From Eubacteriales bacterium (GTDB taxonomy: Bacteria; Bacillota; Clostridia; Lachnospirales; Vallitaleaceae), in NCBI GenBank assembly GCA_030535295.1, contig JAUMXK010000008.1:1-47924 (forward strand): a stretch of DNA of 47,924 nucleotides. Reading direction: 5' to 3'. The notes under the pieces were generated by a model. The model saw only the letters and a list, made by a program, of their open reading frames with translations. It made no database searches and was not told the DNA's origin. Positions 1 to 47,924 of the stretch are shown piece after piece (position 1 is the first letter of the stretch; every line of letters begins with the position of its first letter). The translations under genes were made by a program, and so were the position numbers.

Positions 1-323
1 TTTCGAAAGAGGTCAAGCGTGCCTCGAATATGCTCTCGGCGACGAAAGTTTGGGAGTTATAACAAAGCCCTGTGGACGAAGTGCTTGAAAAATTAGTTTT
101 GTGTAAGCCCTAATTTGAAGCGCGCAAGGAAAATGGAAGCGGCTGCGAAACAGACATTTATATTTTCCGGTGCTTCACCGTCAGACGGAGAGTGCGAGTG
201 CGGCAAATGCGCAGCATTTGGTCTGGTGGTGGCAAGCAGCTAGATAAATTTTAATTTAGAAAACAAAGAAAGAAGAAAAAGAGAGAAAAAACGAGAAAAA
301 AATAAAGAAGAAGAGAATGTATT
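1..323. other. Leader region without an assigned gene
   Basis: No convincing coding frame crosses this stretch. Positions 1-240 look richer in GC than the purine-rich run 241-323 that leads into the first gene. Short perfect hairpins are visible: 90-96 with 110-116 (AAATTAG/CTAATTT), 168-172 with 176-180 (CGGTG/CACCG) and 204-210 with 214-220 (CAAATGC/GCATTTG). It may be a structured RNA, a decayed gene, or the tail of a gene outside the window. A 36-codon frame at 133-243 is discussed under findings. Confidence 0.4.
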
Positions 324-974
324 ATGAAGACAATGAGAGAATATGTAAAAAAACTACAAAAATTAGATAGAAAGCACAGTTTGATTCAAGGCGATAAGGT
401 AGCCCTTTATTTAAGCGGTAGTAGTGACTATCATACTGCCGGATTAAGCCGTAGACAAAAGAATTTTATGAAGATTTTTGCAGGATTAGGCTATCATGTC
501 CCCAATTCGAATTTTCCTTATAATTTGGCATTTCCTTATGAGAAAAAGGAGCAACCGCCTCTTTGGAAAGCAGGAATCAGCAATGTAATCTATTATCAGC
601 ACACCCTTTGGAACAGCAAACTTCGCTATGAATTTTATCGTCATTTGAAACCGATAGAAAAAGCGAAAGAAGCGGTGATTGTGACCAGCAGCTCAGGACT
701 CAATATCTTGATTGAAAGTATCGACTATTTGGATTTATCCAACACGGAGTTGACAGTTTTTGCACTTGGGCCGGTTACCAGAAATCACTGGAAGAAAGAA
801 AAGGGAGAGCTGATTGTATTCAAAGGCAATGTGGATTACTACACCAGATTTTTGGATTCGCATGAAACCGATTATCATATTCGCTCAAATCATTATAACT
901 ACTGCAAATCCAAGAAAATAAAGGAAGTAGTCTATGAATGGTACGAAAAAAGAAATGAAGAGAAAGACAAGTAA
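324..974 (+). CDS. Unrecognised 216-aa protein, possibly alpha/beta-hydrolase-like
   Basis: I do not recognise this family with certainty. The protein has no signal peptide or membrane segment and should be cytosolic. Residues 117-131 form a hydrophobic strand followed by TSSSGLN and a helix, which resembles a degenerate nucleophile elbow centred on Ser123. Downstream strands are followed by Asp171 (GNVDYY) and His190 (SNHYNY), in the order expected for a Ser-Asp-His triad. That assignment is inference. The start has a purine-rich AAGAAGAGAA site upstream. It is the first gene of a close-packed operon; the glycosyltransferase starts about 30 bases after its stop, or overlaps it if an upstream start is used. 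Context suggests a hydrolytic or accessory step in the same pathway. Confidence 0.6.
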   Translation: MKTMREYVKKLQKLDRKHSLIQGDKVALYLSGSSDYHTAGLSRRQKNFMKIFAGLGYHVPNSNFPYNLAFPYEKKEQPPLWKAGISNVIYYQHTLWNSKLRYEFYRHLKPIEKAKEAVIVTSSSGLNILIESIDYLDLSNTELTVFALGPVTRNHWKKEKGELIVFKGNVDYYTRFLDSHETDYHIRSNHYNYCKSKKIKEVVYEWYEKRNEEKDK

Positions 975-1005
975 AGCAAAGTACCGGCCGAAAGAGGAAG
1001 TACGA

Positions 1006-2301
1006 ATGGAAGAGGCAAAGCAAAATCAAGAAAAGCAGCAATTGGATAGAATCAAAATAGATGTTGTTTCCGTGCCTTTCAGTGGACATCTGTATCCGGC
1101 TCTGACCTTAGTCTATCCCTTACTTGCAGAGGAAAAATACCAAATCAGGATATTTACCGGAGAAGAAAAGATAGAATTGGTCAAAAAGCTGGGCTTTGAA
1201 ACAGTTACTCTGTTGAAAGACAAACCGAAGGCTCTGGAAACCATTGCCAATACCAGCATGAAAAATGATTTTCTGGGCTCTCTACGCCAATTTAAGCAAA
1301 GCACTGCTTTGTTATCGGATATTATTGAGGATTTAAAGCAGGAATGGACGAAAAATCGGCCGGATATTGTCTTGGCAGATTTTGTATCGGTAGTTGGCGG
1401 TATGGCATGCAGAGAACTGCAAATTCCTTGGATTACCTGTATTCCCAGTCCTTTTGCCATAGAAAGTCGAAACACTACACCAAGCTATTTAGGAGGTTGG
1501 AAACCACACCCGGGATTGCTTTATCAGTTTCGGGATGCGGTAGGCAGACAGCTGATTCATCAGTTTAAAAGGCTGGCTTTCTTTCTTTTTCGGAAAAATC
1601 TTGGAGCCTATCAGAACTTTGAAGTATTTGATGAAAACGGCTATGAACGGATTTATTCGCCATATTCTATTTTAGGATTGGGGATGGAAGAAATGGAGTT
1701 TCGCAAAGATTTTCCGCCGCAATTTCGCTGGGCCGGCTATCATTGTCTTTCTTTTGAAGAATTGACCACTTGGAGAAAGCCGAGTACAGCACCGGATGAG
1801 AAATTGGTGCTTTTGACTTGCGGCAGTCATTTGCCTTGGGCTAAAAAAGAATTGATTCAAATGGCAGAAATCTTGGGAAGGGATTACCCGCACTTTCAAT
1901 TTCTGATTTCATTCGGAATGAGACATCGGAAAGAGAAAAAACCAAAAAGAATTCGAGATAACATTTGGATTTATCCCTATTTGCCGTATCATCAGGTATT
2001 ACCGGAAGTGGACTATGTGGTGCACCATGGTGGTGCCGGTATTCTCTACAACTGCATTGAATACGGAAAGCCGGCTGTCATCATTCCCAGAGATTATGAC
2101 CAATTTGATTATGCAGTCAGAGCCGATATGGCGGGAATTGCCAAGGTATGTAAAAAAGGAAAAGCAAAGTGCCTTCGCAAGGCATTTAGTGAGCTTGTGA
2201 AAGATAAGGAACAAAAGGCTTTGAAGCAGATGCAAAAAGACTGGTCTAAGTATAAACCGACAAAAGTTTTGCTGGAAGAGATGGATAGATTGCTGAAGTA
2301 A
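1006..2301 (+). CDS. UGT/MGT-type glycosyltransferase (GT1-like)
   Basis: Predicted cytosolic GT-B glycosyltransferase of about 431 residues that would move a sugar from a nucleotide donor to a small lipophilic acceptor. The N-terminal part has the SGHLYPALTLVYPLL segment typical of this family, and the C-terminal half has the donor-binding block HHGGAGILYNCIEYGKP followed by PRDYDQFDYA. This is the UDP-glycosyltransferase/macrolide glycosyltransferase signature. The frame is open back to an ATG at 934, overlapping the previous gene. I prefer 1006 because AGAGGA at 993-998 sits seven bases upstream and the protein then begins just before the first Rossmann strand. The donor and acceptor cannot be read from sequence. 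Its place between the hydrolase-like gene and the SDR gene suggests it decorates the product of this operon. Confidence 0.85.
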   Translation: MEEAKQNQEKQQLDRIKIDVVSVPFSGHLYPALTLVYPLLAEEKYQIRIFTGEEKIELVKKLGFETVTLLKDKPKALETIANTSMKNDFLGSLRQFKQSTALLSDIIEDLKQEWTKNRPDIVLADFVSVVGGMACRELQIPWITCIPSPFAIESRNTTPSYLGGWKPHPGLLYQFRDAVGRQLIHQFKRLAFFLFRKNLGAYQNFEVFDENGYERIYSPYSILGLGMEEMEFRKDFPPQFRWAGYHCLSFEELTTWRKPSTAPDEKLVLLTCGSHLPWAKKELIQMAEILGRDYPHFQFLISFGMRHRKEKKPKRIRDNIWIYPYLPYHQVLPEVDYVVHHGGAGILYNCIEYGKPAVIIPRDYDQFDYAVRADMAGIAKVCKKGKAKCLRKAFSELVKDKEQKALKQMQKDWSKYKPTKVLLEEMDRLLK

Positions 2302-2317
2302 AGCGAAAGGAGAGGCG

Positions 2318-3307
2318 ATGAAGGTATTGGTTACCGGGGCGACCGGCTTTTTGGGAAAGTATATTTTAGAAGAATTAAAAGAGCATAGCTATGATGTGAT
2401 TGCAGTCGGCAGAAATCAAGAAATAGGAGAAGGCCTAGTAGCAGAGGGCATTTCTTTTGTCAAAGCGGACTTTACCAATTATAAAGAGCTGGAAAACGCC
2501 TTTGCCAAAGGGCCGGATTTGGTGGTGCATGCCGGTGCCTTATCCACAGTTTGGGGGAAGTGGCGGGATTTTTATGAGACCAATGTCAAGGCCACGGAGT
2601 ATGTGCTGCGGCTTTGCCGGAAATATGCGGTTAAGCGGATGGTCTATATTTCTTCACCCAGTATTTATGCTTTCGGCAAAGACCAAATCGGGATTCGGGA
2701 ATATACTCCAAAGCATAATGATTTAAATTTCTATATTCGCAGCAAACTGATGGCTGAGCGGAAAATCAAGGATTGTCCGCAAGTAGAAACTGTGATTTTA
2801 CGTCCCAGAGGGCTGATTGGCATTGGGGATACCAGTATTATTCCAAGGGTGCTGCGCATCAGCAGAAAAATCGGAGTGCCGCTTTTAAATGGTGGAAAAC
2901 AGTTGGTGGACTTGACCTGTGTGGAAAATGTAGCGCTGGCTGTTCGTTTGGCACTGGAAAGTCCTGCTGCGGCCGGACAAATTTACAATATTACCAATGA
3001 TGAACCGAGAGAGTTTAAGCGGATTTTGGACGAGTTTTTACGGGAAATGGGGATTCGGCCACGTTATCTGAAAGTGAATGCTACGTCATTATATTATCTT
3101 GCCGTATTTTTGGAAAAGGTCTATCGCACTCTGCATATTTATAAAGAGCCGATGTTTACAAGATATAGTTATTATTTGCTGCGTTACAGCCAAACGCTCA
3201 ATATTGAAAAGGCAAAAATGGAGTTAGGTTATCATCCGAAACTTTCTTTAAGCGAAGGAATTGCGCAGTATGCCCGTCATGAACGAAAGCAAAGCGATAC
3301 ACACTGA
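2318..3307 (+). CDS. NAD(P)-dependent epimerase/3-beta-HSD-like extended SDR
   Basis: Extended short-chain dehydrogenase of 329 residues. The nucleotide-binding motif TGATGFLG lies at residues 6-13, the catalytic serine region ISSPSIY at 111-117, and the YxxxK pair at Tyr139 and Lys143 (YIRSK). The overall pattern resembles the 3-beta-hydroxysteroid dehydrogenase/isomerase branch, which includes OleD, a 2-alkyl-3-oxo acid reductase, as well as nucleotide-sugar epimerases. GAAAGGAGAGG precedes the ATG, and the gene begins 17 bases after the glycosyltransferase stop. In this operon a keto-reduction of a condensing-enzyme product is plausible; a nucleotide-sugar modification feeding the glycosyltransferase is the main alternative. 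The family assignment is firm, the substrate is unknown. Confidence 0.85.
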   Translation: MKVLVTGATGFLGKYILEELKEHSYDVIAVGRNQEIGEGLVAEGISFVKADFTNYKELENAFAKGPDLVVHAGALSTVWGKWRDFYETNVKATEYVLRLCRKYAVKRMVYISSPSIYAFGKDQIGIREYTPKHNDLNFYIRSKLMAERKIKDCPQVETVILRPRGLIGIGDTSIIPRVLRISRKIGVPLLNGGKQLVDLTCVENVALAVRLALESPAAAGQIYNITNDEPREFKRILDEFLREMGIRPRYLKVNATSLYYLAVFLEKVYRTLHIYKEPMFTRYSYYLLRYSQTLNIEKAKMELGYHPKLSLSEGIAQYARHERKQSDTH

Positions 3308-3319
3308 TAGGAAATGAGG

Positions 3320-4144
3320 ATGACAAAAAGCATGAAAACAAAAGTAGAACGAGTACAGTATTTTTCTTGTGGACATTGTGAGAATCATTTAGAATATATT
3401 TTTCGGGAAATTCCGGCAGAAAAAAGGAGATTCGATGCCGGTGTATTTTTAATCAAGCATCGCACACAAGGCTATATTCTCTATGACAGCGGTTATAGTA
3501 GCCGACTGATGGAAAAGAAATTAAAATATCGGATGTATCAAAGGATGAATCCGACTTTTATAGAGCCAAAGTTGGAAATTGCCAATCAGCTAAGGGAAAT
3601 GGGGATTTCTCCGGAGGAAATTCGCTGGTTGATTTTGTCGCATTTGCATCCCGACCATATCGGGGGAGCGGCGGATTTTCCAAAGGCTGAGTATATTTTA
3701 ACACCGGACTTGGCAAGAGAGCTTGGTCGTTTTGGATGGAAAGACATGGTGTTTGCGGAGTTTTTACCGGAGGACTTTCGAGACAGAATTCGGGTAGCAA
3801 GACCAATGCGAATGCAGAAAAACTTTTCTTATCAGGAGAGTTGCGATTTGTTTGGCGATGGTAGCCTGTTGCTTACTTCTATCGACGGTCATGCCACAGG
3901 ACAAGGCTGTTTGTATATTGCGGAAAGAAATCTTCTGTTAGCGGCGGATGTTTGCTGGGGGATAGACCTCATTCCGTATACCAAGAAAATAAGACCGCTT
4001 GCATATCTGGTGCAAAAGGACGGCAAAGCCTATGTGCAAAATATAGATTTATTGAAAAAAATCATGGCGGACGGCATAGAGGTTGTGGTCAGTCATGACC
4101 GCAAAGAACGAATTTTGGAGATTTTAGAGAACGGTTTGCGGTAG
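3320..4144 (+). CDS. Metallo-beta-lactamase-fold hydrolase, lactonase-like
   Basis: Predicted zinc-dependent hydrolase. The metal motif HLHPDH occupies residues 108-113, with further ligands His191 (DGHATGQG), Asp210 (AADVCWG) and His259 (VSHDRKE), the set typical of N-acyl-homoserine-lactone lactonases and related MBL enzymes. About 274 residues, close to family length, with no signal peptide. Three in-frame ATGs compete at 3314, 3320 and 3332; AGGA at 3309-3312 is spaced seven bases from 3320, so that start is used. It begins about 13 bases after the SDR gene and is probably co-transcribed. A lactone, thioester or ester made within the operon would be a reasonable substrate, but this is inference from position and fold. 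Confidence 0.82.
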   Translation: MTKSMKTKVERVQYFSCGHCENHLEYIFREIPAEKRRFDAGVFLIKHRTQGYILYDSGYSSRLMEKKLKYRMYQRMNPTFIEPKLEIANQLREMGISPEEIRWLILSHLHPDHIGGAADFPKAEYILTPDLARELGRFGWKDMVFAEFLPEDFRDRIRVARPMRMQKNFSYQESCDLFGDGSLLLTSIDGHATGQGCLYIAERNLLLAADVCWGIDLIPYTKKIRPLAYLVQKDGKAYVQNIDLLKKIMADGIEVVVSHDRKERILEILENGLR

Positions 4145-4264
4145 CGCTTTTCTGGTCTGAAAATAAGAGATGCAAGCTAACGGAAAAGCTTATTGAGGAA
4201 TTGTAAAGAGGAGAATACCGGCACAAAGAAAATGCATTTATGGAGAAGAGAGAAAAGAGAATAG

Positions 4265-5596
4265 ATGAATAAAATTTTGCTTTTGAAAGAATTATTATAC
4301 AAACGCTGGTTTTTACGGCTAAGGAGTCGTGAACAAGTGGAGCGCTATCAAAGGAAAAGATGGAAGAAACAACTTCAGTATATGGAAAGTCATTCGCCTT
4401 ACTTTGCAAAGCACGGGATTCAAGCCTTGCCTAAGATGAATAAAGCTTTTATGATGGAGCATTTTGACGAGCTGAATACAGTTGGAGTAAAGCGGGATGA
4501 GGCTATGGAAGTAGCTTTGAATGCTGAAAAGAGCAGGGATTTCAGTCCGACTCTAAACGGGGTTTCGGTGGGACTGTCTTCCGGCACCTCCGGTCATCGT
4601 GGTCTTTTTCTCTCTACCGAACGGGAACAGGCACTTTGGGCGGCCAATGTATGTGCCAAGCTGCTCCCGAGAGGAAAGCTTTTCGGGAATCGGATTGCCT
4701 TTTTTTTGAGAGCGGATAATAATTTGTATCATTCGGTCAATTCACCACTCTTGCGATATGAATATTTTGATACTTTTGCAGACATCAGCGAACACATCGA
4801 ACGGTTAAATGCTTATCAACCTACGATTTTGGTTGCGCCGCCTTCTATGCTTTTACGTCTTGGCAAGGAAGTGAGAAGGGGCAATTTGAAAATAAAGCCG
4901 CTGAAAATAATATCCGTAGCAGAAATTTTGGAAGATACGGATAAAAGATATTTGCAAAAAGCATTTCGCACGAAGGTCATTCATCAGGTTTATCAGGCGA
5001 CGGAGGGATTTCTGGCTTGTACCTGTGAGTATGGCAATTTACATATCAATGAGGATGGCATTTTGCTGGAAAAAAGATATTTGGATGAAAATCGCTTTTA
5101 TCCGATTATCACCGACTTGCAAAGGACTTCACAGCCGATGATTCGCTACGAATTAAATGATATTCTGGTGGAGAGCAGGCAGGCTTGTCCTTGCGGCTCA
5201 CCTTTTCTTCGAATTGAACGAATTGAAGGCAGGTCGGATGATATTTTTGTCTTTTCGTCCAGGGAAGAGGGCAAGGTAGTGGAGGTTTTTCCGGATTTTA
5301 TTCGGCGCTGTATTTTGTTTGTAGAGGGTATTTTGGAATATCAAGTCATTCAAAATACCGATGGAAGTTTGGAGATTGCCTGCAATCAACTCTCGGAAGA
5401 AAAAAAACAGGCGATTGTCTATGAATTTGAGAAATTGGCAGAGCAAAAGAAGTTCCTGTTGCCGGAAATTACATTTACGCAATATCATTGGGATAGAAGG
5501 GTGAAATTGAAACGAGTGGTAAGGAAGTCAATAAAAAATATGGATTCAGTTGATAAAGTCTTGAGAAAGGAAAAATATGAATCGAATTGCAATTAA
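4265..5596 (+). CDS. F390-synthetase/phenylacetate-CoA-ligase-like adenylate-forming enzyme
   Basis: Adenylate-forming enzyme of 443 residues, related to coenzyme F390 synthetase and phenylacetate-CoA ligase rather than to long-chain acyl-CoA ligases. The phosphate-binding loop SSGTSGHRG is at residues 105-113, YQATEG at 243-248, RYELNDI at 294-300, and CPCG followed by RIERIEGRSDD at about 308-326. It should activate a carboxylate as an acyl-adenylate, but no carrier protein or obvious acceptor lies in the window. A gap of 120 bases separates it from the MBL gene and holds a purine-rich ribosome site before the ATG but no strong terminator. Its end overlaps the KAS III gene by 20 bases, so translation of the two is probably coupled. 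Homologues annotated only as putative adenylate-forming enzymes are, from memory, often found beside KAS III genes. Confidence 0.82.
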   Translation: MNKILLLKELLYKRWFLRLRSREQVERYQRKRWKKQLQYMESHSPYFAKHGIQALPKMNKAFMMEHFDELNTVGVKRDEAMEVALNAEKSRDFSPTLNGVSVGLSSGTSGHRGLFLSTEREQALWAANVCAKLLPRGKLFGNRIAFFLRADNNLYHSVNSPLLRYEYFDTFADISEHIERLNAYQPTILVAPPSMLLRLGKEVRRGNLKIKPLKIISVAEILEDTDKRYLQKAFRTKVIHQVYQATEGFLACTCEYGNLHINEDGILLEKRYLDENRFYPIITDLQRTSQPMIRYELNDILVESRQACPCGSPFLRIERIEGRSDDIFVFSSREEGKVVEVFPDFIRRCILFVEGILEYQVIQNTDGSLEIACNQLSEEKKQAIVYEFEKLAEQKKFLLPEITFTQYHWDRRVKLKRVVRKSIKNMDSVDKVLRKEKYESNCN

Positions 5597-6503
5597 GGGT
5601 TATGGATATTATGTTCCGGAGAATAAGGTAGTCTTTGAGGATCAAATCAGAAGAAGAGTCGTAGAGGAAACGCAGCTTGAAATGGCTGCGATTGCTTGTC
5701 GGAGAGCACTGGAAAATGCAGGGATGAAGATAGAGGAGATTGACCTTTTGGTGTCCGCCTCGGCCGTAGGGATTCAGCCGATTCCTTGCACAGCAGCGCT
5801 GATTCATGAGCAGGTTGCACGGGGACTGGCGATTCCGGCCATGGATATCAATACTACCTGTACGAGCTTTATTTCGGCATTGGATACGGTTTCTTATATG
5901 GTAGAAGCAGGGAGATATCGGAATGTTTTGATTGTTTCCAGTGAGGTAGGCTCTCAGGGGCTGAATCCAAAGCAGAAAGAGAGCTTTGAACTGTTTGCAG
6001 ACGGTGCGGCGGCTTTCGTATTTAGCAGGACGGAGGATGAGCAGGGAGTGATGTATGCTTTGCAGGAAACCTGGTCGGAAGGAGCACATACGACGGAGAT
6101 TCGTGGCGGTTTGACGGGATTTCATCCGAAATACTATAGTGAGGAAACGAAGGAAGAATATATGTTTGATATGGAAGGAAAAAAGATTTTACTCTTTTCC
6201 TTGAAAAGATTGCCCCTTTTTTTGAAACGCTTTGAAGAGGAAAGCGGACTCTCCATGGATGATATTGATATGTATATTCCGCACCAAGCCAGCAGGGCAT
6301 TGGAGCTTGCCATGAAAAAGCTGGGAATTCCTGAAAATAAGTATATCAATCTGGTACAGGAATACGGCAATATGGTGTCCGTGTCCGTGCCGTTTGCCCT
6401 TTGTAAAGCATTGGAAGAAAAGAAGGTGGAAAAGGGAAATAAATTGGCTCTTTTTGGAACAGCGGCAGGACTGACAATCAATTTATTGGTACTAAAGATT
6501 TAG
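5577..6503 (+). CDS. KAS III-type condensing enzyme (FabH/OleA superfamily)
   Basis: Thiolase-fold beta-ketoacyl synthase III homologue of 308 residues with an intact catalytic triad: Cys95 (NTTCTSF), His236 (IPHQASR) and Asn265 (EYGNMVS). It should load an acyl thioester on Cys95 and condense it with a second acyl unit or transfer it. It is slightly shorter than housekeeping FabH and sits in an operon with no acyl carrier protein, FabD, FabG or FabF, so primary fatty-acid initiation is unlikely. Sequence alone cannot separate decarboxylating FabH-like, OleA-like or acyltransferase roles. The start lies inside the end of the AMP-ligase gene with GAAAGGAAAA upstream. It is the last gene of the tightly packed run that begins at 324. 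Confidence 0.88.
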   Translation: MNRIAIKGYGYYVPENKVVFEDQIRRRVVEETQLEMAAIACRRALENAGMKIEEIDLLVSASAVGIQPIPCTAALIHEQVARGLAIPAMDINTTCTSFISALDTVSYMVEAGRYRNVLIVSSEVGSQGLNPKQKESFELFADGAAAFVFSRTEDEQGVMYALQETWSEGAHTTEIRGGLTGFHPKYYSEETKEEYMFDMEGKKILLFSLKRLPLFLKRFEEESGLSMDDIDMYIPHQASRALELAMKKLGIPENKYINLVQEYGNMVSVSVPFALCKALEEKKVEKGNKLALFGTAAGLTINLLVLKI

Positions 6504-6558
6504 TAATAGTTTTTTCGAAAGGAAATGCCTTTTGCGGTTGATTTGGAGGAGGTTTTGA

Positions 6559-8073
6559 ATGAGCGAGCAGCAAGCAGTAAAAAAACAATTTATTTTTATT
6601 ATGACGGACAGCCAAAGACGGGATATGATTAGCAGGCTGAACGAACGAGGGGAAAACATGCATACTCCAAGCTTGGATAAACTGTGTGCACAGGGACTTA
6701 GTTTTCAAGCGGCTTATACTACTCAACCGGTTTGTGGCCCTGCCAGAGCAGGTCTTTTTACCGGAACTTACCCTCATACCAATGGTATGCTGGGCAATAG
6801 TATGGCTCTATCCCCTCATGTACGTACTATTGGTCAAAGATTGAGTGCAGAGGGAATTCACACGGCCTATATCGGTAAATGGCATTTGGATGGTGGAGAT
6901 TACTATGGCGACGGCATTTGTCCGGAGGGTTGGGATAAGGACTATTGGTATGACATGCGCAATTATTTGGATGAATTGAGCGAAGAAGATAGGATACGCT
7001 CCAGAAAGCTGACTACCGCTCTTACGGGAGAAGGTATCACGGAGGATTTTACCTTTGCATACCGTTGTACCCAAAGAGCCATTGATTTTATTGAAAAGCA
7101 CAAAGATGAGGATTATTTATTGGTGCTTTCTTATGACGAACCGCATGATCCGTATTTATCACCAAAGCATTTCTATGAGCCTTTTTACGAAAGACGTTTA
7201 AAGAAAGAGAATCAATATATGGACTTTGGCAGTTTGCCGCCACATGTGCAGGTATGGCATGAGAGGTTTAAGGACTTGGACTTGGAGAGTGATTATGGCT
7301 TGGGACTGCTTGGTGCGAATTCTTATGTCGATTCGCAAATCGGCAGGGTACTGGATGCGGCTGAGAAGGATGCGCCGCAGGCTTTGCTGCTATATACTTC
7401 CGACCATGGTGAGTCGCATGGTTCGCATGGTATTTTTTCCAAAGGGCCGGCGATGTATGAAGAGATTGCCAATATTCCGCTGATTATTCGGTGGAAGGAT
7501 AAAGTGAAAGCAGATATTTCTACGGAGATGCCGGTTTCGCATATTGACTTAGTGCCGACTATTTTGGAATATTTTGAGATGGAAAGACCGGAATCTTTAG
7601 AGGGAGTGAGCCTACTTTCTGAGTTGCAAAATCCGGACATTTCAGAAAAAAAGGAAAACAGGCCGGTATTTATAGAGTTCAACCGCTATGAAATTGACCA
7701 TGACGGATTTGGTGGATATCAGCCGGTACGGGCGGTGGTCAAGGGCAAGTGGAAGTTGACAGTTAGTTTATTGAGCAGTGATGAGCTGTACCATTTGGCG
7801 GACGATCCGGAGGAAATGAAGAATTTGATTCATTCCGAGGAGCATAAAGTGATTCGTGATGAATTGCATGATTTGATTCTGGAATGGCAAAACCAAACCA
7901 GAGATCCGATGCGTGGCTATTACTGGGAGGCAAGGCCATGGAGAACAGATAGGCAAAATGTGACATGGAATTGCGGCGGCTATGCCAGAAGGCGGCATAG
8001 GGAAAAGGGAGAGGTCGGAGAGATTGACTATTCGACCGGATTGCCGATTACCGAGTATGCAAGGAAATATTAG
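6559..8073 (+). CDS. Cytosolic type I sulfatase (formylglycine-dependent family)
   Basis: Sulfatase/alkaline-phosphatase superfamily hydrolase of 504 residues. The maturation motif CGPAR at residues 59-63 provides Cys59 for conversion to formylglycine. Metal-binding and active-site elements include MTDSQRRD near 15-22, a GKWH block near residue 112 and TSDHGESHG near 280. It lacks a signal peptide, so it should act inside the cell on a small sulfate ester or a related phosphonate or phosphate ester. No anaerobic sulfatase-maturating enzyme is encoded in the window. GGAGGAGG stands seven bases before the ATG. It follows the KAS III gene after 55 bases that contain only a weak hairpin (AAAGG/CCTTT near 6518-6532), so read-through from the operon is plausible. 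Confidence 0.88.
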   Translation: MSEQQAVKKQFIFIMTDSQRRDMISRLNERGENMHTPSLDKLCAQGLSFQAAYTTQPVCGPARAGLFTGTYPHTNGMLGNSMALSPHVRTIGQRLSAEGIHTAYIGKWHLDGGDYYGDGICPEGWDKDYWYDMRNYLDELSEEDRIRSRKLTTALTGEGITEDFTFAYRCTQRAIDFIEKHKDEDYLLVLSYDEPHDPYLSPKHFYEPFYERRLKKENQYMDFGSLPPHVQVWHERFKDLDLESDYGLGLLGANSYVDSQIGRVLDAAEKDAPQALLLYTSDHGESHGSHGIFSKGPAMYEEIANIPLIIRWKDKVKADISTEMPVSHIDLVPTILEYFEMERPESLEGVSLLSELQNPDISEKKENRPVFIEFNRYEIDHDGFGGYQPVRAVVKGKWKLTVSLLSSDELYHLADDPEEMKNLIHSEEHKVIRDELHDLILEWQNQTRDPMRGYYWEARPWRTDRQNVTWNCGGYARRRHREKGEVGEIDYSTGLPITEYARKY

Positions 8074-8087
8074 GGTTTAATCCGCAA

Positions 8088-8116
8088 TTGACAATTCTGT
8101 TGCAAATGATTATAAT
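8088..8116 (+). promoter_or_regulatory. Consensus sigma-A promoter
   Basis: TTGACA at 8088-8093 and TATAAT at 8111-8116 are separated by exactly 17 bases, a perfect match to the housekeeping consensus. It lies between the sulfatase stop and the lipoprotein gene, about 110 bases upstream of the latter. Confidence 0.85.
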
Positions 8117-8227
8117 ATCCATTATCGTTTCCGGTATTCATGAAAAGGCAGAATAAGAAATGACCGAAGGATTCGTGCTTTATGGGAAACGACAGAAAAC
8201 CAAAATGAAAAGAAGAGGAGATAAGTT

Positions 8228-9109
8228 ATGAAAAAATTAGTGTTACTATTGGCTTTGGTTTTGTTCTTTGCAGGATGTAGCGGCCAAGGAAATCAGGTAA
8301 ATACCGGAAAAACGGAAGAGGCAAATAAGGTAGAAAAAGAGCAAGAAAATACGGCAAAGGAAGAAAAGACCGAGGAGAAGGTAGAAGAAAAGCAAGAAGA
8401 AAAGAAAGAAGAAAAGCAAGAGCCGAAAGAAGAACCAAAGCAGGAGGAGAAAAAAGAGGAAAGTCCGGTAATGGATGCTCCAAAAGAAGAAGCAATTGAT
8501 TTGTCCGGAGCCTATATGGAGCCGGGGGTAAGCTATGATGACAGAAACGAAGAAACCAGAAGTAAAGCGTTGGAGCTGAATCGTTGGTTGAGAACTGGCC
8601 TGTATTCTACCCAGAGCAAAGCCGATGAAGAGATTTATCTTCGTATCAAAAAGGTAACGCCACAATCTGAAAATGCGGAAATCTTGAAAGAAAAGGTTGA
8701 GCTGAACAATAAATTCCGTAGCGGTTTGGGAAGTTATAATTTAGACGAAATGAAAGTGCCGGCAGATGTTGAACTTTGCCTTGTAGAGTATGAAGTCTAT
8801 GTTCCGAAGAATTTCCCAATGGGAGAGTATGGCATGTCAGCACCGGTCCCAAGTCTGGAGATATCTTCTATTAAGGGTGGCGGCATTCCTTCACAGGATG
8901 GTACCTCCACTTACATTGGAATGGGTACCGTATATAAATTGGTTCAGAATGATGAGTATAAGGATTATAGAGGCCAAGTTTATACCGGTTATGGATTTTT
9001 TGCAATGGTAAAAGAATTTAAAGATTATGTGATTGAAGTTAGCAGTAGACCAATTGGAGATACCAGTGACGGAGCAAGACTTTTATTTCATTCTATGAAA
9101 CCTTTCTAA
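8228..9109 (+). CDS. Predicted lipoprotein with Glu/Lys-rich linker
   Basis: A surface lipoprotein of 293 residues. The N-terminus has a lysine pair, a hydrophobic stretch and the lipobox FAGC, making Cys17 the likely lipidated residue after signal peptidase II cleavage. Residues of about 28-90 are almost entirely Glu, Lys, Gln and Pro, a flexible charged spacer that lifts the globular part from the membrane. The remaining 200 residues look folded, but I recognise no domain. The ribosome site AGAGGAG precedes the ATG. The gene has its own strong promoter at 8088 and a terminator after it, so it is probably monocistronic and well expressed. Confidence 0.8.
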   Translation: MKKLVLLLALVLFFAGCSGQGNQVNTGKTEEANKVEKEQENTAKEEKTEEKVEEKQEEKKEEKQEPKEEPKQEEKKEESPVMDAPKEEAIDLSGAYMEPGVSYDDRNEETRSKALELNRWLRTGLYSTQSKADEEIYLRIKKVTPQSENAEILKEKVELNNKFRSGLGSYNLDEMKVPADVELCLVEYEVYVPKNFPMGEYGMSAPVPSLEISSIKGGGIPSQDGTSTYIGMGTVYKLVQNDEYKDYRGQVYTGYGFFAMVKEFKDYVIEVSSRPIGDTSDGARLLFHSMKPF

Positions 9110-9160
9110 AAGATTGGTACCTTACCCTTAGAGAAAATCATTTCTCGACAAGAAAGATAA

Positions 9161-9206
9161 AAAGCAAAAGAAATCGCTGAAATTAGTGGTTTCTTTTGCT
9201 TTTTTT
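9161..9206 (+). terminator. Intrinsic terminator after the lipoprotein gene
   Basis: Arms 9161-9175 (AAAGCAAAAGAAATC) and 9189-9202 (GTTTCTTTTGCTTT) pair with a single-base bulge, and the second arm runs directly into a T tract. Confidence 0.85.
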
Positions 9207-9242
9207 GTTGTAAAAAGTGTTTTCTACTTAAAATACAGAGGA

Positions 9243-9430
9243 TTATTTGTTATTTTTCTTGGGCTTTTTTCGTAATAAACGATATAAATCATTTACATCA
9301 TCAGAGCCGCTCTTTAACCAACGAAGTCCCATTGCATAGTCCCAACCAAAATTGGAAAATAATTCTATTACTCGATGGTACCGCTGCAGTCTTTTGAGAA
9401 TTTCTTTATCAGAGATATTTTATTTCAATC
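9243..9430 (-). pseudogene. C-terminal remnant of the 186-aa membrane-protein family
   Basis: Read on the minus strand, this stretch encodes a C-terminus containing WDYAMGLRWLKSGSDDVND, closely matching WDFLKALRWIRSGSDNIED at the end of the intact gene at 11409-11969. The frame meets a stop about 60 codons upstream, and the membrane and extracytoplasmic parts are absent. No usable start is visible. It is best read as the decayed first copy of that gene within a duplicated block. Confidence 0.75.
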
Positions 9431-9431
9431 C

Positions 9432-9465
9432 TTCGAAAAGACATAGGAGAATCTTGTCTTTCGAA
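9432..9465. repeat. Inverted repeat around TTCGAAA
   Basis: Arms 9432-9443 (TTCGAAAAGACA) and 9455-9465 (TGTCTTTCGAA) pair with one bulged base around an 11-base loop. It sits just beyond the pseudogene. It could be an operator, a remnant of a mobile element or a transcript end; no role can be assigned. Confidence 0.55.
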
Positions 9466-9621
9466 AAATAGAATGTAAATTGATTTCGTATAATATAACA
9501 CAAAATAATTTGAGTAAAAAGACCTATAAAAAAATAGAGATTTAAGTAAATTAATTGATATAAAAAGAGTCTAAAGAGTTATTTTGATAAAAATAAAATA
9601 GTTCATATTACATATTTTTGG

Positions 9622-9650
9622 TTGAAATAACTAAGGGAGTATGGTAGAAT
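9622..9650 (+). promoter_or_regulatory. Candidate promoter of the first duplicated block
   Basis: TTGAAA at 9622-9627 and TAGAAT at 9645-9650 with a 17-base spacer. The stretch aligns with the promoter-like sequence at 12156-12184 ahead of the second block, which supports a conserved function. The nearest intact gene starts about 250 bases downstream; nothing convincing is encoded between. Confidence 0.55.
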
Positions 9651-9902
9651 ATTTTTATCATAGATTAAAGAAATAAGGGGCAAAATGGAAGAACCAAAAT
9701 ATTGCTTGTATTAGAGTAATTCCTATTTTCTAAAGCAAGAATCAATGTTTTGTTCACCACCTGTAGAAATATAGTTGTGTAAGGCGTACATCAAGATAGT
9801 TAGCATAGAGCAAACAGCATTGTACGAACACAATGCATATCATTAATATAATAAAACATACCTTAAAAAGAAAAACATTAATAAATAGTAAAGGAGACAG
9901 CA

Positions 9903-10466
9903 ATGGACATTATCAATTATACTCTTAAAGGACAGGAACCATCTACTAAGACCAAAAGCAGCGGTTTATCGCTGAATACATTTATGGTGATTGGATTGGT
10001 CGCATTTGCTTTGTTTATATTGAGCTTTGTGCTTGGAAAAGGCAATGTGTTATCCGGTAATCGCTTGATGTTGTTTTTATTAGGAACGACATTCCTCAAT
10101 CTTGGAATCGGCACAGCCGGAAAGAAGATTCGAGAGCCATTTGAAATTCAGTTTTATCCGGAATACTTGACCGTTTTTCGGGAACGTCATCATTTTGATG
10201 GGATGAATCCAAGAATGCAGTTTGAGAAATTTTATTATAAAAATATGAGAGCGTGTATCTGGGATAGGGCTCAAAAGAAACTGGTGTTTATCGGCCCGGT
10301 AGAAATTACGGCAACGGAGTATGACAAGGATGGAAATTTGCAAAGCGATTCTCACTATCAGCAACTGCCCGAATACACCTGTGTGATTCGCACGGATTAT
10401 TCATTGAAAACAGATTATAAAATGGAAATTGAAAGAAATGCACCTTTACGGGTAGAAGTGAGATAA
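9903..10466 (+). CDS. Small membrane protein with two TM helices
   Basis: A protein of 187 residues that I cannot assign to a named family. After a polar N-terminus of about 25 residues come two hydrophobic helices (about 28-45 and 53-70), then a cytosolic domain of about 115 residues with alternating strands and many aromatic residues. This layout resembles the 204-aa protein at 12215 and is reminiscent of YcxB-like proteins, but the match is structural impression only. AAAGGAGA precedes the ATG. It lies between a promoter copy and a pseudogene of the 12215 family, so it may be an extra member that replaced or joined the duplicated block. Confidence 0.65.
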   Translation: MDIINYTLKGQEPSTKTKSSGLSLNTFMVIGLVAFALFILSFVLGKGNVLSGNRLMLFLLGTTFLNLGIGTAGKKIREPFEIQFYPEYLTVFRERHHFDGMNPRMQFEKFYYKNMRACIWDRAQKKLVFIGPVEITATEYDKDGNLQSDSHYQQLPEYTCVIRTDYSLKTDYKMEIERNAPLRVEVR

Positions 10467-10521
10467 TAATGCTTTAAGATATGGAGACAATTAAAAATAT
10501 ACTTCTAATCAAGGAGAAAAA

Positions 10522-10815
10522 ATGGACTTTATCATAACAGCAAAAAATAAAAGAAAAGCACAAAAAAGAAGGATTCGCAAGGAAGAAAAGTGGAAGGGAC
10601 TTCGCAGGTTTGTTGGGCTATTAGCGTTGGTAGCTATCTCTGTTTCGGTGTTTGGAACAGGGACTCATTTTTTGAATATATAGCGAAAGATTATCGATTG
10701 CTGATGGGAACTAAAAGGTTATGCTGCAGTGTTTTACGATTATTATGAGCCATCTTTGGTAAATCATGGTGTTCCGATCGAAGTCGTGATAATGGACGAT
10801 AATAATGCTTTATAG
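10522..10815 (+). pseudogene. Internally deleted copy of the 12215 membrane-protein gene
   Basis: The first 101 bases, including the ribosome site (10511-10611), differ from 12204-12304 at one position, so the start of the gene is almost unchanged. The frame then diverges and stops at 10681-10683 after 53 codons. From about 10715 the sequence resumes as AAVFYDYYEPSL and ends at 10813-10815, matching the C-terminus VAVFYDYYEPSL of the intact paralogue. The middle of the gene has been lost. A short truncated peptide could still be made. Confidence 0.8.
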
Positions 10816-10868
10816 AGTGCTGTTTAATAGTGGACAGATAAAACTTAAGTGAATTAAGGAAAAGTAAG

Positions 10869-11357
10869 ATGAAAATAAAGAATAAAAGAGCATTTATTAT
10901 TTTGATTTCTATTTATATTTTTGGCTGGTTTTATTTTAATGTTATGTCAGGCGGTATAGAATCTATTGGCCCAAAAGTTTGGATGGCAATATCGGTTGTT
11001 TTAATTCCGCTTATTTGGGCGCAGACCAATATAGACGGACATAGGTTGAATAATTCTATTATGTTAAGCTATGTAGTTAATTTGATTTTTATGGCTTTGG
11101 GAGATGCGATAGTTTTGCAATCGCTAGGCGGCAATAAAATAAGCGTGATTTCGGCGTTTTTCTCCTCTTTGTTCATCATTTTTATGATAATTGGCAGTGG
11201 TATATTGTTTGCCTTTTTTATAATATGGAAATTTGGACATATCAGTGATTATCTTAAGTTTCATGATGTCATGACCAAAGAACAACATGAATGCTTCGTA
11301 AAATTCATAAGAAAATGGGAAGAGAGATTTTGTAAAAAAAGAAAAAGGGATGAATGA
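10869..11357 (+). CDS. Small four-TM membrane protein, paralogue of 12902
   Basis: A hydrophobic protein of 162 residues, of no family known to me, with about four membrane helices and a basic C-terminal tail (EERFCKKRKRDE). It is paralogous to the gene at 12902-13396: both share GWF/GWI near residue 20, an IPxxWxQTNI(D/E)G block, KFG(H/D)ISDY and a nearly identical last 30 residues beginning MTKEQHE. The ribosome site is a modest AAGGAAAAG. It follows the pseudogene, the same order as the intact pair downstream. The stop codon lies within the stem of a bidirectional terminator that separates it from the convergent gene at 11409. Confidence 0.65.
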   Translation: MKIKNKRAFIILISIYIFGWFYFNVMSGGIESIGPKVWMAISVVLIPLIWAQTNIDGHRLNNSIMLSYVVNLIFMALGDAIVLQSLGGNKISVISAFFSSLFIIFMIIGSGILFAFFIIWKFGHISDYLKFHDVMTKEQHECFVKFIRKWEERFCKKRKRDE

Positions 11358-11393
11358 GAAGGTCTGTCATTTGGCAGCTCTTCTCATTCATCC
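11348..11393. terminator. Bidirectional terminator between convergent genes
   Basis: A perfect 14-bp stem, 11348-11361 with 11380-11393 (GGATGAATGAGAAG/CTTCTCATTCATCC), is flanked by A and T runs on both sides, so it can serve both the + gene ending at 11357 and the - gene ending at 11409. Confidence 0.85.
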
Positions 11394-11408
11394 TTTTAAC
11401 ATGTAAAA

Positions 11409-11969
11409 TTATTTTTTTCGGAACTTTCGATACAAATCCTCAATATTATCCGAGCCGCTCCGAATCCAGCGAAGAGCTTTCAGGAAATCCCAAGAGACGA
11501 GAGGAATGAAGACAAGCAACGAAACAACGGATAGAAACAGAAGGATTTTCAGTTGGAAGGAAGAGGTGTCCTCCGCTTCTCGGTTCAGACGCTTAAATTC
11601 TTCTACGGTATAGACATTCTGAATGTCGAATTTATCATCCTTGTACTGAAAGAAAATAAGACGTTCTTGTTCCTTGAAATTCCTGTAATCTAAACCATAG
11701 TCAGCAAAAGATTCCATAATTTTAGGCTTGCCCTGTCCATGGACATCGGTAAAGACCTCGCCATGTGCATACACGCTAACTGCCTTATAGTCGTGAGTGT
11801 AGGGATACCAATCTTGGCTTTGTTGGTAAAAAAGTAGCATAAAAAGACATGCAACAATGAGAATGGTAAAAAAAGGAATGGAAAGATAAAATAAAATCTC
11901 CGACCGCTGAATCCGTTTCAGAAGTCTTTTGTCATCAATAATTAGTTTCATAGATTTGCTAAAAAACAT
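11409..11969 (-). CDS. Two-TM membrane protein of unknown function
   Basis: A minus-strand protein of 186 residues with a basic N-terminus, a first membrane helix at about residues 29-48, an extracytoplasmic domain of about 85 residues, a second helix near 143-160 and a cytosolic tail containing ALRWIRSGSDNIEDLYRKF. I recognise no family. On its strand AAGGTAGG precedes the ATG by eight bases. A TATAAT box on the minus strand (12029-12034) is a possible promoter element without a clear -35. A decayed copy of its 3' end lies at 9243-9430, showing that this gene belongs to a duplicated block with its + strand neighbours. Confidence 0.65.
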   Translation of the reverse strand: MFFSKSMKLIIDDKRLLKRIQRSEILFYLSIPFFTILIVACLFMLLFYQQSQDWYPYTHDYKAVSVYAHGEVFTDVHGQGKPKIMESFADYGLDYRNFKEQERLIFFQYKDDKFDIQNVYTVEEFKRLNREAEDTSSFQLKILLFLSVVSLLVFIPLVSWDFLKALRWIRSGSDNIEDLYRKFRKK

Positions 11970-12155
11970 AATAAAGTCCTACCTTTCTAATTTGAATTAA
12001 AAATATTGTTTGAAACAAAGTATGTTATATTATAGCATATATTCTGGTAGGAAAGAATACTTAGAAAAAATAAAATTTAAATAAAAAAAATCGGATATTA
12101 GAGTATAAAGGACTATAGGATTAACTGAAAAATAGTTCTTTTCTATTTAGTTTAA

Positions 12156-12184
12156 TTGATTACTAAGTAAGAGTATGATAAAAT
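12156..12184 (+). promoter_or_regulatory. Candidate promoter of the second duplicated block
   Basis: TTGATT at 12156-12161 and TAAAAT at 12179-12184, 17 bases apart, about 30 bases ahead of the gene at 12215. It aligns with the promoter-like sequence at 9622-9650. Confidence 0.55.
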
Positions 12185-12214
12185 AACAAGTATCAACGAA
12201 ACAAAGGAGAAAAA

Positions 12215-12829
12215 ATGGACTTTATCATAACAGCAAAAAATAAAAGAAAAGCACAAAAAAGAAGGATTCGAAAGGAAGAAAAGTGGAAGGGACTTCGCAG
12301 GTTTATGTGGTTGTCTGCCTTGGTAGCTATCTTGGTTCCGGTGATTGTGATTTATGATGAATCGCTAATGATGAATTTTTGGGTTCCGATGATTGGTTCG
12401 GTGGCTTTGGTCTTGTCGCCGTGTACCTATGCACTATTGATAAATCTCACCTCACATTGGATTCAGGACAGGATGAATGAGAGATTAATGATAAAAAATG
12501 GTGTATTATATCTTTGTTATCAAACAAATGCCGGATTAGGTCTGAATTATGGTACAACGGATTCGACAGGGTATACATTTGCATACACGATTGATACAAT
12601 AAGAAATGCAAAATATGATGAAAAGTCAGGACGAATTGAGTTCCGGTCATTCGGAACGGGCTTTTATTATTCGGATATTAGGAGACAAATAATTGGTAAC
12701 CAATGGCCTCTAGAGAATAAAGTTGCAGTGTTTTATGACTACTATGAACCTTCTTTAATTGATACATTAAAGGCACATGGGGTACAAGTGGAAGTAACCA
12801 CGCTGGATGAATATATAGCTATTGAATAA
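12215..12829 (+). CDS. Two-TM membrane protein, intact paralogue of the 10522 pseudogene
   Basis: A protein of 204 residues. The first 30 residues are strongly basic (KNKRKAQKRRIRKEEKW), two membrane helices follow at about 32-50 and 57-75, and the rest is a cytosolic domain of mixed strands ending in YDYYEPSLIDTLKAHG. The family is not known to me; the plan resembles YcxB-like proteins. AAAGGAG precedes the ATG with normal spacing. It is the first gene after the promoter at 12156 and is followed 72 bases later by the four-TM gene, so the two are likely co-transcribed. Its near-identical 5' end at 10511-10611 points to recent duplication or gene conversion. Confidence 0.7.
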   Translation: MDFIITAKNKRKAQKRRIRKEEKWKGLRRFMWLSALVAILVPVIVIYDESLMMNFWVPMIGSVALVLSPCTYALLINLTSHWIQDRMNERLMIKNGVLYLCYQTNAGLGLNYGTTDSTGYTFAYTIDTIRNAKYDEKSGRIEFRSFGTGFYYSDIRRQIIGNQWPLENKVAVFYDYYEPSLIDTLKAHGVQVEVTTLDEYIAIE

Positions 12830-12901
12830 TTTTGAAAACAATTTTTAAATAGTAAAAGACTTAATTTGAGATGAAGTATATTCAAGTGGTTGGAGGAAAA
12901 A

Positions 12902-13396
12902 ATGAATTTTAGAATTAAAAACAGAAAGAGATTTCGACTGCTTATTTCTTTATATATTTTGGGCTGGATTGTTTTTTGTGTCGTACTGGGAGGTGTGGGT
13001 TCAGCTAGTTCAAAAGCATGGACGGCAATAACGGTTGTTTTGATTCCAGCTATTTTTTGGCAAACAAATATTGAAGGGAAAAGATTAACGAAACTTGTTT
13101 TATTATGTTATGTATTTAATTTTTTTCTTATTTTTTTGGGAAACGCAATAGCTTTGATGTTACAAGGGGCAAGTTTTGGGTTTGCAATGGAATTTTGGTT
13201 TGTTTCTGTAGTTACTACGGTTTTGATGATTGTAGCCAGTATCTTTTTGTTGTTTTTTATCGTATGGAAATTTGGAGATATCAGTGATTATTCTAAATTC
13301 GAGGATGTCATGACCAAGGAACAACACGAACGCTTCGTAAAATTCATAAGAAAATGGGAAGAGAGATTTGGTAAAAAAAGAAAAAGGGATGAATGA
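12902..13396 (+). CDS. Small four-TM membrane protein, paralogue of 10869
   Basis: About 164 residues, four predicted membrane helices and a basic tail (EERFGKKRKRDE). Function unknown. The frame is open to a TTG at 12890, but GGAGG at 12892-12896 is five bases before the ATG at 12902, which decides the start. The last 90 bases of the gene are nearly identical to those of its paralogue at 10869-11357 while the rest has diverged, so the C-terminal tail is either under constraint or homogenised by gene conversion. Unlike the first copy, the downstream sequence has lost the matching arm of the terminator. Confidence 0.65.
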   Translation: MNFRIKNRKRFRLLISLYILGWIVFCVVLGGVGSASSKAWTAITVVLIPAIFWQTNIEGKRLTKLVLLCYVFNFFLIFLGNAIALMLQGASFGFAMEFWFVSVVTTVLMIVASIFLLFFIVWKFGDISDYSKFEDVMTKEQHERFVKFIRKWEERFGKKRKRDE

Positions 13397-13634
13397 GAAG
13401 GGCTTTGCCATTTGATGGAGGTCTTTTGTTTCGACTCTTGACAAGTCCTCATTTTTATCCCCTCATCCCCTCCTTCTCAAACAAATTATAAAATCATTAA
13501 AACCACAAAAATCGCTTGCATAATCCTTCCGGCTGTGAGAAAATCAATGAAAGCCTGAACTTCATTGTTTGGCAAGAAAGTGAACTTGCGGGAGAGAAGT
13601 TTTGAAAATGTTTAGAATGTAGTGGGAGGAATCT

Positions 13635-15401
13635 ATGAAGAAGTTAAATATTATTTTATCCGTTTTATTGGTGATTGCACTGATAGCCGCCGGATATTTT
13701 GCTTATAAATACTTTATATCGACAGTGGGGAAAGCCCAGCCGCAAGACATGGCATTGGACTTGCAAAGCCTGTATGCCGGATATAACGACGACAATTTGC
13801 AATTGGTTTTTGAAGGACAGGTGATGGAATTGCCTGCGCCGGCAAAGAAAATCAATGATATGTTTTATTTGCCGCTGGATTTTGTGGTAGAGCATTTAAG
13901 CACTGACCTTTTCTATGACAAGCAAGAAAAAGTGCTTACTTATACCGATAAGAGAGATGTTGTTCGCCTAAAAGCAGGAGAAAAAAGCTATTTTTACAAC
14001 AATGAGCCGGTGGAACTGCAAATTGGAATGGAGGAAATCAACGGTGTACCATATTTGCCGACGGCATTGGTGGCGAAGTTTGCCAACTTCCGTCTGTCTT
14101 ACAGTGAAAAATACCACGTGATTACCGTAGACAATCCGCAAAAGCCGCAGCAAATTGGTGTGGCCGGAGAGCCTTTGTCTGAAGAGGCAGAGAAAGGAAA
14201 GAAGAAGGAAGCGGCGGTTACCTATGTGTATCAAAACATTCCAAAAGAAGGAGAAGTGGCCTATTACTACTATCCTGTCAGCTCCGGTATGACCTTTGTG
14301 ATTCTGGAGGAAAGGAACGATTATTATAAAGTTCGCACACATGAAGGATTTTTAGGATATGTCAAAAAAGAATGGATTCGAGAAACCGAGCAAATTCTGG
14401 AATCCAATATGATTAAAGACACAGCGCCCATTACTACCAAATCCATGGGCAAAAAAGTCAATCTGGTTTGGCACCAAGTGTTCAATATGACCGCCAATAA
14501 CTCCATCAGAGAAAGAATGCAAACTACCAAGGGGGTAAATGTTATCAGCCCCACTTGGTTTCATATTACCGATACCGAAGGCAGTGTTTCCTCTTTAGCG
14601 GATATTGCTTATGTAAAGTGGGCACATCAAAACGGCTATAAGGTGTGGCCACTTTTTAGTAACTCTTTTGATAAGGCCATTACCCATGAGGTGCTTTCCA
14701 GTACCGCCAAAAGAGAAAAAGTCATTCGCCAAATCCTTGGATTTGTCGATTTATATGAATTGGACGGAATCAATATCGACTTTGAAGAAGTCCCCAAGGA
14801 AGATGGTCCGGCCTTTGTCCAATTTGTCAAAGAAATTTCCTTGTTTTTAAAGCAAAAAGGAGTAACCGTATCGGTGGATATGTATGTGCCCAAGCCTTGG
14901 ACAGCACATTATGGCAGAGCGGAAATCGGGAAATATATTGACTATTTGATTATAATGGGCTATGATGAACATTGGAGCACCTCTCCAAAGAGCGGCTCGG
15001 TGGCATCCATCGGCTTTGTTCGTGAGGGCGTGGTCGATACTCTGGAATCTTTGCCTGCGAGTAAGGTCATTCTGGGATTGCCTTTTTATACCAGATTGTG
15101 GCAGGAAACCGGAGAAGGAGAGGAAGTCAAAGTCAAGTCCAAAGCGTATGGAATGGGCTATGGCAAGCAATTGATGATTGATAAGGGAGCCAAGATTGAA
15201 TGGGATGAAGAAACCGCTCAATACTACGGCGAATACAAAGAAAATGATGTAACTTATAAAATGTGGATGGAGGATAAGCGTTCTTTGGAGCAAAAACTGA
15301 ACATTGCTCAAGGCTACCGCTTGGCAGGAGTTGCCGGTTGGAAATTAGGACTGGAAAGCGAAGAAGCTTGGGAAGCCATCAGTCAATATTTAAAACAATA
15401 A
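13635..15401 (+). CDS. Membrane-anchored GH18 glycosidase with SH3-like domain
   Basis: A protein of 588 residues with an N-terminal membrane anchor (about 5-28) and an extracellular body. Residues of about 50-165 resemble a copper-amine-oxidase-N-like domain, 195-250 an SH3-like domain, and 273-588 a GH18 barrel. The GH18 motif is complete: Asp377, Asp382 and the catalytic acid Glu384 in DGINIDFEE. Related proteins in Firmicutes (the YaaH/SleL/YdhD group) act on peptidoglycan or on N-acetylglucosamine polymers, so cell-wall or sugar remodelling is likely. GGGAGGAA stands before the ATG. A terminator hairpin follows at 15406. The membrane anchor is uncleaved as far as can be judged. Confidence 0.85.
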   Translation: MKKLNIILSVLLVIALIAAGYFAYKYFISTVGKAQPQDMALDLQSLYAGYNDDNLQLVFEGQVMELPAPAKKINDMFYLPLDFVVEHLSTDLFYDKQEKVLTYTDKRDVVRLKAGEKSYFYNNEPVELQIGMEEINGVPYLPTALVAKFANFRLSYSEKYHVITVDNPQKPQQIGVAGEPLSEEAEKGKKKEAAVTYVYQNIPKEGEVAYYYYPVSSGMTFVILEERNDYYKVRTHEGFLGYVKKEWIRETEQILESNMIKDTAPITTKSMGKKVNLVWHQVFNMTANNSIRERMQTTKGVNVISPTWFHITDTEGSVSSLADIAYVKWAHQNGYKVWPLFSNSFDKAITHEVLSSTAKREKVIRQILGFVDLYELDGINIDFEEVPKEDGPAFVQFVKEISLFLKQKGVTVSVDMYVPKPWTAHYGRAEIGKYIDYLIIMGYDEHWSTSPKSGSVASIGFVREGVVDTLESLPASKVILGLPFYTRLWQETGEGEEVKVKSKAYGMGYGKQLMIDKGAKIEWDEETAQYYGEYKENDVTYKMWMEDKRSLEQKLNIAQGYRLAGVAGWKLGLESEEAWEAISQYLKQ

Positions 15402-15405
15402 GAAC

Positions 15406-15437
15406 AGGGGCTGTTGTGTTTTGCAACTGCCCCTTTC
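15406..15437 (+). terminator. Hairpin between GH18 gene and sua5
   Basis: AGGGGC (15406-15411) pairs with GCCCCT (15429-15434) and GTTG (15413-15416) with CAAC (15424-15427), followed by a short T run. It is likely to end or attenuate transcription before sua5. It also rules out the TTG at 15421 as a sensible sua5 start. Confidence 0.7.
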
Positions 15438-15450
15438 CATGAGTGTAAAA

Positions 15451-16482
15451 ATGAAAACAAAAGTAATTGAAATCAAAGAAAACGAAATCGCAAGTGAGAA
15501 CGTGGAGTTGGCGGCAAAATACTTAAAAGAAGGAAAGCTGGTAGCCTTTCCCACCGAAACAGTTTACGGAATCGGTGCCAATGCATTGTCTGCAGATGCG
15601 GCAGCCAATATTTATAAGGCAAAGGGCAGACCGAGTGACAATCCCTTGATTGTCCACTTGGCTGATTTTGAGCAATTAGCGGACTATGTAAATGAAATCA
15701 GCGAAAAAGCGAAACGATTGGCAGAGGCATTTTGGCCGGGGCCACTTACCATGATTTTTCGCAAAAAAGATAAAATTCCTTCTACTATCACAGGAAATTT
15801 GGATACGGTAGGAATTCGCATTCCGGCTCATCCGATTGCCCGTGCAGTATTGAAGGCCTGCGGCCTGCCGATTGCAGCGCCCAGTGCCAATATTTCCGGA
15901 AAGCCAAGCCCGACGGTGTTTGAGCATGTATTGGAAGATTTGGACGGTAGAGTGGATATGATTATCCATGCCGGCTCGGCGCAGGTGGGGCTGGAGTCGA
16001 CGGTCATTGATATGACCAAGGAAGTACCGGTGATTTTAAGGCCGGGAGCTATTACCAAAGAAATGATAGAGGCGGTTATCGGCACGGTCTTAATCAATCG
16101 GGGCAATTTGGCAGAAAAAGAAATCCCCATGGCACCGGGGATGAAATACCGCCACTATGCCCCCAAAGGACAACTCTTTTTATTGGAAGGTGACTTTGCG
16201 GAAGTGCTTTCCATGTTGAGGGAAAGATTGGAGCAAGCAAAAAAAGAAGGGAAGAAAGCGGCGGCAATGGTTCCGAGTCAATATAAAGAGGAGCTGAGCG
16301 GTTATCTATGCTTTGATTTGGGAAATGGCGAAGATTTGGAAATGATTGCCAGAAAACTCTTTGACGGCTTGCGTTTTATGGATGTCCACCAGATAGAAGA
16401 GATATATAGTCCGGTTTATCCGGAAACAGGAATTGGGGAAGCGATTATGAATCGCCTGCGTAAAGCGGCAGGAGCAAAATAG
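15451..16482 (+). CDS. sua5: L-threonylcarbamoyladenylate synthase (Sua5/YwlC type)
   Basis: Makes threonylcarbamoyl-adenylate from threonine, bicarbonate and ATP, the first step in the t6A modification at position 37 of ANN-decoding tRNAs. The YrdC domain includes FPTETVYGIGANA, KGRPSDNPLIVH, APSANISGKPSPT and VGLESTVIDMT. The extra C-terminal Sua5 domain (after APGMKYRHYAPKG) makes this the long form, about 343 residues from the ATG at 15451. The frame extends upstream to 15421 and 15439, but the first of these lies inside a hairpin and the family usually starts MKTK, as here. The next gene is rpiB, an association also seen in Bacillus (ywlC and ywlF). Confidence 0.95.
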   Translation: MKTKVIEIKENEIASENVELAAKYLKEGKLVAFPTETVYGIGANALSADAAANIYKAKGRPSDNPLIVHLADFEQLADYVNEISEKAKRLAEAFWPGPLTMIFRKKDKIPSTITGNLDTVGIRIPAHPIARAVLKACGLPIAAPSANISGKPSPTVFEHVLEDLDGRVDMIIHAGSAQVGLESTVIDMTKEVPVILRPGAITKEMIEAVIGTVLINRGNLAEKEIPMAPGMKYRHYAPKGQLFLLEGDFAEVLSMLRERLEQAKKEGKKAAAMVPSQYKEELSGYLCFDLGNGEDLEMIARKLFDGLRFMDVHQIEEIYSPVYPETGIGEAIMNRLRKAAGAK

Positions 16483-16554
16483 CAAATAAATTTAAAAAAT
16501 GTTCCAAAAGAGCAAAAAATGAGTTATAATAGGAAAGATAGAGAGGAGAAGGAT

Positions 16555-17001
16555 ATGATTGCAATTGGATCGGACCATGGTGGATTTGCACTGAAACAGG
16601 AAATCATAGATTACTTGGAAAAAAATGGCTATTCTTATCAGGATGTGGGAGCATACGAGCCGGAAGCGGTGGATTATCCGGACATTGCCAAACAAGTGGT
16701 GGAGCTTATCTTAGACGGAAAAGCGGAAAAGGGGATTTTGATATGCGGAACAGGTATCGGTATTTCGATTGCAGCCAATCGCTATCAGGGAATCCGCGCG
16801 GCTCTGTGCCATGACTGCTTTTCAGCGGAGGCAACCAGACTGCACAATGATGCCAATATCTTGGCCATGGGCGGCAGAGTTATTGGTGGGGAGCTTGCCA
16901 GAAAGATTACCCATACTTTTCTGAATACGCCTTTTTCGGAGGATGAAAGACACAAGCGCCGAATCGGCAAAATTGCCGGCGGCAAAGAATTAGAAGCATA
17001 A
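16555..17001 (+). CDS. rpiB: Ribose-5-phosphate isomerase B
   Basis: Interconverts ribose 5-phosphate and ribulose 5-phosphate in the pentose phosphate pathway. The 148-residue protein begins with the family's usual MIAIGSDHGG; Cys64 in LICGTGIG and His97 in RLHNDAN are the expected catalytic residues, and NILAMGGR is present. An in-frame ATG at 16519 would add 12 residues, but GAGGAG immediately before 16555 sets the true start. A TATAAT box at 16525-16530 may belong to a promoter with a poor -35 (TTCCAA). It is followed 26 bases later by upp. Confidence 0.95.
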   Translation: MIAIGSDHGGFALKQEIIDYLEKNGYSYQDVGAYEPEAVDYPDIAKQVVELILDGKAEKGILICGTGIGISIAANRYQGIRAALCHDCFSAEATRLHNDANILAMGGRVIGGELARKITHTFLNTPFSEDERHKRRIGKIAGGKELEA

Positions 17002-17027
17002 CATATTGAACTTGAAAGGAGCTTATT

Positions 17028-17657
17028 ATGACAAATGTATTTGTAATGGATCACCCGCTTATTCAACATAAAATCGGAGTTTTGAGAAGAAAAGAAACGG
17101 GGCCGAAGGAGTTCAGAGAGCTTATCAGCGAAATCGCTATGCTCATGTCCTATGAAGCAACCAGAAATTTACCGCTGGAAGAAATCGAAATTGAAACCCC
17201 GATTGCCAAGACGACGGTAAAGCAAATTGAAGGCAGACATCTCGGGATTGTTCCGATTTTGAGAGCCGGTCTTGGAATGGTAGATGCGCTTTTGACTTTA
17301 GTACCGACCGCCAAGGTAGGACATATCGGTCTGTACCGTGATCCGGAATCTTTACAGCCGGTAGAATACTACTGCAAATTGCCGAGTGATGTAAGCGAAA
17401 GAGATATGTTTGTTTTAGACCCTATGTTGGCCACCGGCGGTTCTGCAATTGCCGCTATCGACTTTTTGAAGGCCAAAGGAGTCCATAAGCTTCACTTCTT
17501 ATGCATTATTGCAGCTCCTGAAGGAGTAAAAGCTTTGACAGAAGCACATCCGGATGTTCCTATTTATATTGGTGCATTGGATGAAAAATTAAATGACCAT
17601 GCCTATATTGTTCCGGGCTTAGGAGATGCGGGAGACCGTTTATTCGGAACAAAATAA
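17028..17657 (+). CDS. upp: Uracil phosphoribosyltransferase
   Basis: Salvages uracil to UMP using PRPP. The 209-residue protein has the standard length and motifs: ILRAGLGM at 78-85, the PRPP-binding loop [11 protein letters not shown] at about 130-140, and a C-terminal [10 protein letters not shown] uracil-binding segment. GAAAGGAG lies ahead of the ATG. It stands between rpiB and the TagO-like gene with short gaps, consistent with one transcript. The rpiB-upp neighbourhood upstream of wecB/mnaA and the ATP synthase genes is a known arrangement in Bacillus. Confidence 0.97.
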
Positions 17658-17668
17658 CGGAGGATGCA

Positions 17669-18760
17669 GTGGCTTTTTTTCAAATTTTTACAGATTATTA
17701 TAGTTATATGATTGCCTTTTTGCTGGCGTTTGTGATTTCCCTGGCGAGTACACCACTCAGTATGAAAATTGCTTACAAGGTAGGAGCGCTGGACAAACCC
17801 AAAAAAAGGGGAATGCACAGTAAAATAATGCCGAGAGCTGGTGGACTGGCTATATTTACGGGCTTTATCATTACCGTTTTGTTTTTGATGTACCATGTAG
17901 CGGAAAGCCAGAGAATCACAATATGGGGATTGCTCCTTGGGGCCACCATTATCACATCACTGGGTTTTATTGATGATATCTACGGTCTGCGTCCCAGAAC
18001 CAGAATTGTGGTGCAGTTGATTGCAGCCCTAATCGCCGTAATGACCGGAACTCGCATTTCGGATATTACCATTCCGCTGCTGGGAACCATCGAATTTGGT
18101 ATTTTCAGCAATGTGATTACCGTTTTTTGGATTATCGGTGTGACCAATGCCGTCAACTTGTTGGACGGTTTGGACGGTTTGGCAACCGGAGTAGCTTCCA
18201 TTGCTTGTACGACATTGATGATTATTGCAGTCATTTTTGGAGACCCGATGTTGGCAGGACTGCCGATTTTACTGACAGCGGCTTTGGCAGGAAGCTGTCT
18301 GGGATTTTTGCCATACAATTTCAATCCGGCCAAGATTTTTATGGGGGATACCGGCTCGACATTTTTAGGCTATAGTTTGGCGGTGATTTCCATTCAAACC
18401 ATGCTAAAAACCTATACGGCCATGACTTTAGTGGTGGCGGTCATTGTTTTGGCATTGCCGATTGGAGATACTTTGTTTGCCATTATCCGTCGGACGGCCA
18501 ATCGCCGGCCGATTAGCGAAGCCGATAGAGGGCATTTGCATCACCGTTTGATTGATAAGGGACTCAGCCATAAAAAAGCGGTATTGACCCTATATTTTGT
18601 CAGCGGACTTTTCGGCTTGGCAGCGATTTTGATTGTCATAAAAGATGCTTGGGTGGCCGTCATCATTTTATGTTTGGTGTTCGGAATTTGGATTTTCGAC
18701 AATTTGCGTCATCACAGACAAGAAAAAAGAAACAGAGAAACGGAAAGTGAGGAAATATGA
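17669..18760 (+). CDS. tagO: Undecaprenyl-phosphate N-acetylglucosaminyl-1-phosphate transferase (TagO/WecA-like)
   Basis: Polytopic membrane enzyme of 363 residues in the MraY/WecA/TagO family. It should transfer HexNAc-1-phosphate, probably GlcNAc-1-phosphate, to undecaprenyl phosphate and so start teichoic-acid or other secondary wall polymer synthesis. Visible motifs are Asp102-Asp103 in IDDIYGLRPR, NLLDGLDGLATG at about 163-174, IFMGDTGSTF and the cytosolic histidine motif HLHHRL. About ten membrane helices are expected. The start is GTG at 17669, with GGAGG at 17659-17663. Its stop overlaps the next start by four bases, so coupling with the reductase-like gene is likely. TagO versus WecA naming depends on the polymer, which is not known here. 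Confidence 0.9.
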   Translation: MAFFQIFTDYYSYMIAFLLAFVISLASTPLSMKIAYKVGALDKPKKRGMHSKIMPRAGGLAIFTGFIITVLFLMYHVAESQRITIWGLLLGATIITSLGFIDDIYGLRPRTRIVVQLIAALIAVMTGTRISDITIPLLGTIEFGIFSNVITVFWIIGVTNAVNLLDGLDGLATGVASIACTTLMIIAVIFGDPMLAGLPILLTAALAGSCLGFLPYNFNPAKIFMGDTGSTFLGYSLAVISIQTMLKTYTAMTLVVAVIVLALPIGDTLFAIIRRTANRRPISEADRGHLHHRLIDKGLSHKKAVLTLYFVSGLFGLAAILIVIKDAWVAVIILCLVFGIWIFDNLRHHRQEKRNRETESEEI

Positions 18761-19692
18761 AAATTGTAATTGCCGGTGCCGGTGCTATGGGAGGACGTTT
18801 TGGCTATATGTTGCAAAACATTGGTCAAGAAGTCATCTATGTAGATAGTTGGCAAGAAAATATTGATATGATGAATGAACGTGGTCTGGTGGTGGATGAT
18901 AACGGCATGGAGAAAGTCATTCCTGTCAAAGCCTACCATACTAGTAAAGTGCCAAATGAAACAGCGGACTTGGTGATTTTATTTGTTAAGTCTATGCAGC
19001 TGCCGGAAATGCTCTCAGACTTAAGGCCGATGTTAAGCGATCATACAGCGGTGATTTGCTTGCTCAATGGTCTTGGACATGTGGAAACGATGAAAGAATT
19101 TATACCGACTGAGAATATTTTTGTCGGCGTGACCTTGTGGACAGCCCGTATGCTGGGAGCCGGTCATGTGCATTTATCAGGCGATGGTATGATAGAGCTG
19201 CAAAATATTGGAGCGGAGAAAAAAGAGACAGCGGAAAAAATTGTAGAACTCTTCAATCAAGCAGGTTTGAAGGCAAGCTACAGTCCTCAGGTGCTGCACT
19301 CGATTTGGACGAAAGCCTGTGTCAATGGTGCAATGAATGCAGTTTGTGCTATTTTGGATTGCAATTTGATGCAATTCGGTCAAGTACCGGATGGAGATAT
19401 CTTCATTTCCAATATTATTAAGGAATTTGCCTGGGCAGCCAAAGAGGAAGCCGGTGTTGAGCTGGATACGGATAAGGTTTTTCAGATTGTCAAAGGTTCT
19501 CTCCACCCGGATAGACAGGGCAAACATTATCCATCCATGCATCAGGATTTGGTGCAAAATCACAGAAAAACAGAAATTGACTTTTTAAACGGCTATGTGT
19601 GGAGACTTGGTAAGTCCAAGGGGGTAGCGACTCCATACTGTGAAATCATTACGATATTGACTCATGGCAAGGAAACAATTTTAGGAATTTAG
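18757..19692 (+). CDS. Ketopantoate reductase family protein (PanE/ApbA-like)
   Basis: NADPH-dependent 2-dehydropantoate 2-reductase family member of 311 residues. The nucleotide-binding motif GAGAMGG is at residues 7-13, the catalytic Lys186 lies in IWTKACVN, Asn190 and Asn194 follow, and the HYPSMHQDL and KTEIDFLNG segments near the C-terminus are family hallmarks. In pantothenate synthesis it would reduce ketopantoate to pantoate. No panB, panC or ilvC is nearby, and many paralogues reduce other 2-oxo acids, so the gene symbol is withheld. It overlaps the TagO-like gene by ATGA and is followed by an intrinsic terminator. Confidence 0.85.
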   Translation: MKIVIAGAGAMGGRFGYMLQNIGQEVIYVDSWQENIDMMNERGLVVDDNGMEKVIPVKAYHTSKVPNETADLVILFVKSMQLPEMLSDLRPMLSDHTAVICLLNGLGHVETMKEFIPTENIFVGVTLWTARMLGAGHVHLSGDGMIELQNIGAEKKETAEKIVELFNQAGLKASYSPQVLHSIWTKACVNGAMNAVCAILDCNLMQFGQVPDGDIFISNIIKEFAWAAKEEAGVELDTDKVFQIVKGSLHPDRQGKHYPSMHQDLVQNHRKTEIDFLNGYVWRLGKSKGVATPYCEIITILTHGKETILGI

Positions 19693-19698
19693 AAAAGT

Positions 19699-19725
19699 AA
19701 AGAAGTCTTTGGACTTCTTTCTTTT
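19699..19725 (+). terminator. Intrinsic terminator before wecB
   Basis: AAAGAAGTC (19699-19707) pairs with GACTTCTTT (19712-19720) around a four-base loop and is followed by CTTTT. Some read-through to wecB is possible because only 14 bases separate it from the next start. Confidence 0.8.
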
Positions 19726-19739
19726 GCAAAGGAGAAAAA

Positions 19740-20858
19740 ATGGATAGAAAGATTAAGGTCATGTCCGTGTTCGGAACCAGACCGGAAGCAGTAAAAATGG
19801 CGCCCGTAGTGCAAGCAGTGCAAAATCATCCGGAGCTCGAATCGGTTGTGGCGGTGACGGCACAGCATAGAGAAATGCTGGATCAGGTGCTCGAGGTCTT
19901 TGATATTCATCCGGATTATGACCTCAATATTATGCAGGCAGGTCAGACTTTGACGCAGATTACTACCAGAGCGATGAACGGCCTGGAAGAGGTATTTATT
20001 AAGGCGAAGCCGGATATTGTTCTGGTGCATGGGGATACTACCACCAGCTTTGCCGGCGCTTTGGCAGCGTTTTATCAACAAATTCCGGTCGGTCATGTGG
20101 AGGCCGGACTCCGTACTTTCAACAAATATGAGCCGTTTCCGGAAGAAATGAATCGCTGTCTGACCGGAAGATTGGCGGAATTTCACTTTTCGCCGACTGA
20201 AAATTCGAAAAAGAATTTGTTGAAGGAAAACATCGCCGAAGAACAGATTTTTGTGACGGGAAATACCGTTATTGATGCTTTGCAAACAACAATTCAAGAG
20301 AACTATAGCTTTGAATACGATTTGCTCAATCGCTTGGATTTTGATAAGAAAATTATCACCATGACGGCGCACCGCAGAGAAAATCTGGGCGAGCCTTTAA
20401 AAGAAATCTGTCAGGCGATTAAGACCATCGTGGAGAAGAATCCTGATGTGGAAGTGGTATATGCCGTACATCTGAATCCGAAAGTTCAGGAAACGGCCAA
20501 ATCCATTTTGGGAGATTTGAAACAGGTGCATTTGATTCCGCCTTTGGCATTGCAGGATATGCACAATTTGATGAATCGTTCTTACTTGGTATTGACTGAT
20601 TCCGGCGGATTGCAGGAAGAAGTGCCGAGTATGGGCAAGCCGGTTCTGGTGCTGCGCAATGTGACGGAGCGTCCGGAGGGAGTAGAAGCCGGAACCTTGA
20701 AACTGGTGGGTACAGACTATCAAACCATTGTGAGAGAAACGGAAAATTTACTACACAAGCCGGAGGAATATCAAAAGATGGCCGGAGCCGTCAATCCTTA
20801 TGGTGATGGAAAAGCCTCATTGCGTATCGCCGACATCCTTGCGAAGAAATTAAAATAA
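19740..20858 (+). CDS. wecB: UDP-N-acetylglucosamine 2-epimerase (non-hydrolysing)
   Basis: Converts UDP-GlcNAc to UDP-ManNAc, a precursor for wall teichoic acid linkage units and for pyruvylated secondary wall polymers that hold SLH proteins. The 372-residue protein has FGTRPEAVKMAP at 11-22, HGDTTTSFAG at about 97-106, HVEAGLRT at 119-126, HRREN near 212 and DSGGLQEE near 286-293, all typical of the family (mnaA in Bacillus). AAAGGAG precedes the ATG. With the TagO-like enzyme it supplies the early steps of a wall polymer. In Bacillus this gene lies directly before the atp operon, while here about 10.9 kb intervenes. Confidence 0.95.
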   Translation: MDRKIKVMSVFGTRPEAVKMAPVVQAVQNHPELESVVAVTAQHREMLDQVLEVFDIHPDYDLNIMQAGQTLTQITTRAMNGLEEVFIKAKPDIVLVHGDTTTSFAGALAAFYQQIPVGHVEAGLRTFNKYEPFPEEMNRCLTGRLAEFHFSPTENSKKNLLKENIAEEQIFVTGNTVIDALQTTIQENYSFEYDLLNRLDFDKKIITMTAHRRENLGEPLKEICQAIKTIVEKNPDVEVVYAVHLNPKVQETAKSILGDLKQVHLIPPLALQDMHNLMNRSYLVLTDSGGLQEEVPSMGKPVLVLRNVTERPEGVEAGTLKLVGTDYQTIVRETENLLHKPEEYQKMAGAVNPYGDGKASLRIADILAKKLK

Positions 20859-20972
20859 ATAAAGCTGAGATTTGCGAAGATTCGCTCGATAAAAGGAAAA
20901 AAAGATAGGATTCTAATGATATCATATCTTGTGTAACACCACCTTTCATTATGTGAAAATGCCGAAAAATTG

Positions 20973-21045
20973 AAAAATGTCGTGAAGAGAACTCAGATAC
21001 TGCCAAGAATTAGGGTAAGATGAGCTGACTCTACACGACATTTTT
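20973..21045. repeat. Long-loop inverted repeat downstream of wecB
   Basis: Perfect 12-bp arms, 20973-20984 (AAAAATGTCGTG) and 21034-21045 (CACGACATTTTT), enclose 49 bases. Inside, AGAG/CTCT and CTCA/TGAG can extend the stem with small internal loops. The second arm runs into TTTTTCTTT. It could be a terminator of the wecB transcript, a structured small RNA or a miniature mobile-element remnant. Confidence 0.6.
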
Positions 21046-21209
21046 CTTTGTTGAATGGGTTAGATAATACGAACCAAAACCTGCTTGGCAAGTGGATTTG
21101 AGAGCAAAATAATGTAAGAAATGACCAAAATATTTTCTGTTTGAAAGAAAAAATATATTGAAAAAAACGAAAAAAAGTAAAAAACATATCAAAATTGATG
21201 AAATTATAC

Positions 21210-21238
21210 TTGAAATATCAATAAAAATATTATATGAT
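21210..21238 (+). promoter_or_regulatory. Candidate promoter of the sulfur cassette
   Basis: TTGAAA at 21210-21215 and TATGAT at 21233-21238 with a 17-base spacer, in an AT-rich region about 125 bases ahead of the oxidoreductase gene. ATCAA-AA-TTGAT at about 21188-21199 immediately upstream could be an operator half-site pair. The rest of the 505-base gap 20859-21363 holds the inverted repeat noted separately and no gene. Confidence 0.6.
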
Positions 21239-21363
21239 AATAAAGTAAATGTATTAAATTTTGATAACATTAATGTATTGCTTGATTTTCCGATGTTCTC
21301 CAAAGTAGGATGAAACCAAAACAGAGGGTAGGAAAGTGGAGTATATAAAATGGAGGGAATCGA

Positions 21364-23061
21364 ATGAGCAAAAGATATGTTGTAGTTGGTGGTGTTGCAG
21401 GTGGTGCTTCGGCAGCGGCAAGAATTCGTCGTATTGATGAGAATGCCGATATTCAAATCTATGATAAGGGACCGGATGTATCGTTCTCCAATTGCTGCTT
21501 ACCAAACTTTTTAAGCGGTGAAGTAAAACATACGGATGATTTGGTATTATATGATCCGGTGACTTTCAAAAAGACATTCAATCTGGATGCAAAGGTCAAT
21601 CATGAAGTCATTGAAATCAAAGCCGAAGAGCATAAAGTAGTGATTCGCAATACGGTGACCGGAGAAGAATTTGAGGATTCCTATGATTACCTGATTTTAT
21701 CTCCGGGTGCAGAAGCGATTCGTCCGGCTTCCATCAAAAATATCGACGGCAAGAACGTATTCGTGATTAAGAATGTTCAAGATATTCGTGAATTGGACGG
21801 ATTCTTGACTGAAAATGAAGTACAGGACATTTGCGTAGTGGGTGGCGGCTTTATCGGAGTAGAAGCGGCGGAATGCTTAAGACATTCCGGAAAAAATGTT
21901 ACTTTGGTGGAAGCAGCAGACCAAATTATGGCTCCATTTGATTATGATATGGTACAAATGTTGCACAAAGAATTGCATGACAACAAAGTGGAATTGATTT
22001 TATCCGACTCTGTTGTAGAAATCAAAGACGAAGAAGTGGTACTGCAAAGCGGTAGAACTGTCAAAGCCAAAGCTGTGATTATGGCAATCGGTGTAAAACC
22101 GGATGTAGCTTTTGCAGCCAAATCCGGTGTAAAAATCGGCGAAACCGGTGGTATTGTAGTAGACCACAACTTCCAAACCAATTTAAAAGATGTATATGCA
22201 GTCGGTGATGCGATTGAAACATTCAATTCCATTACCAGAAAGAAGACCAGACTTCCTCTTGCCGGTCCTGCGCAAAGACAAGCCAGAATGGTAGCAGATG
22301 GACTGTTTGGAAAGCCTTTCCAAAATAAAGGCGTTATCGGTTCCTCGTGTATTCGTGTATTCGACCTCAATGCAGCCAGCACCGGTCTCAATGAAAAAGA
22401 ATGTAAAAAACATGGCATTGACTACCGTGTAGCATTGGTCATTCCGAATGATAAGGTAGGTTTGATGCCGAATGCCAATCCAATTCATTTCAAACTGATT
22501 TATGAATATCCAAGCGGAAGAATCTTGGGAGCTCAATCTATCGGTAAGGGCGATGTGGTTCGCAGAGTCAATGTGATTGCCACCATGATTACCATGAACG
22601 GTGATTTAGAAGACCTCAAAGAGTTGGAATTATGCTATGCACCTGCTTTCGGAACGGCGAAAGATGCGGTAAACTTTGCAGCGCTTGCAGCTTTGAACCA
22701 CTTGAATGGTGTCTATGATCAAGTACCGGTAACTATGGTAAGAGAATTGGTAGAGAGAGGCGAATATATCTTAGACGTACGTGGTAAAGGTGCTTTTGAC
22801 AATTCTCATGTCAAGGGAGCGGTCAACATTCCGATTGAAGAAATCAGAGAGCGCTATCATGAAATTCCGAAAGACCGTACAATATACGTTCATTGTCGTA
22901 CATCTTGGAACAGCTACTACGTAATTCAGGCATTGAAGGGCTTCGGATATCACAATGTAGTGAATATTCAAGGCTCCTTCCTGGCGTTGAGCTATTACGA
23001 GTATTTCAATGATGTGACAACCGGAAGAGAACCGATTGTTACAGGTTATAATTTTAAATAA
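21364..23061 (+). CDS. CoA-disulfide reductase/rhodanese fusion (NAD(P)H sulfur reductase type)
   Basis: FAD-dependent pyridine nucleotide-disulfide oxidoreductase of 565 residues with a C-terminal rhodanese domain. The FAD motif GGVAGGASAAAR is at 9-20, the active-site cysteine of the CoA-disulfide reductase family is Cys44 in SFSNCC, a second NAD-binding GGGFIGVEAAE follows near 160, and YAVGDA marks the flavin end. The rhodanese part (about 455-565) has Cys511 in HCRTSWNS. Related enzymes reduce CoA persulfide, polysulfide or elemental sulfur with NAD(P)H. No signal peptide, so cytosolic. It has its own promoter and is followed 75 bases later by a YeeE/YedE sulfur transporter, so the pair probably imports a sulfur compound and releases sulfide. 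Confidence 0.9.
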   Translation: MSKRYVVVGGVAGGASAAARIRRIDENADIQIYDKGPDVSFSNCCLPNFLSGEVKHTDDLVLYDPVTFKKTFNLDAKVNHEVIEIKAEEHKVVIRNTVTGEEFEDSYDYLILSPGAEAIRPASIKNIDGKNVFVIKNVQDIRELDGFLTENEVQDICVVGGGFIGVEAAECLRHSGKNVTLVEAADQIMAPFDYDMVQMLHKELHDNKVELILSDSVVEIKDEEVVLQSGRTVKAKAVIMAIGVKPDVAFAAKSGVKIGETGGIVVDHNFQTNLKDVYAVGDAIETFNSITRKKTRLPLAGPAQRQARMVADGLFGKPFQNKGVIGSSCIRVFDLNAASTGLNEKECKKHGIDYRVALVIPNDKVGLMPNANPIHFKLIYEYPSGRILGAQSIGKGDVVRRVNVIATMITMNGDLEDLKELELCYAPAFGTAKDAVNFAALAALNHLNGVYDQVPVTMVRELVERGEYILDVRGKGAFDNSHVKGAVNIPIEEIRERYHEIPKDRTIYVHCRTSWNSYYVIQALKGFGYHNVVNIQGSFLALSYYEYFNDVTTGREPIVTGYNFK

Positions 23062-23077
23062 TAAATAGTGTGAGAAC

Positions 23078-23104
23078 CGGCTTTTGAGATTGTCTCAAAA
23101 GCCG
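23078..23104 (+). terminator. Perfect 12-bp hairpin between the two sulfur genes
   Basis: CGGCTTTTGAGA (23078-23089) and TCTCAAAAGCCG (23093-23104) pair perfectly around a three-base loop. No T run follows, so it may protect the upstream mRNA end or partially attenuate rather than terminate. Confidence 0.55.
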
Positions 23105-23136
23105 CTCATTCGGTTGATTTTGAATTAGGAGGAAAT

Positions 23137-24399
23137 ATGACTCGTACATTAAAAACACAAATTGTAGTAGCAGTTGCGATTATTGTTTTGATGGTTTGGT
23201 GGGGCTTCAGCATGCCTGCAAAATCAGCTTGGTATTTGGTAAGCGGTTTGTTAATCGGCTATATTTTGACTCGTTCCCGTTTCGGTTTTGCCGGCGGTGT
23301 CAAAAGACCGTATATGACCGGAGATACGTCTTTAAATGAAGCCTTATTCTTTATGTTTGTTATTACCGCAGTAGTGGTAGCGGTAATTCAGTGGAAGGCG
23401 GCGGCAGGTGGTGCAGTTCTTGCCAGTCAAGTGACAGAAGGACTCAAAGCAATTCCCGGAACCGATTCGGTGAAGCCTTTTGATATCGGTATTATTGTAG
23501 GAGGATTCTTATTCGGTGGCGGAATGATTCTGGCCGGCGGTTGTGCTTCCGGTACATTGAGCGATTTGGGCGAAGGTGCCGTTCGTTCTTTGATTGCCTT
23601 TGCATTTTACCTTATCGGTGCACCTATCGGACACTGGTTGCGCTTTGTTTACAACAAATCGGACAACAAAATTATAAGCTATACCTTGTATTTGCCGGAT
23701 AAATTGGGCTATTTCTGGTCAGTGGTTCTGATTGCCGTCTTATTCCTTATTTTGTACTATATTGTAAAATCTTACAGCTACAAGAGAAAGAAAGCCGGTA
23801 CCTTTATTAAGCCGGAATACGAAGAGATTGAAAAAGGTTTGGACTATGATAGTGCTCCATTCTTTAGTTATGAAACCTATCATCGTCTTTTCATCAAACG
23901 TTGGTCTTTCATGCGTGGCGGACTGTTGTTGGCGATTATGTTTATCTTTGTCTTGGTACAAACAGACAAGATGTGGGGTGTTACCTCTGCCTTTACGACA
24001 ATGGCGGTTGCGATTTTCAGTCGCTTAGGAATTGACTTTGAAGCTATCGGAGGCTTTACCAACGAAATTAAGCAAGCTTCCAACCTTTTTGAACATACAG
24101 GAACCATTCGTAACATCGGTATTATTTTGGGTGCGGCGATTTCCTTCTTGTTGGCAGGACGCTTCAAACTGGATTACGACTTTGATTTTAAAGATGGTGC
24201 CCTTTATGCCTTTGGCGGTCTTATCATGGGTATCGGTGCTCGTTTTGCAAGAGGCTGTAATGTAGGTGCTTTGTACTCTGCTATTACTTCTTTCTCTATT
24301 CATGGTTGGGGTTTCCTTGTATTTATGACCATCGGCGGTATCGCATTCTTGAAGTTCTTTGAAGGCAGATGCGGCATTATTCCGAAGCGTAAATTATAA
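23137..24399 (+). CDS. YeeE/YedE family sulfur-compound transporter
   Basis: A polytopic membrane protein of 420 residues with two related halves. Each half carries a conserved cysteine block: GGCASGTLSDLGEG around Cys136 and RGCNVGALYSA around Cys374. In the characterised relative TsuA (YeeE) such cysteines relay thiosulfate through the membrane. A charged cytosolic loop lies at about 210-245. GGAGGAAAT precedes the ATG. Its place behind a CoA-disulfide reductase/rhodanese suggests uptake of thiosulfate or another sulfane sulfur donor. YedE homologues are also linked to selenium metabolism in some bacteria; no selenium gene is nearby and no TusA is visible. Confidence 0.85.
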   Translation: MTRTLKTQIVVAVAIIVLMVWWGFSMPAKSAWYLVSGLLIGYILTRSRFGFAGGVKRPYMTGDTSLNEALFFMFVITAVVVAVIQWKAAAGGAVLASQVTEGLKAIPGTDSVKPFDIGIIVGGFLFGGGMILAGGCASGTLSDLGEGAVRSLIAFAFYLIGAPIGHWLRFVYNKSDNKIISYTLYLPDKLGYFWSVVLIAVLFLILYYIVKSYSYKRKKAGTFIKPEYEEIEKGLDYDSAPFFSYETYHRLFIKRWSFMRGGLLLAIMFIFVLVQTDKMWGVTSAFTTMAVAIFSRLGIDFEAIGGFTNEIKQASNLFEHTGTIRNIGIILGAAISFLLAGRFKLDYDFDFKDGALYAFGGLIMGIGARFARGCNVGALYSAITSFSIHGWGFLVFMTIGGIAFLKFFEGRCGIIPKRKL

Positions 24400-24497
24400 A
24401 TTCAACTTTCCCACGTTCTCACTCTACAGAGTGGGATAGGGCCAAAAAAGGCTGTGAGTAAGTCGAGTTGTAGAAATATCGTGTAAAACTAAAAATC

Positions 24498-24533
24498 AAA
24501 TCAAGGCAACTCCAAGCAGTTGTCTTGATTTTT
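24498..24533 (+). terminator. Intrinsic terminator before the permease gene
   Basis: AAATCAAG (24498-24505) and CAACT (24507-24511) pair with AGTTG (24518-24522) and CTTGATTT (24524-24531) around a six-base loop, followed by TT. It ends the sulfur transcript 35 bases before the next start. A second small hairpin (CACTC/GAGTG) lies near 24421-24434. Confidence 0.8.
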
Positions 24534-24567
24534 ACAGAAATAAATTTCAGAAAGAACGGAGATATGC

Positions 24568-25905
24568 GTGAAGAAAAATAAAAAGTTAAGTCAAGTAGAT
24601 ATTATCGCATTGGTGTTAGGCTCCATTATTGGTTGGGGTTCTTTTACCTTGCCCGGAACGAAATTTTTGCCACAGAGCGGGATTGTCAATACCATGCTTG
24701 GATTTTTGCTTGGCGGAATTTTCGTATCCTTTGTCGTAATCGGCTATCGGACTTTAATGCAGTACAACAATGAAGATGGAGGTGAGTTTAGTTATACATT
24801 TCATCATTTGGGACGGATACATGGTTTTGTAGTTGGTTGGGCTTTGTCACTTTGCTATTTAAGCTTGGTACCGCTCAATGCTACCGCTGCGGCCTTGATT
24901 TTGAAGGAAATCATTCCCGGCGGCATTCAATTTGGTCATTTATATGATGTGGCAGGCTATCAGGTCTATTTATCGGAGATTATAGTGGCCGGTCTTGTGA
25001 TTGCGATTTTTGCCTATATCAATATTCGAGGTTTGTCCATTAGTGCCAAAGTTCAGCAGGTGCTGAGCGGACTGCTCCTTTTCAATATTGTCCTGGTATT
25101 GGCTTATATGCTCTTTAAAGTGGATTTGTCGGTTTTTTATGAAAGATATTTTATGCATACGGAAATCAGTTGGAAGCAAATCAGCGGTGTCGTGGCCATT
25201 ACTCCATTCTTATTTGTGGGCTTTGATGTGGTGCCGCAGGTGACGACTGACCTGGGCTTTAAGGCGGAAAAGGCCATTAAGCTTAGTATTTTCACTATCT
25301 TTGTCGGAGCTTTTTTATACAATGCGCTCAATTGGGTGGCGGGTCTGAATTTCTCTCCGGAGCAAGCCAAGGCACAAAACTGGGCAGTCGGAGCAGCGGT
25401 CTTGAATCAAATGGGTATTATTGGCTTTGCGCTCCTGTGTATTGCCCTTTTCGGGGCAGTATTCGGCGGAATCAATGGCTTTATGATTAGCTCCAGTAAG
25501 CTTCTGGGAGCCATGTCGCACTACCATTTGATTCCGGAAAAATACCAGGAAAAAAATCAGGTCGGGGTATACCGCAATGCCATTCTCTTTGTATCGGTAA
25601 TCAGTGCCGTGGCACCGTTTTTGGGTAGAGAAGTCATCATTTATGTGGTGGATATGTGCTCTCTTATGGCGGCCATTGTCTATGGATATATTTGCTTTAT
25701 CGGCTTGAAATACACCCATGGGAAATATCGCTTTTTCACCGCCCTGGGCTTAATTGTCAGCATTATCTTTGTGCTCTTGCTGTTCTGGCCGGGTTCCCCA
25801 AGCCGCCTGCAAATGCCGTCCATCATACTCAGCGTTCTCTGGGCCGGACTGGGCGCCTTCTACTATTTCACCGTGGCCAGAAAGAAATACGGGCTGGAAG
25901 AATAG
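24568..25905 (+). CDS. APC-superfamily amino acid permease
   Basis: A secondary transporter of 445 residues with about 12 membrane helices. The N-terminal GSIIGWGSFTLPG is the substrate-binding unwound helix 1 motif of amino acid/polyamine/organocation permeases. The start is GTG at 24568, with GGAG nine bases upstream; an ATG at 24564 is out of frame. The substrate cannot be read from sequence. It follows a terminator and so may be transcribed separately from the sulfur genes, although its promoter is not evident. A strong terminator lies 34 bases downstream. Confidence 0.88.
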   Translation: MKKNKKLSQVDIIALVLGSIIGWGSFTLPGTKFLPQSGIVNTMLGFLLGGIFVSFVVIGYRTLMQYNNEDGGEFSYTFHHLGRIHGFVVGWALSLCYLSLVPLNATAAALILKEIIPGGIQFGHLYDVAGYQVYLSEIIVAGLVIAIFAYINIRGLSISAKVQQVLSGLLLFNIVLVLAYMLFKVDLSVFYERYFMHTEISWKQISGVVAITPFLFVGFDVVPQVTTDLGFKAEKAIKLSIFTIFVGAFLYNALNWVAGLNFSPEQAKAQNWAVGAAVLNQMGIIGFALLCIALFGAVFGGINGFMISSSKLLGAMSHYHLIPEKYQEKNQVGVYRNAILFVSVISAVAPFLGREVIIYVVDMCSLMAAIVYGYICFIGLKYTHGKYRFFTALGLIVSIIFVLLLFWPGSPSRLQMPSIILSVLWAGLGAFYYFTVARKKYGLEE

Positions 25906-25938
25906 AGGGTTATAATTTTAAAAATCTTTAATTCAGAA

Positions 25939-25982
25939 AGAGATAAGCAATGTGCTTCTGCAATGCTTGTCTCTTTTTTTTA
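25939..25982 (+). terminator. Intrinsic terminator after the permease gene
   Basis: AGAGATAAGCA (25939-25949) pairs with TGCTTGTCTCT (25964-25974), one wobble pair included, followed by a run of T. Confidence 0.88.
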
Positions 25983-26157
25983 TAAAAAGCACTAGCTAAG
26001 GGATATCAATAGTGTTTGCAGGAAACAGGTTTGCCGGTCTTTAAGGTGGCAGACAAAAGGAGATTTTTTAGCTAACTTTGTTATAAAAAGAAAAAACAAA
26101 AGATAACAAGACTCTTTGTATAAAACATATAAAATATAATAAAAATACAAAAAAATA

Positions 26158-26186
26158 TTGATAAAATAGACAGAGAGTGATAAGAT
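26158..26186 (+). promoter_or_regulatory. Candidate promoter of the GH85 gene
   Basis: TTGATA at 26158-26163 and TAAGAT at 26181-26186 with a 17-base spacer. The surrounding 25983-26378 is very AT-rich and then purine-rich and contains no gene I can support; about 190 bases of untranslated leader would result. Confidence 0.5.
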
Positions 26187-26378
26187 AAAAAAGAGAAAAT
26201 AAAAATAATGTTAATAAAATGTTAACAAAGAAGAAAAGATATAGAAGATTTGACGAAGAAAAAAGGAGGTCAGAGACAGGAAGCGAAAGTAAAGTCGGGA
26301 ACAAAGGAAACATAGGAATTAACACCTTTTGGAGAAGGAGCTCCGGGCAAGAAGCAATTTATTTTAGGAGGGAAAGAT

Positions 26379-29300
26379 ATGCAACAGAAGAAGAAAGTCA
26401 AAAAAATAATGGCGTTTGGTTTGAGTCTTTGCATGACACTAAGCCTGTTTGGTGGAATTTCTACTCATGCAGATAGCTGGCCGGACCAAGGAGAAAGCAA
26501 AATCGGAAGCGTGCAGCCTCATTTTTCGGGTTATCGGGTTCGAGATATCGAAACATGGGATGCCGAAACCGACCATCATGCAGAATTGATGCGTGCCAGA
26601 GTACCGCTCCAAACCAGAAATGCAAGATTTACCGAAACCCAGGCCAACAGCAATCTGACGGCACCAGTAGAAGTGATGCTGATGCAGGGCGATTATGGCA
26701 ACTCTTTCTTTGACAGTACCATTGCCAACAATGCCTATGGCAATGTTGCCTTCAATTTCTGGCAATATACCGATTATTTTTGTCCTTGGCATGGTGCAGC
26801 CACCATCGGCACCCCAAGGGGGCTTTACAATCCTGCCACCAGCAACTGGCAAAGCAGAGGCTTTGAATTCGGCATTGTCAATATTCCGAACCAAGCCTAT
26901 ATCAATGCTGCCCACAAAAACGGGGTCAAGGCCATTGCCTGTATTTATTTTGATCCAAGTTTTCGTCCGGGTCAAACCAAACAGGAATTATTTGAAAAAG
27001 ATGCCAAAGGTCGATACATCATTGCCGACCGTCTAATCGAAATGGCAAAACACTACGGTTTTGACGGCTATTTCTTAAATAGCGAAGAAGGCGGGCCGGA
27101 TGAATACAAACCATTTATGGCGCAAATTACACAGTCCGGTTTGTGGACCCAGTTTTACAATACCGACAGCAGCTTCGGGCCATACAAATCGCAATATCTC
27201 AAAGACGAAAAACATGGCAAGATTCATGATTCGGTCTTTGTCAATTATGGCTGGAGCAATGTGGACTCCTTTGTCCTGCATGCGGAGTCGATTGGGGTAG
27301 ACCCTTATGAAACTGTCTTTTTGGGTATTGAAGCCAATCACGGACAGTTTAAAAACCATGGGGAAACCGCCATTCAAAAGTCGTATGACAGAAATAAAAA
27401 TCCAAAAGCCAGTGTGGCTCTTTTTACCCCAAGTGATATGTATCAAAGGGGAATTGACAGTATTGGAGCCAAACTGGGATTTAGCAAGCAATTGCCTGCC
27501 CATCAAAGAAATGAGTTTCAATGGATGGTAGCCGAAAGAGAAAGAATGTATTTTTCCGGCGTGATGTGCAATCCCAAAGACACCGGAAAAAAACCAGGCT
27601 ATCAAAGAGAAGACGTGGTCGTATCGGATGCTTCCGGCTGGGTTGGAGTAGCGGATTTTAGAGCGGAAAGCTCTGTCATTTCCGGTAGCAGTTTTTACAC
27701 CAATTTCAACATCGGAAAAGGAATGCAATACTTTGCCGACGGAAAAATGCTCAATGATGAGCCATGGACCAATCTAAACGACCAAGATATCCTGCCAAGC
27801 TGGCAATGGTGGTTTGAAACAACTGCCAAGAAAGCCTTGAAAGCCGATTTTGATTTTGGCTCCAAAGACATTCAAAAAGATAGAGAAGGTCAAGTGAAAG
27901 CCTTGCCTTATCAACAAGTCGGAGCATGGCACGGCGGCAACTCTCTGGTCGTATATGGAGATTTGGAAGCGGGAAAAGAGAATTTCCTGCGCCTTTATAA
28001 GACAGATTTGACCGTTCGTGAAAGTACAAAGGCCAAGATACGTTTCCGCAAATCTTCGGAGGACAACGCAGAAATGAAGCTGGGTCTACTTTTCAAAGAC
28101 CAGCCTTACAGCGTCCAAAAAGTGAACATCGAAAATGCAAGCACAAAAGGAGAATGGACCGAAGCAAGTCTGGATTTATCCCCTTGGAGCGACAAGCAAA
28201 TTGCGGCGTTGGGATTTGTATTTGAAAGTGAAGAAGCGGTTTCTGGTTATCAAATGAATATCGGACAAATTGCCATCTCTGACACTGTAGATGCACCGGA
28301 AAAACCGGACAATTTCCAAATTCAAAAATTGTATCAAGATGGACAGGTGATTTTTACATGGGATAGAAAAGATTATCAAGAAGTGGATAAATATCGCATT
28401 TACAGCAAAAACTCAGATGGAACACGTCATTTTCTCGGAGGAATCTATGATGGAATTTGGTATGTGAAAAATCATTTTGCCGATCAGGAGCAAAATACCA
28501 TCTTTGAACTTACGGCGGTTGGCAAAGATGGCATCGAAAGCAGCCCGGCACAAATTGAAGTAGATTGGAATCGTTTTCCGAAGAATTTGGCGGTAGAAGA
28601 AGATATGTTGAAGGAACTTGGATTCAAACAAGCCAAAGAGCTTGGAAAACTCGAAATCAGTTGGAACAATGCTCCAAATCAAGAGGCAGTCAAGGTAAAA
28701 GTAGCACCTCTGTGGAAAAAGGCAGACGATGAGGAATACCATCTGTATGAAAAGGAATTGGTACAAGGAGAGGAAAGCATTACTTTGGAAGTGCCGGAGA
28801 TGAAAGACGGCTATGAATACGATGTGACGGTTTCTCCGAAGTTTGATGGACAGTATGAGCAAGGCATCAGCTATCGGGGCAGATTTTTTGATGGCTATGC
28901 CAAACCGCTTTCGGCAAAAGATGTCAAGCTTTTGGACGGTGATAAAATCATGCTCAAATCGCCGTTGACCAAGGACTGGCATTATGTGACCGTGGAATTT
29001 AAGGCAGATGGAGCGGAAGAGCGTACCCGCCTGATGCGCAAAGAACGAGGCGTGGATAGAAGATATCATGCCGCCCTACAGTTACCGGCTTCCAAAGGTA
29101 CGATTTATATTGAATTGGAAGACTACACCAAGAATAAATCGGAAATTACCATTGTCTATGATGAAGAGTATAAATTTGATTTAAAGACATTGGTAAGAGC
29201 CAATAAGTATTTGGTAGAGGAAAGAGAAAAAGCTGAGAAGAAGTTTAAAAACGCCAATCTAAAGGAAATCCTGGATAGACTGGAAGTGCTTTTCCATGAG

Positions 29301-31187
29301 GCAAAGGAAATCCTGCAATCATTGGAAGACAATCGTCAACGAGTGCCGGAATTAACGGCAGAAATGGACGGCTTGATCAATAGTCTGGAAGAAAACGACA
29401 ACAGTGTGACCATTACCTTTGAGTGGGCACCGCCGACCGGAATTACCATGGACGACCTGAACGGACTGGTTTCCTTTGAGCTGGTGGATAGTGAGCAAAA
29501 AGTAGTCCCTGCGAATAATGGTATGGTTTATGAATTGTTCAAAGGCACTTATTATGTCAAAGTAAAATCATCGCATTTTATGGTGCTAACCTCCACGCAA
29601 AGAGTGGTTGCCGATGCCGCAAAGACGGTACCGGTATTGGTTGAGTTGGTTCCTACTAGCGGAAAATTACTCAGTGCGCCAAAGAAATTGACCTATCAAT
29701 TGGGCGAAGAGCTGGATTTGACCGGCGGCCTGGTGGAATTGACCTATCGTATGACTCCGAAAGTACAAAAGGAATTGACCGATGCCAACTTCACCATCAG
29801 TGGCTATGATAAAAACACCTTGGGAGAACAAACCGTCAAAGTCAGCGGCTTGCGCCAAGAGTTCTCCTTTGTGGTGACGGTAATCGAAAAGCAAACCAAT
29901 AAGGAAGACTTGATGAAGGCGATCACCGATGCCGAGGCTGTGAAAGAGAACTTTAAGTACTTCAATGCAAGTGCCGAAAAGAGAGAAGCCTTTGACAAGA
30001 GCATGGAAGATGCCGTGGCACTGCATGATGAAGAGGATGTCAGTGTAGAGCGTTTGGAAGCGGCCATTGAGAACTTGAAACAGGCGACAGATGCTTTGGA
30101 TGGAGAAGAAACCAAGAAAGAAGCCTTAAATGAAGCTATTGAAAGTGCCAAGCAAATCAAGGAAACCGCAAAATATAAAAATGCGGAATTGGCTCAAAAA
30201 GAATATTTTGAATTGATGTTGACCTTGGCCGAAGAAGCAAAAGAAAGCAATAAAGCAAGTCAGGAAGAAGTAGATTTAATTATCGAAATGCTGAGAGAAG
30301 CACAAAATAGCTTGAATGGACAAGAAACACCGGCACCAAATCCGGACAATCCGAAACCGGATAATCCAAAGCCGGAACCGGAACCAAAGCCTGAGCCACA
30401 ACCGGAAGTGCTGCTACCATACATTCCGGAAGTGACGGAAGAAGTAGCGGAAAGCACCACCGAAAGTGCACCGGAAGTGAAGATTGAGGAAGAAGAAATC
30501 GCCCTTTCCGCACCGGAAGATAAGGCCAAGTTTGAAGAGCTGACCAAGAATGTAACGGACGAAAAGACCAGAGAATTGGTCAAGGAGCTGGTGACGAAAA
30601 AACTCAGCACCGAAGCATTTGCTAGGAAGATAGGCGACGAGGCATTGCAAAACTTTGCGCAAAACATCGAAGAAAAATTCAGCGATACCAAAGCGGAAGT
30701 CTGGTTTGCCAAAGAGCTTGCCTTTGCAGAGATTACCGGTTTGGTCAAAGGCTTTGAGGATAATACTTTCCGAGGGGAAAAGGAAGTGACCGGCAAAGAG
30801 TTTCTGACCATGTTGGTTCGAGCTTCCGGCAAAGAAGTAAAAGCGGAGGAAAGCAAAGATTGGTTTGCTCCATATTTTGCTGCGACAGAGCAATTGGGTT
30901 TATTGACAGGAGTTGACTTTGATTTAAGCAGAAGTTTGACACGTCAAGAAGTGGCAAAACTTGCCTATAACTATGCTATGATAGGTAAAAGTAAAGTTTT
31001 ATTGCCAAATCGCAAGGGAATGTTTACGGACAGAGAGGATATTACAGAAGACTATCTGCAAGCAGTGGATTATCTTTGGGAAAAAGGTGTTTTGAAAGGA
31101 TATGAAGATGAGAGCTATCGTGGCCTTCATACCGTCAAACGTCAAGAAATAGTGGCAATATTATATCGTTTGCTCAAAAATAAATAA
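26379..31187 (+). CDS. Secreted GH85 endo-beta-N-acetylglucosaminidase with SLH repeats
   Basis: A 1602-residue surface enzyme expected to cut the chitobiose core of N-linked glycans. A signal peptide occupies about 1-31 (KKK start, hydrophobic core, THADS). The GH85 catalytic domain covers about 45-420, with Asn234 and the acid/base Glu236 in FDGYFLNSEEG. After it come a carbohydrate-binding-like region (about 430-640), an FN3-like segment (640-730), a helical region, a bacterial Ig-like domain (about 1100-1172, YQLGEELDLTGG to TVKVSG), two FIVAR-type three-helix repeats (about 1175-1315), a Pro-rich linker (about 1319-1343) and S-layer homology repeats (about 1440-1602). The SLH repeats should bind a secondary wall polymer. 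AGGAGGGAAAG precedes the ATG. Its gene has its own promoter and terminator. Confidence 0.93.
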   Translation: MQQKKKVKKIMAFGLSLCMTLSLFGGISTHADSWPDQGESKIGSVQPHFSGYRVRDIETWDAETDHHAELMRARVPLQTRNARFTETQANSNLTAPVEVMLMQGDYGNSFFDSTIANNAYGNVAFNFWQYTDYFCPWHGAATIGTPRGLYNPATSNWQSRGFEFGIVNIPNQAYINAAHKNGVKAIACIYFDPSFRPGQTKQELFEKDAKGRYIIADRLIEMAKHYGFDGYFLNSEEGGPDEYKPFMAQITQSGLWTQFYNTDSSFGPYKSQYLKDEKHGKIHDSVFVNYGWSNVDSFVLHAESIGVDPYETVFLGIEANHGQFKNHGETAIQKSYDRNKNPKASVALFTPSDMYQRGIDSIGAKLGFSKQLPAHQRNEFQWMVAERERMYFSGVMCNPKDTGKKPGYQREDVVVSDASGWVGVADFRAESSVISGSSFYTNFNIGKGMQYFADGKMLNDEPWTNLNDQDILPSWQWWFETTAKKALKADFDFGSKDIQKDREGQVKALPYQQVGAWHGGNSLVVYGDLEAGKENFLRLYKTDLTVRESTKAKIRFRKSSEDNAEMKLGLLFKDQPYSVQKVNIENASTKGEWTEASLDLSPWSDKQIAALGFVFESEEAVSGYQMNIGQIAISDTVDAPEKPDNFQIQKLYQDGQVIFTWDRKDYQEVDKYRIYSKNSDGTRHFLGGIYDGIWYVKNHFADQEQNTIFELTAVGKDGIESSPAQIEVDWNRFPKNLAVEEDMLKELGFKQAKELGKLEISWNNAPNQEAVKVKVAPLWKKADDEEYHLYEKELVQGEESITLEVPEMKDGYEYDVTVSPKFDGQYEQGISYRGRFFDGYAKPLSAKDVKLLDGDKIMLKSPLTKDWHYVTVEFKADGAEERTRLMRKERGVDRRYHAALQLPASKGTIYIELEDYTKNKSEITIVYDEEYKFDLKTLVRANKYLVEEREKAEKKFKNANLKEILDRLEVLFHEAKEILQSLEDNRQRVPELTAEMDGLINSLEENDNSVTITFEWAPPTGITMDDLNGLVSFELVDSEQKVVPANNGMVYELFKGTYYVKVKSSHFMVLTSTQRVVADAAKTVPVLVELVPTSGKLLSAPKKLTYQLGEELDLTGGLVELTYRMTPKVQKELTDANFTISGYDKNTLGEQTVKVSGLRQEFSFVVTVIEKQTNKEDLMKAITDAEAVKENFKYFNASAEKREAFDKSMEDAVALHDEEDVSVERLEAAIENLKQATDALDGEETKKEALNEAIESAKQIKETAKYKNAELAQKEYFELMLTLAEEAKESNKASQEEVDLIIEMLREAQNSLNGQETPAPNPDNPKPDNPKPEPEPKPEPQPEVLLPYIPEVTEEVAESTTESAPEVKIEEEEIALSAPEDKAKFEELTKNVTDEKTRELVKELVTKKLSTEAFARKIGDEALQNFAQNIEEKFSDTKAEVWFAKELAFAEITGLVKGFEDNTFRGEKEVTGKEFLTMLVRASGKEVKAEESKDWFAPYFAATEQLGLLTGVDFDLSRSLTRQEVAKLAYNYAMIGKSKVLLPNRKGMFTDREDITEDYLQAVDYLWEKGVLKGYEDESYRGLHTVKRQEIVAILYRLLKNK

Positions 31188-31244
31188 TTCAACGCAGATA
31201 AAAGTTAAGTTGTACTGAGAAATTCGGGGATGCCTTAAACAAAG

Positions 31245-31290
31245 AGAGTGTTGCAAAAGGATTCTAAAATCACATCTTTTGCAACGCTCT
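31245..31290 (+). terminator. Terminator after the GH85 gene
   Basis: Arms 31245-31259 (AGAGTGTTGCAAAAG) and 31276-31290 (CTTTTGCAACGCTCT) form a 15-bp stem with one wobble pair and a 16-base loop. The T run after it is weak. Confidence 0.75.
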
Positions 31291-31720
31291 TCTGTCTTTG
31301 GTTAGGAAGTGGTATCTTCTTGGAAAGTTGTCTTTAATAGCCCTCTAAGGAATTCCTTAACTTTCTTATTTTTGGTTAACTTGTGTCCAAAGGCCTACCA
31401 TAATTCAGAAAAAATATAGATTTTTTCTTTTTTTATAAAAATTTTCCTACATTATCTATAAAAATATGATATACTACTAAGAAAGGTTTTTCGAAAAGGA
31501 AAACTCTACTTCCCTTGCTTTTTGGTACAGTCTTATTTAGGAAGGCATATCAGCCCTCCTGAGAAGGATAGAATCAAAAAAGATGGTGAGAAAAATGAGT
31601 GGAAAATGGTATAAGAAGGTAGGAGCTCTTACATTTTATATAAATTAAATTTTCGATTAAACTTTTGTTTGGTTTCGTCGATAATATACTTAGGTAAAGA
31701 GAAAGAATAGGCGGTGATAT
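31291..31720. other. Leader of the ATP synthase operon
   Basis: No gene is supported here. The stretch is AT-rich, with a TTTTTCGAAAA palindrome near 31488-31498 and possible -10 boxes (TATGAT at 31465-31470, TATACT at 31685-31690) without clear -35 partners. A 21-codon frame at 31583-31648 lacks a good ribosome site. The promoter of the atp operon must lie here or at the far end of this gap. Confidence 0.4.
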
Positions 31721-32083
31721 ATGTTTTTCAATAGAGATAGCCTGAAAGCACTCGCCATGTTGACGCAGATGGGAATTACAATGATTGTGCCGATTGGTTT
31801 GGGGCTTTTTGCAGGAGTATTTTTAGACCGAAAACTGAATACAGCGCCCATTTTTTTGCTGATTTTTATTCTATTGGGAATTGTAGCCGGTTTTCGCAAT
31901 ATTTATCAAATGACTCGCAGCTTTCTCAAGTCACCGGCGGAAATGGAAAAAAAACAGCAAAAAATATTAGATGAGATGAAACAACCAAAAGCGAATGTCT
32001 TTCAAAACGAGAATCGCCAGGAAAAAGTAGAAACAGCACAAGAAAAAGAGGAAGCCAATGACGCAACATCAAAAAACTCTTAA
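31721..32083 (+). CDS. atpZ: AtpZ/AtpI-like small membrane protein
   Basis: A 120-residue protein with two membrane helices (about 17-34 and 42-62) and a long charged C-terminal tail. The pattern LTQMGITMIVPIGLGLFAGVFLDRKL and the GIVAGFRNIY after the second helix fit the AtpZ/AtpI family that precedes F-type ATP synthase operons and has been linked to Mg2+ or Ca2+ transport and to c-ring assembly. GGCGGTGAT precedes the ATG. Its 3' end overlaps the next gene by 26 bases, and it heads the ATP synthase operon. Confidence 0.75.
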   Translation: MFFNRDSLKALAMLTQMGITMIVPIGLGLFAGVFLDRKLNTAPIFLLIFILLGIVAGFRNIYQMTRSFLKSPAEMEKKQQKILDEMKQPKANVFQNENRQEKVETAQEKEEANDATSKNS

Positions 32084-32447
32084 ATTATTATTAATGGCAC
32101 AAGGGATTTGTGCAGCTGCCTTTTTTATCCTTTGCGCATTGCTGGCTCTCCTTGTTTCCAAAGTTTTTTGGGACAGCATGGCAGGAGTTGCGGTCGGATA
32201 TTTGGGAGGCGTTTTTCAAATTATTTCCATGTCATACTCGGTACAAAAGGCGGTCGAGCAGGAAGCGCAATCTGCTCAGAAATATATGCTCAAACATTAT
32301 GTGTTACGTCTTTTGATTATGCTTGGACTCTTGCTTTTCGGAGTCTTTGCCGGCAGGTGGTATCTGCTGGGAGTTTTTTTGGGATTACTCTGTGTCAAGC
32401 TGGGAGGCTTTTTAGCGCCAAAGCTGGAGCAGATTTTAAATAAGTAA
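32058..32447 (+). CDS. atpI: ATP synthase subunit I (AtpI)
   Basis: A 129-residue protein with four hydrophobic helices, typical in size and position of subunit I, which lies first or second in F-type operons and helps assemble the c-ring. Conserved features include the small-residue-rich third segment and GVFLGLLCVKLGGFLAPKL at the C-terminus. It starts within the end of the preceding gene (overlap 26 bases, GAGGAAGCC ahead of the ATG), so translation is probably coupled. Sixty-three bases separate it from atpB, holding a small GTCAT/ATGAC hairpin at about 32461-32473. Confidence 0.75.
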   Translation: MTQHQKTLKLLLMAQGICAAAFFILCALLALLVSKVFWDSMAGVAVGYLGGVFQIISMSYSVQKAVEQEAQSAQKYMLKHYVLRLLIMLGLLLFGVFAGRWYLLGVFLGLLCVKLGGFLAPKLEQILNK

Positions 32448-32510
32448 TCTAAAGTGCCCTCGTCATAGCATGACAGTGGCTAAGAGAAATATGAAAGAAA
32501 GGAGAAAATA

Positions 32511-33251
32511 ATGGTTACGGATGGTTTATTCAGTACCGTCACAACATTAGCATCAACAAAGGCAATTTCCTTTGACGATAAGGTTCTTACTTATTTTGAT
32601 ATTGGGAAACTTCGCTTTGTCATTACCGAATCCATTTTGAGCTTATGGCTTGTCATGGCGGTTTTGATTATTTTTGCTCTGATTGTCAGAGTGAAACTTA
32701 AAAAGTTTACCGATAAGCCGAGCGGCTTTCAAAATTTTGTGGAAGCTTTGGTAGAAGCGTTGGACTCATTTGTGGGCAGTACCATGGGCGAAAAACATCG
32801 CCGCTTTACACCATATTTCGGTTCTCTGTTTTTACTGATTTTATTGTCAAACCTGTCCGGATTATTCGGAATTCGGCCACCAACGGCCAACTATTCTGTG
32901 CCTTTGGGTTTAGCACTGATTACTTTTATAATGACTCAATACTTCGGTATCGCTACAAAAGGGGTTGGCACTTACTTGAAGGGATATTTGGAACCTGCAT
33001 GGCCCTTTATGCCGCTGAATGTCATTGGTGAAATCGCAAACCCGTTCAGTTTGTCTTTCCGTCTATTTGGTAATATTGTCGGCGGAACAATCCTGATGGG
33101 TCTTTACTATGCGATGTTGCCTTGGTTTATGAAAATCGGTATTCCGTCCCTGCTGCATGCGTATCTGGATGTTTTTGCCGGTGTGTTACAAGCCTTTGTA
33201 TTCACCATGTTGAGTATGATTTTTGTATCCGGTGCAATGGCAGAGGAATAA
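32511..33251 (+). CDS. atpB: ATP synthase subunit a
   Basis: Membrane subunit a of the Fo sector, 246 residues with about six helices. It forms the ion half-channels against the c-ring. The essential arginine is Arg184 in NPFSLSFRLFGNI, and the GVLQAFVFTMLSMIFV segment ends the protein as usual. AAAGGAGAAAA precedes the ATG. It is followed by the c subunit, whose residues predict sodium as the coupling ion. Confidence 0.96.
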   Translation: MVTDGLFSTVTTLASTKAISFDDKVLTYFDIGKLRFVITESILSLWLVMAVLIIFALIVRVKLKKFTDKPSGFQNFVEALVEALDSFVGSTMGEKHRRFTPYFGSLFLLILLSNLSGLFGIRPPTANYSVPLGLALITFIMTQYFGIATKGVGTYLKGYLEPAWPFMPLNVIGEIANPFSLSFRLFGNIVGGTILMGLYYAMLPWFMKIGIPSLLHAYLDVFAGVLQAFVFTMLSMIFVSGAMAEE

Positions 33252-33294
33252 AATAAGTTGTGAAATAATAATAATTAATCATATAGTATTTTGA

Positions 33295-33585
<291 letters not shown>

Positions 33586-33644
33586 GATTTGTGTATACTC
33601 ACTGAAAGGTGTTTCGTCAGATTAGGCAGAAAGGAGGTAATACC

Positions 33645-34177
33645 TTGCAAACCGTTTATTTAGCGGCAGAGCCAATCAGTCGTTTGTTTGGTCTGGACGC
33701 AGAAACCGTCAGCAGTGCACTGATTGTCATGCTGAGTATGTTTCTCTTATTTGTATTACTGGGTTATTTATTGTTTGATCCGGTAAAGCAGTTCTTGGCG
33801 CAAAGACAAGAAAGAATTGCAAGCAAATTACATGAAGCAGATGTGGCGGAATTTGCCGCCCAAAAGATGAAAGAAGAATATGAGGCAAAATTGAAGGAAA
33901 TCCAAAGAGAATACGATCGTATCTTGGAGGATGGCCGCAAAAAGGCCCTTGATAAAGAGCAAAAGATTTTGGCAGAGGCTCAGCAGGAAGCAGAAAAAAT
34001 TGTGGCTCGTGGCCGTCTGGAAATCGAAAGAGAAAAAGCACAAGTGCAAGATGACATTCGCCGTGAAATCGTCGAAGTGGCAACTCTTTTAGCCGGAAAA
34101 TTTATTGAAACGAATATGAGCGAGGACAAACAAAGACAGCTGATTCGTGAAACAATGGATGGGATGGGTGATAGTGC

Positions 34178-34190
<13 letters not shown>
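33645..34190 (+). CDS. atpF: ATP synthase subunit b
   Basis: Peripheral stalk subunit of 181 residues: an N-terminal membrane helix (about 24-46), then a long charged coiled coil reaching up to F1. The frame is open from a GTG at 33609, but AAGGAGGT at 33631-33638 lies six bases before TTG at 33645, so TTG is the likely start and the protein begins MQTVYLAAEP. The end overlaps atpH by 13 bases. Heptad-like Ala/Glu/Lys/Gln content from residue 60 onward is typical. Confidence 0.92.
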
Positions 34191-36270
<2,080 letters not shown>

Positions 36271-36276
36271 TAGATT

Positions 36277-38549
<2,273 letters not shown>

Positions 38550-38554
38550 TGGAC

Positions 38555-38983
38555 ATGGCAGAAGAATTAAGAAGTAATCAATTTAATTTGGTTATCATTT
38601 CACCGGAAAGGCAATTCTACAATGCCCCGGTAGAGCGAGTGACGTTTCGCACTACGGAAGGCGATTTGGGCGTGTTGAGGGGACATATTCCTTTGACAAT
38701 CGGACTGTCTGCCGGACATTGCAAAATTCAAATTGATGCCAATACTACGCATGTGGGGGTTATTCATGGTGGATTTGCAGAGGTGCAACCGGATAAGGTC
38801 ACGATTTTGGTAGATGCCGCCGAATGGCCGGATGAAATTGATGTCGAAAGAGCCAAACGCCGTATGAAAGAAGCGGAAGAAATCATCAGCAGCGACAGCT
38901 CCGGTGATTTAGCGATTAAGCGTGCCAGATATTCGATGCTTAAACAAATGGCAAGAATTGAAGCAGGCTCGATGAAAGAATAA
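38555..38983 (+). CDS. atpC: ATP synthase subunit epsilon
   Basis: Epsilon subunit, 142 residues from the ATG at 38555; couples gamma to the c-ring and regulates ATP hydrolysis. The N-terminal beta-sandwich has RTTEGDLGVLRGHIPLTIGL, and a two-helix C-terminal domain follows. Other in-frame starts are GTG 38546 and ATG 38549; GAGGGG at 38541-38546 is spaced eight bases from 38555 but only two from 38549, so 38555 is preferred, though a TGATG overlap start at 38549 is possible. Last gene of the operon, followed by a terminator. Confidence 0.93.
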   Translation: MAEELRSNQFNLVIISPERQFYNAPVERVTFRTTEGDLGVLRGHIPLTIGLSAGHCKIQIDANTTHVGVIHGGFAEVQPDKVTILVDAAEWPDEIDVERAKRRMKEAEEIISSDSSGDLAIKRARYSMLKQMARIEAGSMKE

Positions 38984-38997
38984 GAAAAAGAACAAAC

Positions 38998-39035
38998 AGC
39001 AGCAAGTTTCCTAAGGGAGGGGCTTGCTGCTTTTT
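38998..39035 (+). terminator. Terminator of the ATP synthase operon
   Basis: AGCAGCAAG (38998-39006) pairs with CTTGCTGCT (39023-39031), followed by TTTTT. Confidence 0.9.
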
Positions 39036-39074
39036 CGTGTATTTTTTTCCGATAGATGAAGGCAGAAAGTGTGA

Positions 39075-39103
39075 TTGAGTTGCAAGGAAATAGATACTAT
39101 ACT
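39075..39103 (+). promoter_or_regulatory. Promoter of the PTS operon
   Basis: TTGAGT at 39075-39080 and TATACT at 39098-39103 are 17 bases apart, 36 bases ahead of the EIIB gene. It is likely controlled by the PRD regulator encoded at the end of the operon, but no operator is evident. Confidence 0.65.
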
Positions 39104-39139
39104 AAAGAAGTAGAATAATAAGTTGGAAAGGAGCAGGAT

Positions 39140-39457
39140 ATGGACGAGTTGTTTATTTTATTGGCATGTGGTTCGGGAGCAAGTAGTGGTTTTATGGCGG
39201 CAAACATCAAAAAGGCTATTAAAGAAAAGGGCCTTTCAGCAACTGTAAAGGCAGTCAGCGATTCGGAAATTGAAGAGTATGCAGATGAAATTGATATTTT
39301 ATTGATTGGCCCACACATTAGTTACTTGGAAGATGACTTAAATGAACTGGCAGAGGAAAAAGGTTTCCCACTTATGATTATTCCACAATCAATTTATGGT
39401 ACTTTAAACGGAAAAGAAACTCTGGAGTTGGTATTACAGAAACTTGGCAAGGAATAG
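39140..39457 (+). CDS. PTS EIIB component, lactose/cellobiose family
   Basis: Cytosolic phosphotransfer protein of 105 residues. The phospho-accepting cysteine is Cys10 in LACGSGASSGFMA, in the usual position after the first strand. It takes phosphate from EIIA and passes it to the sugar bound by EIIC. AAAGGAG stands before the ATG. It opens an operon EIIB-EIIC-EIIA-GH1-regulator, typical of beta-glucoside or cello-oligosaccharide systems. The gap to EIIC is 142 bases, long for this operon, and holds no clear terminator or antiterminator. Confidence 0.92.
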   Translation: MDELFILLACGSGASSGFMAANIKKAIKEKGLSATVKAVSDSEIEEYADEIDILLIGPHISYLEDDLNELAEEKGFPLMIIPQSIYGTLNGKETLELVLQKLGKE

Positions 39458-39599
39458 AAATTCAAAGTTTAGCTTTTTTTGGATGAGAAAATAATTTGAT
39501 TTTTCCTTGAATCTATTCCTATCGCTGAATAGAGTGAAAAAGCTGTGGGAAACTTGAGATGTTTAAAATCGTTTCAACATTTTATTTAGGAGGTAAAAA

Positions 39600-40846
39600 A
39601 TGAATACAATAACAAAGTGGTTAAATGATACATTGACTCCGTTTACTAATAAAATAAGTAGAAATATTTGGGTGCAATCTATTCAAAATGCTATTATGAT
39701 TTCGTTACCTATGATTTTTGTGGGCTCTTTGATTTCTGTACTGAGTTTATTTAAAAATATTTGGCCGGGAATGCCGGATTTGTCAGCAGTTAATCAATTT
39801 TCTTTTGGTATTTTTTCCATCTTTATTGCTTTTTTGCTACCATATCAAGTTATGGAAAAAAAGAAAAATGCCAAGAAGAAAATTTTGGCCGGATTTAGCT
39901 CGCTAGGTTTTTTCTTGATGCTCATTGGCATCGAATTTACAGATAAAGGGGCACTTCTGGATTTTAGCCGTTTGGGAGCGTCCGGTATGCTGGTTGCCAT
40001 CTTTTCTGGTATTTTCTCGGCATTGATAATGCTTTTATTTGCAAAGATTTCCTTGTTTAAAGAAGATACCGGTGTTCCGGAGATTGTGGTCAGTTGGTTT
40101 AATAATATGATTCCGATTTCTATTATTTTATTCTCAGGATATCTTTTAGCCTATCAATTGCATTTTGATTTCTTTAAAATGGTTATCACATTCTTTGGGC
40201 CAATTACCGGATTTGCACAAACGCTTCCGGGATTTATTATCATTTGTTTATTCCCGGTCATTCTTTATTCTTTTGGTATTAGCAGCTGGATTATTACACC
40301 GGTTACATTTACGATTTGTCTGGGTGCGATTGCAGCCAACACCGAAGCGGTAGCACAGGGATTAGCAGCAACCAATATCACAACCTTTGAAGTGATTTAC
40401 TGTGGTTGGGTATTTATCGGTGGACAAGGCTCCACCCTGCCGCTCAATATTTTAATGCTTGGTGCAAAATCTAAAAAATTAAAAGCCATTTCCCGTGCGA
40501 CTCTCGTACCATCTATTTTCAATATCAATGAACCGATTGTTTTTGGTGCGCCGATTGCTTGGAATCCGATTTTGATGATTCCGATGTGGATTAATGCAAT
40601 TGTTATTCCGACTATCGTCTACTTAACATTGAAAAACGGTTTGGTATCCATTCCGGATAAGCTTTTCACTATGTACACTTTACCACAACCGATTTCGACT
40701 TGGCTTGTTTCGCCGGGTATTAATTCAATCATTCTTTACCTAGTGGTAGTGGTATTATTATTTGCTATTTGGTATCCATTTTTTAAAGTGTATGATAATC
40801 TATGTGTGAAAGAAGAAACAGAAAATAAAGGAAGTGAAGTGATAAT

Positions 40847-40850
<4 letters not shown>
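39600..40850 (+). CDS. PTS EIIC component, lactose/cellobiose family
   Basis: Membrane permease of 416 residues, about ten helices, that binds and translocates the sugar. The signature NINEPIVFGAPIAWNP near 303-318 is the substrate-site motif of the cellobiose/lactose EIIC group. AGGAGGT precedes the ATG by six bases. It overlaps the EIIA gene by four bases (ATGA). The sugar is probably a beta-linked disaccharide, judging from the GH1 gene downstream. Confidence 0.93.
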
Positions 40851-42629
<1,779 letters not shown>

Positions 42630-42678
42630 GGTATCGTTTGCAGGAAACGAATCCGAAAGGAAAAGGAGGTGGAGCGAA

Positions 42679-44574
42679 ATGCAAATGGATAGTCGGTTGG
42701 ATACTTTGTTATTCGCTCTGTCCGAAGAATCCTTTGTAACTTTGGACAAACTTGCGAATGTCTTAAAAGTCAGTTCCCGAACCATTCGAACACTTCTTCG
42801 GCAGTTGGAAGAAGAATTGGATACAAAGGGGGCTGGGATAGAAAGAAAGCGTAATCTCGGATTGCGTCTGGTAGTAAAAGATAGAAAGCTGTTTCAGGAA
42901 TATCTTATGGGAAAGAGTGTGGCTGGACTTCCGGAAACGGGAGATCAGAGAGTAGACTTTCTTTTAGTGCGTTTTCTAATAGAATCTGATAGCTATCAAA
43001 AGATTGATGCGCTTTGTGATTTGCTTTATGTTTCCCGAAAAACTTTATCGGGAGATATTAAGAAGGTGGAACAATATTTAAACAAATATCGGTTGCAGTT
43101 GTTGCGAAAACCCCACTATGGATTAAAGCTTGCCGGTAGCGAGATGGATATTAGGCGCTGCTTGAATCGTCTTTTTCAGAAACAAGATCAAAGATGGCTG
43201 CAAGAGATAATGGATGCATTTCGGGATATGGAGGAAATGAAAGAATTGCTCATAAAGAGTACCTATCAATGTGGCTATACCATTTACGAAATGGATTTAT
43301 ACAATATCTTACTGCAGATTCAAATTGCTTTATATCGCTTGGAAAAAGGTTTTGAAGTTACTTTGGACGAGATAGGACATAATGAGTTACTTCGGGAAAA
43401 TGATATTCGCGTAGCTCAGGTTTTTTCCGGAGAGCTGGAGGCACATTTTGGCATTCCAATTTCAGTTGGAGAAATAAGCTATATTGCCATTCAATTAATG
43501 GGTAAGAAGAAAACAACTGAAAACGGTGGCACTATGATTATCGATGCGGAGATTAATCAACTGGTGAATGAAATGCTGGAAAGTGTGTATTTGGCTTTTT
43601 GCCTAGATTTACGTTCGGATTTTGACCTCAATACACTGTTGCGTCGACATATGGTTTCTCTTCGGATTCGCTTGCAGTATCAGCTGAAACTGGAAAATCC
43701 GATACTGGAGGAAATTAAGGAAATATATGGATTTCCGTATGCGATTGCAGCACATGCGTCTACCGTGTTAGCCGAGCATTTTGCGACCACGGTTCCGGAA
43801 GAAGAAATCGGGTATTTGGCACTTTGCTTTGCTCTGTCCTTGAAAAGAAAAGAGGAAAGGAAGTATAAGAGAAACATACTTTTGATTTGTGGTTCAGGTG
43901 CAGGTAGTGCCAAGCTGTTTGAATATCGTTTTCGAGAAATGTTTGGTGAATATTTAGAGGAAATCAAAACGGGTGATGTAAATTTATTACGTAGTGTTGA
44001 CTTTTCTCGATTTGACTATGTTTTTTCTACCGTTCCTATTTTACAGCCTTTACCGATTCCGGTATGTCAGGTGAAATACTTTTTTGATAGACATAATGTA
44101 GATGAGGTGGAAAAGATATTGAAACGAGAGCGGACTGACGGTATTGGTAGATATTTTGAACGGAGGCTTTTTTTTACAGATGTTTCCGGAGAAGACAGAG
44201 AAGAAATTTTGAAGGCAATTTGCTGTAAAATAGCAGAAGTGAAGGAATTACCTTGTGAGTTTGAAGATTTTGTCTTAAAAAGGGAGAGTTTGATGCAGAC
44301 AGACTTTTTTCCTTATGTTGCGATTCCCCATCCCTACAAGCCGATTACGGAAGAAACTTTTGTCAGTGTGACTATTTTAGAAAAGCCGATTCTTTGGCAT
44401 GCTTATGAAGTGCAGATGGTGTTGTTATTTTCTGTTTCCAATAAAAAGGAAAATTTAGAGCAACTATATAATACTCTTTCCAAGTTGATGTCTAAGGAAA
44501 AGGATATCAAAGAGTTGGTACAGAAAAAAGACTATGATTATTTGATGGATATTATTCGAAAGGCTGAGGAATAA
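42679..44574 (+). CDS. PRD-containing transcription activator (LicR/MtlR type)
   Basis: Transcription regulator of 631 residues: N-terminal winged helix-turn-helix (about 5-60), a second HTH-like region (about 90-140), PRD1 (about 185-280), PRD2 (about 290-390), a gat-type EIIB-like domain with Cys404 (LICGSGAGS) and an EIIA-like domain with His551 (IPHPYKP). Such proteins sense PTS phosphorylation and activate the neighbouring operon. Of the four histidines normally phosphorylated in the PRDs only His324 is present; the other positions are Gln213, Gln272 and Cys383. AAAGGAGGT precedes the ATG. It ends the PTS operon and is followed by a terminator. Confidence 0.9.
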   Translation: MQMDSRLDTLLFALSEESFVTLDKLANVLKVSSRTIRTLLRQLEEELDTKGAGIERKRNLGLRLVVKDRKLFQEYLMGKSVAGLPETGDQRVDFLLVRFLIESDSYQKIDALCDLLYVSRKTLSGDIKKVEQYLNKYRLQLLRKPHYGLKLAGSEMDIRRCLNRLFQKQDQRWLQEIMDAFRDMEEMKELLIKSTYQCGYTIYEMDLYNILLQIQIALYRLEKGFEVTLDEIGHNELLRENDIRVAQVFSGELEAHFGIPISVGEISYIAIQLMGKKKTTENGGTMIIDAEINQLVNEMLESVYLAFCLDLRSDFDLNTLLRRHMVSLRIRLQYQLKLENPILEEIKEIYGFPYAIAAHASTVLAEHFATTVPEEEIGYLALCFALSLKRKEERKYKRNILLICGSGAGSAKLFEYRFREMFGEYLEEIKTGDVNLLRSVDFSRFDYVFSTVPILQPLPIPVCQVKYFFDRHNVDEVEKILKRERTDGIGRYFERRLFFTDVSGEDREEILKAICCKIAEVKELPCEFEDFVLKRESLMQTDFFPYVAIPHPYKPITEETFVSVTILEKPILWHAYEVQMVLLFSVSNKKENLEQLYNTLSKLMSKEKDIKELVQKKDYDYLMDIIRKAEE

Positions 44575-44606
44575 GAACACTCCTGAAATTTTAAATATGC
44601 AGATGG

Positions 44607-44650
44607 AAAGCAGCGGGCTCTCAATTGAAAAGAGTTCGCTGCTTTTGTTT
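44607..44650 (+). terminator. Terminator of the PTS operon
   Basis: AAAGCAGCG (44607-44615) pairs with CGCTGCTTT (44637-44645), with an inner CTCT/AGAG pairing, followed by TGTTT. Confidence 0.82.
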
Positions 44651-44674
44651 ATACAAACGTTTTTCGTGTATAAT
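44645..44674 (+). promoter_or_regulatory. Candidate promoter of the ABC exporter genes
   Basis: TTGTTT at 44645-44650 and TATAAT at 44669-44674 with an 18-base spacer. About 250 bases of AT-rich sequence without a gene follow before the ATPase start. Confidence 0.4.
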
Positions 44675-44924
44675 TAATATTGTGTTTTGTTAAGAAGGGC
44701 AAATGGAAAGACTTTTTAGGTAGAATTGAGAAAAACAGAGCTTGGAAAAGATATTGCTAATATTATGCTGGAGTGATAGAATAATGACGATTTATAAAGT
44801 TAAAAAATAGTAATGATATGGAAGAAAAATAATAGGGATAAACTTTCCCATAAATTGCATAATAATGACAAGTATGGAAGATTATTATAATAATTTTTAT
44901 TAATTGAATAGAGAGGTTACCCGT

Positions 44925-45641
44925 ATGTGTAATAATATTATTGAAGTAAAAGGCTTAAGCAAGAGATTTGAATATTATGTAAAGGGAGAGGGGGTAAAGG
45001 AGTCTTTTAAAAATTTCTTGTATCGAAAAAAACTTTATAAGGATTCGGTCAAAAATGTGTCATTTAATATAAAAGAAGGTGAGTTTGTCGGGTTTTTGGG
45101 GCCGAATGGTGCCGGCAAGACGACAACACTAAAAATGCTGTCAGGGATATTATTCCCAACTGGTGGAGAGGCGACAGTCGCAGGCTATGTCCCATGGCAA
45201 AGAAAGCTGGAGTACAAAAAGCAATTTTCTATTATTATGGGACAGAAAAATCAACTATGGCTTGATTTGCCGGCTTGTGACTCGCTACGATTAAACCAAT
45301 GTATCTATGAAATAGAGGAAAAAGAATACCAAAATACATTGGCTGAATTATCGGAAATGCTGGATGTAAAAAAGGTAATGAATATTCAAGTTCGGCGTTT
45401 GTCCCTTGGAGAGAGAATGAAACTTGAGATTATAGCCTCTCTTCTTCATAAGCCGAAAATCGTGTTCTTGGATGAACCTACCATTGGCCTTGACATCAGT
45501 TCTCAAAAGAAAATTCGCAGTTTTTTATCAGACTATAACCGTCAATACAATACGACAATTATTTTGACAAGTCACTATATGAAAGATATCGAAGATTTGT
45601 GTGAACGGATAATTGTTATCAATGAAGGAGAGTTGGTATAA
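44925..45641 (+). CDS. ABC-2 exporter ATPase, C-terminally shortened
   Basis: ATP-binding subunit of an ABC-2 type exporter. Walker A GPNGAGKTT is at residues 59-67, the signature LSLGERMK at 159-166, Walker B VFLDEP at 180-185 and the switch His217 in LTSHYMKD. Relatives with this N-terminal pattern (a lead strand, then a KESFKNFLYRK insertion) usually run to about 320-330 residues; this one stops at 238, just after INEGELV, where a regulatory C-terminal domain would begin. The TTG at 44904 is open but GAGAGG eight bases before the ATG at 44925 sets the start. The permease frame starts inside its 3' end. The shortening coincides with a shortened permease N-terminus, which suggests one deletion. 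Confidence 0.85.
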   Translation: MCNNIIEVKGLSKRFEYYVKGEGVKESFKNFLYRKKLYKDSVKNVSFNIKEGEFVGFLGPNGAGKTTTLKMLSGILFPTGGEATVAGYVPWQRKLEYKKQFSIIMGQKNQLWLDLPACDSLRLNQCIYEIEEKEYQNTLAELSEMLDVKKVMNIQVRRLSLGERMKLEIIASLLHKPKIVFLDEPTIGLDISSQKKIRSFLSDYNRQYNTTIILTSHYMKDIEDLCERIIVINEGELV

Positions 45642-46371
45642 TCTGTTAAGTGTGATAGTACCGATTGCAATGCAATATTTTGTTTGGAACACAGTATTTG
45701 CAAAAAAAGAGTCCGGTGAAATGGTATATGGTCTAACCTATGAGCAAGCAATCATTTACACCCTTTGTGCCGGTTTGATTGGTAAACTGCTTTTTACAAA
45801 TGTGCACCATGAGATTTCTAGGGATATAAAAGAAGGGGGACTTAGCCGATTTTTGGTTCAACCGATTGGCTATATTCCATATCGTATTTCAAAAAGCATT
45901 GGTGAAAAAACTACGGAATTTTTTATTGTGGGTGGGTTGCTTTCGTTTTTTTTATTTGTGGTATCCCCATTATTAAAGATGAACACTTCCATCGAACGCA
46001 TTATTTTATTTTTAATTGCAATCATTCCTGCTTTTTTGCTAAACTTTATGATTTTTTTATGTGTGAGTATTTGGGCTTTTTGGATTGTAGAGGTCGGAAG
46101 GCTCTATGCAATTATTGATATTTTAGTTGCAATCGTGAGTGGAGCTATTTTTCCTTTAACAATATTTGGAGATAAGGTAGAGCTGTTGCTTTCTTTTCTC
46201 CCCTTTTCTTACACAACATATTTTTTAGCCCAAATAATTAACGGTCAGCATGATTTCAATGGATTCATCAAAGGTTTATCTATGCAATTTCTTTGGTGTT
46301 TTCTGCTCGGATGTTTTATTATCATAACATGGAAACAAGGTATGAAAAAGTACACCGCAGTGGGAGGTTAA
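45622..46371 (+). CDS. ABC-2 exporter permease 1, probably lacking its N-terminus
   Basis: Membrane subunit of about 249 residues with six predicted helices, resembling the ABC-2 permease group that occurs as two unequal permeases behind one ATPase (PF06182-like). Typical members start with a cytosolic stretch such as KYxxxxKxxxxxxxxYR; here the protein enters its first helix after only ten residues (KESWYNLLSVIVPIAMQYFVW). The frame overlaps the ATPase gene by 20 bases, and no good ribosome site precedes the ATG at 45622 or the TTG at 45613. The C-terminus ends in KKYTAVGG, similar to the second permease. The gene may be inactive if the N-terminus is essential. Confidence 0.72.
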   Translation: MKESWYNLLSVIVPIAMQYFVWNTVFAKKESGEMVYGLTYEQAIIYTLCAGLIGKLLFTNVHHEISRDIKEGGLSRFLVQPIGYIPYRISKSIGEKTTEFFIVGGLLSFFLFVVSPLLKMNTSIERIILFLIAIIPAFLLNFMIFLCVSIWAFWIVEVGRLYAIIDILVAIVSGAIFPLTIFGDKVELLLSFLPFSYTTYFLAQIINGQHDFNGFIKGLSMQFLWCFLLGCFIIITWKQGMKKYTAVGG

Positions 46372-46373
46372 AG

Positions 46374-47183
46374 ATGAAAATTTGGCAAATAATACGAAAA
46401 CATTTAAAAGTTTATAAAGTATTTTTTTGGAATTGTCTGCAAGCTCAACTGGAATATAGAGTCAACTTTTTGTTTGCTATGCTAACAGAACTTGGTTGGG
46501 TAGGTTCTCACTTATTATATTTGCTTGTTCTGTATCAATCCGATTTTTTGGTGAATGGCTTACCAAAGGAATCGCTATTTTTGTTTGTAGGTTCTTACCT
46601 CATTACCACAGGCATATATATGAGCTTGTTCTTTACGAATTTTAGCAACTTTCCGGATTATATGAAAACGGGACAACTGGATCTCTTTATCACAAAGCCG
46701 GTATCCTTGCAATTTATAAGCACATTAAGATATGTTGATTTTGGCTATCCCTTAGCAGATTTCGTAGTGGGGGTAGTATTGATTGTCATTGGCTGGTGGA
46801 AAGCGGAGATTTCATTTCATGTAATTACCGTACTTGGTTTCCTGTTTTTTTCAGTCTTAGGGGGCATTTGGGTTTATTGTATTCAAATATTTCCGGCACT
46901 TCTTTCTTTTTGGACGATAAAAGCAGAAGGGGCATACGCTATCAGCTATGCAGTGTATGATATGAATAAAATGCCGAGGGCAGTTTACGGTAACGGAATC
47001 CAGAGAATTGGAACCTTTTTGTTTCCTTTGTTTCCTATGGCAAATTATGCGACACTATTTGTATTAGAAAAACTGGAAACTACGGAACTGGTTTGGGGAG
47101 TGGTTGGGCCATTTTTGTTTTTGGGTATTACTCGGCTTTTATGGCAATTATCCATGAAAAAATACACAAGTGCAACCGGATAG
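46374..47183 (+). CDS. ABC-2 exporter permease 2
   Basis: Second membrane subunit, 269 residues with about six helices. The frame is open to 46293 inside the previous gene, but GGGAGGT at 46362-46368 five bases before the ATG at 46374 fixes the start. The N-terminus has the cytosolic stretch expected for the family (RKHLKVYKVFFWNCLQAQLEYRV), in contrast with permease 1. An ITKPVSLQF segment follows the second helix as in related exporters. Begins two bases after the permease 1 stop. The cargo is unknown. No terminator is evident after it; 47184-47437 contains only AT-rich sequence. Confidence 0.82.
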   Translation: MKIWQIIRKHLKVYKVFFWNCLQAQLEYRVNFLFAMLTELGWVGSHLLYLLVLYQSDFLVNGLPKESLFLFVGSYLITTGIYMSLFFTNFSNFPDYMKTGQLDLFITKPVSLQFISTLRYVDFGYPLADFVVGVVLIVIGWWKAEISFHVITVLGFLFFSVLGGIWVYCIQIFPALLSFWTIKAEGAYAISYAVYDMNKMPRAVYGNGIQRIGTFLFPLFPMANYATLFVLEKLETTELVWGVVGPFLFLGITRLLWQLSMKKYTSATG

Positions 47184-47437
47184 TGAAAAATGCAGAAAGA
47201 GAACATAAAAGATATCTTCAGCATAGCTTTCCCAAACTGAATTCTTCTTTATCAAAATATAATATTTTATTTATGCTATTTTTAAGAAATTCCTCTAATA
47301 TCGGACGACTTTTGGATTTTGTTTTGCTATACTTGGTTTGAAAAAAGTTTTATGCAATTAAAACGGAGAATACCGGTCAAAGCTGAAAATGGCATAGAAT
47401 TTGGGAAATAAATATGTTAAAATAAAGGAGAAAAGAA

Positions 47438-47924
47438 ATGATTATTAGGGTGGAAGTAAGAAAACAAGGGAATTTAAAGGAATCGTATCTTTGCGAGCCA
47501 AGGGAAGACTATGTGTTAGGTGATACTAAGAAGGTATTTCGGAATATCAAGGACAGTCTTTTTACTATACTGTTTCGAGACATTAAAAATGTGCGAAGGC
47601 TGTATTCTATCCTTGCCGATGACAATGATAAGTATACGGACGAGGATTTTAAGATATTGACTTTGGAAAATGCTTTCGTACCGAGTGTCTATAATGATTT
47701 AGGCTTTTTGGTGGGAGAGAAGCTGATTGTCTTAGTGGAAGAGCAAAGCAGTTTTAATCCCAATATGGCAATCCGCTATCTGTTATATATTGCAGAGACT
47801 TATCAAAACTATATCATAGAGAATGAAATCAATCTCTATGGAAGTAAAAAGTTTTTCATTCCGGAGCCAAAATTTTACTTGATATATACGGGGAATCGAA
47901 ATTTTGAAGAGATGACACTGAAAC
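47438..47924 (+). CDS. Rpn/PD-(D/E)XK nuclease-transposase family protein, partial
   Basis: The window edge cuts this gene after 162 codons. The visible part has the features of the Rpn-like PD-(D/E)XK family annotated as putative transposases in Clostridia: KDSLFTILFRD near 39-48, a TLENAF strand near 75-80, the nuclease Asp87 in NDLGF and Glu102-Gln103 in VEEQSS, and FNPNMAIRYLLYI near 106-118. Rpn proteins cut DNA and have been tied to RecA-independent recombination and to phage defence. AAGGAGAAAAG precedes the ATG at 47438. Multiple copies per genome are usual. Confidence 0.8.
   Translation, partial: MIIRVEVRKQGNLKESYLCEPREDYVLGDTKKVFRNIKDSLFTILFRDIKNVRRLYSILADDNDKYTDEDFKILTLENAFVPSVYNDLGFLVGEKLIVLVEEQSSFNPNMAIRYLLYIAETYQNYIIENEINLYGSKKFFIPEPKFYLIYTGNRNFEEMTLK

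Follow-up and report, generated by a model that had tools for sequence, protein, structure and literature searches.

The OleABCD pathway leads to beta-lactones and olefins through four enzyme classes. In it, a KAS III enzyme (OleA) joins two acyl-CoAs into a 2-alkyl-3-keto acid, an SDR (OleD) reduces it, an adenylate-forming enzyme (OleC) makes a beta-lactone, and a hydrolase (OleB) gives the olefin or opens the ring. OleB is a haloalkane-dehalogenase-type enzyme with an Asp nucleophile. OleA uses Glu117, followed by Pro, as its general base (PMC7064751), and a published survey reported ole clusters to be absent in Firmicutes (PMC7158056). Among other KAS III enzymes, MxnB and CorB carry Val (Val94) where PpyS and OleA have Glu, which was explained by substrates with an already acidic alpha-carbon (Kresovic et al., PMC4578411). 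Bacterial ceramide is formed by a synthase, an acyltransferase and a reductase (PMC11087976).

Here, a six-gene cassette was analysed that shares enzyme classes with these systems. We put at about 50% the probability that it is a dedicated pathway, spread horizontally, whose product is a glycosylated lipid or small molecule derived from a fatty acyl chain (beta-hydroxyacyl-type).

Gene content and enzyme assignments

Six intact ORFs, all on the plus strand, occupy positions 324–6503 of the window, the whole 47,924-nt stretch of DNA that was analysed. Pfam and NCBIfam searches, supplemented by fold prediction for P0001, confirmed all six genes and their enzyme classes as given in the preliminary description. 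Spacing is tight, with short ORF overlaps between the hydrolase and GT1 genes and between the AMP-ligase and KAS genes, and a single 120-base gap 5' of the AMP-ligase gene. GC-content in the cassette (42%) resembles that of the remaining window (40%). Promoter and terminator scans gave signals near the shuffle level. As first described, no carrier protein gene was seen in the cassette. A downstream sulfatase gene (6559–8073) was considered as a further member and excluded; it is missing downstream of KAS in a same-genus locus (L013).

The first gene (P0001, 324..974) encodes a small alpha/beta-hydrolase. Pfam returned nothing over the cut-off, with HEM4 as the sole match below it, and NCBIfam likewise gave no usable match; fold prediction was therefore used. 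For the AlphaFold model (pLDDT 79), alpha/beta hydrolases and minimal lipases fill the top rows of PDB fold matches (Z 9–11), with Z scores of 11.1 to an A. fulgidus lipase and 10.0 to TesA; Foldseek alone found no match with E below 0.001. Six homologues keep Ser123, Asp171 and His190 without exception. These residues occupy the canonical sites of nucleophile elbow, acid and His, with the Ser elbow between strand 116–122 and helix 125–133. On the agreement between fold matches and conserved triad positions, P0001 is assigned as an alpha/beta hydrolase with a predicted Ser123-Asp171-His190 triad. OleB and haloalkane dehalogenases are absent among the fold matches listed, an absence that carries no weight. 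Homologues of P0001 are present in another genome of the same genus (G021) and in Fusobacterium, Enterococcus and Streptococcus. A 257-aa alpha/beta hydrolase (HYD2), encoded between the AMP-ligase and KAS genes in G021 and missing here, gave no significant profile match to P0001.

The GT1 (UGT/MGT-type) glycosyltransferase (P0002, 934..2301) matches PF06722, PF04101 and PF00201 over cut-off, and its nearest solved structures are YjiC and related enzymes. The start at 934 is uncertain; translation probably begins nearer to 1006, where an ATG better fits the L013 homologue. Drug inactivation and the glycosylation of non-lipids are also within the range of MGT-class GT1 enzymes, a point against a glycolipid reading.

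The extended SDR (P0003, 2318..3307) is OleD-like: its top NCBIfam models, NF042423 and NF042422, are OleD-type 2-alkyl-3-oxoalkanoate reductases (202 and 183 bits, under the 580-bit cut-off). It carries a GxxGxxG motif and Tyr139-x3-Lys143, with Tyr and Lys kept in 85/85 cluster SDRs. The metallo-beta-lactamase (MBL)-fold hydrolase (P0004, 3314..4144; PF00753; HxHxDH-H-D-H) was rightly called lactonase-like, with AttM/AiiA lactonases as its best models, though below cut-off; its seven metal-ligand positions are kept in 82/82 cluster proteins. The adenylate-forming enzyme (P0005, 4265..5596) had been placed in an F390-synthetase-like branch, and a score of 567.1 bits against TIGR02304 (curated cut-off 251.9) makes it a full member of that family. 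The P-loop residues, YxxTE, Asp299, Arg323 and the C-terminal Lys414 are kept in 89/89 cluster ligases. Given this conservation of catalytic residues, the SDR, MBL and ligase enzymes should all be active. F390/PaaK-type ligases often act on aryl acids, so the acid used by the cluster need not be a fatty acid.

The KAS III enzyme and its relation to OleA, MxnB and FabH

The last gene (P0006, 5577..6503) encodes a MxnB/CorB-like KAS III. The intact Cys-His-Asn triad noted earlier was located at Cys95-His236-Asn265 and is conserved in 86/86 cluster proteins. Profile scores of the cluster KAS III were 311 bits for MxnB, 297 for CorB, 260 for FabH and 111 for OleA, and the AlphaFold model of P0006 (pLDDT 90.6) ranked MxnB/CorB first among solved folds. 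In the phylogenetic tree, a branch with support of 92/89 unites the cluster KAS III with MxnB/CorB, without a settled order inside it. Apart from both, four FabH rows, including the long branch of the genome's own FabH, form one clade (97/98). That genome encodes a separate fabH beside a fabK-like gene, and tree and gene together rule out a housekeeping FabH identity for P0006.

The OleA reference used for residue comparison was checked and matches PDB 3row and related entries exactly. At the column of its Glu117, the cluster enzymes have Ile (84 of 86) or Leu (2 of 86), followed by Pro in 86/86. Lacking the OleA Glu base, the cluster enzymes are not expected to join two plain acyl chains by unassisted Claisen chemistry. 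By analogy with MxnB/CorB, the nucleophile should be an activated one, either malonyl or a beta-ketoacyl chain. The N-terminal segment differs as well: 74 of the 86 proteins lack exactly 18 residues aligned to the FabH DEWI-RTGI stretch, 11 have it at full length, all of KAS-first or proteobacterial type, and one was not scorable. This segment contacts CoA in FabH, and a changed donor is therefore likely.

These results bear on the initial Ole-like label, which holds as an analogy, in that the four enzyme classes correspond and OleD is the best curated model for the P0003 SDR, but not as membership. Ole-family membership was rejected on three protein features: Glu117 is Ile/Leu in 86/86 enzymes, though the Pro after it is kept; OleA is remote, at 111 bits versus 311 for MxnB; and P0001 has a Ser elbow in place of the Asp nucleophile of OleB. 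On the ligase side, the NCBIfam profiles listed for P0005 are TIGR02304 and PaaK/F390-type, with none of OleC type. The reported absence of ole clusters in Firmicutes (PMC7158056) is also consistent with the cassette being something else. Overall, a true Ole-type route from two acyl-CoAs to a beta-lactone or olefin is improbable.

In an alternative reading, the core product is a small molecule of pyrone or polyketide type (signal or antibiotic), built by linking two chains as MxnB and CorB do and glycosylated by the macrolide-type GT1 for tailoring or self-protection. In both sequence and fold, the solved enzymes closest to the cluster KAS III are MxnB and CorB, the Glu base is missing in the cluster enzymes as in MxnB/CorB with their Val94 (PMC4578411), and P0002 gives weak matches to macrolide glycosyltransferase models in NCBIfam. 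However, genes for a PKS, an ACP, a transporter or a regulator are not recurrent members of the cassette, and a pyrone-former would have no need of a reductase and an adenylating enzyme as invariant core members. We consider this reading unlikely.

Conservation, distribution and the extended locus

To place the cassette among its relatives, a ligase scan with one genome per species covered 84,980 species and gave at least 573 confirmed relatives; the best 80 of these, the same-genus locus and loci from a plasmid collection formed a set of 88 loci. Four core genes stand in order in 77/88 loci, either as SDR-MBL-AMP-KAS or as the circular permutation KAS-(ATP-grasp)-SDR-MBL-AMP; these counts are not independent events, because 80 of the loci are best-scoring ones, many of them from Streptococcus. 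GT1-SDR-MBL-AMP-KAS was the arrangement in 43 loci, SDR-MBL-AMP-KAS in 13, KAS-GRASP-SDR-MBL-AMP-GNAT in five, KAS-SDR-MBL-AMP in four and SDR-MBL-AMP-KAS-GT1 in three. GT21-hydrolase-SDR-MBL-AMP-KAS was found in two Fusobacterium loci, and GT21-hydrolase-GT1-SDR-MBL-AMP-KAS in two Enterococcus loci. The ligase neighbours are thus not random. The core occurs in Bacillota, Fusobacteriota, Pseudomonadota, Campylobacterota, Actinomycetota, Mycoplasmatota and Saccharimonadota, and is far from being limited to anaerobic Firmicutes, the setting in which a product was first said to be new. Likewise, the glycosyltransferase, initially regarded as an addition here, is no special feature of this organism: about 60% of the 88 loci have a GT1 gene within the cassette.

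Of 398 genomes sampled evenly across the phylum, nine have TIGR02304, and cassette genes adjoin it in seven of them (the window's own genome included). At family level, the ligase exceeded the cut-off in 2/22 genomes. This patchy spread and the placement of the window genus KAS III as sister to the streptococcal ones (91/91, below the starred threshold) suggest horizontal transfer. The core was found in 65/247 sampled Streptococcus genomes (~26%). Its E. coli version adjoins narGHJI, carries PAP2, sterol-desaturase-type and desaturase genes, and is present in 672/5426 complete genomes (12%). Bacillales and alphaproteobacterial versions have no glycosyltransferases and carry ATP-grasp and GNAT genes (PF13480 in Bacillales); these and the E. 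coli versions were compared by gene neighbourhood alone. On this comparison, sugar attachment is a branch-specific decoration outside the core.

The start of the cluster at 324, as originally noted, proved too late. Base 1 of the contig falls inside an interspersed repeat (1..260), of which the genome has 24 copies, full or partial. The contig end cuts the locus, which extends beyond the window. Window positions 1–34 are 100% identical to the last 34 bases of contig C36, where a GT21-like glycosyltransferase gene (C36:45-1208, minus strand) adjoins a short SDR gene (C36:1210-1983, minus strand); the repeat thus lies between the GT21 and hydrolase genes. In G021 the order is short SDR, GT21-like, hydrolase, GT1, two unrelated genes, SDR, MBL, AMP, a second alpha/beta hydrolase and KAS. 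From the 34-base overlap within the repeat and the synteny with G021, we infer that the contigs join here and that the cluster as a whole runs short SDR, GT21, repeat, hydrolase, GT1, SDR, MBL, AMP and KAS, the two C36 genes included.

Short SDR, GT21, hydrolase and GT1 form a second module, joined to the core in the window genus and in Enterococcus. In some streptococci it is unlinked. One example is Streptococcus G313, which matches S. parasanguinis L016 at 95% identity over 12.3 kb; there the module lies ~78 kb from GT1-SDR-MBL-AMP-KAS. The hydrolase family occurs in 2/398 phylum genomes, both with the core. Among the 247 Streptococcus genomes, 23 have the hydrolase, 65 the core and 21 both (hypergeometric 7e-12, kinship ignored), the two exceptions with hydrolase and no core being G552 and G609. 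Co-occurrence in 21/23 despite the unlinked position argues that the two modules are functionally linked. S. sanguinis cores have no adjoining GT1, which fits supply of a GT1 by an unlinked module.

Co-occurrence of this kind refutes a chance neighbourhood. Every enzyme class of the cassette is common, as would be expected of ordinary fatty-acid synthesis genes or fortuitous neighbours with no dedicated product; against this, the genome's own fabH adjoins a fabK-like gene elsewhere, the core order is conserved across phyla, and the second module accompanies the core even when unlinked. Such an explanation is extremely improbable, and the same evidence supports the dedicated pathway put forward initially.

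The GT21 gene raises another candidate product, a sphingolipid-like membrane glycolipid. By analogy, KAS III would replace serine palmitoyltransferase, and the extended SDR, the GNAT of some versions and the GT21 enzyme would correspond to CerR, bCerS and ceramide glucosyltransferase. The GT21 gene (PF13506, 83 bits) with two SDRs in the window genus, the PF13480 GNAT of the Bacillales versions and the general parallel with the ceramide route (PMC11087976) are in line with this idea. However, versions bearing glycosyltransferases have no PLP-dependent condensing enzyme or source of an amino group, and no PLP-dependent serine palmitoyltransferase was found among the cassette genes of the window genus. 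We regard a sphingolipid-like product as quite unlikely.

Proposed pathway and comparison with known systems

Our best reading remains an accessory pathway whose product class is a glycosylated beta-hydroxyacyl-type lipid. From gene content, gene order, intact catalytic residues and co-occurrence, the following reactions can be proposed. The KAS III would load an acyl chain on Cys95 and condense it with a malonyl unit or, in the manner of MxnB/CorB, with an already activated beta-ketoacyl chain. The extended SDR would then reduce the keto group to an alcohol, and the MBL-fold enzyme would hydrolyse a (thio)ester or open a lactone. The freed acid would be adenylated by the F390/PaaK-type enzyme for transfer to CoA, or directly to a hydroxyl or amino group. 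Sugars would be added by GT1 and, in the window genus and its relatives, by the membrane GT21 enzyme. The short SDR and the serine alpha/beta-hydrolase may act in tailoring or trimming.

Searches on the cassette found no paper and no assigned product or reaction for the ligase family, in a literature coverage mostly outside subscription journals; papers that combine F390 synthetase with KAS, with Streptococcus or with E. coli genes linked to nar likewise yielded no mention of the cluster. We tentatively suggest that this mobile cassette makes acyl-derived glycolipids (or related glycosides) of a class not described before, by a KAS III whose mode is unusual and whose substrate-side segment is shortened. 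The cassette also occurs, with other decorations, in about 26% of sampled Streptococcus genomes, in Fusobacterium and in Enterococcus, and in a related form in 12% of complete E. coli genomes. Should the product be a glycolipid or signal, it would be a common but so far undescribed molecule of human-associated bacteria, as the carriers include E. coli, Streptococcus, oral Fusobacterium and Enterococcus. The combination of a constant core with interchangeable ends (glycosyltransferases, ATP-grasp with GNAT, or desaturases) makes the chemistry directly testable.

In comparison with OleABCD, the cassette shares four enzyme classes and an SDR related to OleD, but its KAS III has no Glu117, its ligase is of F390/PaaK type, its hydrolase has a Ser rather than an Asp nucleophile elbow, and MBL and glycosyltransferase genes are added. 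The myxopyronin and corallopyronin enzymes MxnB and CorB are its nearest solved KAS III relatives, with the same Cys-His-Asn triad and Val, Ile or Leu replacing the Glu base; the cassette, however, is a stand-alone operon without PKS, and 74/86 of its KAS III enzymes lack the 18-residue segment present in MxnB. Some cassette versions have reductase, acyltransferase and GT21-like enzymes as in the bacterial ceramide pathway (Spt, bCerS, CerR), without its PLP-dependent synthase. In rhamnolipid synthesis, RhlB is a GT1-type enzyme that glycosylates a beta-hydroxy fatty acid. The same logic is proposed for the cassette, which has no RhlA and would build its acyl part with KAS III, SDR, MBL and ligase. 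Finally, the loci of the TIGR02304 'F390 synthetase-related protein' family in NCBIfam share its SDR, MBL and KAS III neighbours, and P0005 is a full member; the core does not differ from theirs, and the locus of the window genus has the GT21/short-SDR/hydrolase module as an addition.

Neighbouring genes in the window

The KAS III gene, the last of the SDR-MBL-AMP-KAS core, is followed after 55 bases by a plus-strand gene for a sulfatase-family protein (PF00884; window 6559-8073) with a CxPxR-type motif, VCGPARAG. At the homologous locus L013 of a same-genus genome, the position of this gene is occupied by a different one, and a small protein judged by eye to be L-rhamnose mutarotase-like (L013 6043-6354) lies immediately 3' of KAS III.

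Further along the window, two related small membrane proteins (10869-11357 and 12890-13396) were found with other genes in between. Their C-termini are near-identical (MTKEQHE..FVKFIRKWEERF), and the pair looks like a local duplication.

Interspersed repeat and contig C36

An interspersed repeat occupies window positions 1-260 and 23 further sites in the source genome, and is also present at or near the ends of contigs C36, C70 and C44. This repeat probably caused the assembly break. Near the short SDR and GT21 genes of C36, the plus strand encodes a protein of 296 aa (L096 3529-4419) that contains the stretch DLTGGSE and resembles a stand-alone nuclease of the CARF type (Card1/Can-like).

Occurrence in streptococci and E. 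coli

Among the 247 sampled Streptococcus-genus genomes, the two exceptions to hydrolase/core co-occurrence were G552 and G609, in which the second-module hydrolase was present and the TIGR02304 core was not found.

A literature search for the function of the E. coli cluster adjoining narGHJI found none. This cluster, comprising KAS III, SDR, MBL, F390, PAP2, sterol-desaturase-type and desaturase genes in that order (L008 7155-14036), is a related version of the cassette; it is carried by 672 of the 5426 complete genomes of E. coli.
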